Numbered from the stretch's first letter, positions 1 to 51,530 are shown. The stretch: DNA of 51,530 nt from a virus (IMGVR_UViG_3300045738_000290:1-51530); one strand, 5' to 3'. The notes: a model not told the origin generated them from the letters alone. Numbers and translations: made by a program.

Positions 1-1129
1 TGTCGGTTGTAGCAACGCCCTGATTGAGGGCCTTAACCGCAGCGATGTTGGTCAGTTCGCTATCCATAAGCGCACCTGATGCAGTGACGTTTGTGGCGTC
101 AGTTACATCGGCAAGGGCTTCAATGCCGTCTAGTTTGGTATTATCCGCTGTAGTAAAACTTACTTCCGTGAGACCGCCGTCACCTACTGAATAAGTAGTG
201 TTGGTGTAGTTACCGGAGTGTATATCTGTAGAACCTTGATCTGTGGACCAATCCAGAACTGAAGCTGCACTGTTACTAGCATTGGTAGCTGACGTAGATG
301 CTGCTGTAGCACTAGTGGCAGCGTTAGTCTCAGATGTGCTAGCACCAGAAGCTGAAGTAGCTGCGTTAGTGGCCTGTGTTGTCGCTGTAGCTGCTTTAGC
401 GGTTGCAGTTGATGCGTCAGCCGCTGTATCAATAGTATCTTGATTTGTGTCTACAAGGTCAGCAGCGACAAGCGCCTTGTCAGCAGCAACCGTTGCTTTA
501 TCTGTGGCTACAGTAGCCTTGTCGGCTGCTACAGCTAGTTGGTCAATATTAGTCTGGACCAAATCAGCGGCAGTGTCAGTTGTGTCTTGATTTGTGTCTA
601 CAAGGTCAGCAGCGACAAGCGCTTTATCCGCAGCAACCGTTGCTTTATCTGTGGCTACAGTAGCTTTGTCGGTAGCAACGGTTGCTTTGTCGGCAGCAAC
701 GGTTGCTTTGTCGGCTGCTACAGCTAGTTGGTCAATATTAGTCTGGACCAAATCAGCGGCAGTTGATACAGCATCAGCGCTTGTGTTAGCTTCGCTACCT
801 GATATTGTTACGACATCAGCAGCTGTTAAAATAGCATCAGCGCTTGTGTTAGCTTCGCTACCTGATATTGTTACGACATCAGCAGCTGTATCTATTGTAT
901 CTTGATTAGTTTGAACTAAATCAGCAGCAGCAGAATTCTCTGACACCAATGCAGCAGAAGCACTTGCGGCAGCAGCTGATTCGCTGGCTGAAGCATTGGC
1001 TTCACTTACAGCTGCCCTGTTTGCATCTAGCTCTGCAGCTGCGAGTGTTACCAGTGGTAGAATCTGCTCGCTTCCATTGCCGCTTCCAGAGAACTGACCG
1101 CCGGGAGCTTTTTCACTTGTTAGTGTCAT
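1..1129 (-). CDS. Tail fibre protein, coiled-coil shaft (partial, 3' end outside window)
   Basis: The first 376 residues of a long fibre are visible; the frame stays open to the window edge, so the receptor-binding end is missing. After a short head beginning MTLTSEKAPGG the protein is nearly all Ala, Ser, Thr and Asp. It contains seven-residue repeats of the type DKATVAA or DKATVAT, which suggests a trimeric coiled-coil shaft. Near residues 325-345 is a TKLDGIEALADVTD segment, a motif common in phage tail fibres. The DNA is built of 21-bp and 63-bp repeats, so length variation by slippage is likely. The start has an AGGTG-like ribosome site and lies 11 bases after the stop of the adaptor gene. 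The host receptor cannot be inferred. Confidence 0.85.
   Translation of the reverse strand, partial: MTLTSEKAPGGQFSGSGNGSEQILPLVTLAAAELDANRAAVSEANASASESAAAASASAALVSENSAAADLVQTNQDTIDTAADVVTISGSEANTSADAILTAADVVTISGSEANTSADAVSTAADLVQTNIDQLAVAADKATVAADKATVATDKATVATDKATVAADKALVAADLVDTNQDTTDTAADLVQTNIDQLAVAADKATVATDKATVAADKALVAADLVDTNQDTIDTAADASTATAKAATATTQATNAATSASGASTSETNAATSATAASTSATNASNSAASVLDWSTDQGSTDIHSGNYTNTTYSVGDGGLTEVSFTTADNTKLDGIEALADVTDATNVTASGALMDSELTNIAAVKALNQGVATTD
437..896 (-). repeat. Tandem repeats inside the fibre gene
   Basis: Imperfect 21-bp units (one heptad each) lie at about 480-530 and 610-725. A block with its flanks is duplicated: text starting near 437 recurs near 585, and text starting near 533 recurs near 723. 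A 63-bp unit starting at 771 is repeated almost exactly at 834. The pattern is coding repeat expansion in a coiled coil, not a CRISPR array. Confidence 0.8.
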
Positions 1130-1139
1130 GTTTTATCAC

Positions 1140-1982
1140 CTATAGTAGTTTTGAGGAGAAATGTGTTTGTGCGGTCCCTCCCCTTACGGTTCTAAGTCGC
1201 GCTTCTCTGTTTTCTTCGGCTATACCTTCTTGGAATAACGCTATGTATCTTTCTTGTTTAGCTGTGTCATGTAAGTACCCATAAGCTTCCGCCAGTGCAC
1301 CGTGAAGTACAAGACTCTGTTGGTCATCCCTGACCCAATTTTGAGACAGTTTTCCAAGGTAGAACCCTGATGACAAATCTGGGAAGTCGGTATCTGGGGC
1401 AGTTATCTCTCTGATATACTTATCTGAAATATCTGGGTCCCTTACCCGCGCGTTAGGTTCTGCAGTGTCTACAATAGATTCAAGATCAGCCTTTGAGACT
1501 GCGCTGAAGTATACAAGGTCTGTGTCAAAGTTACCTTTTGTAACTGCATCTCTTGAGTAAACTGCTGGTAGTCTTCGATAGTACACCAACTGGAACTCGT
1601 CACCTGTTTCAAAATCGGGGAAGATAACTATGCTAGTTGTTTCTCTTGTATAGTAGTGAGTGTTGAATTTAGATACATCAGATAAATAAAAGCTCTTAAT
1701 ATCTGCCCTATTCTCATAAATCTTATCAACCCTACCCACACTATCCAATTGTCTAAATTGAATGAACTCGATTAAATCCTCTGGGATTGGTACTAGATTA
1801 CCGTCAGCAGTAGCTGCCCCAAAGTTTATAATGGCTTCCAATGGAGGTATTCGAAGTTTATTATAAATATCGTTAGTGGAAAAATCTATAAACTGCTTAG
1901 CCAGAGCGTAAGGAATTACCTTCTCGTCTCTGTTAGTGTAAAGGTGAATTGAATCCACCAGTTCTGTGTATGTCTTTGCCAT
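1140..1982 (-). CDS. Head-to-tail adaptor protein, SU10 adaptor-like
   Basis: A 280-residue protein placed between the capsid gene and the fibre gene. The N-terminus (KTYTELVDSIHLYTNRDE) and the central VPIPEDLIEFIQFRQL stretch resemble the podovirus adaptor family that joins portal to tail (SU10-type adaptor, equivalent to T7 gp11). It is moderately acidic and has no signal peptide or membrane segment. Its stop lies 11 bases before the fibre start and its start abuts the previous gene's stop, so it is part of one late transcript. The family call comes from pattern and position only; another tail-tube protein is possible. Confidence 0.6.
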   Translation of the reverse strand: MAKTYTELVDSIHLYTNRDEKVIPYALAKQFIDFSTNDIYNKLRIPPLEAIINFGAATADGNLVPIPEDLIEFIQFRQLDSVGRVDKIYENRADIKSFYLSDVSKFNTHYYTRETTSIVIFPDFETGDEFQLVYYRRLPAVYSRDAVTKGNFDTDLVYFSAVSKADLESIVDTAEPNARVRDPDISDKYIREITAPDTDFPDLSSGFYLGKLSQNWVRDDQQSLVLHGALAEAYGYLHDTAKQERYIALFQEGIAEENREARLRTVRGGTAQTHFSSKLL

Positions 1983-2306
1983 CTATATTTTACTCACTGA
2001 TAAGATGTGAGGATAATCCCTTTGTAGAATAAGAAGAGCTTTTCTCATTATGTACTTATCATCTTGAATTGTTTCATCATGAAGATCAATACCGTATTTA
2101 GTTAGAAGCTCCAGAGCTATAATATCAGGTACAGTAGCTACTTTACGCATTCTACCGAACCCCATGTTAGCCTTCTGATCAGAGATCGACCTCTCACGTT
2201 TTGCTTGTTCGAGAAATGGTGTTACATCTTGCTCTAATGTGAACCCATGATCTCCGTATGTACCCTTAAGTAATTCATCCTCGGATACAATTATCTCAGT
2301 ATTCAT
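1983..2306 (-). CDS. Structural-module protein, function unknown (107 aa)
   Basis: I do not recognise this 107-residue protein. It lies directly upstream of the adaptor gene with no gap and downstream of the capsid gene, so a head-completion or head-tail joining role is plausible by position. The C-terminal half (residues 55-107) is predicted helical and includes VATVPDIIALELLTKYGIDL. There is no membrane segment. The start is preceded by an AGGAAT-like ribosome site. Confidence 0.7.
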   Translation of the reverse strand: MNTEIIVSEDELLKGTYGDHGFTLEQDVTPFLEQAKRERSISDQKANMGFGRMRKVATVPDIIALELLTKYGIDLHDETIQDDKYIMRKALLILQRDYPHILSVSKI

Positions 2307-2343
2307 TCTATATTCCTTTATTTCTGGATTCGACGGGGATTGT

Positions 2344-2439
2344 TCAGGCTATATATTTTATACCCTCTGCAACGATGACGATAGCAAAGAAGGCAATCAT
2401 TATCTTTACGCCCTTGGGCTGTTCGTTAAACCATTTCAT
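2344..2439 (-). CDS. Small single-span membrane protein (31 aa)
   Basis: A 31-residue reading frame with a good AGGAG site seven bases before its ATG. It starts MKWFNEQPKGVK, followed by a hydrophobic stretch (IMIAFFAIVIVAEGI) that fits one transmembrane helix. It lies in the gap between the capsid terminator and the 107-residue gene, where no other gene fits. The function is unknown; small membrane proteins in late operons sometimes aid lysis. Confidence 0.55.
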   Translation of the reverse strand: MKWFNEQPKGVKIMIAFFAIVIVAEGIKYIA

Positions 2440-2457
2440 TTTGATCTCCTAATTAGT

Positions 2458-2488
2458 AAAAAAGGAGGATGCATTTATAGCACCCTCC
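2458..2488 (-). terminator. Rho-independent terminator after the major capsid gene
   Basis: Read on the minus strand, GGAGGGTGC pairs with GCATCCTCC (nine pairs, one G-T) around a seven-base loop, followed at once by six T. It lies 15 bases past the capsid stop. It probably lets capsid transcripts end in excess while some read on into the tail genes. Confidence 0.85.
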
Positions 2489-2503
2489 AATGGCTTCTAG
2501 TTC

Positions 2504-3571
2504 TTAGGCTCCAATGCCAACAATAAGACCAAAGCCCTTAGGGTTGGAAACCTCAAGAGTACACTCTTCAATCAGCATTCCGATTGTGGAGTCACCCTTG
2601 GGACCAACGTCTGTTTCGGCTAGTGGACGTAAAGTAGCTAGTTTGAACCACTGTGGGTCATAAACGATAGCTGTGTAGTCGTCTGGGTTGTCGCCAGTTA
2701 GAAGAGGACCAGCAGCGTCAACACCACCAGTACCCATAATATAGTTGGGAACAATCATAACTTCACCGAAGTCCGACTGATAGATATCAATGGACGAACG
2801 GAGTTTACCAGAGTCATCAATGTTACGGCGAACATTCTGAGAACCAGCTAGCTGAGCAGCTTCGGAGATTGTCCGACGATTCTTAGGAGAGACCATAACA
2901 CGGGAGGCGTTACCACCTTCCTGATAGATAGCTTGCATGACTTCGTCGATGTCAGCTAGGTCAATTGATACTTCTGTGTTTGCAGCATCGGTTGCTACAA
3001 GTGTGCCGTTGGCATTAAATGTATCAGTGAAGTTGGAAGCAGCAGCACTTGCGAAATCAGATGCTACAGCATCCCATACAGTTGCTTCATCGGCGTATGC
3101 ATGAACACCACCCATCTTACGTGTGGAAGTCGAACCATCACGAGATTGCCAAGATTGAACCATAGTCCACTCGAGATCCCGACGGATTTCCTTACCTTTT
3201 TTCTTAAGTTGATACGCGTATTCATCAGCTACACCAGCTTGATCTACATCACGCTTAGTGTTGGATACACTTAGAACTTCAGCGAAGATCTGAGTGTTGT
3301 TACCTAGCTTCGAACGGAAACCTGTGGCTTCTGTAATGTCAGCAAAATCTACACCTTCGGCTCGAATATTCTCGCCGGGTGCTCTCAGTTCATCTGTCTG
3401 CCATTCATGCAGAGTGGCTTTCGCCTTTGCTTTTCCAATCGAAGACATGAACGGAGTTTCCGAACGGGTGATCAGCGATATGTAATTACTTAGGTCTTCA
3501 CGTTCGGAAGCGCCAGCAGAATTACCTAGAGCGGCCTTGGGGCCACCTGTTTTATATGCACCAGTTGCCAT
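2504..3571 (-). CDS. Major capsid protein, SU10 major head protein family
   Basis: A 355-residue shell protein. The N-terminal half has the family pattern EDLSNYISLITRSETPFMSS, then KATLHEWQTDEL (about residues 53-64), GNNTQIF, and YAYQLKKKGKEIRRDLEW (about 117-134). These match the SU10/DUF5309-type HK97-fold head proteins. It follows the acidic scaffold gene and precedes a strong terminator, the usual arrangement for a highly expressed capsid gene. The ATG follows a GAGGTAAT ribosome site. No separate head protease is evident nearby, so processing is uncertain. Confidence 0.9.
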   Translation of the reverse strand: MATGAYKTGGPKAALGNSAGASEREDLSNYISLITRSETPFMSSIGKAKAKATLHEWQTDELRAPGENIRAEGVDFADITEATGFRSKLGNNTQIFAEVLSVSNTKRDVDQAGVADEYAYQLKKKGKEIRRDLEWTMVQSWQSRDGSTSTRKMGGVHAYADEATVWDAVASDFASAAASNFTDTFNANGTLVATDAANTEVSIDLADIDEVMQAIYQEGGNASRVMVSPKNRRTISEAAQLAGSQNVRRNIDDSGKLRSSIDIYQSDFGEVMIVPNYIMGTGGVDAAGPLLTGDNPDDYTAIVYDPQWFKLATLRPLAETDVGPKGDSTIGMLIEECTLEVSNPKGFGLIVGIGA

Positions 3572-3600
3572 TATATATTACCTCATAGCGTTAGTGTTAG

Positions 3601-4698
3601 TTATTTAAAGTGTTTCGATGCTACACTCCTCAGGAAGTTATCCCCATCTTCTTGAGACATATTTCCAGAAGCAAGCTTTTCAGACATATCAGTCTTACGT
3701 CTATTTGCTTTCTGGTTTCCTGTAGAGTTTTTCTTAGTTGGAGTCACTTTACGTTTTACTGTCTTCTTACGTTTGACAGTACCTCTGTTAAGCTTTTCCA
3801 TTTGTAGGCGATAGTCATTTACAAACTTAACCATTTCTGGAGAAGTGACTTGATCGATGATATTTACAGGAATACCTTGTTCAATAGCGAAAGTCCTTAC
3901 GGATGCCGCCACATCAACATCGAAGTCAGGAACAAAGTCACCGATTCGTTCACTAAAGTCTTTAACTTTAGCATTCCAATCAGCTTTTGTTGCCTCTTCT
4001 TGTTTTCCTTTGATACTTGCTTGTGTTTCCTCACGAGATTTCCTAGCTTCCCAGTAATTCTCTTGGGCAATTTCAAGCTCATCTTTCTTATCTGCCAATC
4101 CAAACTTATCACCGCCATTTCTCATTTGGGTGATTTCGTCTTTGATCGTATTGTATTCTAGACCAAATAGATTTTCGTCAGACATAAGAGTTTCTGTCAT
4201 GGCATCAGCCATTCCAGTAATTTCAGCAAGTTTATATCTTTGCTCTTGCTCAAATAGCTTACGTTGTTCGCCTAGTTCTCTTCCTTGATTTGATAAGTGT
4301 TGTTGAGTTTGATAACCTTTACGCAGTTCCTCAAGAGTTATATTACTCTCTTCTCCATCGATTTTTACAGGAAGTTCAAATTCCCAATCGATACCTACTT
4401 CCCCATCTGAATCTGTTGAGTCTTGGGTAGAGTCATCCTCATCCTCATCTTCGTCATCAGCTGCGGCGTCACCTTGCTCACCTTCATTACCATCTTCATT
4501 GTTAGCATCTTCATCGGAATCATCAAGATCATCTTCCGAATCGTCTGTCTCACCTTCATCACTATCGCTTTGAGATTCGTCTACACCTGCCATCGCCATA
4601 AGCGGGGAGTTGTTCAGAATGTCGGCTAGTAGATTGTCTTGAGAATCATCACTACTTGATTGATCCATATCGGGTACAGTCGTAGTATTGTCTGGCAT
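3601..4698 (-). CDS. Capsid scaffold-type protein
   Basis: A 365-residue, very acidic protein. Residues 20-95 are mostly Asp, Glu, Ser and Asn. Then comes IDWEFELPVKIDGEESNIT and a coiled-coil-rich middle containing EELRKGYQTQQHLSNQGREL. The C-terminus is basic (KRKKTVKRKVTPTKK), the pattern of scaffold proteins whose basic tail contacts the shell. It lies immediately upstream of the capsid gene, where podoviruses keep their scaffold. The call rests on composition and position. Confidence 0.8.
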   Translation of the reverse strand: MPDNTTTVPDMDQSSSDDSQDNLLADILNNSPLMAMAGVDESQSDSDEGETDDSEDDLDDSDEDANNEDGNEGEQGDAAADDEDEDEDDSTQDSTDSDGEVGIDWEFELPVKIDGEESNITLEELRKGYQTQQHLSNQGRELGEQRKLFEQEQRYKLAEITGMADAMTETLMSDENLFGLEYNTIKDEITQMRNGGDKFGLADKKDELEIAQENYWEARKSREETQASIKGKQEEATKADWNAKVKDFSERIGDFVPDFDVDVAASVRTFAIEQGIPVNIIDQVTSPEMVKFVNDYRLQMEKLNRGTVKRKKTVKRKVTPTKKNSTGNQKANRRKTDMSEKLASGNMSQEDGDNFLRSVASKHFK

Positions 4699-4711
4699 TT
4701 GTTATTGTTCC

Positions 4712-5029
4712 TTATACTTTTGCTTTATTGGTGGAACCCTTAGGGCGACCACCTTTGCTTTTTGTAACTTCTTTAGTTGTCTTCTCTAGAAGTTCTGTAG
4801 AAGTATTACTATCAACATCCTTCGTGTCAATAACACTATTTGAATTCTTTAGTAGATTATAAAGAATCTCTAGATCACTCCTCAAAGAAGTAATAACTCC
4901 GATGTGACTCTGAGCTGCCAAGGTACTTGAACCAAGTTTTTGGATAACACCCTCTTGTACAGCTTCCAACTGACGGATAGCTTTTCTTAGCTTAAGCTCA
5001 TCAGTTGAGTTTTTAAATACTTTCTTCAA
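4712..5029 (-). CDS. Late-module protein with AT-hook-like tail (105 aa)
   Basis: I do not recognise the family. Residues 1-65 are helical and likely coiled coil. The C-terminus ends KGGRPKGSTNKAKV, whose GRPKG core resembles an AT-hook that binds the DNA minor groove. The start overlaps the end of the upstream 118-residue gene by 17 bases, indicating translational coupling. Position between portal and scaffold suggests a role in head assembly or packaging, but this is inference. Confidence 0.7.
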   Translation of the reverse strand: MKKVFKNSTDELKLRKAIRQLEAVQEGVIQKLGSSTLAAQSHIGVITSLRSDLEILYNLLKNSNSVIDTKDVDSNTSTELLEKTTKEVTKSKGGRPKGSTNKAKV

Positions 5030-5369
5030 TATTGTCTTCCTTCTGTGAATTTACATATGCAATATTACCAGCTAATGTACTCATTTGTGCTAGTTTTCCT
5101 CGTACAGAGCCAAGCGCCATAGCGCAGTTGTACAAATAATCCCTTTGTCCTTTATCATCGTATTCGGTCTGGAGCCAAGCTTTAAAATATTCAAATAGAA
5201 TATCACCGTAGGCCTCGTTAAAGAACTCAGTTTGCTCTTTCCTTGAGAACTCCCCCAGTGCAATATCGTGCATATCGTAGCGTTTCTGTTCACCAGAGGA
5301 CACGCTAGTCAAAATAGGGAAGTTCTTAAGTTTTTGTGCTTCTAAGATACTGTCTAATTTCTTATCCAA
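5013..5369 (-). CDS. Late-module protein, function unknown (118 aa)
   Basis: A 118-residue protein with no motif I recognise. It is mixed charged and helical, without membrane segments, and contains EYFKAWLQTEYDDKGQRDYL in its middle. It overlaps the portal gene by eight bases and the next gene by 17, so it is translated as part of a coupled chain portal-118-105-scaffold. A minor head or packaging accessory role is likely from position only. Confidence 0.7.
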   Translation of the reverse strand: MDKKLDSILEAQKLKNFPILTSVSSGEQKRYDMHDIALGEFSRKEQTEFFNEAYGDILFEYFKAWLQTEYDDKGQRDYLYNCAMALGSVRGKLAQMSTLAGNIAYVNSQKEDNIEESI

Positions 5370-7566
5370 TACTAGGATTTCCTTCTTGTTTATTGCCTGA
5401 CTTAAGCTTGTTTAAAGACTCCTGCATTTCTGCCAGTCTCATATTGATTCCGGCTAAGTTTCCAGGACCAGAAGATTTAATAATCTCAAAAGATTTACTG
5501 ATCATAGAATCCATATCTGGCATCTTAGGTCTCTCTGTACCTTCTTTGTCAGCTTTAATAGCAAGAGATGCCCATTCTTGATGATGCCTATCCATTGCAA
5601 CAGCCATCTGTCTGGCGTTATCCTGCATAGCATTGTCGGCCTGAGTAGAAACAAGTCTTGCATTAGCTTCTTTAGCTAAAGATTCGTAACCTACTTTTAT
5701 CTCTTCAAGCGCTTCAAGTTTTGTAACTCTCTCTTCAGAATCCTTTTTAAGTTTTTCGATGTTCTTCAAGAACTCTTCATCTTCGTAATCAACTAGGTAA
5801 TCCATAGGGTTCATGTCGAGGGCAGTAATAGCTCTGGTTGCGAGTCTTACGTCAGCAACGTCATCTATTACAACTTCTCTTCCAAGATCTTTAAGCTGGG
5901 TAAGTATCTCGGATACTTTACCTAGTTTAATTATCATATTTTGATTAGAATTTTCACCTAGGTTTGCGTTGACTTCAATGTGGAGATGATCAGGGAGATT
6001 CTTGGAATCAATCTGACGGTACACACCATTTCTATCTAGATAACCTTTGTGACCAACAGCATTCTTCTTAAGAGTTCTGTAGACACCCTTTATAAGTCTG
6101 TTGAAACCTGTCTCAACCATACGTCTTGCAACGTATTGGATACGTTTCTGTGCAGCACTCTGGGCCATGCCCATCTTACCTTCGGAATTTCCAGATACAT
6201 AAAGTGTATCGTTAAGCCCTTGTGCAGCTTTGCTTAGACCTGTAGCCTGTTCTTTGTTAATCTGCAGGTGCTGCAGGAGTGGCACTGTCCCTGTTGAGAT
6301 AGTCTCAGGTGACAACATAGCTACAGCTGTCTGAGGGTTGCCATTTGTTGCGATAATCTGCTTAGGTTTGATGTTCTGCAGAGCAGCGAAGTCAACCATA
6401 TTAGGATCAGCCAAACGGGGTGAGAAGTTTGTCAAGTAGACATTCTCAATAAATCCACGTAGGATAGCTGTACCAGACATAGTAGATGATCTTACAACAT
6501 CAGCCATAGAAAGACCGTTGAACTCATGTGGGATTTCGATAGGTGATAGTGAAGCGAGATCAATTTCGTCTACATCTTCTTCTTCAACTAGGAGAGTTCC
6601 AGATGATACAATTCTTTTTAACTCTGCGATACCGTCACCATCACGATCAACTCGTAACCATGACTCTTTTAGGGTATACAACTTTTCAACTGTCTCGGAA
6701 TAACCGATACCATCAGCAGAGCCAATGATGTGCTTACGCGCTTGCTGCTCCTGATTATCAACTGTTCTTTCATCAGACATTCCTGACCAATCCATATCGT
6801 CAAAGTTTTTAAACTTCTCTGGATACCTGATGGCAAGTTCTGTTCTCGTTAGGTCTTCCTCGATAATGGCGATGTATGTGAAATCATCAAGAGAAGTCGC
6901 ATTCCTATCAATCCTGAAGTTCTCTGGTGGAACATTTCTGATAACTACTTTAGACTTATCTTTCTTTCGTCTCAGTCTAACATTTGTATAAATAAGAGAA
7001 AGCTGGTTAGACAACTCATCTACTTCATTCTCGTACTCAAGGTCGCCAACGATCTCAACGTCAGCATCTGAAAGAAATGTATCAAGAGTTTCCTGATCAA
7101 TATTGTCATAATCTTCAAACGTGTAACTAAAGTCTTCAACCCAGTCCCACCTTATAATAGAGTTCTTCCACATCAGGGATGCTTTGATCCAAGTATTACA
7201 CTTTTCCCAACCATTATTTGCAACAAATATTTCATTGTTAGTTAGGTCTTGCGCTGAAGTGGCTCCCATAATAGCTTTAGGGTCCTTATCTTCTAGCGGG
7301 GTAAACTTTGCAATCTTCTTATTATCAAGAAGAAGTTCAGATAAGATTGCGCTATAACCATCTACTACTTCTGTGGTAGACGAATCAACTATAGTAGAAA
7401 CACCTTGTGCTTCGAGATGTCCTTTTGCAACTCCTGCATACTCGTAGGTAGCCTTCTGACGTTCATCAGATAGGCCTGAGTCATTGAAGAAGTCGCCGTT
7501 AGATATCGATCCGAGGGTGTCCATCAATATAAACAGTTCTGAGTCTGTTACTTTTTTATGTGCCAT
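5362..7566 (-). CDS. Portal protein, P22/SU10-like
   Basis: A 734-residue protein of the size usual for the large portal proteins of SU10- and P22-like phages, which form the dodecameric ring through which DNA enters and leaves. Recognisable parts are VDSSTTEVVDGYSAILSELL (about residues 60-80), IRNVPPENFRIDRNATSLDD (about 205-225) and a long helical C-terminal region after residue 540. It lies between terminase/endolysin and scaffold, the standard place. The first 11 bases overlap the end of the endolysin gene. No truncation is seen. Confidence 0.88.
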   Translation of the reverse strand: MAHKKVTDSELFILMDTLGSISNGDFFNDSGLSDERQKATYEYAGVAKGHLEAQGVSTIVDSSTTEVVDGYSAILSELLLDNKKIAKFTPLEDKDPKAIMGATSAQDLTNNEIFVANNGWEKCNTWIKASLMWKNSIIRWDWVEDFSYTFEDYDNIDQETLDTFLSDADVEIVGDLEYENEVDELSNQLSLIYTNVRLRRKKDKSKVVIRNVPPENFRIDRNATSLDDFTYIAIIEEDLTRTELAIRYPEKFKNFDDMDWSGMSDERTVDNQEQQARKHIIGSADGIGYSETVEKLYTLKESWLRVDRDGDGIAELKRIVSSGTLLVEEEDVDEIDLASLSPIEIPHEFNGLSMADVVRSSTMSGTAILRGFIENVYLTNFSPRLADPNMVDFAALQNIKPKQIIATNGNPQTAVAMLSPETISTGTVPLLQHLQINKEQATGLSKAAQGLNDTLYVSGNSEGKMGMAQSAAQKRIQYVARRMVETGFNRLIKGVYRTLKKNAVGHKGYLDRNGVYRQIDSKNLPDHLHIEVNANLGENSNQNMIIKLGKVSEILTQLKDLGREVVIDDVADVRLATRAITALDMNPMDYLVDYEDEEFLKNIEKLKKDSEERVTKLEALEEIKVGYESLAKEANARLVSTQADNAMQDNARQMAVAMDRHHQEWASLAIKADKEGTERPKMPDMDSMISKSFEIIKSSGPGNLAGINMRLAEMQESLNKLKSGNKQEGNPSIG

Positions 7567-8221
7567 TCAACGCTTCCAAAAATTTATTTGCATATCCAGC
7601 GATAAGCTGTGCATTATCTGTTCCATTAACTACTCTTCGTGCATTGACAAAGTCAAGAGGTCCAAACTGGTCTACATAATCGTATATGTTTTTTCCAGTA
7701 AATGACCCTGTGAGCATACCTTCACATATGATGAAAGCATTTACTCTGTGATCTTCATAAACCTTATTGGGGTATGATACAAGGTCAACTTCTTCGTCGA
7801 AAGCCCTCGAACACTTGATACTCATTTTAGAATAGTTCCGTAACCATGTGATTTGAGCCCATCCTCGTCCGTAGTATCTCTGACGATTGCCCCTGATTAT
7901 CGTATGATATGAACCATAATCTTTACCTTTTCCTTTCCCGATCTCTTCTTTATATTTAAAGCGAGCAGTTTCGTGGTATGCAGTAGCCATAACATAGGCG
8001 TATATACCAATATCCTCAACATCACGTCTATAAAGTTCATTCAAAATCGCCTCTAGTGGTTCTAACTGGTAGCTTGGTAGTGATCCAAAAAAGAGATTCT
8101 CTTTCAGACTCTCCTTGTCTAGAATTACTTTAAACGACGAACCTTTGTTGCCCTTCTGATTCGAGAAGGATTTGATAATTCGAAGTATCGCATCTACTAT
8201 TACGCTTTTCTTCTTTTTCAT
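7556..8221 (-). CDS. Endolysin, glycoside hydrolase family 19-like
   Basis: A 221-residue cell-wall hydrolase that should cleave peptidoglycan glycan strands at lysis. The GH19 chitinase-type signature is clear: MATAYHETARFK with the catalytic Glu near residue 84, a KEEIGKGKGKDYG stretch, YYGRGWAQITW (about 116-126) and VNARRVVNGTD near the end. The N-terminus is basic with a weak hydrophobic stretch but no convincing signal peptide, so it probably needs a holin. It lies between terminase and portal rather than next to the holin-like genes at 26.1 and 29.5 kb. Confidence 0.85.
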   Translation of the reverse strand: MKKKKSVIVDAILRIIKSFSNQKGNKGSSFKVILDKESLKENLFFGSLPSYQLEPLEAILNELYRRDVEDIGIYAYVMATAYHETARFKYKEEIGKGKGKDYGSYHTIIRGNRQRYYGRGWAQITWLRNYSKMSIKCSRAFDEEVDLVSYPNKVYEDHRVNAFIICEGMLTGSFTGKNIYDYVDQFGPLDFVNARRVVNGTDNAQLIAGYANKFLEALNGT

Positions 8222-8236
8222 TATCTCTTCCTTCTC

Positions 8237-9925
8237 CTAAAGCCATTTTGTATTATCCGGTGGTAGGAATCTATTTTTAAAACCGATCCTTGTATTAACT
8301 AACCTATCACCGTGGGTCCTATGTACCTCCAAAGCTATGGCAGTAGCCATCACAGAATCATCTGTGCAGCCTGTCATGGCCTCAGTTTTTCCTGAGCCTG
8401 TTTGTATGTACTCTTTTAACTCTTGAATAATAATTTTATCAGGACAACCGAAGTCACCATTCTCGATGGCGTTCTTTAGGTATCCGATAATAGCTGGCTT
8501 TGTTGCAGAAGTTGTTCTGAAGCCGGGTCTTAGTCCATCCTCACCAGAGAGGTCCATTGCCTTCGTCTGGTGATACAGATTAACATAATTCATCTGTTGT
8601 AATCTTGCAACTGTTGCAATCCCAATAGAGTTACTCTCTGGACACATCAGTGCATTGTTATAGTATCTGCCAAGATAGAAAAGAAGATCTCCGTAGAGCG
8701 TAGGATCAATTCTATTATTCCTGTAAGTTGCCACTATCTCCCTGTCGGAGTTCATCACAACTGCAAAAGAGTAGTCAAGACCTACTCCGAGGGCAATATC
8801 AGCTGCTATCAAAAAGGATTGTTCATGAGTTGGGTATCGCCAGATCTTCAAGTCACCTTCTGGAGATGGTTCAAAGAAACCAGATTCGTAATCTAGTCTC
8901 ATACGTTTCAATGGAGGTTTTTCAACCATCTTTGTCAAAATCTCCATATTGAATACGTTAGCTCCCGAGGATACAAATGCCTCCTCTGCTGTTGAGGGGT
9001 ACTCTTGTTGGAACTTTATAGCACCGGACTCACCGATCTTCAACCGACGCCAATACATTTGTTCGTTATCGAGAGAATGAAGATCAGCTATTTTCTGTTC
9101 TTCTTCACCAAGCATAAATCCATCTGGTGTAAGGCGTCGATATTCACCAGTTATGAACCAGGGTATGAAAATTGGTATATATTCATTCTCACCACGTTCA
9201 GCACCTTTCCACAACCTGTAGAACTCACCAGATGCACCATTCGCTGTTGATTCCAAGATGACCTCTGTGCCATCAGCACTCGGGATACCTTGAAAGAGTC
9301 CAGCCAAGATCCTATCATCATACTGCCAGAATGCCACCTCTGATAGGTGTGCGATTGTAGGTGTGGTACCCCGACCAGCTTCAGGTGATCCGGCAGTGTA
9401 TAGTCTATACTGAGACTTATCTACCTTTACTTTTCCATCAGGGCCAATAACAAGTTTACCAGCTGAATCTCTTCTCTTGTTTATAAGAATGATCTCTTTT
9501 GCGTTACTCTTACCTACTTCTGGTTTGAACAACTTACCCATATTCTCGATCACATCTTTGCTCATGTTAAACAAGGCATCAGATGTTGCTGCGTCATGGG
9601 CCATGACAACAGACCGGGAAAGTGGAGAATATTTGGTTCGCCAAAAGACTCGTCCGGTGCAATAGGTACTAATACCTTGCTGTCGGGCTTTGAGTATTAA
9701 TGCTCGCACCTTCCCTGTAGTTCTAAGTTGTTCCTCTATCTGATCATGAATACCAGATTGAGCCTCGTTAAACTCGAACTTGATCATTCCTTTTGTGATG
9801 TCTTTAGGAGTTATCATCACTTGTTCTTTGGCAAATGTTTTGTAGTCTACCTTATATATTTTATCTTTTTTTCTTCTCTTTGCTTCTCTCTTTAGCTGAT
9901 AGATTGTCTCGTTATTCGATGACAT
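8237..9925 (-). CDS. Terminase large subunit
   Basis: A 562-residue packaging motor (ATPase plus nuclease). The Walker A-type loop LKARQQGIST is at about residues 79-88. An adenine/Walker B region TPTIAHLSEVAFW and the coupling stretch EVILESTANGASGEF follow. The C-terminal RNase H-like nuclease shows its acidic residues in IAADIALGVGLDYS, MCPESNSIG and CTDDSVMATAIAL. The length is typical. A candidate small subunit is encoded far away at 25114-25548. The start is chosen at the first ATG, preceded by AGGAAT. Confidence 0.93.
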   Translation of the reverse strand: MSSNNETIYQLKREAKRRKKDKIYKVDYKTFAKEQVMITPKDITKGMIKFEFNEAQSGIHDQIEEQLRTTGKVRALILKARQQGISTYCTGRVFWRTKYSPLSRSVVMAHDAATSDALFNMSKDVIENMGKLFKPEVGKSNAKEIILINKRRDSAGKLVIGPDGKVKVDKSQYRLYTAGSPEAGRGTTPTIAHLSEVAFWQYDDRILAGLFQGIPSADGTEVILESTANGASGEFYRLWKGAERGENEYIPIFIPWFITGEYRRLTPDGFMLGEEEQKIADLHSLDNEQMYWRRLKIGESGAIKFQQEYPSTAEEAFVSSGANVFNMEILTKMVEKPPLKRMRLDYESGFFEPSPEGDLKIWRYPTHEQSFLIAADIALGVGLDYSFAVVMNSDREIVATYRNNRIDPTLYGDLLFYLGRYYNNALMCPESNSIGIATVARLQQMNYVNLYHQTKAMDLSGEDGLRPGFRTTSATKPAIIGYLKNAIENGDFGCPDKIIIQELKEYIQTGSGKTEAMTGCTDDSVMATAIALEVHRTHGDRLVNTRIGFKNRFLPPDNTKWL

Positions 9926-9986
9926 CTGTTAATTCCTTATGTCTAGTGAGCAAATTCAGATGCTATTACAAGTGGAGGTGTTAAGC

Positions 9987-10424
9987 TTATTTCTCAAATC
10001 CTTCCCTTGGTTCATGCGGATCATCGGATTGTTCGTAATCAAATCCGCTTTCGTTGTTTGCTGTAAATTGTCCGTATTCCTGACCATCTTCAGCACGGCC
10101 CTTGGCCTCCTCTAGCTCTTTCATTGTTTCGCGGTCATAATCAAATATATGCAATCGTTGACCTCGATCAGAGGTCCATATCCACAGATAAATCACCTCC
10201 CCAGATTGCCCCGACTGATGGAATACATACAAAAATTCACCCTGCGGATACGCGTTTATGGGTGCGCCTAAACGGTCTTTGTAAACCACCGCTCCTAGTA
10301 TAATCACCGCAATTAGTGCTGGGAAAACCGTGAGTTTTACCGCATAGTGCGCCTTTGAATAATATGTCAGGAAGGACAAGATGATAATAAGCGCTACCAG
10401 TGAAATGATTAAGGATTCGATCAT
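9987..10424 (-). CDS. Membrane protein, third gene of the ExbB/ExbD-like operon
   Basis: A 145-residue protein I do not recognise. Two hydrophobic helices at about residues 3-20 and 30-47 are followed by a soluble domain and a very acidic C-terminus (EPREGFEK preceded by many Asp and Glu). Its ATG overlaps the stop of the ExbD-like gene as ATGA, so the two are coupled. Co-transcription suggests a partner of the ExbB/ExbD-like pair. Base composition looks richer in G+C than the terminase gene, which may mean recent acquisition. Confidence 0.75.
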   Translation of the reverse strand: MIESLIISLVALIIILSFLTYYSKAHYAVKLTVFPALIAVIILGAVVYKDRLGAPINAYPQGEFLYVFHQSGQSGEVIYLWIWTSDRGQRLHIFDYDRETMKELEEAKGRAEDGQEYGQFTANNESGFDYEQSDDPHEPREGFEK

Positions 10425-11011
10425 GGCACTGACCCACCTGTTGATCTGAGCCGTATCTGAATATCTGTTCTAACGTCTGTAATACGACCATCCTTCACAG
10501 TGAAGCTGACGATTGTTAATTCCTGCCGCGACGAAAGCGTCGCATCGCCTGAATACCAAATTCGATATGGCATTAATCCAGTCACCTCAACCGTAACCGT
10601 AACCTCACCCTTTGTGCCAGAGAAATGGTGCACGTTCACGAGGTACTCACCGTCCTGCAAATCCGTTATCATCACCGTTTCAAGATTTCGGGGGATGGTT
10701 TTAATCACACCGTCCACTATGATCTGGTCATTGGCGCTGCCTAGATCGTCACGATCCAAAATGATATACCGCCCATCCTTGCGCTGATAGCTAACAACGG
10801 TCCCATCTGGCCCTTTTATCCACAAATCTATATCCCTGCTAGAATCGGGTGGCCAACTCAGGGTTATCATCATGAGCCCTTGCGGGTCTATTTTTCCTAC
10901 ATCCTCCGTCGGACGTATTAGTAAAAATGCCAAAATGAACAGCACGATGAAGCTTAGCATCAAGTTCATAAATATGTCTACGAAAGCTAGATTTGTGCTG
11001 TATTTACGCAT
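10421..11011 (-). CDS. ExbD/MotB-like membrane-anchored protein with beta-sandwich domain
   Basis: A 196-residue protein with one N-terminal membrane helix (about residues 12-33) bearing an Asp at its cytoplasmic end, in NLAFVDIFMNLMLSF. This is the layout of ExbD, TolR and MotB, where that Asp carries protons. The rest is predicted periplasmic and beta-rich, with DIDLWIKGPDGTVVSY and LDRDDLGSANDQ, a pattern seen in bacterial DUF2135/YfaP-type sandwich domains. It has no OmpA-like peptidoglycan-binding domain. The gene starts two bases after the ExbB-like stop. Role in the phage is unknown. Confidence 0.7.
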   Translation of the reverse strand: MRKYSTNLAFVDIFMNLMLSFIVLFILAFLLIRPTEDVGKIDPQGLMMITLSWPPDSSRDIDLWIKGPDGTVVSYQRKDGRYIILDRDDLGSANDQIIVDGVIKTIPRNLETVMITDLQDGEYLVNVHHFSGTKGEVTVTVEVTGLMPYRIWYSGDATLSSRQELTIVSFTVKDGRITDVRTDIQIRLRSTGGSVP

Positions 11012-11013
11012 TC

Positions 11014-11439
11014 CTAACCCTCTAATATGACAAGTTCTAGTTTCAACAGCATCGCAGAACCGAGCCCTACAATGGTAGTGATTAACGCAGTGCCCACTCC
11101 GCCAGTTATAACCATTAGCGCCTCCACGATAACCTCAACATCTGTTGACGATATGCTTGATAGGGTGGGTATAAGGACCATCGCGACCCCGATAACTGTT
11201 CCCATCATCCCAAGCCCTGTTAACGTGTCTGCCATGAACCACAGTATTTGTGTGGGTGGCCTATCCTTTACGGCAAGCACACCTACCCAAACCGACGAGC
11301 ATATAAACAGAATCAGGATAATGACTGACAGCCGTGTCGAATCGTTATTCATAACGTAGTCGATATAACCAAAGTACCAAGAAGCACCTAGTGCAGCAAG
11401 TATTGCAATTTGTAGTGTGTATAGTCTCCAGAAAACCAT
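11014..11439 (-). CDS. MotA/TolQ/ExbB-like proton channel protein
   Basis: A 141-residue protein with three or four membrane helices. Its C-terminal half reads GLGMMGTVIGVAMVL, then ALMVITGGVGTALITT and IVGLGSAMLLKLEL. This is the conserved pair of core helices of the MotA/TolQ/ExbB family, which form the pore of proton-driven motors. It is shorter than bacterial ExbB (about 240) and lacks the long cytoplasmic loop. The ATG at 11439 is chosen over an earlier in-frame start because a GAGGAG site precedes it. It is the first gene of the late minus-strand operon, next to the control region. Confidence 0.75.
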   Translation of the reverse strand: MVFWRLYTLQIAILAALGASWYFGYIDYVMNNDSTRLSVIILILFICSSVWVGVLAVKDRPPTQILWFMADTLTGLGMMGTVIGVAMVLIPTLSSISSTDVEVIVEALMVITGGVGTALITTIVGLGSAMLLKLELVILEG

Positions 11440-11702
11440 TATTCTGTCTCCTCTATTTCTGATGCCCTGTCGAATTTTGTAATCCGACGAATCATAGATA
11501 TACAATCAATAACGGTGTCTAGGCCACATCACTAAATCCTAATTTAAGATTCAGAAATTTGGTCTACTGTCAGAACTCTATTAGCACTTAATTCTTATTA
11601 ATATTTATAAAACTTAAGAGTACTGTTAGTACTTTAATTCTTATTAATATATAATTGTAAATTAAGTATAGTAAGTGCCTACCCCCTTACCCCCTTCCAC
11701 TC

Positions 11703-11745
11703 CTCTGCCCTTTAGGGGACAGCTTATTTATAAGGGTTTTATTGC
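11703..11745 (+). promoter_or_regulatory. Conserved 42-bp element, copy 1 (candidate phage promoter)
   Basis: This stretch aligns with 25655-25697, with roughly four in five bases identical and in the same orientation. It has a CCCTTTAGGGG core, then CTTATTTATAAGGG and a TTTTAT tail. Both copies precede a plus-strand gene block. The TATA-GG(G) end resembles the start region of T7-type promoters, but this is inference. Confidence 0.5.
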
Positions 11746-12019
11746 TATATAAAGATTATAATTTAAAAAATAAAAAATTAATTTTATAGATTTCGACGAA
11801 CGAACCTTAGATCTTTGGTGGTACCCTTATATTTCTGTGAGAACTCTATATTTGGTTGGCTATTCTTTCAGAGTACTGTTAGATTACGTTAGAAAAGTAG
11901 TTTTATAAATGTGAAGGTACGTAAGAGTAAGTAACGCAAGTGCACATTTAAAAAATTACCATTAGAGCTTTATTTCTTGTCATTAGTAATAATTACTTAT
12001 TATTTTCACATTATTATTA

Positions 12020-12134
12020 GATTACGTTAGATTGCGTTAGATTGCGTTAGATTATGTCAGAGTTCTATTAGAGTTCTATTAGAGTGCGTTAGAGTTCCAT
12101 CAGAGTTCCATTAGAGTGCGTTAGAGTTCCAGTA
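12020..12134. repeat. Phased array of eleven 10-11 bp units
   Basis: Eleven head-to-tail units of the types GATTGCGTTA, GAGTTCTATTA, GAGTTCCATCA and GAGTGCGTTA fill 115 bp, an average of 10.45 bp, close to one helical turn. Two places (12062-12076 and 12094-12108) read GTTC-N7-GTTC, the operator form of alphaproteobacterial LexA. Iteron-like origin, or repressor/activator sites, are the main possibilities. Confidence 0.75.
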
Positions 12135-12557
12135 ACTTCTATCAAGTATCAAGAGTTGACATAAGAATAATGGTATATCCAAAACATTACAGTTTCTCAC
12201 ATATGGACATTACACATAATACTTCTTCTTATTGGTAATAAGGTTAGAAACTATAGATGGACCTCTGTGTCAGGATAAATAATATATATACAGTATGGTA
12301 ACCCAATAATAATCAGTATGCCCCCCCTCTATCCCTCTGCCGTAGCTCTGTCTGACTCTGATGGGCGCACTATGAACACTTTAAGAGTACTGATTGCATC
12401 AGTGATGATGAAGTATCATCAGAGTACCTATGGAACACTGATGGAGTTCTGTCATTGTATAGATAGAACCTATAGATTGGTACCGATGATAGGTTTAACT
12501 TATGGACGTTGCCTGATACCTTGAAGTTCCATCAGTGTACTGAGGGTACATGGTGGG

Positions 12558-12569
12558 GGCCTATCGGCC
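12558..12569 (+). repeat. Intergenic hairpin GGCC-TATC-GGCC, copy 1
   Basis: A four-pair GC hairpin with a four-base loop. About 50 bases from here to the sequence CATCGGCAAACA are repeated after 12885, ahead of the ribosome site of the next small gene. It has no T-run, so it is not a simple terminator. Confidence 0.6.
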
Positions 12570-12623
12570 ATGTCTTCAATGAAGTCAATGGATCTCCCAT
12601 CGGCAAACAAACGAGGTAACGAA

Positions 12624-12857
12624 ATGTTTTATACAGCAAGCTCATTAATTCAAGGAAACTGCAACACGGCCAAGACTCTCCGCCACGAATGGCGCATGGA
12701 AAACGAAAAAGAGTATCGCGAAATGGTTGAACATGACGAGAATATCTTAAACATCTTGCTGCTAGACGAGCGCGAGTGGAAGGCAATGAAGGTCGACTTC
12801 TTCCCAGACGATCCCTCGTATTACGATTATGGAACGGTTCTTTTAAACACGTCCTGA
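12624..12857 (+). CDS. Early protein, function unknown (77 aa)
   Basis: A 77-residue protein starting MFYTASSLIQGN. The ATG at 12624 is chosen because GAGGT lies six bases before it, whereas the earlier in-frame ATG lies inside the hairpin repeat. It is rich in Glu, Asp and aromatic residues (EKEYREMVEHDENI), acidic, with no membrane segment. It is the first credible gene after the control region, so it should be among the first expressed. Small acidic early proteins often inhibit host enzymes, but nothing here proves that. Confidence 0.65.
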   Translation: MFYTASSLIQGNCNTAKTLRHEWRMENEKEYREMVEHDENILNILLLDEREWKAMKVDFFPDDPSYYDYGTVLLNTS

Positions 12858-12883
12858 ACCGGCTGAAGCTGAAAGAACTACTG

Positions 12884-12897
12884 TGGCCTACGGGCCA
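12884..12897 (+). repeat. Intergenic hairpin with C(TACG)G loop, copy 2
   Basis: TGGCC and GGCCA pair around TACG, so the RNA would form a very stable UNCG-class tetraloop. Weaker G-T pairs can extend the stem. The downstream 40 bases match those after copy 1. Confidence 0.6.
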
Positions 12898-12949
12898 TGG
12901 GTTCAATGAAGTCAATGGGTTTTCCATCGGCAAACATAGGAGCCAGATC

Positions 12950-13270
12950 ATGGACACTTTAGCCTTAGGTTCAATCGTTACCTATAAGGACGATTACTTC
13001 GTTGCCCTCGGATACGATGGGCACCTAGTTACTATCATTGCCCCACATAAAGGACAGCGAAAGCTAGGCGTTAAGCGCAGTAAAATAACGGTTGTCAACG
13101 CTACACCCTTAACTCAGGTCTCGTACAAACGGGGGGGTTACCTAGTATCCCGAAAAGGCACCATCATCTCCCTCACCACCAACGTAGTCATGGACTGGAC
13201 CGAGGATAACAATAATCGCCTCTCTATCCTAGAGGGTGCACAAAGAGTTGTCACAGCATCCGGGGTTTAA
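12950..13270 (+). CDS. Early protein, function unknown (106 aa)
   Basis: A 106-residue protein. The ATG at 12950 is preceded by AGGAG at good spacing, while the longer frame upstream runs through the hairpin repeat and is rejected. The sequence is beta-rich (LGSIVTYKDDYFVALGYDGH), with a KGQRKLGVKRSKITVV basic stretch, suggesting a small SH3- or OB-like barrel that could bind nucleic acid. No family is recognised. It follows the second copy of the leader repeat, so it is probably controlled like the gene before it. Confidence 0.65.
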   Translation: MDTLALGSIVTYKDDYFVALGYDGHLVTIIAPHKGQRKLGVKRSKITVVNATPLTQVSYKRGGYLVSRKGTIISLTTNVVMDWTEDNNNRLSILEGAQRVVTASGV

Positions 13271-13280
13271 AATCTCAACA

Positions 13281-13292
13281 GGCCTATCGGCC
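13281..13292 (+). repeat. Intergenic hairpin GGCC-TATC-GGCC, copy 3
   Basis: The same twelve bases as copy 1, just after the stop of the 106-residue gene. The downstream flank (ATGTCTACAATGAGTG) resembles the other copies only for about 15 bases, so this copy has decayed or been truncated. Confidence 0.55.
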
Positions 13293-13402
13293 ATGTCTAC
13301 AATGAGTGAGTAAGTCGGTACTGAATATCGTCAGAATATCGGGCGTTGTATTGGTTCGCTAGTGCTTACCCATAATTCAACCAGCCAAAGGGAATTTACA
13401 AA

Positions 13403-13567
13403 ATGTCAGCAGTAATGCAAGTAGTTGAGATACACTACATAGGAGATCTACCAACAGTGTGGACCTCTACAAAAGGAAGCGAAGAGGCCAGTGAAGATCT
13501 GGCTCTTGCATATGAAGCTAGCGAAGAGGGTCACGAAATAACAGTGACTTTCTTCACACCCCAATAA
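13403..13567 (+). CDS. Small acidic protein, function unknown (54 aa)
   Basis: A 54-residue frame starting MSAVMQVVEIHYIG and ending in TVTFFTPQ. It has many Glu and Ser residues and a likely beta-alpha-beta pattern. The codon pattern is gene-like and the neighbours are closely spaced. The ribosome site is weak (AAGGGAATTTAC). Function unknown. Confidence 0.55.
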   Translation: MSAVMQVVEIHYIGDLPTVWTSTKGSEEASEDLALAYEASEEGHEITVTFFTPQ

Positions 13568-13607
13568 ACTCCACCCGCAAAACTTGAACTTCTACCAGGA
13601 GAGTAGC

Positions 13608-13670
13608 ATGACTAAAAGACCATATAATCGTATAGAGCTGCGCTTAAACCGACAAGGAGTACTGTTATGA
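13608..13670 (+). CDS. Possible leader peptide (20 aa)
   Basis: A 20-residue frame (MTKRPYNRIELRLNRQGVLL) with an AGGAGAG site before its ATG. Its stop overlaps the start of the next gene as ATGA, and the next gene's own AAGGAG site lies within it. It may only serve to couple translation. Confidence 0.4.
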   Translation: MTKRPYNRIELRLNRQGVLL

Positions 13671-13813
13671 CTAATCTGGAAACTTACCAAGCTGCTAGAC
13701 GCAAGTATCACAACAAGATAGAAAGTCATCGTCAACTGATGCTGGTAATCAACTCTATCTGTTCAATAATTGCAGTTAGTATCATCATAGGTGCAATTAT
13801 CTTCGTTGCATAA
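13667..13813 (+). CDS. Small membrane protein (48 aa)
   Basis: A 48-residue protein with a charged, helical N-terminus (LETYQAARRKYHNKIESHRQ) and one C-terminal membrane helix (VINSICSIIAVSIIIGAIIF). It overlaps the preceding leader by four bases and has an AAGGAG site. Early phage membrane proteins of this form can act in superinfection exclusion or host takeover; there is no direct evidence here. Confidence 0.6.
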   Translation: MTNLETYQAARRKYHNKIESHRQLMLVINSICSIIAVSIIIGAIIFVA

Positions 13814-13833
13814 AACAAAAAAGGTATCAAATT

Positions 13834-14046
13834 ATGAAACTCGTACAGAACATCATTGGCACAAAACTTTGCCAACTTACAACCTACGCAACTGGAGAAG
13901 AGGAGTCCGCATACCTACAGAACGCATTATCATCTGGTGCAAAGAAAAAGGGTATCTCGAGTAATACATCACGTCAATTCAAAAAAGAATGTGACAAACG
14001 TATCCGAAATCAGGGTGCATACGACACTAAATTCTTCCCAGCCTAA
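13834..14046 (+). CDS. Early protein, function unknown (70 aa)
   Basis: A 70-residue basic protein (many Lys and Arg, QFKKECDKRIRNQGAYD in the C-terminal half). The N-terminal part is hydrophobic-alternating, KLVQNIIGTKLCQLTTYA, suggesting a beta hairpin. The ATG follows AAAAAAGG at suitable distance. It lies just upstream of the ssDNA-binding protein gene in the same direction. No family recognised. Confidence 0.6.
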   Translation: MKLVQNIIGTKLCQLTTYATGEEESAYLQNALSSGAKKKGISSNTSRQFKKECDKRIRNQGAYDTKFFPA

Positions 14047-14077
14047 ATTACAACTTCTTATAGAAAAGAGAACTACT

Positions 14078-14584
14078 ATGATAAAAGAACCACGCTACAT
14101 AATGTTGAAAAATGTTAAAATTCAGTATCCAAAACTGAAAAACTCTGTTAATTTCCGAGGAAGTGACCAGTGGGAATGTGGCATTATCACTGAGGATGCC
14201 GACCAGGCAACCGAGTGGAACGACAAATTCATCGGCAAAGTGAAACCGAATGATCCAATGAAACCAACCGTTTGGACTGCTTCCTTAAACCGGAAAGTGT
14301 TAACTAAAAGCGGCGAGGGATCTGGTCGTGTCCGTGTTGTCAACGCTGACAAACAACCACTGACAGATAAACAGTTACTGAAAATCGGCAATGGCACACT
14401 TGCGAACGTGATCTTGTTCCAAGGACCATACGATAACGAATTCGGTAAAGGTGTATTCAATTCACTGACCGCCATCCAAATTCTGACTCTGGTAGAGTTC
14501 GAAGGTGGGATGGACCCGATGGACTTTGACCTCGAGGGTGAAGGCGCTGTCATAGAAGGTGCCTCTGAGGGCGACTTGTTCTGA
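14078..14584 (+). CDS. Single-stranded DNA-binding protein, T7 gp2.5-like
   Basis: A 168-residue protein with an OB-fold pattern: YIMLKNVKIQYPKL at the start, WTASLNRKVLTKSGEGSGRV in the middle, and GNGTLANVILFQGPYDNEFG then FNSLTAIQILTLVEF near residue 130. The C-terminal tail is acidic and ends in Phe (EGASEGDLF), the hallmark of T7 gp2.5 and other SSB tails that contact polymerase and helicase. The start at 14078 is chosen over longer upstream frames, which are not gene-like and overlap the previous gene. The end of this gene is duplicated at 15129. Confidence 0.8.
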   Translation: MIKEPRYIMLKNVKIQYPKLKNSVNFRGSDQWECGIITEDADQATEWNDKFIGKVKPNDPMKPTVWTASLNRKVLTKSGEGSGRVRVVNADKQPLTDKQLLKIGNGTLANVILFQGPYDNEFGKGVFNSLTAIQILTLVEFEGGMDPMDFDLEGEGAVIEGASEGDLF

Positions 14585-14657
14585 TAAGCTACCTACACAC
14601 GTCAATTCTGCCAAGGGCTACCTACGGGTGGCCCAAAGGCCTGACAGCCCGACAATA
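14561..14657 (+). repeat. 97-bp direct repeat, copy 1
   Basis: This copy begins within the last codons of the ssDNA-binding protein gene and runs 73 bases past its stop. It matches 15129-15225 with only two differences, both in the first 13 bases. The 470 bases between the copies carry two or three small genes. Confidence 0.9.
14615..14634 (+). repeat. Eight-pair hairpin with C(TACG)G loop
   Basis: GGGCTACC pairs with GGTGGCCC (one G-T pair) around TACG, predicted as a UNCG-class tetraloop. An identical hairpin is at 15183-15202 in the second repeat copy. It is not followed by T residues, so RNA processing, stability or a recognition role is more likely than termination. Confidence 0.7.
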
Positions 14658-14661
14658 CCGA

Positions 14662-14676
14662 CAGAGGGTGCCTCTG
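14662..14676 (+). repeat. Six-pair hairpin with three-base loop
   Basis: CAGAGG, loop GTG, CCTCTG: a perfect stem with a three-base loop, 55 bases before the next gene. This is the geometry of N4 virion RNA polymerase promoters (5-7 pairs, three-base loop; centre A on the minus strand), but only one such site is noted here. Confidence 0.4.
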
Positions 14677-14730
14677 AAGGACACTCATAATACTCTGGAA
14701 GTATAACTATCCGCAATCAAGGAACCTACA

Positions 14731-14931
14731 ATGGATCACCTTATAACACTGGATAACTTCGAAGAAGCAGCTTATGTTGCCTTCGGACTCAACCTTGACC
14801 TCAATGGTCTTATGCACCTGCATAACATTATCATCGACACTAACGCAATACTGCCATTCAACAAATCCTTGAAGAATGCTTATAACTTTTATTATAAGAG
14901 TACAATTAGAGGACACGCTACATCATGTTGA
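14731..14931 (+). CDS. Early protein, function unknown (66 aa)
   Basis: A 66-residue protein (MDHLITLDNFEEAAYVAFGL) with alternating hydrophobic and acidic residues and no clear membrane segment. AAGGAAC precedes its ATG. It lies in the segment bounded by the two 97-bp repeats, so it may be part of an inserted or duplicated cassette. No family recognised. Confidence 0.55.
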   Translation: MDHLITLDNFEEAAYVAFGLNLDLNGLMHLHNIIIDTNAILPFNKSLKNAYNFYYKSTIRGHATSC

Positions 14932-14975
14932 AATTTGAGCAATTTGTTATCGAAGGAGATAGATATGACACGTAA
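14925..14975 (+). CDS. Possible coupling peptide (16 aa)
   Basis: MLKFEQFVIEGDRYDT overlaps the end of the gene before it and the start of the gene after it, and it contains the AAGGAG site of the latter. It may be a translational bridge only. Confidence 0.25.
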   Translation: MLKFEQFVIEGDRYDT

Positions 14976-15120
14976 ATACTTCGTTAAAACTTCATCAGGT
15001 TCGTCTTACCTCTATGCGTCCTCAAATACTCATGAAGAATCAGAAAATATCGAACAAGAATTGAATGAACTCGGTCTCAATTGCAATTATGAATGGGAAC
15101 GAGAAACTGCTGAAAAATAG
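14965..15120 (+). CDS. Early protein, function unknown (51 aa)
   Basis: A 51-residue protein with a strong AAGGAG site before the ATG at 14965. It begins MTRKYFVKTSSGSSYLYA and continues with an acidic helix (HEESENIEQELNELG), giving a beta-beta-alpha pattern. It ends nine bases before the second 97-bp repeat. Function unknown. Confidence 0.6.
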   Translation: MTRKYFVKTSSGSSYLYASSNTHEESENIEQELNELGLNCNYEWERETAEK

Positions 15121-15128
15121 CTAAAGAG

Positions 15129-15225
15129 GCCTCTGAAGGCCACTTGTTCTGATAAGCTACCTACACACGTCAATTCTGCCAAGGGCTACCTACGGGTGGC
15201 CCAAAGGCCTGACAGCCCGACAATA
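15129..15225 (+). repeat. 97-bp direct repeat, copy 2
   Basis: It includes a relic of the C-terminal codons of the ssDNA-binding protein gene (ACTTGTTCTGATAAGC), now outside any gene, and the hairpin at 15183-15202. It ends 24 bases before the ClpP-like gene and so forms that gene's leader. Confidence 0.9.
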
Positions 15226-15248
15226 TCAACAGAGGAGAAATTTACGAA

Positions 15249-15848
15249 ATGGATTTAATACCTACACCAATCAAGAAAGAACCGACATCGCCGCTACCTA
15301 TGCCACCTAAGCCGGAAGAACCGGGAAAGCTATCCTACGATAACGGCATCATTATGCTCACAACAAAATTCGACAATAAAGAAATCATGCCAATTGTGGC
15401 TAAAATTATCGAATACAATCTTATGGAAATCCCACTAGAAAAAATAACTCTTTATATCAACAGCCCCGGTGGAGAAGTCTCGGCCTGTATGCATCTAATT
15501 GATATTATGAAACAGTCCCGCATTCCAGTTAACACATACGCTATGGGCCTTGCAGCATCGTGTGCGTTTATGACACTGATGGCTGGAAAGAAACGCTATG
15601 CAACAAAGAATACCATGTTAATGTCGCACGTTTATTCCACAGCTTTTGAAGGTAAAGAGAGCGATTTGCCAGCATTCGAAACTAGAACAGCCTTTACGTC
15701 GGATATATTAATGGAACACTACAAGAAATGCACAGGTAAAACGGAGAAATATATCCGTAAACATCTACTGACATCACATGATGTGTGGCTCACTGCGTCA
15801 GATTGTGTTAAACACAATATCATCGATGAAGTCATACAAACTTACTAG
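15249..15848 (+). CDS. ClpP-like serine protease
   Basis: A 199-residue cytoplasmic protein of the ClpP/crotonase fold. NSPGGEVSACMHLIDIM (about 71-87) is the oxyanion and substrate strand region. The likely triad is Ser104 in GLAASCAF, His127 in LMSHVYS and Asp178 in TSHDVWLTASD, with spacing close to that of bacterial ClpP (23 and 51 residues). The Pro-rich N-terminus is unlike the ClpP loops that contact ClpX. The gene lies in the early region and not beside the capsid genes, so it is probably not the head maturation protease. It may associate with host Clp ATPases or act alone. AGAGGAG precedes the ATG. Confidence 0.8.
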   Translation: MDLIPTPIKKEPTSPLPMPPKPEEPGKLSYDNGIIMLTTKFDNKEIMPIVAKIIEYNLMEIPLEKITLYINSPGGEVSACMHLIDIMKQSRIPVNTYAMGLAASCAFMTLMAGKKRYATKNTMLMSHVYSTAFEGKESDLPAFETRTAFTSDILMEHYKKCTGKTEKYIRKHLLTSHDVWLTASDCVKHNIIDEVIQTY

Positions 15849-15900
15849 CTAAGAGATCAAAATGAAATGATTTAACGAACAGTTAGCAAAGGAGAATAAC

Positions 15901-16668
15901 ATGTTCACTGGCCTAAAAATAATATATGTTGAAATTCGTGTGATGCTGGCAATATTTCTAATCGCAGCAAGTGCTCTGGTAGGTGGAATGATTTACGCAG
16001 GACACGCTTTTAAAGCAGAAGAAGTCGAAGAAATAGAAACAGGACTTGTATTTACCAAGCTATCCGAAACTCTCTACAGCATGACAGGTAACGTAGGCTT
16101 TGGAGATTGCGAACGTATAGCGCCGATGCTTCCATCAAATGGGTCGATATTTACATTGATTCTAGAAAGCCCCGGAGGTTCGCTTGCAGATGGAAGCTGC
16201 CTAGCCTCACATATAAAATTGCGGAACGCCGTTACAGTAGTTCGCGATACGGCAGTGCTTGGCCCAGAAGGACAGATTCTCTATCAGCCAGACACAGATG
16301 GTGACGGCAAGGTTATGTGTGCAAGTGCTTGTTCGTTAATGTTTCTCGGAGGCGACCAACGGTATTTAATAGGAAACGTATGGTTCGGAATCCACGGGCC
16401 CAGAACACCTGACCCAGAGGGAATAGCACCAGCCGCGCTTGAAGCCAGCGCATACCGCACCGCTGCGGCGCTGTTGCTTCTACTTAAAGATTTGGGCATA
16501 GATAATGATGACGTGAGATTAGCATTCATTCAGATACCGTCAAACAGTATGTACTGGCTGAATCCAAAGGATTTCAGGTCAATGCCAGCACTGATAAATC
16601 TAGCTACTCATTATGTTGATTTTCACGGGTTTACAGCACAGAACCCACTTGCAACAGTAGGAGGATAG
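15901..16668 (+). CDS. Membrane-anchored ClpP-like protein, predicted periplasmic
   Basis: A 255-residue protein with one N-terminal membrane helix (about residues 13-33) and an export-type orientation, so the rest should be periplasmic. The body has the ClpP/SDH fold: LILESPGGSLADGSCLASH (about 87-105), CASACSLMFLGG (140-151, likely nucleophile Ser142) and WFGIHGPR (His165). The two Cys around the Ser may form a disulphide. This is the pattern of the bacterial periplasmic COG3904-like family of unknown substrate. GGAG lies before the ATG. It is followed after one base by the 61-residue gene and then the transporter, all with tight spacing. Confidence 0.75.
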   Translation: MFTGLKIIYVEIRVMLAIFLIAASALVGGMIYAGHAFKAEEVEEIETGLVFTKLSETLYSMTGNVGFGDCERIAPMLPSNGSIFTLILESPGGSLADGSCLASHIKLRNAVTVVRDTAVLGPEGQILYQPDTDGDGKVMCASACSLMFLGGDQRYLIGNVWFGIHGPRTPDPEGIAPAALEASAYRTAAALLLLLKDLGIDNDDVRLAFIQIPSNSMYWLNPKDFRSMPALINLATHYVDFHGFTAQNPLATVGG

Positions 16669-16669
16669 A

Positions 16670-16855
16670 ATGAATAAATTCTTTTCAAAAATAAGGAAAG
16701 ATACGATTTCAGACGAATACTGCGTCACAACACTTGCAGATAAAATTAGAGAGCTAAAAAATGTGCAGGTTCCTGATGAAAATATAATAAAAGCATTTAA
16801 TCGTGCTATTCTATGGATGCAACACGACGAATGGCAAAAACGAGAAAGGAAGTAG
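16670..16855 (+). CDS. Small protein between protease and transporter (61 aa)
   Basis: A 61-residue, charged, helical protein (ISDEYCVTTLADKIRELKNV, ending EWQKRERK) with a strong AGGAGG site. It starts one base after the periplasmic ClpP-like stop and ends two bases before the transporter start, so the three form an operon. No family recognised and no membrane segment. Confidence 0.7.
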   Translation: MNKFFSKIRKDTISDEYCVTTLADKIRELKNVQVPDENIIKAFNRAILWMQHDEWQKRERK

Positions 16856-16857
16856 TT

Positions 16858-17895
16858 ATGCTAAAATCATTCTTCTTTAATAAAAAATACGGACCTTATG
16901 CTTGGATAATGCTGGCTATACTGCTAGGAATTAGCTGGTATACGGTAGAAATCCTAGTAATATATAATACATGGAACCGCGAAATCATGGACGCGCTAGA
17001 AACGCTACAAGAAGAACGCTTCTTTACACTGTTCGTCGGATGGGATGTTGAACGAATATGGAACCTTGTTACATTAAACGAGGATTCGATCAATTCAGTA
17101 CCAAGCTTCATAGAGATTGTGGCCCTCTATACACCCATAGCAGTGGGAGGTTCATGGTTAACAGCAAGATACACTTTCAAATGGAGAGAAGCGAACACAC
17201 TTTATTATTTGAAGCGTTGGGAAAAGAGTAAGATAAAAATCGAGGGTGCAAGTCAACGTATGCAAGAAGATCTAATGATGTTTGGTGACATTTTGCAAGG
17301 ACTTGTAACTGGTTTGTTTTCCGCCATTCTTGTTTTGTTCGCCTTCATTCCGATACTCTGGGGACTATCTGAAGCCTTACCGATTTGGGGCGGTGCAATC
17401 ATACCAGGTTTCCTAGTTTGGGTTGCTTTAATTATGTCACTAGGTGGCACATTTGTTTCGGTATGCTTAGCGTGGCCTTTGCCAAAGTTTGAGAAGATGA
17501 ATCAGATTGTCGAGGCAATTTTCAGAAAGCGTTTAGTATTATCGGAAGATAGCTTCGCGATGAGAGCATTTAATGAACTTGCTGATATGTTTGAAGCTGT
17601 TCGTAAAAGCTACTACCGCCTGTTTAACTGGTATATGGGATTCAGCGTTTGGCAGCAGGTATTTGGATTCGTTCTAGGTAATGTTGCACTATTTGCGCTA
17701 GCTCCTGCATACTTTGCCCAAATGATAACGCTGGGGGTACTGTTTCAGTGTCTTAATGCATTCTCGCGAGTAGATAATTCGCTAGGCTTCTTTATAGACC
17801 GCTGGACAGTGGTGGTAAAACTTATTGCGGTGGTTTCGAGAATTAAAACCTATGACCGCGCATTGAAAGATGGTGAATTACAAGGCGAAAGCTGA
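16858..17895 (+). CDS. SbmA/BacA-family peptide transporter
   Basis: A 345-residue inner-membrane protein homologous to SbmA/BacA, the proton-driven importer of microcin B17, bleomycin and Pro-rich peptides. Diagnostic stretches are SWLTARYTFKWREANTLYY, IEGASQRMQEDLMMFGD (about 128-144), FEAVRKSYYRLFNWYMGF and SLGFFIDRWTVVVKLIAVV. These match E. coli SbmA in order. SbmA has 406 residues; the phage protein starts where SbmA residue 80-85 would be, so the first one or two membrane segments are missing. There is no ABC domain. The ATG at 16858 is chosen for its AAAGGAAG site. It lies at the end of the ClpP-like operon. Confidence 0.88.
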   Translation: MLKSFFFNKKYGPYAWIMLAILLGISWYTVEILVIYNTWNREIMDALETLQEERFFTLFVGWDVERIWNLVTLNEDSINSVPSFIEIVALYTPIAVGGSWLTARYTFKWREANTLYYLKRWEKSKIKIEGASQRMQEDLMMFGDILQGLVTGLFSAILVLFAFIPILWGLSEALPIWGGAIIPGFLVWVALIMSLGGTFVSVCLAWPLPKFEKMNQIVEAIFRKRLVLSEDSFAMRAFNELADMFEAVRKSYYRLFNWYMGFSVWQQVFGFVLGNVALFALAPAYFAQMITLGVLFQCLNAFSRVDNSLGFFIDRWTVVVKLIAVVSRIKTYDRALKDGELQGES

Positions 17896-17951
17896 GCCCT
17901 TTATACTTGAAAGAGAGACTAAAATTAGTGAGGAGGTGAAGATACTATAGA

Positions 17952-18191
17952 ATGAAAACATTAACAATTTCAAGGGGCAGAACAATGGGAATGAGTAATT
18001 GGATATTGGACAACGAAGATAAGTTTTGGAATATTGCAGAAAATACTGCCAAGGAATGTGAAGTATTTGAGCAATTTGTTAGTGCAATGAAGCCACAACA
18101 AGACTTATTACAAGGTTCACCTAGTCAGCCACAAAATGAGGCAGATTTTGAAAATATGTTAAGTGAATCATGGAAAGAAAAGAGAAAATGA
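17952..18191 (+). CDS. Early protein, function unknown (79 aa)
   Basis: A 79-residue acidic protein. Translation may begin at 17985 instead (MGMSNWILDNEDKFW), because AAGGGG lies just before that ATG whereas the GGAGGTG site is far from 17952. The middle (ECEVFEQFVSAMKPQQDLLQ) is helical. No family recognised. It follows the transporter in the same direction after a gap of 56 bases. Confidence 0.55.
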   Translation: MKTLTISRGRTMGMSNWILDNEDKFWNIAENTAKECEVFEQFVSAMKPQQDLLQGSPSQPQNEADFENMLSESWKEKRK

Positions 18192-18194
18192 AAG

Positions 18195-18632
18195 ATGGAT
18201 ACCGCCGACAGAAAAACCGCTTATGCTGACGCAGTCCGCACTGGTCGTGTTCTAATCAGTACCGCCCGTGCTAAATTTTCGGGCGATGCTCTAATCGCTG
18301 AACTAGCAAAAGCCGAAATTTACGTTGAAGCGCGCCTAGACCACATTGATGGAGGAATAACAATGTCTGATAGAATTGTGAATAAACAACTAAAAATAAC
18401 ACGTAGCATCCAGCGAAAAACTGACAGCATCCTAATGGACGCAAAACGGTCGAACGATCTTGGATTACAACAACGAGCGAGCGAAATCATGGCTCTTTGC
18501 GATATGCTAATGCCGAAGATGCAGAATGAAGTAGATCTAGCAGAGGCCATGAAAATAGATCGCGATTGGCCTACTGAACAAGAAATAGCGAGCATCTCCC
18601 AGATTTGTATGAATGCCCCGAAAGGAAAATAG
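18195..18632 (+). CDS. Early protein with internal start; paralogue of 22850-23098
   Basis: A 145-residue frame made of two parts. Residues 1-56 (MDTADRKTAYADAVRTGRVL onward) have no recognised match. From residue 57, at 18363, an ATG with a perfect GGAGG site begins a part closely similar to the 82-residue protein at 22850: both contain DLGLQQRASEIMALCDML and end with a DWPT-EQE or DQE segment. Either a long and a short product are made, or two genes have fused in frame. The region is richer in G+C than its neighbours, which suggests transfer. Function unknown. Confidence 0.6.
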   Translation: MDTADRKTAYADAVRTGRVLISTARAKFSGDALIAELAKAEIYVEARLDHIDGGITMSDRIVNKQLKITRSIQRKTDSILMDAKRSNDLGLQQRASEIMALCDMLMPKMQNEVDLAEAMKIDRDWPTEQEIASISQICMNAPKGK

Positions 18633-18635
18633 ACT

Positions 18636-18860
18636 ATGTACCTAGTAATTAACACAGTCTCTACCACCACTTACACACTGAAAGAACCCATGGAAAATCT
18701 GACAGAACAACAAGAAAAAGAATTTGAAGAATTTGAAGCTGAAAGAAACTATAAGGAATACGAAGGCGAAGACTGGTACTTCGACCTAAAACAAGAAGAA
18801 TCCGTAGCTATGGACAACATGAGGTGGGAAATAGAATATGGACCTGAAGGTACACCGTGA
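18636..18860 (+). CDS. Acidic early protein (74 aa)
   Basis: A 74-residue, strongly acidic protein (EQQEKEFEEFEAERNYKEYE). Translation could also begin at the internal MENLTEQQ. It ends by overlapping the GTG start of the next gene by four bases. Acidic, helical early proteins can mimic DNA or bind host polymerase, but no evidence beyond composition is visible. Confidence 0.55.
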   Translation: MYLVINTVSTTTYTLKEPMENLTEQQEKEFEEFEAERNYKEYEGEDWYFDLKQEESVAMDNMRWEIEYGPEGTP

Positions 18861-19057
18861 ACTGGATTGATGAAAAAGTAACAGCTAAAAACTTCGACTA
18901 TATAATCGATTACAACCAATTTCTTGAACCAAAGGCATACAGATGTCTATCCAAGAACACCGAGTATAACTCTCCTTGGTTTCAAGTGGGACTCTGGTGT
19001 ACTTCGGAAAAACAAGCTATGGAGAATGGCGATCAGCATAATGAAAGACTTATATAA
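18857..19057 (+). CDS. Early protein, function unknown (66 aa)
   Basis: A 66-residue protein beginning with GTG, in a GTGA overlap with the stop of the previous gene. It contains FDYIIDYNQFLEPKAYRCL and WFQVGLWCTSEKQA, a beta-rich pattern, and ends NERLI. The tight overlaps on both sides are the main evidence that it is real. No family recognised. Confidence 0.55.
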   Translation: MNWIDEKVTAKNFDYIIDYNQFLEPKAYRCLSKNTEYNSPWFQVGLWCTSEKQAMENGDQHNERLI

Positions 19058-19212
19058 TGAATATAACATATAGAATTTACTACACATTACCAGATGGATC
19101 AGAAGATTCATTACCTATTGATGCAGAAACAATAGAAGAACTTCAAAGCATTGCAGCTGTTGAAATAGCAGCAAGAAAAGCAACTGATCCATGGTCAGAG
19201 AAAGTGGAATAA
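19057..19212 (+). CDS. Small early protein (51 aa)
   Basis: A 51-residue protein starting MNITYRIYYTLPDGSEDSLP and ending in a helical acidic segment (TIEELQSIAAVEIAARKA). Its ATG overlaps the previous stop, and its stop overlaps the next ATG (TAATG), so it is embedded in a coupled chain of genes. Function unknown. Confidence 0.6.
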   Translation: MNITYRIYYTLPDGSEDSLPIDAETIEELQSIAAVEIAARKATDPWSEKVE

Positions 19213-19610
19213 TGTATTACTCAAAATCAAATATGGTAGAAAACCGGACAGTAAACTACCGATTCTCAATCAAAGAGCGTGGACAAGATGATCTACTTGA
19301 CCTAAAACAAATCATCAAGATACATAACAAAAGACAAGCGGTAATTGAGAGTTCAGGAAAAGAACCTCATTACATAGAAGTTCGCGTGAGGCCGAGAGGC
19401 CCTCGTACAGACGGTCCGACAAAGTACGGTGGGTTCACACCCGATTACCTTGCAACACACTATGACGTATACGTGGTGCGTAACACAACACGGATGAAAG
19501 TGTATCATCGTAACAGGGTGAATTCTCAGGGAACTCTGAAAAGCTACATAACTGATAAGATCGACAAAGTTGATGCATTTATTAATAGCTCTAATCTAAG
19601 TACTGTTTAA
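19212..19610 (+). CDS. Early protein, function unknown (132 aa)
   Basis: A 132-residue basic protein. The start MYYSKSNMVENRT is chosen because its ATG overlaps the previous stop; a slightly longer upstream frame is less likely. It contains IEVRVRPRGPRTDGPTKYGG and ends LKSYITDKIDKVDAFIN. The basic, Gly/Pro-rich middle could bind nucleic acid. It lies 18 bases before the rIIA-like gene. Confidence 0.6.
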   Translation: MYYSKSNMVENRTVNYRFSIKERGQDDLLDLKQIIKIHNKRQAVIESSGKEPHYIEVRVRPRGPRTDGPTKYGGFTPDYLATHYDVYVVRNTTRMKVYHRNRVNSQGTLKSYITDKIDKVDAFINSSNLSTV

Positions 19611-19628
19611 ACTATAAAGGAATAAGCA

Positions 19629-21869
19629 ATGATAATTGAAGAATCTAAATCAAAAGCTACCTTCCAAGGTATGGGTGAAACAACAGAATTTAGTCTAAAC
19701 CTAGATGGAATGATGTTTGACAGCTTGATGAACGGTATATACTCTGATAAGATTGCAGCACCTATACGTGAGCTATCTACAAACGCTAGAGATGGTCATG
19801 TACGTAGAGGTAACCTAGATCGCCCATTCGACATCAAGCTGCCCACTAGACTCGATCAAGAATTCTCTGTACGTGACTATGGATCATCGTTAACACACGA
19901 AGAGATCATGAATATGTACACAGTTCTCGGTCAAAGTACAAAGAGAAGTACCAACGATGAAACAGGGTGCCTCGGATTAGGTTCTAAAAGCCCTTTCGCT
20001 TACACTTCTGCTTTTACTGTTACTTGCTGGTTAGACGGTATTGAGAGAACCTACAGCGCCTATATCACCACAAGCGGAATACCCAACATGTCGCTCGTGC
20101 ATAAAGCTAAATCTAGTGAAGAACAGGGAGTCAAAGTTGCATTTGCTGTGAAAGACGATGATATACAGAAATTCCACAAATCAGCCGAAACAGTTCTTCT
20201 AGGCTTCGACCCGGTACCTAATATACATCCATCAAGTTTTAACCTTGCTTCCAGAGAAATAACAATTAAAGGAACAGGCTGGAAGTTCTGTAAAGAACGG
20301 ATAAATGCAGTAATCATCCAAGGTTCTGTTTCCTATCCCATTGACAGGGAAAATGTAGCATTACAATCAGCACTGAGTAAAGAGCTTAAATTTCCCACTA
20401 CTAGTAGTAGAGCAACTCACTACCAATCATATCTACAACAGCAATATGGTATGAGCATCCTCGAAAGCTCTATAATTATAAATGTACCAATCGGATCACT
20501 TGACGTTGTAACTTCGAGGGAATCCCTACAGTATACTGATAGAACTATTAAAAGTATTGTAGATATACTCAAAAATATGAAAAATGAAGTCAAATCCCTG
20601 ATTGAAATTAAGTTGGATAAAGCTAAACACTATAGGGCAGCTTGTTCACTACTTGTAGAAATTAGAAACGATAACTCTCCAATCGGTTCTTTTATATCCA
20701 ATAGAGTTTTCAACGAAGAAGACTTCGATTATAAGAAAAGGTGTATATCACAGAAGTTACCAATCTACGATTACGATTGTATGATCATGGAAGCTGGTAC
20801 ACAAAACCTTAAAACTTCCTATAAAAGAGATATGAAAAACTCAAGGAGATATTCAACAGATAAGAGAAGTGCTTTCGACACAATCCTATGGGGGAATCTG
20901 GAGGATACACCCCCAAGTTTAAAAAATGGATGGAAAACGGGTAAATACACGATTGTCGTTCAGTCAAACGAACAGGAATATAGCATTAATAAAAGAATGA
21001 GAACATTCTGGGAGAATTCAGAACATAACGGTGGGTACCTTTGGGTTATTACGGAGACAGACATTGAAGCTGAGGAAATTCAGGATAAGTTCAATCTAAA
21101 TGACAATGAAATATTCTTACTTCATAAACTTGAAGATACAAGTATGCCGTCAAGAGTTTCAGTTAGTGGTATTAAGAATACTGATATAAAGTTAAGAGTG
21201 ATGAAACCTCTTATAGAACAATACTATTACAAAAAGATGGTGAACACAGAGATTGTAGATGTAGAAGATGACTTCATATACATCAGACAAGAAGGACAAA
21301 ATTTCTTCTTGGACAAAACCGATAACGAAAGTTACAATGAAGAAAATATGATGAGATTGTTGAAAAGACTAAGCTCAACATTACCAAAGATGAGTACAAT
21401 TTACACAATTCCAAAGAGTAGAAAGAAACTTATGGAAAAGAGTAAAAGTATTTCACTAAATGACTATGTAAAAAAGAAGATGACACGAAATTACATTAAG
21501 GGAGTGTTAAAAGATATACCAATATCGGTTACCACTTATGATAACAAAACACTCGAAGCATACTTAAAGGAAACTAAAATAAAACTTCCAAAAATACTGG
21601 AAGAATTCTGTAAAAGAGTCAGCAAAAATGAAGTAACAACAAAACAAATTAAAATTAAAAATAATCTGAATTTTATGATATCCAAATTCAAACCAGATCT
21701 CCTAGATTTCTTACAAACAACAATTGATAAGAAATTTAACCTAATAAAAATTGAAAATGTGAGTACACCAATTCTACTATCTCTATCAAAAAATTACACA
21801 TGGAAAGCTAACGGAACAGAATCCGTAAATGCGCTGAATGAATATATAAAACTTAAAGGATATAAATAA
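19629..21869 (+). CDS. rIIA-like GHKL ATPase domain protein
   Basis: A 746-residue protein related to T4 rIIA and the rIIA-like proteins of N4-like phages. The N-terminal ATP-binding fold shows IRELSTNARDGHV (N box, about 46-58), VRDYGSSLTHEEI (G1-like, about 81-93) and GCLGLGSKSPFAYTSAF (G2-like, about 113-129). The C-terminal half is Lys-rich and less conserved. In T4, rIIA and rIIB act at the membrane and affect exclusion by lambda rex and lysis timing; the biochemical role is not settled. It overlaps the rIIB-like gene by one base (TAATG). Confidence 0.87.
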   Translation: MIIEESKSKATFQGMGETTEFSLNLDGMMFDSLMNGIYSDKIAAPIRELSTNARDGHVRRGNLDRPFDIKLPTRLDQEFSVRDYGSSLTHEEIMNMYTVLGQSTKRSTNDETGCLGLGSKSPFAYTSAFTVTCWLDGIERTYSAYITTSGIPNMSLVHKAKSSEEQGVKVAFAVKDDDIQKFHKSAETVLLGFDPVPNIHPSSFNLASREITIKGTGWKFCKERINAVIIQGSVSYPIDRENVALQSALSKELKFPTTSSRATHYQSYLQQQYGMSILESSIIINVPIGSLDVVTSRESLQYTDRTIKSIVDILKNMKNEVKSLIEIKLDKAKHYRAACSLLVEIRNDNSPIGSFISNRVFNEEDFDYKKRCISQKLPIYDYDCMIMEAGTQNLKTSYKRDMKNSRRYSTDKRSAFDTILWGNLEDTPPSLKNGWKTGKYTIVVQSNEQEYSINKRMRTFWENSEHNGGYLWVITETDIEAEEIQDKFNLNDNEIFLLHKLEDTSMPSRVSVSGIKNTDIKLRVMKPLIEQYYYKKMVNTEIVDVEDDFIYIRQEGQNFFLDKTDNESYNEENMMRLLKRLSSTLPKMSTIYTIPKSRKKLMEKSKSISLNDYVKKKMTRNYIKGVLKDIPISVTTYDNKTLEAYLKETKIKLPKILEEFCKRVSKNEVTTKQIKIKNNLNFMISKFKPDLLDFLQTTIDKKFNLIKIENVSTPILLSLSKNYTWKANGTESVNALNEYIKLKGYK

Positions 21870-22753
21870 TGATTCCCTACGTAAAATCAAACTATAACAG
21901 TACCACAGCTATCACAGCTTATATAAACGGAGTTCCGAAAACTATAAATGAAGACCATATTAACTTCATTCATGTAGATAAACTACTACTAAATCAAAAT
22001 ATTGAACCGATTTTGCCACAAATACTGTCAGAACTGATGGACGCTGTTAAAGCAATGAAAGAAGCAGTGATTGAATATGATGCTATACAGATTATAGACA
22101 ACGAAGTCATATTTGATGGTACACCTGTACATGGTCTGCTGTCAGACATGATGATCTCCATCGTACAAGGAGGAAGTGATGTTACCTCATGGTGTAGATT
22201 CATGATAAAACTCAATGAAAATCCTGCAGCACATGCAGTAAATGAACTGTATGAATGGATGATGAAAGCACAGATGCCCATTACAGAAAATGGAAACTTC
22301 TTAGCTTATAAGAAAGTAAAAGATGATTACACCAGTGCTCATCCTAATGCTGATGGTTCGCATTTCCCAAATAAACTTGGAACACGGGTAGAAATGCCAC
22401 GTAACAAAGTAGATGATAACCGTCAGAACACTTGCTCAACGGGTCTACACTTCTGCTCTTGGTCGTACTTGCCATCCTATATGGGTAACAGTGGACGTGT
22501 ACTACTGGTAGAGATTAATCCAGCTGATGTAGTCAGTATTCCAACTGATTACGATTTTGCAAAAGGACGCGCATCAGGGTACTGGATTGTAGGTGAAATT
22601 TCAATAGAAGATGCTGAACATGCATTTGACAATATTTCTACTATTGATTATCACAATGATAACCTAGTGAATACTTATGGATCTATGTGGGAAAAACATG
22701 TATACAAACCAACTCGTGATGCATTAGGACGATTTGCGTATCGGCCTGTATAA
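21869..22753 (+). CDS. rIIB-like protein
   Basis: A 294-residue protein directly coupled to the rIIA-like gene. The C-terminal domain has the rIIB pattern LHFCSWSYLPSYMGNSGRVL, VEINPADVVSIPTDYDFAKG and ASGYWIVGEI. The central part reads EWMMKAQMPITENGNFLAYK, which also occurs in rIIB-type proteins. The N-terminus (TTAITAYINGVPKTINEDH) looks like a small DNA-binding or helical domain. Pairing with rIIA is the strongest context evidence. Length is close to that of T4 rIIB (about 312). Confidence 0.82.
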   Translation: MIPYVKSNYNSTTAITAYINGVPKTINEDHINFIHVDKLLLNQNIEPILPQILSELMDAVKAMKEAVIEYDAIQIIDNEVIFDGTPVHGLLSDMMISIVQGGSDVTSWCRFMIKLNENPAAHAVNELYEWMMKAQMPITENGNFLAYKKVKDDYTSAHPNADGSHFPNKLGTRVEMPRNKVDDNRQNTCSTGLHFCSWSYLPSYMGNSGRVLLVEINPADVVSIPTDYDFAKGRASGYWIVGEISIEDAEHAFDNISTIDYHNDNLVNTYGSMWEKHVYKPTRDALGRFAYRPV

Positions 22754-22797
22754 TTAGTAAGTAACATGAATTAAAAACATACAAAGGAGTGAGTAAG

Positions 22798-22857
22798 ATG
22801 GCTTATAACGACTGGACCAACTACAAAACATGGCTATCGGGAGACGATTATGAGTGA
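22798..22857 (+). pseudogene. Short remnant resembling DUF7249 (19 aa)
   Basis: MAYNDWTNYKTWLSGDDYE resembles the start of a common phage domain that begins with a WTNYETW motif, but the frame stops after 19 residues. It has a GGAG site, and its end overlaps the start of the 22850 gene. It looks like a gene cut off by insertion of the following cassette. Confidence 0.45.
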
Positions 22858-23098
22858 CCAACTAAAGATAACCCACAGCATTCAGCGAAAAGCAGACATA
22901 ATCCGAATGGATGCAAAAAGATCAGACGACCTTGGATTACAGCAGCGTGCTAGTGAAATAATGGCTCTCTGCGATATGCTGATTCCGCAGATGCAGAATG
23001 CGGATGACCTTATTAAGATAATGCGTGGGCAACGCGACTGGCCAACCGATCAAGAGGTTGCCAGCGTTGCCCAGATTTATGCGAGGCAACCGAAATGA
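22850..23098 (+). CDS. Paralogue of the 18363-18632 protein (82 aa)
   Basis: An 82-residue helical protein (ITHSIQRKADIIRMDAKRSD, ending DQEVASVAQIYARQPK). It is highly similar to the C-terminal part of the 145-residue product at 18195. Its stop overlaps the start of a small membrane protein. The local base composition is higher in G+C than in the rIIB gene. Function unknown; the duplication 4.5 kb apart suggests a mobile or frequently copied early cassette. Confidence 0.65.
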   Translation: MSDQLKITHSIQRKADIIRMDAKRSDDLGLQQRASEIMALCDMLIPQMQNADDLIKIMRGQRDWPTDQEVASVAQIYARQPK

Positions 23099-23175
23099 AA
23101 AACGCATGTATCGCCGCCGCGCTGGCAATCGTCTGCTGCTTTATCTTTTTTCTGTTGCCGTTGGGGATAGTCTAA
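23095..23175 (+). CDS. Small membrane protein (26 aa)
   Basis: A 26-residue frame (MKNACIAAALAIVCCFIFFL then LPLGIV) that is almost entirely one membrane helix. It overlaps the previous stop by four bases and is followed directly by the next ATG. Tight packing supports expression. It could be a small toxin-like or regulatory membrane peptide, but no family is recognised. Confidence 0.45.
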   Translation: MKNACIAAALAIVCCFIFFLLPLGIV

Positions 23176-23373
23176 ATGACTAAAATGAGCGTTCATAAAC
23201 TCGACGAACTTACCCGCAGGAATACGGAAGGCATGTATCGCGTTTACAATGTAGACAGCGTCGAGGCGATGCGTGACGCCCAGTTGGATGTGTTGCGCAG
23301 GTCGGTAGAGGACATAAAAACAACGCAACGTCGAATTGAGGCGGCTATCGCCGCTGTCCTAAATGGGCCATAG
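23176..23373 (+). CDS. Helical early protein (65 aa)
   Basis: A 65-residue protein that is mostly helical and charged (DVLRRSVEDIKTTQRRIEAA), likely coiled coil. It starts immediately after the preceding stop and shares the higher G+C content of the cassette. There is no clear ribosome site of its own, so coupling is probable. Function unknown. Confidence 0.5.
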   Translation: MTKMSVHKLDELTRRNTEGMYRVYNVDSVEAMRDAQLDVLRRSVEDIKTTQRRIEAAIAAVLNGP

Positions 23374-23419
23374 GTCTGCGAGTACCTTTGGCTCATGGTT
23401 TGATCACCTACACAACGAC

Positions 23420-23460
23420 TGTCAGAGTGCCTTTGATGAAGAGGGGATAACACTCTGACA
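23420..23460 (+). repeat. Ten-pair hairpin before the tRNA gene
   Basis: TGTCAGAGTG and CACTCTGACA pair perfectly across a 21-base loop. There is no T-run, so it may be a processing or stability element. The surrounding text (CACCTACACAACGACTGTC) resembles the 97-bp repeats at 14.6 and 15.1 kb and looks like a diverged relative. Confidence 0.6.
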
Positions 23461-23486
23461 ATAACTAAAAACATTATACTCATTAT

Positions 23487-23563
23487 ATTCCCGTAGCTCA
23501 GCTGGACAGAGCAAGAAACTTCTAATTTCTAGGCCATTGGTTCGAATCCAATCGGGAATACCA
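23487..23563 (+). tRNA. tRNA-Arg, anticodon UCU
   Basis: A complete cloverleaf of 77 nt. The acceptor ATTCCCG pairs with CGGGAAT; the D stem is GCTC/GAGC. The anticodon stem AGAAA/TTTCT carries loop CTTCTAA with anticodon TCT. The T stem ATTGG/CCAAT holds loop TTCGAAT. Discriminator A and CCA are encoded. It reads AGA codons, which are frequent in the phage's AT-rich genes and probably rarer in the host. Confidence 0.95.
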
Positions 23564-23662
23564 GCCTTCAGTTACAGGTAGTATCTTCGCTATTTAAATG
23601 AAAGAGACTGAAAGAATTACCCATGAAAACTAAGAAAACAGAAACACAAAAGGATTAGAACA

Positions 23663-23893
23663 ATGCGTAAAGGATATGGCCCCACGGGCGTTTCATTCGG
23701 TTATAGTTTCGCGGACTTTCAAAAGTATGTTGCCGCAAACGAACACCTACATTGTGAACTTGTTATCGGCGGCAATTGTTACAAGTCCATAATTTCAACC
23801 ACCATGTCGGAGAGCGAACAGCGTTGCTTTTATGACGCCGCCGACCATGTCGCATACCATGACGGCAAGAAGATTTTCGAGGTGATTACATAA
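23663..23893 (+). CDS. Early protein, function unknown (76 aa)
   Basis: A 76-residue protein (MRKGYGPTGVSFGYSFADFQ) with AAAAGG nine bases before its ATG. The rest is a mixed alpha/beta sequence with two Cys (LVIGGNCYKSI, SEQRCFYDAA). Higher G+C than the gene after it. It follows the tRNA. No family recognised. Confidence 0.55.
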   Translation: MRKGYGPTGVSFGYSFADFQKYVAANEHLHCELVIGGNCYKSIISTTMSESEQRCFYDAADHVAYHDGKKIFEVIT

Positions 23894-24052
23894 CACATTT
23901 CCCTCAAAACCAGCCTAGAAGCAAAAGATACCAAGGTCATGGCGCAGTGCCAAGATCTAAGTGTCTTGTTTCTTTTTAAGAGTCTTCAAACGTAGTGATA
24001 TCAATTACCGTGGTGAGGACATGAACAAATCTTAATACTGAAAGCAGATAAA

Positions 24053-24799
24053 ATGACTAATAAAAAGAAAGAACTACGTTTCACATCAAAAACAATTGCT
24101 GCTGGTGGTAACGCTAAAACAATCAAGGGTGACAAGGAATATCTAACAGCGATCATGTACCTTGCACCATACAAAACCCTGGTAGGACACAATACGTGTT
24201 CCATGGCAGAACTAGCAGGATGCCATGAAGCTTGCCTATTCACCGCTGGACGTGGAAGTATGAACAGTGTTAAGAAAGCACGTATTGAGAAGACTAAAAG
24301 ATACTATACGAACAAAGATAAATTTCTAAAAGAACTGAAAGCCGACATTGAAAGATTTGTAAAGTACTGTGATAGAAACAATGTAAAACCTGTAGTAAGA
24401 CTCAATGGCACATCAGATATTAGATGGGAAAATGATAAAGTATACGATAAAAATATATTCGAACATTTTCCTCTTGTTCGATTCTACGATTACACAAAGA
24501 TAGCAAATAGAAAAGTTAAAAATATTAAGAACTATCACCTGACATGGTCCTACTCTGAAGCTTCGGACAAATACGCTGCAATGCACCACGATGCTATAAA
24601 ATACGGAATGAATATTGCTGTGGTATTTCGGAATGCTGACAATATTCCAGAGAACTTCCTTAATATAAAAGTAATTGATGGTGATAAAGATGACCTGCGA
24701 TTCCTCGATGAAAAGAACTGTATTGTTGCCCTGTATGCAAAAGGTAAGGGAAAACACGATATGAGTGGATTTGTCATAGATGCCGAGAAAAACCAATGA
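24053..24799 (+). CDS. GP88-domain protein (phage, function unknown)
   Basis: A 248-residue protein with the pattern of the phage gene-product-88 domain known from mycobacteriophage L5 and many other phages. It shows YLAPYKTLVGHNTCSMAELA, GCHEACLFTAGRG (about residues 62-74), ARIEKTKRYYTNKDKFLKEL, and VVRLNGTSDIRWE in the middle. The conserved Cys residues may bind metal. The biochemical role of the family is not known to me. Its stop overlaps the start of the next gene by four bases. Confidence 0.75.
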   Translation: MTNKKKELRFTSKTIAAGGNAKTIKGDKEYLTAIMYLAPYKTLVGHNTCSMAELAGCHEACLFTAGRGSMNSVKKARIEKTKRYYTNKDKFLKELKADIERFVKYCDRNNVKPVVRLNGTSDIRWENDKVYDKNIFEHFPLVRFYDYTKIANRKVKNIKNYHLTWSYSEASDKYAAMHHDAIKYGMNIAVVFRNADNIPENFLNIKVIDGDKDDLRFLDEKNCIVALYAKGKGKHDMSGFVIDAEKNQ

Positions 24800-25062
24800 T
24801 AATTGACATGAGTGAAAACGATTTGCGACAATGGTTCGGAAATCGTGGAGTTGAGTTAGAAGAAAAAAAGCTGACATACAAAGTCGTGAAAAAACAAAGC
24901 AAACATTGGGCTTTTATTCTAGATAATTGTTTTGAATATGAAGGAAACAATGAAGTAGAATTGTATGCGTTAGATACAATGTATTGTGAATGTTATGACG
25001 GATGGAAAGCACAATCATTTAAATGGGATTTAGAAAACATGCTTTCATTAATTATAACTTAA
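24796..25062 (+). CDS. Early protein, function unknown (88 aa)
   Basis: An 88-residue protein coupled to the GP88 gene through an ATGA overlap. It has an N-terminal acidic helix (SENDLRQWFGNRGVELEEKK) and a beta-rich remainder with several aromatic and Cys residues (MYCECYDGWKAQSFKW). No family recognised. It is the last plus-strand gene before the convergent small-terminase-like gene. Confidence 0.6.
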   Translation: MIIDMSENDLRQWFGNRGVELEEKKLTYKVVKKQSKHWAFILDNCFEYEGNNEVELYALDTMYCECYDGWKAQSFKWDLENMLSLIIT

Positions 25063-25069
25063 ATTCATT

Positions 25070-25105
25070 ATTAAAATAAAAAAGAAATATCCGAAGATAC
25101 TTCTT
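25070..25105 (-). terminator. Terminator of the small-terminase-like gene
   Basis: Read on the minus strand, AAGAAGTATC pairs with GATATTTCTT (one mismatch) around TTCG, a UNCG tetraloop, then TTTTTTATTTT. It lies eight bases beyond the stop of the minus-strand gene. Confidence 0.8.
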
Positions 25106-25113
25106 AATTAGTA

Positions 25114-25548
25114 TTATTTATCATTCTCAAGCTCAATAAGTTTAGCTTCCAATTCTTCATCTGACATACCATTGGCATCAAATGAACCAGTAATACCGTC
25201 AATACGTTGAAGTTTTGGCTGTTCATACTCTGCCAGAGTTTTGGCGAGTTCAACTGCTTCATCAAGTTCATCTGCTTGCATATGTTGAATCATACGAAGT
25301 TTAATGATATCTATAGCAGGTGGGAGTTCATTGAGAATATCAGTGCCCATCACTTTCCACTCTTTGACAGTGAGAGACATAGCTTCCCTAAGCTCTTTAT
25401 TCTTCATACGAGCTTCAACAGATTTCTTCTGCATAGCTCTAGCTCGTTCAGTGCTATAATATGGCTTAAGATTCTGCATAGATTGAGGAGCATTCCCTCT
25501 CCCGCCACCAAGATTCTCTTCGTTTGTCATATTTAAATTATTAGTCAT
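25114..25548 (-). CDS. Probable small terminase subunit
   Basis: A 144-residue protein. The N-terminus is polar; the middle shows YYSTERARAMQKKSVEARMK, then a helical KEWKVMGTDILNELPPAIDI. The end is acidic (GMSDEELEAKLIELENDK). This charged, helical layout and the RAMQKKSVEAR pattern resemble small terminase or DNA-packaging proteins of podoviruses. It is a single minus-strand gene with its own upstream region and terminator, inside otherwise plus-strand genes, and 15 kb from the large subunit. The call is moderate; a regulatory protein is the alternative. Confidence 0.5.
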   Translation of the reverse strand: MTNNLNMTNEENLGGGRGNAPQSMQNLKPYYSTERARAMQKKSVEARMKNKELREAMSLTVKEWKVMGTDILNELPPAIDIIKLRMIQHMQADELDEAVELAKTLAEYEQPKLQRIDGITGSFDANGMSDEELEAKLIELENDK

Positions 25549-25756
25549 GTTGGTATACCTTTATTGTATTGAAGGATACTGATAGAACACTGTTAGTACT
25601 TCTATTCTTATTGTTAATTATTAACATATACAGATAACAGAGTTCCATCAGTGGCCTCTAGCCTTAAGGGGTCATCTTATTTATATAGGTTTTATCGACA
25701 ATTCCCTTAATTTAAAGATGTCCCTTAATGGGCATCATAATTAGAAAGAAACAAAA
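25549..25756. promoter_or_regulatory. Divergent control region
   Basis: A gene-free region between the minus-strand gene and the plus-strand metabolic block. It shares with the 11.5 kb region the words ACTGTTAGTACTT and ATTCTTATT (25589-25612), GAGTTCCATCAG (25640) and the 42-bp element (25655-25697). It probably carries promoters for both directions. Confidence 0.6.
25655..25697 (+). promoter_or_regulatory. Conserved 42-bp element, copy 2 (candidate phage promoter)
   Basis: It aligns with 11703-11745: GCCTTAAGGGG core, CTTATTTATATAGG, then TTTTAT. It lies 60 bases before the next plus-strand gene. Recurrence at the heads of both plus-strand blocks is the main argument for a promoter. Confidence 0.5.
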
Positions 25757-26077
25757 ATGAACCAACATCAAGAAAACTCATTAGAGATCACTCTGATTGA
25801 TCCTTTGACACACAACGAGTGTCTAGCTCTCGAGGAAGAAGCAACAAACTACGGAATCCCGATATGTTCATTTCATGGTAAACAAAACCTGATGATCAGA
25901 ATTGAGTTTGACTCAGATTGTCAGAAAGAAAACATTATGAAACAGATAAAACTAATAGCCTCTTGGTTAAACAATGTGAATGGGGTTGGTGCAATTGGAA
26001 GAATCCGTAAGATTGAAGATTACTACACAAATTTCATCAGTAATGAAGTTAAAACATTGACAAAGACAACAGAATAA
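25757..26077 (+). CDS. Middle protein, function unknown (106 aa)
   Basis: A 106-residue protein, first gene of the plus-strand metabolic block. It has a beta-alpha-beta pattern (SLEITLIDPLTHNECLALEE, then LMIRIEFDSDCQ) with no recognised motif and no membrane segment. AGAAAG precedes the ATG. It is followed after 17 bases by a holin-like gene. Confidence 0.6.
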   Translation: MNQHQENSLEITLIDPLTHNECLALEEEATNYGIPICSFHGKQNLMIRIEFDSDCQKENIMKQIKLIASWLNNVNGVGAIGRIRKIEDYYTNFISNEVKTLTKTTE

Positions 26078-26094
26078 GGATCAGGAGATTCAAG

Positions 26095-26328
26095 ATGAAT
26101 GACTATAAAGTAAAATTGGAAAAATTTATAAAAAGTGTAATGGGTAGATTAAAAGGTTTCAAAACGATAATATTCACTGTTGCAACAGCTGTATTTGCAT
26201 TGATGGAAACTTTGGACCTAACAGGTATTGTAACAAAAGAAAATATGCCATACGTAATCATTGGCCTAGCTATTATCAACGGAACTCTGAGAGCTATCTC
26301 AAATACTCCAATTGGAAAGAATAGATGA
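26095..26328 (+). CDS. Holin-like protein, two membrane helices
   Basis: A 77-residue protein with a basic N-terminus and two hydrophobic helices (about 24-40 and 51-64). It ends LAIINGTLRAISNTPIGKNR. The INGTLR--SNTPI ending is like the small class II holins of T7-like and marine podophages (N-x-x-LR-x-x-T-x-x-P). Such proteins open the inner membrane so the endolysin can act. AGGAG lies before the ATG. The next gene begins directly after its stop. It is far from the endolysin gene, so timing would be set separately. Confidence 0.65.
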   Translation: MNDYKVKLEKFIKSVMGRLKGFKTIIFTVATAVFALMETLDLTGIVTKENMPYVIIGLAIINGTLRAISNTPIGKNR

Positions 26329-27018
26329 ATGAAAATTAAAAAACATGTAGTATGTCTATTTGATGAAACAGGGTTAGCTGGTAAGCCTTGGGCTAACAGC
26401 GGAGATTATATTATATACTGTTACGACATTGCTCATAAGAAAGTTAGACGTGAAGGAAATACTATATTTGTTCCGTGGGATGCCAACGATCTAGTTGCCA
26501 CAAGTAAAATGGTAATCAGACATCGTGGGAAATCTAAGATACTGCTAGGATTTCCACCTTGTACTGATCTGGCTGTGAGTGGTGCTGCTTGGTTTGAGAG
26601 CAAAAGAAATAAGAACGAGTACTTCCAGAAGGAAGCTATGCAATTATTCTTAGCTCCAGTTAGCATCGCTCTGGACATTGGAGTACCTTACGTAATTGAA
26701 AACCCGGTTAGTGTAGCTTCTACCATGTACAGAAAACCAGATCACATCTTTCAACCCTATGAATATGGAGGTTACCTACCAGAGAATGACATACATCCAG
26801 AATATCCCAAGTACATTGCTCCTAGAGATGCATACCCAAAGAAAACATGCTACTGGACAGGTAATGGTTTCAACATGCCGACCCGCAAACCAGTTAAACC
26901 GGAAGATGGTAACTCACGTCAACACAGGTTGCTCGGTGGGAAGTCAGAGAAGACCAAAAGGATTCGTTCAGCGAGCCCTAGAGGAGTGGCAAAAGCTATT
27001 TATGAGGCCAACAAATGA
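26329..27018 (+). CDS. DNA cytosine methyltransferase-like protein
   Basis: A 229-residue protein of a phage methylase-like family. The N-terminus (LFDETGLAGKPWANSGDYII) fits a reduced SAM-binding motif. GFPPCTDLAVSG carries the PPC catalytic Cys motif (residues 76-78), and YVIENPVS (about 121-128) corresponds to the ENV motif of C5-cytosine methylases. The C-terminus has a short target-recognition-like region. It is much shorter than Dcm-type enzymes (about 400+), so activity or target is uncertain. It may protect phage DNA from host restriction. The stop overlaps the next start. Confidence 0.7.
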   Translation: MKIKKHVVCLFDETGLAGKPWANSGDYIIYCYDIAHKKVRREGNTIFVPWDANDLVATSKMVIRHRGKSKILLGFPPCTDLAVSGAAWFESKRNKNEYFQKEAMQLFLAPVSIALDIGVPYVIENPVSVASTMYRKPDHIFQPYEYGGYLPENDIHPEYPKYIAPRDAYPKKTCYWTGNGFNMPTRKPVKPEDGNSRQHRLLGGKSEKTKRIRSASPRGVAKAIYEANK

Positions 27019-27302
27019 ATCAAAAAAGATTTAGTAAAGAGTTAAAAGAGTTATCAAGTCACGACAGGAAAAAGACAGCATCTGACGGTGCTTCAACGGA
27101 GTACTATAAGATTCCACAACATGCGACAGAACTACGCCATCTGATTTCGTTGAAATCCATGAGTAAGTCTCGCGGGGACATCTTCAAAGCTTGTTACCGA
27201 CTTGGGGAGAAAGAAGGTGTGGACATAGGGTACGACCTGAATAAAATGAAGTTCTTTATTGAGGACTTGATAGAAATGAACGAGAGAGGCGAAATGATTT
27301 GA
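27015..27302 (+). CDS. DUF3310 (SaV-like) protein
   Basis: A 95-residue protein. The pattern TEYYKIPQHATELRHLISLK, then RGDIFKACYRLGEKEG and YDLNKMKFFIEDLIE, is that of the DUF3310 or SaV-like domain. Phages often place this domain near nucleotide metabolism genes, and it is sometimes annotated as nucleotide kinase-like. It overlaps both neighbours by four bases, upstream of the ribonucleotide reductase. The enzymatic role is not established. Confidence 0.65.
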   Translation: MNQKRFSKELKELSSHDRKKTASDGASTEYYKIPQHATELRHLISLKSMSKSRGDIFKACYRLGEKEGVDIGYDLNKMKFFIEDLIEMNERGEMI

Positions 27303-29221
27303 AACAAAATGTAAAACCGATGAACGACTACATGAAATTCATTCACACAAGCAGGTATGCTCGTTGGTTAGAAGATGAGGGACGGAGGGAGTCCTTCGAA
27401 GAAACAGTAGATCGTTATATGATTAATATTGTAGGCGACCTAGTTGATAATAAAATTAAGAAAAGTATCAAGGAAGCTATAGTGGGACTTAGAGTGACAC
27501 CTTCTATGCGCTCATTAATGACAGCCGGAGAAGCCGCAAATAGAGACAACACCTGTATGTACAACTGTGCATATATGGCAGTGGACAATGTAAAATCGTT
27601 TGATGAAGCTATGTTAATTCTGCTATGCGGAACAGGTGTAGGTTTCTCTGTAGAAAGACAGTCTATTCAAAAGTTGCCCAGCATCCCTACACTATATGAA
27701 TCTGATACGACAATCGTTGTACATGATAGTAAAGAAGGATGGGCTAAATCATTGAGACAGATGATTGCACTACTGTATGCAGGTGAAATTCCAAAGTGGA
27801 ATGTAGATAAAGTTAGACCTGCTGGTGCTAAGTTGAAGATATTCGGTGGTAGGGCCAGCGGACCAGAGCCTCTGGTGGAACTCTTCCAGTTTGTAATTAG
27901 TACATTTGGGGAAGCTAGTGGCCGCAAGCTAAGTTCAATAGAATGCCATGACATCATGTGCAAGATTGGTGAAGTAGTTGTTGTAGGTGGAGTTCGTAGA
28001 AGTGCTATGATATCTTTAAGTAATTTATCGGATGATAGGATGAGACATGCCAAAAGCGGACAATGGTGGGACCGTGAAGGACATCGCGCACTTGCAAACA
28101 ACTCAACTTGCTATACTGAAAAACCTGATATGGAAACATTCATGCGTGAATGGACATCCTTGGTTGAGAGCAAGTCAGGTGAACGGGGGATTTTCAACAG
28201 AGTCGCATCTACTAATCAGGCTAAGAAGAATGGTAGACGTAAAGTATTAGACAACAAAGGTAACCCAATTCAGTTTGGAACTAATCCATGCTCAGAAATT
28301 ATACTGAGACCTAATCAATTCTGCAACCTGACAGAAGTAGTAATAAGAAAAGAAGATACAATTGAAACCTTGAAAGAGAAAGTTAGACTTGCTACTATTC
28401 TTGGAACAATTCAATCTACTTATACCCACTTCCCATATCTACGTAAGATTTGGAAGGACAACACGGAAGAGGAAAGGCTACTTGGTGTATCCTTAACTGG
28501 TATTATGGACAATCAGTTGATGACGTTATACAATGACGATCTGCCAAATATTCTTGAAGAACTCAAACAGGTTGCAATTAATACAAATACTATATGGGCA
28601 AAGAAGCTGGGCATTTCCGCAGCTACTGCTATCTCTTGTGTTAAACCCAGTGGAACAGTATCCCAAATGGTTGACAGTGCTTCTGGTATTCATGCAAGAC
28701 ATGCTAAATGGTTCATCAGAACAGTACGTGGTGACAATACAGACCCTGTGACACAGTTCATGAAAGACATGGGAATTCCATGGGAACCAGCATTTGGTAA
28801 AGAGGATCAGACAACAGTATTCTCATTCCCAATGAAGGCCCCAGAGGGTGCCATTACCAGAAATGATATGACAGCTATTGAACAGTTGGAACTGTGGTTA
28901 ATCTATCAGAGGAATTGGTGTGAGCACAAGCCATCAGTTACAATAAACGTGAAAGATGAAGAATGGATGGAAGTTGGTGCATTTGTATATAAGAACTTCG
29001 ATGAAATGAGTGGAGTATCGTTACTGCCGAATGATGGTGGGATATACAAACAAGCTCCATACCAAGACTGCACAGAAGAAGAGTACTTGGAAGCGTTAGA
29101 GAAGATGCCTAAAAATATCGATTGGACAAAGTTGTCCGAATATGAATTTGAAGATATGACTACAGGAAGTCAGACAATGGCTTGTAGTGGTTCTTCATGT
29201 GAAATAGTGGATTTAATGTAA
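27299..29221 (+). CDS. nrdJ: Class II (adenosylcobalamin-dependent) ribonucleotide reductase
   Basis: A 640-residue monomeric reductase that makes deoxynucleotides using coenzyme B12. NPCSEIIL (about 329-336) holds the thiyl Cys with its Asn and Glu partners. CMYNCAY (about 85-91) and FCNLTEVV supply the active-site redox pair. ISCVKPSGTVSQMVDSASG is the phosphate-binding loop. The C-terminal ACSGSSCEI has the C-x4-C swinging pair seen in the Lactobacillus leichmannii enzyme. The frame opens with TTG at 27299 in overlap with the previous stop and behind a GAGAGG site; an ATG at 27320 is the alternative. The glutaredoxin gene is coupled at its end. Confidence 0.93.
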   Translation: MKQNVKPMNDYMKFIHTSRYARWLEDEGRRESFEETVDRYMINIVGDLVDNKIKKSIKEAIVGLRVTPSMRSLMTAGEAANRDNTCMYNCAYMAVDNVKSFDEAMLILLCGTGVGFSVERQSIQKLPSIPTLYESDTTIVVHDSKEGWAKSLRQMIALLYAGEIPKWNVDKVRPAGAKLKIFGGRASGPEPLVELFQFVISTFGEASGRKLSSIECHDIMCKIGEVVVVGGVRRSAMISLSNLSDDRMRHAKSGQWWDREGHRALANNSTCYTEKPDMETFMREWTSLVESKSGERGIFNRVASTNQAKKNGRRKVLDNKGNPIQFGTNPCSEIILRPNQFCNLTEVVIRKEDTIETLKEKVRLATILGTIQSTYTHFPYLRKIWKDNTEEERLLGVSLTGIMDNQLMTLYNDDLPNILEELKQVAINTNTIWAKKLGISAATAISCVKPSGTVSQMVDSASGIHARHAKWFIRTVRGDNTDPVTQFMKDMGIPWEPAFGKEDQTTVFSFPMKAPEGAITRNDMTAIEQLELWLIYQRNWCEHKPSVTINVKDEEWMEVGAFVYKNFDEMSGVSLLPNDGGIYKQAPYQDCTEEEYLEALEKMPKNIDWTKLSEYEFEDMTTGSQTMACSGSSCEIVDLM

Positions 29222-29445
29222 TGTATAAAATGATAACAGCAGAGGGTTGCCCCTTTTGCACAAAATCAGCTGAACTTATGTTTAGGAATGACATCTTCTT
29301 CAAAACAGAAAGTCTAAATGGAAATAAAATTCTCCAAGACCTGATGAAACGATCTGGATTCACGACTGTACCACAGGTATGGGACAGTGGGGGAGTCCAT
29401 ATCGGTGGTTATGAGGATTTAGTGAAACACATAAGCGGAGAATAG
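29221..29445 (+). CDS. Glutaredoxin
   Basis: A 74-residue thiol-disulphide oxidoreductase. It has the CPFC active site (residues 10-13), the TVPQVW cis-Pro loop and the GGYEDL C-terminal motif. Its ATG shares a base with the stop of the reductase (TAATG), so it is very likely the electron donor for the reductase C-terminal Cys pair. Length is typical of short phage glutaredoxins. Confidence 0.9.
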   Translation: MYKMITAEGCPFCTKSAELMFRNDIFFKTESLNGNKILQDLMKRSGFTTVPQVWDSGGVHIGGYEDLVKHISGE

Positions 29446-29486
29446 AACACTTAATCTCCGAAAATAATACATAGAAAGGAAACAGG

Positions 29487-29849
29487 ATGAAATTCCTACA
29501 AATGATATTGGGCATCTTTACAGGAGCAGGTGGAATAACTGAGTCACTGAAGGATGCCTACGAAATTAAGAAGAACGCTGAAACTAAATCAGAAGTGATA
29601 GAAGCAAACACAGAGATTAAGTTTCTGCAAGCCCAGAAGACTGTGCTACTGGCAGAACAACACTCTGCACTGACAGCTTGGATAAGACCCGCTTTAGCAT
29701 TTCCTGTAGTAATTTTCTGGATAAAGATTATCATATGGGATATCGTGTTGAAGCTAGGTACAACAGATAATCCATCAGAGCAAGTTTGGTGGTACCTTAC
29801 TCTTATTCCTACTGCTTATTTCTTAGTCAGACCTTTGGAGAAACGATGA
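29487..29849 (+). CDS. Holin, 3TM/GTA-holin-like family
   Basis: A 120-residue membrane protein. It has an N-terminal amphipathic segment (FLQMILGIFTGAGG), a charged coil (TKSEVIEANTEIKFLQAQKT), and two membrane helices around WIRPALAFPVVIFWIKIIIW and VWWYLTLIPTAYFLV. The W-RP-A pattern matches the holins first defined in gene transfer agents (PF11351-like). A second holin-like gene is at 26095, so one may be an antiholin or act at another step. AAAGGAAAC precedes the ATG. Confidence 0.75.
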   Translation: MKFLQMILGIFTGAGGITESLKDAYEIKKNAETKSEVIEANTEIKFLQAQKTVLLAEQHSALTAWIRPALAFPVVIFWIKIIIWDIVLKLGTTDNPSEQVWWYLTLIPTAYFLVRPLEKR

Positions 29850-30031
29850 CCTATCACGGAATGCAGAATATGAAGACCGGAGCTATATTGTACAACATGT
29901 ATGGATTTCCATTATTTGAGTCCGAGAGAGGAGCATTGTCATCATTGAGAAGAAGTATAGCTTATGGTTATATCGACAGTAAACCTGAAGATTGGAAACC
30001 TGTTAAAATTAGATTGGAAATAGAAGAATGA
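29846..30031 (+). CDS. Middle protein, function unknown (61 aa)
   Basis: A 61-residue protein starting MTYHGMQNMKTGAILYNMYG, chosen because GGAG precedes this ATG and it overlaps the holin stop by four bases. The end (WKPVKIRLEIEE) overlaps the ThyX start. No family recognised and no membrane segment. Coupling to thyX suggests co-expression only. Confidence 0.6.
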   Translation: MTYHGMQNMKTGAILYNMYGFPLFESERGALSSLRRSIAYGYIDSKPEDWKPVKIRLEIEE

Positions 30032-30747
30032 AAGTAAAATACAAAGCACATAGTGGTTCTGACTTGATGGTAGTGGATGCCGCCAGAGTTTCGTTTGATA
30101 AGAGTTCACAATGGATTTGCAAATGTGGTGGTGAAAAGTGCATACCAGACAAGGATTACTTTTACCACTGCGCTGAATGCGGAGAAGGTGACAAAGTGAC
30201 TCTATCAAAACCTGATAGAAAACTAATCAATTACCTAGCAGACCATCAGCACCATTCGCCATTCAACCATTGCTTCATCACGATGCACGTTGAAGCACCT
30301 CTGTTCGTAGCAAGGCAGCTGGTAAAACACGAGTATATGCCATGGAACGAAGTGAGTGGGAGGTATGTCACGTTTGAACCTGAGTTCCACATGCCTAAAT
30401 CTTTTAGAAAAAAAGCAGTAGACAAAAAGCAGGGTTCCGGTAAGGATCTAGTTGACAACTCTTCTCTCTATCTGAAAATGATATTTGAAGATTCTCACAT
30501 AAGTTCATTTAATGCTTATCAGAGTGCTTTACGCATTGGTCTATGTGAAGAGCAAGCACGAGAACTCCTACCACTTGATCTAATGACCCAATGGTACTGG
30601 TCGGGTACATTAGGTGCATGGGCTAAGATGTATGGACTCAGAAGCTCTTCAAGCACTCAGGTAGAAACTAAAGAAGTTGCAATGCTAGCGGGTGCTATTG
30701 TTTCTGATCTTTATCCAGTATCATGGGATGCTCTAGCAAATGGGTAG
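30028..30747 (+). CDS. thyX: Flavin-dependent thymidylate synthase
   Basis: A 239-residue ThyX that makes dTMP from dUMP with FAD and folate. The core is HQHHSPFNHCFITMHVEAPL and FVARQLVKHEYMPWNEVSGR (about 94-112), a variant of the family signature in which the usual RHR is replaced by KHE. AREL-like LCEEQARELLPLD and the C-terminal substrate region follow. Between ARVSFDKSS and the PDRKLINYL segment is an insertion with five Cys (positions 31, 33, 38, 48, 51), spaced like a zinc ribbon and unusual for ThyX. It completes the dNTP supply set with the reductase and glutaredoxin. Confidence 0.88.
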   Translation: MKVKYKAHSGSDLMVVDAARVSFDKSSQWICKCGGEKCIPDKDYFYHCAECGEGDKVTLSKPDRKLINYLADHQHHSPFNHCFITMHVEAPLFVARQLVKHEYMPWNEVSGRYVTFEPEFHMPKSFRKKAVDKKQGSGKDLVDNSSLYLKMIFEDSHISSFNAYQSALRIGLCEEQARELLPLDLMTQWYWSGTLGAWAKMYGLRSSSSTQVETKEVAMLAGAIVSDLYPVSWDALANG

Positions 30748-31246
30748 CATTTCCAAAAATCCTGGAATGAATGAAACAGTTGCAGATCATCAGCATCCAG
30801 ATATAAGACATATAAAATTCATTGGTGGTCCGTACACTGACAGATTTCTGACTAAAGCCGAGAGTAAATCGGGTAAACGCTCTAAGTACTATGTTGATAC
30901 CATTGCTATTCATGATGGGAAAGAAAAGAACATAAGGACTGAGTTTAAGATGCTGATGGTTGCCAACTCTTTCATAAAGAAGCTTAGAGAAGACCCAGAA
31001 GTAACTGTAGAACTAGTGGAGAAGATGGTTAAGGCAGAGATTCTACTCCAAGGAAGGTCACCAGAAGATACCAAGAGAATCCGAATTCATAACGAAGATG
31101 TTATGTTGGAGGACTTGAGGATTGCTTTCAAGGATGGTAAGGATCGTGATAGCTTATTTAGGATACTTAATTATCATCTGAGAGATGTAACAGTTAAGTG
31201 GAAGGATCGTATTGATGCCATCCCTTATTATATAGATTTAAAATAA
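30740..31246 (+). CDS. Middle protein, function unknown (168 aa)
   Basis: A 168-residue basic protein that overlaps thyX by eight bases. It contains DIRHIKFIGGPYTDRFLTKA and KYYVDTIAIHDGKEKNIRTE (beta-rich), then helices including VELVEKMVKAEILLQGRSPE. Translation could also begin at MNETVADHQHP, nine residues in. No family recognised. It lies just upstream of the DNA polymerase gene, so a replication accessory role is possible. Confidence 0.6.
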   Translation: MGSISKNPGMNETVADHQHPDIRHIKFIGGPYTDRFLTKAESKSGKRSKYYVDTIAIHDGKEKNIRTEFKMLMVANSFIKKLREDPEVTVELVEKMVKAEILLQGRSPEDTKRIRIHNEDVMLEDLRIAFKDGKDRDSLFRILNYHLRDVTVKWKDRIDAIPYYIDLK

Positions 31247-31266
31247 AAAACTAAGAAAGAAACAAT

Positions 31267-31368
31267 ATGCAAGCAAACTTAATATTCTCAATAGTATTTG
31301 TAATTTGGTTATTTATAATGACATTTAGACCAAATAGATGGATTAAAAAAAGAAAGGAAATTAAATGA
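31267..31368 (+). CDS. Small membrane protein (33 aa)
   Basis: A 33-residue protein with one membrane helix (ANLIFSIVFVIWLFIMTF) and a basic tail (RPNRWIKKRKEIK). AAGAAAG precedes the ATG, and its stop overlaps the polymerase start as ATGA. Function unknown. Confidence 0.5.
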   Translation: MQANLIFSIVFVIWLFIMTFRPNRWIKKRKEIK

Positions 31369-33200
31369 AACTAGTATTTGATATTGAAGGCAACGGTCTT
31401 CTGCCAGAACTCACAAACATCTGGATGCTAGTAATCAAAGACAGAGAAACACAGACTATCTATAAGTTCTCTGACTACACACCATCACTACCTTCAATGG
31501 AAGATGGTCTGAAGATGCTAAGTAAAGCAGAAGTGTTGATTGGACATAACGTATTCGGGTATGACTTCCCAGCACTCCATAAGATTTACGGGTGGGTTCT
31601 CCCATTTGAAATGAAAGTACATGACACATGGATTTTATCTATGTTGAACAGGTACAACCGTAAGCACCGCCATGGACTCGAAGGTTGGGGTGAACACATT
31701 GGATTCAAAAAGGGTGACTTCTCTGATTGGTCCCAGTACTCAACTACAATGCTTTCTTATTGTATTAACGACGTAATCTTGAATGACAAAGTATATGATG
31801 TCCTTCTGAGAGAAGCAGCAGCATTGATTAAACGTAATCCACTATACTCCAAACGTATTGAGGTGGAAATGTACATTGCCAGATTAAATGCACAGCTAAA
31901 CCACAAAGGTTGGGTATTTGATTATAAGAAGTCTATGACCTTGATAAAAGAAATAACCGAAAGAATGGATAATATCGCAAGACGTATTGAGCCGAAGCTA
32001 GGTAACAAGATCGTCTACAAAGATAAGGCACCTAAGCTCCCTAAGTATACAAAGAAAGGTTGGTACGCTGCAACAACTGCACGTATGCTTTCAGAACACC
32101 TAGGACGTACTGTGATACCAGAAGATGCACTATCAAGAGAACCACCTTGGCCTCAGGGAGAAGAGTATCAGCGTTTCTCAGAAGTCCCAATTGAAATGGG
32201 GAACATGGGTGATGTAAAAGAGTACCTCCAGAAAAATGGGTGGAAGCCCGATGTGTGGAACTACACCACAATGGAAGGTAGGTTACTCAAGACATCCCCT
32301 AAACTTGAAGGTGACGCTCTGTTAGCACTCGGTGAGGCAGGAGAGGGTGTTAAGGACTATTACATGCTACGACACCGGAAGTCATTGATAGAGGGTCTGC
32401 ACAAAGCTGTAGAGAAACGTGGAGATGGCAGGGTATCTGGTAACATGTGGACTATCGGAACCGCATCGTTCAGAGTAAGACATGAAGTAATCGTTAATCT
32501 TCCATCAGAACGAGCAGAGTACGGTCATGAGATCAGATCATTATTTACATGTGAAGAAGGCTATAAGGTTGTAGGAGCAGACTCAGCTGGTAATCAGCTA
32601 CGTGGCTTCTGTCATACGATTGGTAATGCAGAGTACACCCAGAAAATAATTACATCTGATGCACACCAAGTAAACGCTGATGCATTGGGTATCACAAGGA
32701 ACTTCGCCAAAGTATTTATCTATCGTATCTTATTCGGTTCTAAAGCAAAAGGACTAGGTATGGCATTGAATATTACTACTAAAGCAGCCGAAAAGATTAT
32801 CTCAGACTTTAATAAGAGTATACCAGAGTTCCAACAGACTGTTACGAAGATGGGACACGAATGGAGTTCTAACGGAGGATGGATATTTGGGGAAACAGGT
32901 AATATCTTGTTTGTCCCAGAGATGAGTAAAGTACTAAATTACTACCTTCAGGATATGGAGAAGTTCACTTGTAGCGCTTCTGTATACTGGTCTCATCAGA
33001 AATTATTGGAAGCTGGTATTGATTTCTACCCTACTATCTTCTATCACGATGAGGATGCATTTGTAGTAAGAGAAGATCAAGCAGTGGAAGCTGGTCAGAT
33101 TATACGAGACGGTTTCAGAGAAGGGCCTAAGATGTTCGGAATTGAAATTATGGATGGCGGTGATGCATGTATAGGAGATTCATATGCTGACGTTCACTAA
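31365..33200 (+). CDS. DNA polymerase, family A (T7 gp5-like)
   Basis: A 611-residue replicative polymerase with proofreading. The exonuclease motifs are FDIEGN (Asp6, Glu8), HNVFGYDFPAL (Asp67) and YCINDVILND (Tyr132, Asp136). Polymerase motif A is VGADSAGNQLR (about 402-412), motif B AKVFIYRILFG (about 448-458, with the Lys and Tyr of the O helix) and motif C YHDEDAF (about 560). It is shorter than T7 gp5 (704). The thioredoxin-binding loop cannot be judged by eye. A gene for a 38-residue protein overlaps its end. Confidence 0.95.
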   Translation: MKLVFDIEGNGLLPELTNIWMLVIKDRETQTIYKFSDYTPSLPSMEDGLKMLSKAEVLIGHNVFGYDFPALHKIYGWVLPFEMKVHDTWILSMLNRYNRKHRHGLEGWGEHIGFKKGDFSDWSQYSTTMLSYCINDVILNDKVYDVLLREAAALIKRNPLYSKRIEVEMYIARLNAQLNHKGWVFDYKKSMTLIKEITERMDNIARRIEPKLGNKIVYKDKAPKLPKYTKKGWYAATTARMLSEHLGRTVIPEDALSREPPWPQGEEYQRFSEVPIEMGNMGDVKEYLQKNGWKPDVWNYTTMEGRLLKTSPKLEGDALLALGEAGEGVKDYYMLRHRKSLIEGLHKAVEKRGDGRVSGNMWTIGTASFRVRHEVIVNLPSERAEYGHEIRSLFTCEEGYKVVGADSAGNQLRGFCHTIGNAEYTQKIITSDAHQVNADALGITRNFAKVFIYRILFGSKAKGLGMALNITTKAAEKIISDFNKSIPEFQQTVTKMGHEWSSNGGWIFGETGNILFVPEMSKVLNYYLQDMEKFTCSASVYWSHQKLLEAGIDFYPTIFYHDEDAFVVREDQAVEAGQIIRDGFREGPKMFGIEIMDGGDACIGDSYADVH

Positions 33201-33300
33201 GATATATAGAGTAAGAAAACAACAGGTACAGAACAACCGTGGAAATGGTTATACTATGTTCCAGATAAAAGATGGGGAGTTCGTTAATGTCTATAAGTAA
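33184..33300 (+). CDS. Small basic protein (38 aa)
   Basis: A 38-residue frame (MLTFTKIYRVRKQQVQNNRG, ending DGEFVNVYK) overlapping the polymerase end by 17 bases and the exonuclease start by 14. The GGGGAG site of the exonuclease lies inside it. It is basic and may be only a coupling frame, but the packing suggests it is translated. Confidence 0.45.
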   Translation: MLTFTKIYRVRKQQVQNNRGNGYTMFQIKDGEFVNVYK

Positions 33301-34027
33301 TACATATATTGATGGAGACTCGTTGATATTTAAGTGTTCCTACGGAGTAGAAGGAAACATCCCATCTAAGTTAAAGATGAAGAAAAGATGGAAACAAGCT
33401 ATCAAGAAGATAAGATCGGAAACATTTGCTGATAACATTGGGATAGCGTTGAGAGGAGATGATAACTTCAGAGTAGAGTTATCTCCTATCTACAAGAAGA
33501 ACAGACCCAAATTAGCTGATGATGTAATGGGTCGAATAATGTGGTTAGACGCTTGGGCAAAAGAACAAGGAGCAGTTGCAGCCAATGGTTGGGAAGCTGA
33601 TGACCTTGTATGCTGTTGGGCATATGAAGCTGATAAACGCGGTGAAGCTTATGTGATCGCTGGTATTGATAAAGACTTACTTCAGTATCCTGGAAATCAT
33701 TACAACTATGGCGGAACAGCTAGAAAACCTAAGACTGATGAAGAGAAGTGGAACTTCATTACACCAGAAGCTGGTCAGTTCGCCTTATTCTGTCAGTTTC
33801 TAACTGGTGATTCAACGGATAACATAATTGGTATAAAAGGAATTGGTCCAGCTAAAGCCAATAAAGCATTGAAAGATAAAACTCCAAAAGAAATGATGGA
33901 GAAAATCGTAGAAATGTACAAAGATCACTGGCCCAAGGATTGGGATGAACAATTAAAAATGAATACCAACCTTATGTACATGCGTAGATTTGATAATGAT
34001 GAGTTTAACTATAGGGATTACTTATGA
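33287..34027 (+). CDS. 5'-3' exonuclease (T7 gp6 / FEN-like)
   Basis: A 246-residue nuclease of the 5'-3' exonuclease family. It begins YIDGDSLIFKCSYG with an N-terminal metal-binding Asp. It then shows ALRGDDNFR and YKKNRPK, GWEADDLVCCWAYEAD with the acidic pair, AGIDKDLLQYPG, and a helix-hairpin-helix region DSTDNIIGIKGIGPAKANKA. The ATG at 33287 is preferred because GGGGAG precedes it; an in-frame ATG lies five codons earlier. It probably removes primers and degrades host DNA. Confidence 0.88.
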   Translation: MSISNTYIDGDSLIFKCSYGVEGNIPSKLKMKKRWKQAIKKIRSETFADNIGIALRGDDNFRVELSPIYKKNRPKLADDVMGRIMWLDAWAKEQGAVAANGWEADDLVCCWAYEADKRGEAYVIAGIDKDLLQYPGNHYNYGGTARKPKTDEEKWNFITPEAGQFALFCQFLTGDSTDNIIGIKGIGPAKANKALKDKTPKEMMEKIVEMYKDHWPKDWDEQLKMNTNLMYMRRFDNDEFNYRDYL

Positions 34028-34031
34028 TTAA

Positions 34032-34829
34032 ATGGATAATGGAATATGGACACATACAGAGCAGATGGATACAGCTAAGTACTACGGCTTTATCTATCTG
34101 ATCACGGACTTATTAAATTCTAAATTCTATATTGGTAAGAAACAGTACTTCAGCGTTAAAAAACTACCTCCATTAAAAGGTCATAAACGTAAGAGAACTA
34201 AGATTGAAGAAATGGATTGGAGAAATTATACTTCATCTTCTACTTACGTAAATGAAAAGATAGGAGAGTTAGGTATGGATAATTTTGAATTTGAAATACT
34301 GACTGAATGCATCTCGAAAGCTGATATGACTTATCAAGAAGTAGCTATTATGCATTCGATGAATGTATTAACTACAATGAAAGAAGATGGAACTCCTAGG
34401 TATTACAACAGAGCTATAGGTAATATTAAGTTTATACCTCCATTAGAAGTGTCGGATAAAACTCGTAAGAAAATGAGAGAAGCTTATCTGAAAAAAAGTA
34501 AGAAAACCTGCCAAGTATGCAAGAGAGTTCTTAATACATTAATGTTTGATAGAGATGGCCATGGTTCAAGTTGTCCAAGAGAAGAAGGAAAGATACTATG
34601 CTATTCCTGTAAAAAGAACATGTCACCAGATTGCTTTTCAAAAGACAGATCAAAAAAAGATGAAGTAGGAACTCTATGTAAAGAATGTGAGAAAACTTAC
34701 AATAGAGAGCATTATAGCGCTAATAAAGTGAAAAGAGCTAAAGAGATGAAAGAATACTACAATAAAAACAAGGATAAATTAAAGAGAAAAGCAAGAAAGA
34801 GATATAAACTAAAGAAAGAGAGTAAATGA
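34032..34829 (+). CDS. GIY-YIG-type endonuclease with zinc-ribbon tail
   Basis: A 265-residue protein. The N-terminus has YGFIYLITDLLNSKFYIGKK, a variant of the GIY-YIG nuclease core, followed by helical elements. The C-terminal half has CQVCKRVL and CYSCKKNM with matching LCKECEKTY, as in zinc-binding DNA recognition modules, and a Lys-rich end. It sits alone between exonuclease and primase-helicase, the kind of place where free-standing homing endonucleases insert. Its end overlaps the next start by four bases. The start is uncertain (34032 or 34065). Catalytic Arg and Glu were not firmly assigned. Confidence 0.65.
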   Translation: MDNGIWTHTEQMDTAKYYGFIYLITDLLNSKFYIGKKQYFSVKKLPPLKGHKRKRTKIEEMDWRNYTSSSTYVNEKIGELGMDNFEFEILTECISKADMTYQEVAIMHSMNVLTTMKEDGTPRYYNRAIGNIKFIPPLEVSDKTRKKMREAYLKKSKKTCQVCKRVLNTLMFDRDGHGSSCPREEGKILCYSCKKNMSPDCFSKDRSKKDEVGTLCKECEKTYNREHYSANKVKRAKEMKEYYNKNKDKLKRKARKRYKLKKESK

Positions 34830-36562
34830 ATGAAACTATAGAAAAGCCTAAAGATGAAAGAAAACTTCGTGGAAGACACAGTTGTCCTTTCTGCGGATCA
34901 TCTGACTCTTTAGGTTACTATGAGAGTAATGCTAGATGTTACGGATCATGCGATAAAACATTTTGGTATGAGAAAGGAGAAAAGATTGAAACTTTGGATT
35001 TTGAGGAAGAAATTGTGACGATTGATCACATTAGAAATCTGCCATTCAGAGGTAGAAAGGATAGAGATGTCACGAGAGAGGTAGCAGAGTTTTACGGAGC
35101 AACATCTGAAATAGATGAATCTGGAAATCCCACTTCTTGGTACTTCCCATGGACACAGAAAGGTAAGACCATTGCCTATAAACAGAAGACACCTACGAAA
35201 GAGTTCTATCTGAAAGGTGACACTAAGCTGTTGAAGAATAAGGATACAGAGCTATTCGGTCAGAGTTTATTCTCAAAAGGTGGGTTAACTCTGTTAATCA
35301 CCGAAGGAGAGCTTGATGCATTATCAATTCAAAGAGCTTACCTACAGAAATACAAGAGAACTTACCCAGTAGTATCAATGTTTAACTCAACAGATAAAAG
35401 TCTGATAGTTAATAACTTAGATTATATTAAATCATTCAAGAAAATAATTATCTGGGGAGATAAGGATGAAGCTGGGTTAAAAGCTGTAAAAGAAGCTTGC
35501 AAAGCTATCGGCGCTGGAAAGGTGTACACAGTAGATACAAAGTATAAAGATGCAAATGAAGCATTACTAGCTGAAGGTCATAAATTTGTAATTAACAGCA
35601 TATGGAGTGCATCTCTGTGGAACCCATCAGGATTTGTATCTGGCATGGATATCTGGAAGAAGTTCAAAGAACATCGTAACAAACCAGCTACCCCATTCCC
35701 TGAATGTCTGAATGGACTTAATCTAAAACTAGATGGTATCAGAGTGAACGAAATAACATTGTTCACCTCCGGTACTGGTTCAGGAAAATCAACGATCATA
35801 AAAGAAATACTGATTAAGATCACCGAAGTAAACCCTGAATCTAAGATTGGTATTGTGTCTCTAGAAGAAGAAGTTGGTGAAACATCTGGAAAATTGATAG
35901 AGATGGACCTTAGGCACGAACTGGTGAAGCATGAAGATGATGATTACGAAGACCCTGAACAGTTAAAGTCATTTAAGAAACTCTTCCTAAAACCAGATGG
36001 TTCTGAGAGGGTTGTTATAGTGGACCACCAAGGATCATTAGGTGATGATTCCCTGATGGATAAGATGAATCAGTTGGCATCGATGGGTTGTAAATATATA
36101 ATCCTAGACCACATAACCATAGCTGTGTCAGAGGGTAACGCTGGACTCTCAGGAAACGAAGCAACAGATAAGATGATGTCAGACCTATTGAAACTTGTAA
36201 AGAGTAACGAAGTATGGCTTGGACTTATCTCACACCTACGTAAGGTTGGATCAGGTGCTAAGAGCTTCGAAGAAGGCCACATGCCATCTCTAGACGATAT
36301 CAAAGGTTCTGGCAGTATCAAACAGGTCTCATTTGATATCATTGCTTTCTCCCGCAATATGACTGCAGAGTCGGAGGAAGAGAGGAATACTATTAAGCTA
36401 TCTGTACTGAAAGCTAGATACACTGGTAGGACAGGTCCAGCAGGTTCTGCTTATTATGATATGGATACAAAACGATTGAAAGCTATTGACCCTGATAGCA
36501 ATCTTGCTATCGATAACATGTTTGATTCGACTAAGGGTGGAAAGGAGATTATAGGATTATGA
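34826..36562 (+). CDS. Primase-helicase (T7 gp4-like)
   Basis: A 578-residue bifunctional replication protein. The zinc-binding N-terminus has CPFC (20-23) and CYGSC (38-42). The TOPRIM primase core shows ITEGELDALS (about 159-168) and IIWGDKDEAGLKA (about 208-220). The RecA-type helicase has Walker A TSGTGSGKSTII (about 313-324), EEEVGET, and Walker B YIILDHITIAV. The C-terminus is short. It travels with polymerase and exonuclease as in T7. It overlaps the next small gene as ATGA. Confidence 0.94.
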   Translation: MNETIEKPKDERKLRGRHSCPFCGSSDSLGYYESNARCYGSCDKTFWYEKGEKIETLDFEEEIVTIDHIRNLPFRGRKDRDVTREVAEFYGATSEIDESGNPTSWYFPWTQKGKTIAYKQKTPTKEFYLKGDTKLLKNKDTELFGQSLFSKGGLTLLITEGELDALSIQRAYLQKYKRTYPVVSMFNSTDKSLIVNNLDYIKSFKKIIIWGDKDEAGLKAVKEACKAIGAGKVYTVDTKYKDANEALLAEGHKFVINSIWSASLWNPSGFVSGMDIWKKFKEHRNKPATPFPECLNGLNLKLDGIRVNEITLFTSGTGSGKSTIIKEILIKITEVNPESKIGIVSLEEEVGETSGKLIEMDLRHELVKHEDDDYEDPEQLKSFKKLFLKPDGSERVVIVDHQGSLGDDSLMDKMNQLASMGCKYIILDHITIAVSEGNAGLSGNEATDKMMSDLLKLVKSNEVWLGLISHLRKVGSGAKSFEEGHMPSLDDIKGSGSIKQVSFDIIAFSRNMTAESEEERNTIKLSVLKARYTGRTGPAGSAYYDMDTKRLKAIDPDSNLAIDNMFDSTKGGKEIIGL

Positions 36563-36729
36563 TTAACTTTAAGAGAACTCTAGCTGATAACTCAACCTAT
36601 GAGAATAAAGATTGGCCTGAAGACCATAGATTTGAGAATGGGATGTACACTTGTAGATGTTTAAGTTGCAAAGACTTATTCCTAGGACACAAACGAAGAT
36701 TGTATTGTAAGGAATGTTATAACGAATAG
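36559..36729 (+). CDS. Small zinc-finger-like protein (56 aa)
   Basis: A 56-residue protein whose second half reads YTCRCLSCKDLFLGHKRRLY and then CKECYNE, giving two CxxC pairs about 16 residues apart, likely to bind one zinc. An AAGGAG site lies before it, and its ATG overlaps the primase-helicase stop. It is probably a nucleic-acid-binding accessory protein. Confidence 0.7.
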   Translation: MINFKRTLADNSTYENKDWPEDHRFENGMYTCRCLSCKDLFLGHKRRLYCKECYNE

Positions 36730-36740
36730 AAAGGAAATAC

Positions 36741-39107
36741 ATGAAAACTCTAACAGAGTACCTACAGAAGAAGATTGATACAGTTGTAATCTCAGAAAAG
36801 ATACAAATTAACACTGCCTTACAACTATTGAGAAACGATACCTCTGGAAATGCTCTGGAGGACTACATTGAAACCTCCATTAAAATTATTATTCAATCAT
36901 TCTCAAAAAGTGATATAGCTGGATATGCTAAGTTGACATCTACATCAACTAAGATCGGTAAGAGTATCCTTGGAAAAATAGGGGTATCCGCTGAGAGATT
37001 TGACCACAGGGTAAGATTAGGTGATCTATTTGTGGAAGCTCTACACATAGCTGGTTATGTGAGTGTTCACAGAGACCCCGCTTTCAACGAAGAGAACAAG
37101 AGTGCCCCATATGTAATCGAGATGATGGAGACTTGGGAAGAACTTGCAAAACTTCCTACTTACAGAAACAAAGCTGATCTAATGGGGACTCTAACAGAAC
37201 CTCCGAGGCCTATCAACAAAAGTTCATTGAAGAGAACCAGAGTCAGCAAAGAAGACTGGCTGAGAGTAAAAGAGTCTGCACACATGAGAGCAGGTAACAA
37301 GCTTCAACAAGTGGCCTACAGAGTTAACCTACCCTTACTTAAGATTATAGAGGATAGCACTGCTCTGTTCGTCTCTGATGAAAAGATTAGAATACCCACA
37401 GCTGGAAACAAGGCTCAGATGGATCGTGCGTACAGTGAGATGAGGTTCGAAGCAAATAGGTCCAGGGGTAAGGGAAAGAAGCTAACGGCTCTCCAGAAGG
37501 CTTACGAGAAGTCTGCAAAGCTATGGAACCTAAAACTTCAGGAACTTAAAAAGAGATCGAGAAGAGCTGAGTTCAACCAGACACTGAGGAAAGCACAGGT
37601 ACTAGCAGAAGAGCCAGAGTTCTATCAGTTGGTTGAGTTGGATTACAGAGGGAGATTCTACTTTGTGGAACCCTTCTTCAACTATCAAGCAACTGATGTA
37701 GCAAAAGGACTAATGGAGTTCTCCGCTGGTCACAAGATGGGGGAAACTGGTGAAAGAGCATTGTCTATTCATACTGCTTCTTCTTTTAACATGTCATATG
37801 ATATTGATGATATTCCATCATGGTGTGAATCAGATTATAAGAGCTATCTGGAATCAGAAGGGCTCGATTCAATATCCGTTGATAAGATGACGTTAGACGA
37901 TAGGGATATGTGGTCAAGAGAAAACATTGACATGATCCTACGTCAGGCGATATCTGGAGAAATAAATATGGATGCAGAGAAACCAGTAGTGTTCATGGCG
38001 TGTTGTCTTGAATGGCACAATATCTACCTAAACCCAGATCATGTATCACACTTGCCTATCCCCATAGATGGATCAAACAATGGTTGGCAGCATCTAGGAG
38101 CAATAAGTAAAGATAAGAAAACTGGTGAACTTGTAGGTATGGTTCCATCAGATATACAGGAGGATTTATACGTTCAGACTGGTAAGGAGCTAGTTAAAAA
38201 GATGCCTGAATGGTTCCAAGAAAGATCTATGCCAATGAAACACATAAGGAAAGGTATCAGTAAACGTGGGAGTATGACCAGAGCTTACTCAGCTGGTGAG
38301 AAAACTATTGGTATTAATATGTATGCTGATTGCTGGCATGAAGGTTTCACAGATAAGTATAACATATCTGTGGAAGACTGTGGGAAACTATCTCATAATC
38401 TGATAGCTGCAATCAGCACTGTATGTCCAGGACCATTGAAGACCATGAGCTATCTGCAGAAACTAGCTGCTTACGAGATTGGTCATTATTCTTGGTTCCT
38501 AAATGGAAAAGTAGCTGATAGAAAATATAATAAGATTAAGAAGAAAATAAAAAAGCTCAACACCTATATGAATAATAATAGGGATGAACTTGAATTGTTA
38601 TATCTGGAACTTAAGAATTTTAACAGATTACTAGTTTCAGGAAATGGTAAAGATTATATTGAATGGGATACACCTTCAAATTTCCATGTAGTCTACCATA
38701 AGTATCTTCAAAGATCATTTCAATGTAAAGGAACCATTGCCGGAGTAGGAAGAATCTCACACAGATTCGTTGAGGACACCGAGAAACCTGATCTGAGAGG
38801 TTTTATGAGTGGTATATCACCTCAGTTCGTACACAGTCAAGACGGGGCGCATATGGCTCTTGTGATCGATGAGTGGGAGCATGACTTCGCACCTGTGCAT
38901 GATTCATTTAGTACTCACAGTTGTTTCGTTAAGGAACTGTTGGTGCTTACAAAGGATGTCTTCATAAAGATGTACGATCACCCTAACTACTACGATATAA
39001 TTGAAGAAAATATTCTTTCGAATACGGAAGGGTTAACAATAGAACAACCAGAGATAGGCGGATTGGTGATTGGAGATGTAATGTACTCTGATTACTTCTT
39101 TGCCTAA
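36741..39107 (+). CDS. T7-type single-subunit RNA polymerase
   Basis: A 788-residue DNA-dependent RNA polymerase. DYRGRFYFVEPFFNYQ (about 299-315) is the DxxGR motif. Motif A is IPIDGSNNGWQHLGA with Asp443. Motif B is SKRGSMTRAYS with Lys508 and Tyr516 eight residues apart. Motif C is FAPVHDSFST with Asp721. T7 has Arg four residues before the motif B Lys; here it is Lys504. The protein ends VMYSDYFFA, like the FAFA foot of T7 polymerase. It should transcribe middle and late genes from phage promoters. Unlike in T7 it lies at the end, not the start, of the early half. Confidence 0.94.
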   Translation: MKTLTEYLQKKIDTVVISEKIQINTALQLLRNDTSGNALEDYIETSIKIIIQSFSKSDIAGYAKLTSTSTKIGKSILGKIGVSAERFDHRVRLGDLFVEALHIAGYVSVHRDPAFNEENKSAPYVIEMMETWEELAKLPTYRNKADLMGTLTEPPRPINKSSLKRTRVSKEDWLRVKESAHMRAGNKLQQVAYRVNLPLLKIIEDSTALFVSDEKIRIPTAGNKAQMDRAYSEMRFEANRSRGKGKKLTALQKAYEKSAKLWNLKLQELKKRSRRAEFNQTLRKAQVLAEEPEFYQLVELDYRGRFYFVEPFFNYQATDVAKGLMEFSAGHKMGETGERALSIHTASSFNMSYDIDDIPSWCESDYKSYLESEGLDSISVDKMTLDDRDMWSRENIDMILRQAISGEINMDAEKPVVFMACCLEWHNIYLNPDHVSHLPIPIDGSNNGWQHLGAISKDKKTGELVGMVPSDIQEDLYVQTGKELVKKMPEWFQERSMPMKHIRKGISKRGSMTRAYSAGEKTIGINMYADCWHEGFTDKYNISVEDCGKLSHNLIAAISTVCPGPLKTMSYLQKLAAYEIGHYSWFLNGKVADRKYNKIKKKIKKLNTYMNNNRDELELLYLELKNFNRLLVSGNGKDYIEWDTPSNFHVVYHKYLQRSFQCKGTIAGVGRISHRFVEDTEKPDLRGFMSGISPQFVHSQDGAHMALVIDEWEHDFAPVHDSFSTHSCFVKELLVLTKDVFIKMYDHPNYYDIIEENILSNTEGLTIEQPEIGGLVIGDVMYSDYFFA

Positions 39108-39169
39108 GGAGTAGCGTAGCACACAACTACCAGAAAGGAAATATTCGATAAAACTTATGAGGAAGTGTA

Positions 39170-39352
39170 ATGAATAAATTTAGAGAAGATGAAGACCCAT
39201 ATAAGAAATGGGAAGAAGACGAAGACCCATATAAGAAATGGGAAGAAGACGAAGACCCATATAAGAAATGGGAAGAAGATGAAGACCCATATAAGAAATG
39301 GGAAGAAGATAAGGAAGATCCTTTTAAAGACTTGGAGAAAGACTTCGAATGA
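39170..39352 (+). CDS. Protein of ten-residue repeats (60 aa)
   Basis: A 60-residue, highly charged protein made of four copies of EDPYKKWEED plus a degenerate end. GAGGAAG precedes the ATG, and the stop overlaps the next start by four bases. The repeat suggests a helical, acidic binding surface. No family recognised. Confidence 0.65.
   Translation: MNKFREDEDPYKKWEEDEDPYKKWEEDEDPYKKWEEDEDPYKKWEEDKEDPFKDLEKDFE
39191..39310 (+). repeat. Four tandem 30-bp coding repeats
   Basis: Units begin at 39191, 39221, 39251 and 39281 and are nearly identical. Each encodes ten residues with Trp, Tyr and Lys-Lys flanked by acidic residues. There are no spacers, so this is not a CRISPR array. Confidence 0.9.
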
Positions 39353-39615
39353 ACTATAATATTCTGGCTCTCATGGGTCAAGACGTAACTGATGAATATT
39401 ACGCAGACACTTACGATATTCCGAGAGAGTATATTGGAACTTCAAAATTTAATGAATTTATACTAGATAAGCGAATGGAGGAAGTGATCGAGTTCTATAT
39501 AAGTATCGGGAAGTCTGATAAAGAAGCTAAGTTTAAAGCGAAGGCTGAACGTAAGGAAGCAAAAGCTGATATTGAAAAATTGATGAGAATTACTGAAAAG
39601 ACTTACTTAAAATAA
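39349..39615 (+). CDS. Middle protein, function unknown (88 aa)
   Basis: An 88-residue protein coupled to the repeat protein. It is mainly helical with a charged C-terminus (KEAKFKAKAERKEAKADIEK). It is the last gene of the plus-strand block, just before a two-way terminator. No family recognised. Confidence 0.6.
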   Translation: MNYNILALMGQDVTDEYYADTYDIPREYIGTSKFNEFILDKRMEEVIEFYISIGKSDKEAKFKAKAERKEAKADIEKLMRITEKTYLK

Positions 39616-39616
39616 T

Positions 39617-39671
39617 TAAAAAAGCTGCTATGGATTCCCTTATGGGTTTCTATAGCAGCTTATTTTTTTTA
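39617..39671. terminator. Bidirectional terminator between convergent operons
   Basis: AAGCTGCTAT pairs with ATAGCAGCTT over ten bases, with extra inner pairs CCC/GGG, and it is flanked by an A-run on the left and a T-run on the right. It ends the plus-strand replication block and the minus-strand virion block. Confidence 0.92.
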
Positions 39672-39756
39672 TTATAGGACATACATTGACGATTGTATTC
39701 GTATTAATACGTCTATAGGTCATGTATAGCCTATTACTTTAGGTAGGGCCGACAAA

Positions 39757-42700
39757 TTAAGGTGTGGTGAACTGTGCTATGTCGAAACCTGTTTCTTTAA
39801 CCTGATCATTTAGGATCTTCTTGTTTTTCTCAACTAGAGCTACAAAGTCAGTCATAGTTTTATTGTAGTTAGACTTGGAAAAAAGATGTTCAACGAGTCT
39901 AATGATATCTCTATTAGATAGAGAGGTGATGGAATCAAGACCTTCGGACGTAAGATAAACAACTGTATCACCATCTGTAGTTTTAAATTCATTTACCTTG
40001 ACATTAGATTTGTAACCAAGACTGTTTCTAATATTGTTTATAAATCTAGCAGCCTCTTCCATAACCCTAGACTTATATGAATAAATTGTATCTGTTTCCT
40101 TGAGAGGAACTACAGATTTGATAAAAGAAGAAGCTCCATTAAAAGTAAGCCTTTCCTTACCAGTTTTAGGATCTTTAATATAAATACCGTTAACAAGGTC
40201 TGACAAGTATGCAAACCTACCTTCTAAAATCACTTCTTCATCCGGGTCCTTACCCTTAAACTCATCAAGGAAAGCTTTGTGAGAAGCATTCACGGACTTC
40301 CTAGCCTTTTCAAAGTAGTTCCAGTTCATACCGGAGGGCATATTGATATCATACCAAATGTTATTAACATTAGATACAGCAGGTGCGAAGCTGGTAACAT
40401 CTACCTTTATAGCATCGAAGATTTGAGCAAAATAAGGATCTGCCCCAAGTTCTTCCCAGCTTTTTCCTGTGGTCAATAATATCATAGTAGAACCATCAGT
40501 AGATTGCGTAGGAATAACAGCAGAGCTTCCTCTGGCTATACCAGCAGGTTCAGCAGGAAAATGTCTCTTCTTGGCCTGTGCACCAAAAACTTTGTCGCTG
40601 CTCTCTATGTTCAAGGTAGAGGACTCACCTGTCCTCTTGTCTTTTATTTTGACAGAATTGACAGTAGTAGTACTTGGAACAATAACTCTACCACCCATAG
40701 AAATAGGATGACCAGTTGCACTCTCTATTTCAAGAGGAACTCCCATAGCAGCAGACAATAGCGCTGAATTTTGCATTACAGATTTAGCTTTGAAAGTATC
40801 CTTGCCAAACAAATCCATCAAAGCTGCAACTATGTTGGCGTGTTGTGCCTCTATAATCTTAGTATGGGGTACTCCCAAGGTTAAAAGAAGTTTAACATTA
40901 GTTTCAAACTCAGGGTTCCCAGAAAGATACTCATAGAAACTAGCCCTAACCTCTTGATCTAGAGAACCCTCAGATTTACCGTAACCGAATATCATGTTAA
41001 TAGACTTATTCAGAGCTTTATAAGAGCTTAATTCTAGTAGAACTTTTTTAAAGACCACGTTAGTATCGTGAGAAGCTCTGGGAAGCTTTGAATAGTTGCC
41101 GAGCTTAATCTGTCCAATCATGTAGTTCTTAAGATAACCACGCATATCGATAGGCTTGCCGTCTACTTCCATGAGAATAAAATTACTATCTGCTGATTGT
41201 AACACTCCTGAAAGACGTGCTATCTGCTGGCTACCAATCTGGAGTCCCTGTGCGCTGTTGCCGTTAGTCTTACCATCAACATAAGCATTTAGAAAGGTTG
41301 TATGAGGATTGTTATTTCTCATAGCTTCAATAAATTCGGAAAAATCTATCAGGGTTTCCATTACATGGGGAAGATCTTCTCCGAAATCAAGAAGGTATTT
41401 TGCCAAATGGGGGTTGTTATCCATTAAACTACTTAGATTATCATAGTAAAGAGTAGGAAACTGTTGGCTTCCAATTGGCACTTTGTTCTTGAAAGCGGAA
41501 GTTAGTCGGTTCATATTTTTATTATCATGAACACCGACAGCATCTTTTAGCATGTTGCCCCATTTCTCAAATTGGATAATCTTCTGATCACCATCGGGTC
41601 TAACATATTTCCTCAGGGCTTTTAGCTTACTGGCAGGGCGCATCAGACCTTCATCAGACAAGTCGTGAATAACATTACCTTCATTATCCTTAACCTGACC
41701 TCCCAGTAAGATTGTGCCGTACATCTGGAGAATATTATCGTACTCTTTTGAACCTCGGTTAACAACAACTGGTACCGGACTTCTAGTCACAAACCTAATA
41801 ATCTTAGAAGATTGATAGTTAAATACAGTCTGATTAACAGTTGGGCGAGAAGTGAGAGGTTGAAGAAAGTAGGTAAAGTAGTTAACAAGATTTCTATTTA
41901 CAAACGTACTCTCCAATTGCTTTAGGAGATTTCTTTTCTTGATCTCAATAATACGGAGGGATATCTCGGTAGCTTCTTCTCTGCTTTTAGGGCTAACTTC
42001 ATCGTGCATAAACCGAACAATAAGAGAGTCAAGTTTAGCCTTACCAACGCCAAACACATCGGCAAACTTATTATCTGCTATAGGTTTGTCTAAGATAGAA
42101 GATCTAATTAGTAGAATAAGGATTTTAGCCCTTCTGTCATCTACAACGTGACCAACAGAACTCTGGTTATCCAGAGACTCAAGCGCGACAGCAGTTCTAT
42201 GTTTCTCAGTCTTAGTACTCGGTTTGAACTTACCCAGTAGTCCTCTAAGATCGTTACCAACTGGCTTAGAATGGAGAGGTTCTACAACCACCCCGAAAGC
42301 CTCTTGCAAAAGTCCTCTTCCATTTTGGAACTCAAGATGTCCAGCGTTAGTTGGGATGTACCTATTACCAGTACCGAAGTCTTCATACTTCTGACTCTCA
42401 TCTGCATTAAGAGGACGTGAAATTACCATGTCAGGGTTTGACAGTTGGTACACCTGAAGTGCAAATGCGCCAAGGTTAAGCTTTTCGAGTTCTGTCAGAG
42501 GTCTATCCTGAGACTGACCACCGCTACCTTGTCTCTCAACAGCTAACCACTTCTCTATCTCAGAACCTGTTTTAAATGCAAGGTCCATGGGATTAATAAT
42601 TGGCATTGCAACATTTTGAACTTCAGCATTTTCATCCTCAATAACAGAGAACTCTTCCTCAGTAGTTTGATCAGAACCCATAAAAGCATCACTTAGAACT

Positions 42701-43437
42701 TTCTCAGTAACAACTGACAGAGTACTGGCAAAATCCCGAGAGAACACATACCTACCATCTGGATTTATTTCCCAAGCGGATAGATTGTGCAGAATAGCAG
42801 GTAGTGGTTTAACACTCCCACCATCATGCTTTTGTCTTTCAAGTATTTGGGTGAGTTCTTTTCTACTCTCAGCATAAGCTTCTTCGGTGTAAGCATTTCT
42901 CATGTTAGCCATAAGCTGAGTTACAATTGCGGAATCCTTAGTTTGAGGGAATACAGGCATTGTAAGAGGGATTACCTTCATCTCGGGGCCCTTGTTGTGG
43001 TCAACGCCCATACTCTGTACCACATTATCAACTCTACTAAGAACTGACTCTGATGGAGTTTGTGAGACCTCAGAAGAGACTGTCAAATTGAAGTTAATAT
43101 CGTCAGGTCTGGACACAGGCTGGGGGGCCTTAGGCATCTCTGGTGACTCAGAGTTCTCAACAGTACTCATAGCGCTTGGTATGTTACCCTGCTGCGCTTC
43201 TACAACTGGTCCAGCTACAGTTGATCTGTTTACAGGGTTTCCACCAGAGACTATCTCCTGAGCCATTTCAGAAGATACATCAGTTGCTCTTACTTCTGGT
43301 TTATCCATATCTTTATTTGGAATAAAACCGTGAACTTTGAGTTTCCTTAAAAACTCGCTATCCTCACTACCGTCTTGAGAGGGATTCTGACGGGAACTTT
43401 TAGTTTTTACAGATGCCCCAGTATTTACTTTAACCAT
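39757..43437 (-). CDS. Putative virion RNA polymerase (N4 vRNAP-like, divergent)
   Basis: A 1226-residue protein in the virion block. Residues 520-830 and 970-1010 show a single-subunit RNA polymerase plan. PLTSR (Arg531) then FNYQSSKIIRFV stands where T7 has GR..FNPQ. AYVDGKTNGNSAQ has Asp721 as motif A. NKSINMIFGYGKS has Lys811 and Tyr819 eight residues apart as motif B, as in T7 and N4. TQSTDGSTMILL followed by FAQIFDAIKVD has Asp1008 as motif C. The spacings (90 and 197) are close to T7 (94 and 181). The first 450 residues are low-complexity or unknown. It is the last gene of the virion operon. The motifs are degenerate, so loss of activity is possible. Confidence 0.68.
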   Translation of the reverse strand: MVKVNTGASVKTKSSRQNPSQDGSEDSEFLRKLKVHGFIPNKDMDKPEVRATDVSSEMAQEIVSGGNPVNRSTVAGPVVEAQQGNIPSAMSTVENSESPEMPKAPQPVSRPDDINFNLTVSSEVSQTPSESVLSRVDNVVQSMGVDHNKGPEMKVIPLTMPVFPQTKDSAIVTQLMANMRNAYTEEAYAESRKELTQILERQKHDGGSVKPLPAILHNLSAWEINPDGRYVFSRDFASTLSVVTEKVLSDAFMGSDQTTEEEFSVIEDENAEVQNVAMPIINPMDLAFKTGSEIEKWLAVERQGSGGQSQDRPLTELEKLNLGAFALQVYQLSNPDMVISRPLNADESQKYEDFGTGNRYIPTNAGHLEFQNGRGLLQEAFGVVVEPLHSKPVGNDLRGLLGKFKPSTKTEKHRTAVALESLDNQSSVGHVVDDRRAKILILLIRSSILDKPIADNKFADVFGVGKAKLDSLIVRFMHDEVSPKSREEATEISLRIIEIKKRNLLKQLESTFVNRNLVNYFTYFLQPLTSRPTVNQTVFNYQSSKIIRFVTRSPVPVVVNRGSKEYDNILQMYGTILLGGQVKDNEGNVIHDLSDEGLMRPASKLKALRKYVRPDGDQKIIQFEKWGNMLKDAVGVHDNKNMNRLTSAFKNKVPIGSQQFPTLYYDNLSSLMDNNPHLAKYLLDFGEDLPHVMETLIDFSEFIEAMRNNNPHTTFLNAYVDGKTNGNSAQGLQIGSQQIARLSGVLQSADSNFILMEVDGKPIDMRGYLKNYMIGQIKLGNYSKLPRASHDTNVVFKKVLLELSSYKALNKSINMIFGYGKSEGSLDQEVRASFYEYLSGNPEFETNVKLLLTLGVPHTKIIEAQHANIVAALMDLFGKDTFKAKSVMQNSALLSAAMGVPLEIESATGHPISMGGRVIVPSTTTVNSVKIKDKRTGESSTLNIESSDKVFGAQAKKRHFPAEPAGIARGSSAVIPTQSTDGSTMILLTTGKSWEELGADPYFAQIFDAIKVDVTSFAPAVSNVNNIWYDINMPSGMNWNYFEKARKSVNASHKAFLDEFKGKDPDEEVILEGRFAYLSDLVNGIYIKDPKTGKERLTFNGASSFIKSVVPLKETDTIYSYKSRVMEEAARFINNIRNSLGYKSNVKVNEFKTTDGDTVVYLTSEGLDSITSLSNRDIIRLVEHLFSKSNYNKTMTDFVALVEKNKKILNDQVKETGFDIAQFTTP

Positions 43438-43453
43438 TATATGTTCCTTTTAG

Positions 43454-46400
43454 CTAATCTTTTCCAGATACCAATTTTTTAATTGAGGTCATAGGTGCTA
43501 TAAGAGGAGTAGCACCTGCGATATCGTATATGCCCTCCTCTCTATTTCCTGAGAGTAGATTACCGACTCCAGAAAGCAAGTTTGTAACAGGCCCAAGAGC
43601 AGGTACATTACCCTGAACTGCATTAGCAATCCAACCTATAGGACCGCCACTTCTCTGAGGGTACAGAGGGTGAGCTAAGTCCATAATTCTTTCAGATGTT
43701 CCAAGCATACCAGAAGAGTTTATAGCTCTTCTTATTTTCTGGTTATCTTCTAGGTAAGGGTTTCCGCCCTTGCCGTACTTTATAAGATCTTTCAAATACT
43801 GAGAAGCATAACCTAGCATAATCATAGTTACCATTACAGCAAAAGTATTATACTTTATGGATGGTCTACCTCTCTTTACATAATCCCCCCACATTCTAGG
43901 TATATGGTGAGAGGTAAAGGTAGCAATGAAACCATTGAATTGCGTAAGTAGTGCAAATCTTGGATCAAGATACCATAGAGGTCTATTAGCAGCACCAGGA
44001 AGTGGAACTGAGTCATTGACCCAATTGTACATCACAGTTTGTTCTTGATCTGCCTTAAACTCTTGTTCAGCATCTGTAAGAGGTTCTCTAAAAGTACCAT
44101 CTTCATTTATCAGGTCCATATACCTGTCAACTGCCATGCCCAGATTTCTGAGTTGGCTTCTTGCGTTTCTCTGCTCGTTGGTGTCGGGATCAGTCCTTCC
44201 ACTGTATTTTTGAGCTAGAAGTATTTGAAGCTTACCAGTCATAAAATCAGCAGCAAAACCAACTCTAATATTACGAGTTAAATCTGTGAATGGGGCTGTT
44301 CCGTTATATTTGAAGAAATTGGTAACCCACACATTTTGAATGTCAGATACACTTTCTGCACCTGTCACAGTAGCAGCGCCTGTTTCTCTTAGGCCAAACC
44401 CCAAGGTCTTATTTACTCTTCTCTGCTCACTCTTAGTGATATGCTCATGTCCTGTCCACCACTCTGCAGTAGTCATAAATAGAACATCATAGAAAGTATC
44501 CATCATATTCCTACCTATGTTGGCGAGCCCTTTTTTCCCAAATATTTCCTTCCGACTTAGACCGAGCACAGTCATAGCCATTTCTGGGAAAGAAGCTAGC
44601 ATTGAAAGAGGTAGACCTACGAAAAGAGTTATAAGAGAAGCATGTTTTAACTTTAACAATACATCGGCTGCAGCAGTACCATTCTTAGGCCGTTTATAGT
44701 TACCGGATTGTGACTGAACAATATTGTGAACAGCATTCATAGTAGAATTGATAACTTCTTCTGGTGCTCCCTCTTTTGCAGCTTCCCGAGCAAGATGCTC
44801 AAGCTTAACACCACCTCTACCTACATAAGTATTGTACGATATAAATCTAGCAGCACTCTTATTGAACTCCCTGATATTCTTACCGAGGTCTTGAAAATAA
44901 AAATCAGCTAAGTCAGGGTTCTCAGAGAGAGCCATTGTTCTTTTCTTAGTAGCAGAAGGGAGGATCCCATTGGTCATCATATCAAATGCATCCTTATCAC
45001 TAGACACACTTGTAACATCACCATCTCCGGTAATAAGATCAACAACATCCAAGGCTATAGCCATAGAGACTCCATAAGAGTCTGCTATAGCTTTACCAAA
45101 CTCTTTACGCTTTTTAATAGCTCTGTTTTTATCAACTGCTCTAAACCTAAGAAGGTAGAGGTCCTTCTTCTTAAACTTAGTCTGTTCTTCTAAACCTTTT
45201 GCATTCCAAGCTTCATTTTGCATATCTCTTGCTGTTTCAGACAGCTTTTGAAGGTGGCCATCCTCAAATTCACCGTTGGCCTCTATAAGAGGCTTAATTA
45301 CCTTCTGTTGCAAAGCAGTATACTTGCTCCAATCAAAAGGATTCTTTTCGTTTTTAATTTTTTTAGCTAAGTTAAACTCGTGATGTTTCAAGTAGTCATC
45401 AGCTATCTTATAGAAATCCCTATTAAACAGTTTAGCTGCTTTTTCATCTCTAAGGATACCTCCGTAACCTTTGGTGTATTCACCTACATTCAGTCGCGTA
45501 TCAAGCATAGCTGAGGTTTTCATAATGAAACCTTCATAGTTTGGGCCTGAGAAATTCCTATTAAGTATGTCTAGGAAACCGTTGGCCATTCTTAGAAGTG
45601 AAGGGTATTTCATCCCCATCTCGTTAGTATAGCCTCTTTTATTTTTACCTTGACCTGCAAATAACTTAACAGTTCCAACTGTAATCAATTCAGCTGCTAC
45701 CTCTGTCGCAGTTCTATTCTTAAGAGTATCTCTGTGCTCTTCTACTCTAATTGGCATAACGTCTGGAGCTATATCTGAGAAATCCTGTTCAGACATGTAT
45801 TCTTTTATACTGAGATCGTCTGTGTCTTTATCAAGTCTGTCAGCCATAGTAGCTTGCTTATCACCAACTGCAAGGTCATGGCTTACATTAGCCCAAGCAC
45901 CTGCGTCGACGAGGCCACCACCTACACCACCAATAGCACCACCTACGACACCACCAGCTGCTGCTGCATTCATAATTCTATTAAGGAATTCTGACTGAAA
46001 CACACCTTCTTTGATTATCCCAAAACCTGCCTTTTCAGTATTTGCTCCTATCTGTGCAACTACTTCTTGGGCAACCTCTGTAGCGGATTCTACTGTAGCA
46101 GATCCTGCAAACTTTGTTACGACACTTCTAGATAGCTCTCTAGCAGTCAAGTGTGATTTTGCAAAAGCAGCAGACTCCTCAAAGAGGTCAGATAGCGATC
46201 TTCTGTTGGAATTCATAACAATTTGTCTAGCTGCATCCAGAGATATGCCTTTCTCGGTAGCTAGTCTTTTGGCTGTATTTGCAGTGAACACACCTAGGTC
46301 TGCACCCTTCAATCCGGGAATGACACCAAGTGCCCTGAGACCCAACCTCTCAAAAGAAGCCTGTATGAGTCCAGAAGTAAGAGCAGCTGTCACATTCTTA

Positions 46401-47425
46401 TGATCATCCTCTTGCTCATTATATACCTGACCAGACATTAAAGCTGCGGGACCGAGTAAGGAGATCGCTAAGGCAGCTGCTGTACCGACTACAGGAGCTA
46501 CTGCTGAACCAGCTAAAGCTCCACCAATTGACACAAACATAAATGGAAGTGTCATAGCTCCCATGTTACCCATCCAGTTAATGGTATCATGGAAACCTTC
46601 AATCTCTGCCAGATCAACTATTGTAGTTGGGTTTAATCCAATTTTAAAATTAGAGTAGGCTTCACTTACCTCTGCTCGGTACACCATCTCTTCATCACCT
46701 AGCATATTCCCCATAGCTTGTACAAAACCATACCATGAAGCACCGTTTCCAATAAGTGCATTGTCGAATGCTACAGCCTGTTGATTCTTAGCTGAACCAT
46801 CGTAGTTAGTACCTCTGGCCAAGTAAGCTATGCCAGAATAAGACTCTGGTGAAGCTCTGAAGTCATAGATGTTAGCGGCTGTACCCTTGACAATCCTGTC
46901 CACACCTTCAAACTTAGCTTCTTGAACTATCCGTCTAGCTCTTGCAGCTTCAGGATCAGAACTTGCACCAACTTGTAGCCTGTCGTAAACTCCTTCTCTG
47001 TAAATATTTAACTCACGTTGAGAAGAGTACCCTGTTGGACTCTGAAGTCCAGTAGATAGTAGGTACTCTGACCACAGTTCGCCTGTATCAGGGTTCCTAA
47101 TATCTACTATCTTTCTTTTACCTTCATCACTGGACACTTCATCAGATATGATTGGCTCAGTGAATCCCTTAGCACGGGCTAAGTCAGTGTACTGTTTATA
47201 AGCTTCTAAACCACCCTGTTGTGGGTTGTTTTTGAAATCTGCACCAGCAGCAACAAAAACTGACTTACCTGTCTCAGGTGCTCTTATACCTTTCTGACGA
47301 AAAAGTTCACCTGTAACACTACTCTTTAACGTATCTGCATCAATAGCGTAGTACTCCGAATCACCTATTTGTGGGTTGATTGGGAGTGCGGCCAGTGCAT
47401 TTTTCATTGCGGTTTCAAAACTCAT
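43454..47425 (-). CDS. Large internal virion/ejection protein with nuclease-like N-terminus
   Basis: A 1323-residue protein. Residues 25-55 (YYAIDADTLKSS, FRQKGIRAPETG) and about 105-132 (KIVDIRNPDTGELWSEYLL) resemble the core of staphylococcal-nuclease-type domains (DxDT, R-x-x-GI-APE). Several hydrophobic Gly/Ala segments (MTLPFMFVSIGGALAGSAVA; AAAAGGVVGGAIGGVGGG; ITLFVGLPLSMLASF) could insert in the host membrane. This fits a protein ejected with the DNA to form a channel, like T7 gp15/gp16. It has an AAGGAAG site and lies between two other large virion proteins. Confidence 0.65.
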   Translation of the reverse strand: MSFETAMKNALAALPINPQIGDSEYYAIDADTLKSSVTGELFRQKGIRAPETGKSVFVAAGADFKNNPQQGGLEAYKQYTDLARAKGFTEPIISDEVSSDEGKRKIVDIRNPDTGELWSEYLLSTGLQSPTGYSSQRELNIYREGVYDRLQVGASSDPEAARARRIVQEAKFEGVDRIVKGTAANIYDFRASPESYSGIAYLARGTNYDGSAKNQQAVAFDNALIGNGASWYGFVQAMGNMLGDEEMVYRAEVSEAYSNFKIGLNPTTIVDLAEIEGFHDTINWMGNMGAMTLPFMFVSIGGALAGSAVAPVVGTAAALAISLLGPAALMSGQVYNEQEDDHKNVTAALTSGLIQASFERLGLRALGVIPGLKGADLGVFTANTAKRLATEKGISLDAARQIVMNSNRRSLSDLFEESAAFAKSHLTARELSRSVVTKFAGSATVESATEVAQEVVAQIGANTEKAGFGIIKEGVFQSEFLNRIMNAAAAGGVVGGAIGGVGGGLVDAGAWANVSHDLAVGDKQATMADRLDKDTDDLSIKEYMSEQDFSDIAPDVMPIRVEEHRDTLKNRTATEVAAELITVGTVKLFAGQGKNKRGYTNEMGMKYPSLLRMANGFLDILNRNFSGPNYEGFIMKTSAMLDTRLNVGEYTKGYGGILRDEKAAKLFNRDFYKIADDYLKHHEFNLAKKIKNEKNPFDWSKYTALQQKVIKPLIEANGEFEDGHLQKLSETARDMQNEAWNAKGLEEQTKFKKKDLYLLRFRAVDKNRAIKKRKEFGKAIADSYGVSMAIALDVVDLITGDGDVTSVSSDKDAFDMMTNGILPSATKKRTMALSENPDLADFYFQDLGKNIREFNKSAARFISYNTYVGRGGVKLEHLAREAAKEGAPEEVINSTMNAVHNIVQSQSGNYKRPKNGTAAADVLLKLKHASLITLFVGLPLSMLASFPEMAMTVLGLSRKEIFGKKGLANIGRNMMDTFYDVLFMTTAEWWTGHEHITKSEQRRVNKTLGFGLRETGAATVTGAESVSDIQNVWVTNFFKYNGTAPFTDLTRNIRVGFAADFMTGKLQILLAQKYSGRTDPDTNEQRNARSQLRNLGMAVDRYMDLINEDGTFREPLTDAEQEFKADQEQTVMYNWVNDSVPLPGAANRPLWYLDPRFALLTQFNGFIATFTSHHIPRMWGDYVKRGRPSIKYNTFAVMVTMIMLGYASQYLKDLIKYGKGGNPYLEDNQKIRRAINSSGMLGTSERIMDLAHPLYPQRSGGPIGWIANAVQGNVPALGPVTNLLSGVGNLLSGNREEGIYDIAGATPLIAPMTSIKKLVSGKD

Positions 47426-47444
47426 TCATAAAACTTCCTTATAT

Positions 47445-49931
47445 TTAATTTAGATTTGTCATTAGGTACACCATAAACGGTGTTGCACCCGGAATCGAAC
47501 CGTCCTTAGATTTATCAATAAACACCTGCCTCCGTTTGTGTGTTAAACCAATGTCCTTATCTTCGTCATAGTCACTCATATAGTCTTTGTAAGCAGCAGC
47601 AAACAGCTGTTGTGCTACAGAAGCTGCCTGAGGTGCAGACGGATCTTCCCCTGCTTCATTCAGTATCTTATCCTTTAAGAGTAAATAAGTTTCAGTATCT
47701 ATTACTACCTCTCCATTTTTGCCGACTGTTTTGAAAGCGTCAGACCAAGTTTCTGTAGAAAGAAGTATAGTAGCATCTTCCATATGGTGGAAAATACTAT
47801 ACTTTTTACTTCTTATTGCCAACTCGGCAGCAGTTTCTGCAATCCTATTTAGATCAACTAAGTCAAAACTTTTACCTGAGTATCTGTAGAAATCACGTGA
47901 CCCAGCTATGAAGTCAGCCAAATCAGATTTTAATTTAAATTTATCCTCCGAAGATAACTCATTGTCGGAATCCTTAAACGAATCTATAGCACTATCTATA
48001 ACTTTTTTGACTACAGGTAGTCCCTCTTTAGAGAACTCAGCCAGTTGGTCTGCAGGAGACAATTCACTAACCTCTGCGCCTTCAGGAAGTTTAACTCTAT
48101 TCCTAGAATAGTCAACATAGAAAGTACCATTTTTATCTTCTGCTGGATATATAACATCAAAGCTAAAGGTTTTTGCATTCCAGTAATACTCTGGTGAGTT
48201 TTTATCTACTTTGAAAGGTATACCGTTAACTTTTTCTTTAAGATCTTCGTAATCTGAGGATTTCTCAAAAAGATTTATCGATTTATTTGTCCATTTACCG
48301 CTCTCTTGAAGCCTCTGTACCAATGCATCTCTAGACGCAACTCCTGCCATAGCAGCATTCAATGAGAATTTCATAGCACCACTATGAGAACTACCAGCTA
48401 CCCTTGAGCCAATGTAGAAAATACCCATACGTATAAGGTCCTTACCTTGTATACCCATGATATCAGTGAACCAGTCAATGGCTTTACGCCAAGATTTTGG
48501 TTCTTCCTTAGCAAGGTCTTCTAATCCTTTAGCTACTTCATAAGGAACAGAGAGATCCTGAAGACCGAGAGTTTCCGAGCTATCTCCACCGTAAGATAGT
48601 TTTATGATAGAGTTACCAACTTCCGCTGCTACTTCTGCTCCCTGTATATCAGCAGCTTCCATACCATCAACGATAACTTGTTCCTCTGGAGTTACTGTAT
48701 CTTCAGGATTTACCAGCTGTCTAGTTAGAGACTCTCTCTGACTCTCTGTTAGATCGTCCCTCTCAAGTTCTTTCCTTATTGCATCATTATTAAGGTCCAC
48801 CATAGCAGAATTAATTTCGGGTGTAGAATCTATCTCAGCAGATAGTGTGATATTATCTTCAACTAGCTGGGATTTTAATCTTTTTATATTACTCTGTATT
48901 GCTATTAAGCGTTCATTCAGAGATTGATATTTTGGATTTAATGGAGAAATACCCTCAAGTTTTTTGAGGATACTTTTGGACTCTGCATTTAGTTTATCAA
49001 TTTCAACTGGAATTTCTTCTATGTTTTTATTGAGTTTTTCTATATTCAACCTATTGAATCTTTGTTCTTGCCTCAGGATTTGCCAAGGGAACTCTTTTAT
49101 TGTATCAGTTGTAGTTGGACCCATACCGTAGCTAATAGGTTTACGAGCGTCAAATGCAGCACGTATTTCTTCTGGTGTACGATTATCTGGTAGACCACCA
49201 ATAGAAGGAGGTACAGTTGGATTAGCTGGTAATGTTAACGGAATTTGAGATCTGCCCAAATCAGCATCGATGTTTGGCGATGTTAAAGCAGGAGGAAGAT
49301 TAACACCAGCACCTCCACCAATCTGTGGAGTTACTCTATCACTTATACCACCGCTTAACCTCTGCCTTTCAGTGTGCATATCATTGAGGGCGTACACTTC
49401 GTTATTTCTTCTAGCTTGATCAGCACTTAGCCCAAACGTCTGCTCAAGCCTTGGGTCAGGAACCCTACCAGTGTTACTGTTCTGGTAACCTAGAGCGGGT
49501 ACGGCATCAGGCATAGATGGAACTGCCAGCCTGTGCTCAGTTGATAGGGAATTTTCATAATCCCTTGCTTCCTGAAGCCTCTGTTGGTAAGCTTGGTATT
49601 CCTGCTCTTTCAGAGATGATTGATCAGGTACATTTGGACCACTCATCTCATCTTGTTTCCAAGGTCTTGAAGGAGGTACATCTGAAATCTCAGGAACTCT
49701 AGCGGCGTTGCGTTCATCGACGCCTTCATTTAGCATATCTATATTGGAACTAGCTGCTTTAACTTTATAATCCCAATCAGCTTTTCTTGCCGCCAGTTCA
49801 GCTTTGTATTGTTCAACAAAGGCTTTAGATTCCTCTATAGCTATCCTGTTATTTTCTTCTATAGTCTTATTTCTTTGTGCCAATGCCTCAATATCGGACA
49901 TGGGAACTTCACTCATCTGGATTTGAACCAT
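47445..49931 (-). CDS. Large virion protein, function unknown (828 aa)
   Basis: An 828-residue protein in the block of ejected or internal virion proteins. The N-terminus is a charged coil (IEENNRIAIEESKAFVEQYK), residues 110-250 are Pro/Asn/Gln-rich, and a coiled coil runs at about 285-360. The C-terminal half is soluble with a possible hydrophobic turn (IRMGIFYIGSRVAGSS). No catalytic motif is recognised. Size and neighbours suggest an internal core protein. AAGGAAAT precedes the ATG, and it starts two bases after the hydrolase gene. Confidence 0.7.
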   Translation of the reverse strand: MVQIQMSEVPMSDIEALAQRNKTIEENNRIAIEESKAFVEQYKAELAARKADWDYKVKAASSNIDMLNEGVDERNAARVPEISDVPPSRPWKQDEMSGPNVPDQSSLKEQEYQAYQQRLQEARDYENSLSTEHRLAVPSMPDAVPALGYQNSNTGRVPDPRLEQTFGLSADQARRNNEVYALNDMHTERQRLSGGISDRVTPQIGGGAGVNLPPALTSPNIDADLGRSQIPLTLPANPTVPPSIGGLPDNRTPEEIRAAFDARKPISYGMGPTTTDTIKEFPWQILRQEQRFNRLNIEKLNKNIEEIPVEIDKLNAESKSILKKLEGISPLNPKYQSLNERLIAIQSNIKRLKSQLVEDNITLSAEIDSTPEINSAMVDLNNDAIRKELERDDLTESQRESLTRQLVNPEDTVTPEEQVIVDGMEAADIQGAEVAAEVGNSIIKLSYGGDSSETLGLQDLSVPYEVAKGLEDLAKEEPKSWRKAIDWFTDIMGIQGKDLIRMGIFYIGSRVAGSSHSGAMKFSLNAAMAGVASRDALVQRLQESGKWTNKSINLFEKSSDYEDLKEKVNGIPFKVDKNSPEYYWNAKTFSFDVIYPAEDKNGTFYVDYSRNRVKLPEGAEVSELSPADQLAEFSKEGLPVVKKVIDSAIDSFKDSDNELSSEDKFKLKSDLADFIAGSRDFYRYSGKSFDLVDLNRIAETAAELAIRSKKYSIFHHMEDATILLSTETWSDAFKTVGKNGEVVIDTETYLLLKDKILNEAGEDPSAPQAASVAQQLFAAAYKDYMSDYDEDKDIGLTHKRRQVFIDKSKDGSIPGATPFMVYLMTNLN

Positions 49932-49933
49932 GC

Positions 49934-50587
49934 TTATTTCCTTATTAGAGTTATTGGTTTAAATGGCACTCTCCTCATAGGAGGAGGCGTTATCTGCCTA
50001 CGTCTAGTCGGGGTAACCATTTCGCTAACAGCTGCCCTTGCAAGATCAGAGAATATAGATGAAACTTCACCGGTATCGCTGATGGCCGCAGAAGTGGTGG
50101 AAGTCTCGGGGGCCAATGGTGCCCTCATTTCAGGTACTTGCTCAGCTACTGGGTTACCTGCTCTTCTGTTGTCAGCGTTACCGAAGAAATGCGCACCACG
50201 TTGTGTCCAACTACCATTCTCTGCCCAATATGGGACTTTACCAGCGTAGTAGTGAGTTGCCCCACCAGTATTATCTTCATAATTACCAGACATAAGGGCA
50301 TCAGCTGCTCTATAAGCATCTTCTGAAGGTGTCACTTTAGACATATCTCGTCCTTGCTCACCACCAGCATGGCCTGTTTCCACATTCCAAACTGAAAACT
50401 GTCCGGGTTTCATAATGACGCTTCTTAAGTCATCACCACCAAACCTACCAGACGAAACTCTGTTAAAAATAACAGAGCCTACATCCATCATGCCACCATA
50501 ACCTTGGTTACCAGCTTCAGCTTGGAGAGTTCTAGCTAATCTTTCTCTCTCATTCATAGCCATACCTCTCTCATTTTTCATAGCCAT
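49934..50587 (-). CDS. Virion cell-wall hydrolase, SleB-like
   Basis: A 217-residue peptidoglycan hydrolase of the SleB (Hydrolase_2) type. ERLARTLQAEAGNQGYGGMM has the catalytic Glu near residue 24. VGSVIFNRVSSGRFG, MKPGQFSVWN, GGATHYYAGKVPYWAE and GAHFFGN are the further family motifs. The C-terminus is Pro/Arg-rich. Unlike the GH19 endolysin it is encoded with the internal virion proteins, so it probably opens the wall locally during DNA entry. AAAGGAG precedes the ATG. Confidence 0.85.
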   Translation of the reverse strand: MAMKNERGMAMNERERLARTLQAEAGNQGYGGMMDVGSVIFNRVSSGRFGGDDLRSVIMKPGQFSVWNVETGHAGGEQGRDMSKVTPSEDAYRAADALMSGNYEDNTGGATHYYAGKVPYWAENGSWTQRGAHFFGNADNRRAGNPVAEQVPEMRAPLAPETSTTSAAISDTGEVSSIFSDLARAAVSEMVTPTRRRQITPPPMRRVPFKPITLIRK

Positions 50588-50600
50588 ATTTTATTCTCCT

Positions 50601-51059
50601 TTAGAATATCTTAAACATCTTAGCAGCAATAAGAAGTGGAATTGCTATCGGTGCTGCTGCGGCCATCAGAGGACCTGCTGCGGCCAAGGCACCTGTCATA
50701 CCACCAGCTGCTGTACCTGCCCCAGCTGCCAGACCCGCAAGCCCAGTACCGGAGGCTGCTGTAGCTGCTCCTGCTGCGACTGACGCTGCTTCTGCTAATA
50801 ACGCTGCTTCTGATGCACCTGCTGCAAGTGGCCCAAGGGCTTCTGCTGCTGTGAGCATTGTACCAGTGTTTGTAGCTCCTGCTGCAATTGAATTAGTGAG
50901 CGCTGGAATTGCATTGTCCATTACAAAATCTTCTGCAATACCAGTGCCTGTAGAAATTACTGCCTCGGTAAGAGGGTCAGTCTGTTTTGCTTGTATTTGC
51001 GCTGGGGCAATTGGTTGAGCTGGTGTAAAGTTTCTAAACATTTCTCTGTTAAGTGCCAT
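50601..51059 (-). CDS. Ala/Gly-rich hydrophobic virion protein (152 aa)
   Basis: A 152-residue protein. The first 45 residues are soluble (NREMFRNFTPAQPIAPAQIQ); the rest is nearly continuous Ala/Gly with Leu and Ile, ending AAPIAIPLLIAAKMFKIF. It is comparable in character and position to T7 gp14-type small ejection proteins that insert in the outer membrane. No sequence motif supports this beyond composition. It starts directly after the stop of the Lys/Ala-rich gene. Confidence 0.65.
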   Translation of the reverse strand: MALNREMFRNFTPAQPIAPAQIQAKQTDPLTEAVISTGTGIAEDFVMDNAIPALTNSIAAGATNTGTMLTAAEALGPLAAGASEAALLAEAASVAAGAATAASGTGLAGLAAGAGTAAGGMTGALAAAGPLMAAAAPIAIPLLIAAKMFKIF

Positions 51060-51530
51060 CTATCTTCCCCCTCTGTGTAGAGCTACTTTTCTAGCCCTAA
51101 ATTTAGCCTTGGCTGCTTTGGCCCTAGCGTCTAGCCTAGCCTTTAATTTAGCCTTGTCCTTAGCTGCTTGTTTAGCCTTGTCCTTAGCTGCTTGTTTAGC
51201 CTTGTCCTTAGCTGCTTGTTTAGCCTTTAATTTAGCCCTTGATTTAGCCCTAGATGCCCTAGCCTTAGACCTTAATCTAGCCCTTAATTTAGCCTTGGCC
51301 TTAGCTGCTCGTTTAGCCTTTAATTTAGCCCTAGATGCTTTGTCCTTAGCTGCCTTATCTAAAGCTGCTTGTTTAACTTTAGCTGCTTGCACCTTCTCAG
51401 CTGCTTTAATCCTAGCTGTTGCCGCTGCCTTGTCCTTAGCTGTCTTCTCAGCTGCTTTAATCCTAGCTGTTGCCGCTGCTTTGTCCTTAGCTGTCTTCTC
51501 AGCTGCTTTAATCCTAGCTGTTGCCGCTGC
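51060..51530 (-). CDS. Lys/Ala-rich histone-H1-like protein (partial, 5' end outside window)
   Basis: The frame is open to the window edge; 156 residues are visible. It is almost wholly Ala, Lys and Arg, with repeats such as KQAAKDKAKQAAKDKAK and, at the 5' side, three copies of a 17-residue unit (ATARIKAAEKTAKDKAA). Composition resembles the C-terminal tail of histone H1 and bacterial H1-like proteins, which condense DNA. Placed with internal virion proteins, it may be packed with or ejected with the DNA. A GTG at 51392 could be an internal start, but the upstream frame is equally gene-like. Confidence 0.65.
   Translation of the reverse strand, partial: AAATARIKAAEKTAKDKAAATARIKAAEKTAKDKAAATARIKAAEKVQAAKVKQAALDKAAKDKASRAKLKAKRAAKAKAKLRARLRSKARASRAKSRAKLKAKQAAKDKAKQAAKDKAKQAAKDKAKLKARLDARAKAAKAKFRARKVALHRGGR
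51393..51530 (-). repeat. 51-bp tandem coding repeats
   Basis: Nearly three copies of a 51-bp unit coding for 17 Ala/Lys-rich residues run into the window end. The units are almost identical, so the sequence may be expanded or collapsed in other isolates or assemblies. Confidence 0.85.

Follow-up and report, generated by a model that had tools for sequence, protein, structure and literature searches.

The protein encoded on the minus strand at positions 39757..43437 of the window, by which we mean the whole 51,530-nucleotide stretch of viral DNA analyzed here (IMGVR_UViG_3300045738_000290), is best explained as a compact polymerase with a complete set of catalytic residues, belonging to the same branch of single-subunit RNA polymerases (RNAPs) as the virion RNAP (vRNAP) of phage N4, and as an enzyme that would be packaged in the virion and carry out early transcription. 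We assign this reading, with packaging and early transcription included, a probability of about 0.8. Single-subunit virion RNAPs are a hallmark of the Schitoviridae, where they have about 3500 residues. The protein described here, P0001, has 1226 residues. What is new is a compact RNAP, apparently of virion type, that lacks the giant flanking domains and is paired with a single-chain T7-like RNAP; new as well are its sequence distance from N4 and how widely it occurs in a large phage lineage with hardly any cultured members.

The gene and its catalytic motifs

The open reading frame on the minus strand is real and starts with ATG. The earlier note had recognized polymerase-like motifs in it, and all of them lie where it placed them: DGKTNG with D721, K811 and Y819 at a spacing of eight residues, TQSTDGST, and FAQIFDAIK with D1008. 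The motif intervals of 90 and 197 residues are likewise correct. In the window, motif A (DGKTNG) occupies 41260..41277, motif B or the O helix (K807-K821) 40975..41019, the TQSTDGST segment (residues 977-984) 40486..40509, and motif C (FAQIFDAIK) 40405..40431, all on the minus strand. These assignments are based on conservation and on alignment with MAFFT, which in two modes paired D721, K811, Y819, D981 and D1008 with N4 residues D559, K670, Y678, D929 and D951, respectively. N-terminal to motif A, a T/DxxGR-like segment and the basic helix that follows it (L528-R548; 41794..41856, minus strand) form the counterpart of TRVGR...K437/R440 in N4.

A protein family recovered through its genomic neighborhood

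P0001 alone gave no match in Pfam, no meaningful match in PHROG and no sequence match in the PDB. BLAST found no match either, tblastn against 50,697 phage records was empty, and a single-sequence scan of IMG/VR with P0001 returned no relative. Since P0001 alone matched nothing, its relatives were reached via the neighboring T7-like RNAP. The portal, the T7-like RNAP and neighboring proteins identified Roseobacter phage CRP-7 as the one relative in culture, and aligned T7-like RNAPs used as a query yielded 56 IMG/VR loci, in which the next minus-strand gene encodes a large protein wherever the contig is long enough. The 27 syntenic proteins, that of the window included, form three BLAST groups, which are mutually related according to hhalign (probabilities 95.6, 78.0 and 95.5). 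Polymerase motifs played no part in choosing these proteins, and D721, Y819, G820 and D1008 are nevertheless present in every one of the 27. Position 811 is Lys in the window's group and in the third group and Arg in the CRP-7 group. Classic forms of the motifs are also found: motif B of one relative (L015) reads FRPINKTVTMVFPYGK, and motif C of the CRP-7 group contains IHDA.

A second search, for which the window's own group served as the query, recovered 67 IMG/VR loci, and the polymerase gene is present in all 67. Complete family members have about 1116-1385 residues. Among 42 non-redundant members (<90% mutual identity), invariant positions include D721, K811, M815, Y819, G820, D981 and D1008, while R531, K545 and R548 are each conserved in 40/40, two of the 42 members having gaps there. 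With D721, K811, Y819 and D1008 each in 42/42 homologues, the motif match that had been proposed from a single sequence goes beyond chance. Because the DNA patterns of the 67-locus search reach over motif A and the last part of motif B, selection contributes to the conservation of the DGKTN and YG columns. This does not apply to R531, K811, D981 and D1008, which lie outside the patterns and whose invariance is therefore not an artefact of selection. Within the T/DxxGR motif, relatives carry GR (as AGR, TGR, QGR or NGR), and the window carries SR. Outside the motifs the family diverges rapidly: P0001 shares about 25-29% identity with two relatives, L015 and L018, compared with about 54% for the T7-like RNAP of the same loci.

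Family members end mostly in QYYAH or QFWAH, with Gln1222 in 42/42 and the final His in 40/42; P0001 itself (residues 1222-1226) ends in QFTTP, unlike most of them. By analogy with T7 RNAP, which ends in FAFA, this conserved C-terminal end may be a functional tail.

When 84,980 genomes of bacteria and archaea were scanned, two short metagenome-assembled contigs came up and nothing else, and the family therefore looks viral. Two members, L158 and L159, come from contigs that had been placed in Bacteroidetes and Dehalococcoidia metagenome bins; these contigs are probably viral. Searching phages by tblastn with two further family members found nothing, and a literature search, with subscription papers mostly beyond its reach, found no earlier recognition of the family.

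Relationship to the N4 virion RNA polymerase

We built a reference profile from N4 and related phages, 11 N4-type vRNAPs in total and nearly all from the Schitoviridae as classified, compared the family profile with it using hhalign, and obtained a probability of 94.6 and an E-value of 7.1e-8, with motif A in register; against a first profile of five vRNAPs the values were 91.4 and 8.9e-7. The match spans the N-terminal domain through motif A, aligning FNYQSSKIIRFV with YNPQSAKLVREAI of N4 and DGKTNG with DGVTNG. The best E-value among 40 column-shuffled decoys was 0.21, and two reversed-profile decoys gave 0.07 and 0.23. Residues 760-1140 taken alone did not produce a significant hhalign match to N4, so that the assignment of motifs B and C is based on the MAFFT pairing, on conservation and on the fold.

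Against the T7-like RNAPs that these phages encode, the P0001 family gave no significant match (probability 0.6, motif A in register), and the N4 vRNAP profile also failed to match these enzymes. As neither the P0001 family nor the N4 profile matches them, we consider N4 to be the closest known relative. Three family members (L018, L023 and L015) match the T7-like RNAP family phrog_414 across motifs A-B, with E-values of 2.9e-5 to 2.5e-3. P0001 shares its superfamily and fold with the RNAPs of T7 and the Autographiviridae, and its motif intervals are of similar length. However, its motif A is DGKTNG rather than the DGSCSG of T7 RNAP, and the T7-type role in the same genome belongs to another protein, P0005. 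The reading proposed earlier is right about a single-subunit RNA polymerase and has to be revised as to its type, which is that of N4 and not of T7, DGKTNG matching DGVTNG in N4.

The resemblance to N4 gp50 and its mini-vRNAP extends to a homologous catalytic domain with corresponding residues in T/DxxGR and motifs A, B and C, to the lack of cysteine in that domain, and to the presence of a T7-like RNAP in the same phage. The differences are considerable: gp50 has about 3500 residues as opposed to 1226, identity is about 11%, and P0001 has no counterpart of the N-terminal region of about 1000 residues or of the C-terminal region of about 1400 residues of the N4 enzyme. In N4 vRNAP these terminal domains have been connected with binding to the membrane and with regulation. 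Unlike N4, the window phage encodes a separate 1323-residue protein next to the polymerase, its T7-like RNAP is one chain of 788 residues instead of a gp15/gp16 heterodimer, and its capsid and portal are of the SU10 type. The Schitoviridae combination of a heterodimeric T7-like RNAPII and a giant vRNAP is thus absent from this phage, which has the single T7-like chain together with an SU10-type MCP and portal.

Predicted structure

A first AF2 model, built from 23 sequences, had a pTM of 0.65, and the 50 PDB matches listed for it were single-subunit RNAPs only. With 41 sequences, residues 225-1226 were modeled with a mean pLDDT of 82.9 and a pTM of 0.83. Foldseek reported 69 PDB matches at E<=1e-3, and among the 50 matches listed all are single-subunit RNAPs, including mitochondrial and T7 enzymes and N4 mini-vRNAP with promoters (3c2p, 2.1e-13; 3c3l, 4.5e-13; 2po4, 5.4e-13). 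Matches in the BFVD viral library include annotated vRNAPs. Global TM-scores were 0.4-0.5 with high rmsd, which means that the fold is clear while the placement of domains is uncertain. The expectation of a right-hand polymerase core, examined by structure prediction and Foldseek, survived in that a polymerase fold is predicted.

In the model D721 closes a strand that is followed by a helix, K811 lies within a helix, just past which Y819 is found, and two strands are joined by a tight turn that contains D1008. Judged from this predicted secondary structure and the N4 alignment, D721, K811 and D1008 may come together in one site, as the earlier note required of a polymerase. DSSP also assigns a long beta-hairpin to residues about 916-952 (40582..40692, minus strand), between motifs B and C. 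In the T7 and N4 enzymes the promoter specificity loop lies at this position, and the predicted hairpin may be equivalent to it; N4 D901/R904 were used to place the loop relative to the hairpin (PMC4496689).

The T7-like partner and conserved gene order

The gene for P0001 is the last of the late operon and is convergent with the early/middle strand, which is the place that gp50 has in N4. Convergent with it is the gene for P0005 (36741..39107, plus strand), a single-chain T7-like RNAP of 788 residues (Pfam RNA_pol, 2.9e-44; phrog_414, 1.1e-96), as expected from the earlier claim that the phage also encodes a T7-type enzyme. A convergent T7-like RNAP adjoins the P0001 homolog in 67/67 loci. 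Because both RNAPs occur together in every related virus contig that was found, the ocean phages of this large uncultured group probably bring along an enzyme of their own with which to activate their genes at infection. At two loci (L112 and L115) the T7-like RNAP is encoded as two ORFs, of 342 and 311 residues, with a gap of about 330 bases; the split recalls the heterodimeric RNAPII of N4, or it may be due to an insertion or frameshift.

The earlier note had stated that N4 has no T7-type enzyme, which is wrong, since N4 has the heterodimeric RNAPII gp15/gp16 (PMC4496689). The pairing of a virion RNAP with a T7-like RNAP is therefore not new in principle, and what stands of the proposed new transcription scheme is that the enzyme is compact, that its partner is a single chain and that the phage lineage is new.

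On the other side of P0001, also on the minus strand, are genes for a large virion or ejection protein of 1323 residues (43454..47425), which matches the virion structural protein family phrog_6958 (4.9e-16) and has conserved synteny, and for a putative further ejection or internal virion protein of 828 residues (47445..49931), so designated from its position and synteny. Both are free of cysteine. The putative ejection genes are adjoined by a cell wall hydrolase (PF07486; 49934-50587, minus strand).

The same arrangement is present in CRP-7, the only cultured relative found, where a T7-like RNAP on one strand is followed by the convergent 1235-residue gp33 and two more very large proteins. 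Gp33 is syntenic and cysteine-free and has the IHDA form of motif C, but it differs in the Arg at the motif B Lys position and is annotated as hypothetical, not as a polymerase. BLASTP of P0001 against gp33 detected no similarity; the gp33 family profile matched the P0001 family with a probability of 78 and an E-value of 1.8e-5. The published description of CRP-7 names the T7-like RNAP only (PMC6918029). As CRP-7 is in culture, the polymerase claim is directly testable.

Putative virion packaging and early transcription

There is no cysteine in P0001 or in its large neighbors P0002 and P0003. In the family, 37 of the 42 members are cysteine-free, and the total is 5 Cys in 48,145 residues; by comparison, the neighboring T7-like RNAPs contain 13.8 per 1000, and no cysteine occurs in N4-type vRNAP domains. 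Its absence has served before as a feature by which N4-like vRNAPs are recognized (PMC10747016). Other structural proteins of the window phage are also low in cysteine, and we therefore treat its absence as support and not as proof. From the place in the late operon, the large cysteine-free neighbors, the absence of cysteine in P0001 and the N4-type homology, we infer that P0001 is packaged in the virion. N4 vRNAP is one of three ejection proteins (PMC12633501); as P0001 is without N4's N- and C-terminal domains, its ejection route stays putative. A putative vRNAP of 2270 residues has been proposed for Stenotrophomonas phage StenR_269 and some Zobellviridae (PMC10747016). Like P0001, it would be a vRNAP from outside the Schitoviridae that is cysteine-free and encoded in late genes; that proposal was based on size, helicity and lack of cysteine only, with low-confidence models.

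In the proposed mechanism, a few copies of P0001 would be packaged in the virion and threaded unfolded through the tail together with the other ejection proteins, there being no cysteines to cross-link. Once refolded inside the host cell, the enzyme would serve the first early genes independently of host RNAP, ahead of any need for that enzyme or the T7-like RNAP, and its transcription would perhaps help to pull the DNA in. This early transcription would lead to synthesis of P0005, which would in turn transcribe later gene classes.

P0001 could instead be an active single-subunit RNAP that is made late in the cell, is left unpackaged, and serves late genes as a second intracellular phage RNAP; it is encoded among late genes, after all, and the phage's other RNAP is intracellular. 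We regard this as unlikely, given that the end of the late operon beside large cysteine-free proteins is the place of N4 gp50, that the nearest characterized relative is the packaged N4 enzyme, and that 1226 residues without a single cysteine contrast with the content of the intracellular T7-like RNAPs. In addition, early genes could not benefit from an RNAP whose synthesis begins only in the late phase.

Less probable still is that P0001 descends from a polymerase but is no longer catalytic and, as an ejection protein, is merely part of the DNA channel. R531, D721, K811, Y819, D981 and D1008 are invariant in the 42 members despite low overall identity, which is best explained by purifying selection on catalysis, and this outweighs for us the place among putative ejection proteins, the Arg at the motif B Lys position in the CRP-7 group and the very fast divergence outside the motifs, which speak in its favor. 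It is also hardly credible that the motif match is coincidental and P0001 an ordinary internal virion protein: the motifs were first read by eye and P0001 alone is without a database match, but conservation among homologs, the N4 profile match, the results with decoys, and a confident model with nothing but single-subunit RNAPs among its listed structural matches speak against it.

A bolder extension of the packaged-polymerase reading, which we regard as tentative and somewhat improbable as a whole, is that a pair of phage RNAPs carries the entire program of this marine lineage with no need for host RNAP: the injected N4-type enzyme, in its compact form, would act on early genes at hairpin promoters, and a single-chain T7-type enzyme would then follow; the compact form would perhaps be nearer to the ancestral virion RNAP behind N4's giant. 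A family one third the size of the N4 enzyme shows what a packaged polymerase can dispense with and provides biochemical and structural work with a small enzyme. It also singles out dozens of contigs from ocean phages in which an imported enzyme likely begins transcription.

Candidate promoters and the early region

In N4, early transcription by vRNAP from three hairpin promoters is followed by the T7-like heterodimer RNAPII (PMC4496689). The window has a GC hairpin repeat in three copies on the plus strand (12558..12582, 12885..12909 and 13281..13305), which lie where the early strand begins, every copy with a small ORF downstream of it. The repeat has the form GGCC-TATC/TACG-GGCC followed by ATGnnTnCAATGA, the first copy being GGCC-TATC-GGCC followed by ATGTCTTCAATGA; two copies have a 4-bp stem and a 4-nt loop and one has a 5-bp stem and a 4-nt loop. 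It had no match in 100 shuffles. These copies are candidate early promoters, and we treat them as a lead only, since the stems and loops are unlike those of N4 and the repeat was not found in relatives, with which no hairpin family is shared. T7-type promoters sought as intergenic repeats gave only matches resembling ribosome-binding sites, and a sigma-70 scan of the early region found 9 sites where 9.7 were expected, which is no excess.

Several other features of the window were observed. An AT-rich segment (11588-12134) with many TTAGATTGCGTTAGA-like repeats lies at the divergent late/early strand switch and is a possible origin or genome end. A direct repeat of 112 nt, 95% identical and with internal inverted repeats, is found at 14556-14667 and 15124-15235. 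The plus strand also encodes a class II (B12-dependent) ribonucleotide reductase (27299-29221) and a 360-residue SbmA/BacA-like protein (16813-17895; Pfam PF05992, E 4.7e-64), relatives of which occur in only three records of the phage collection.
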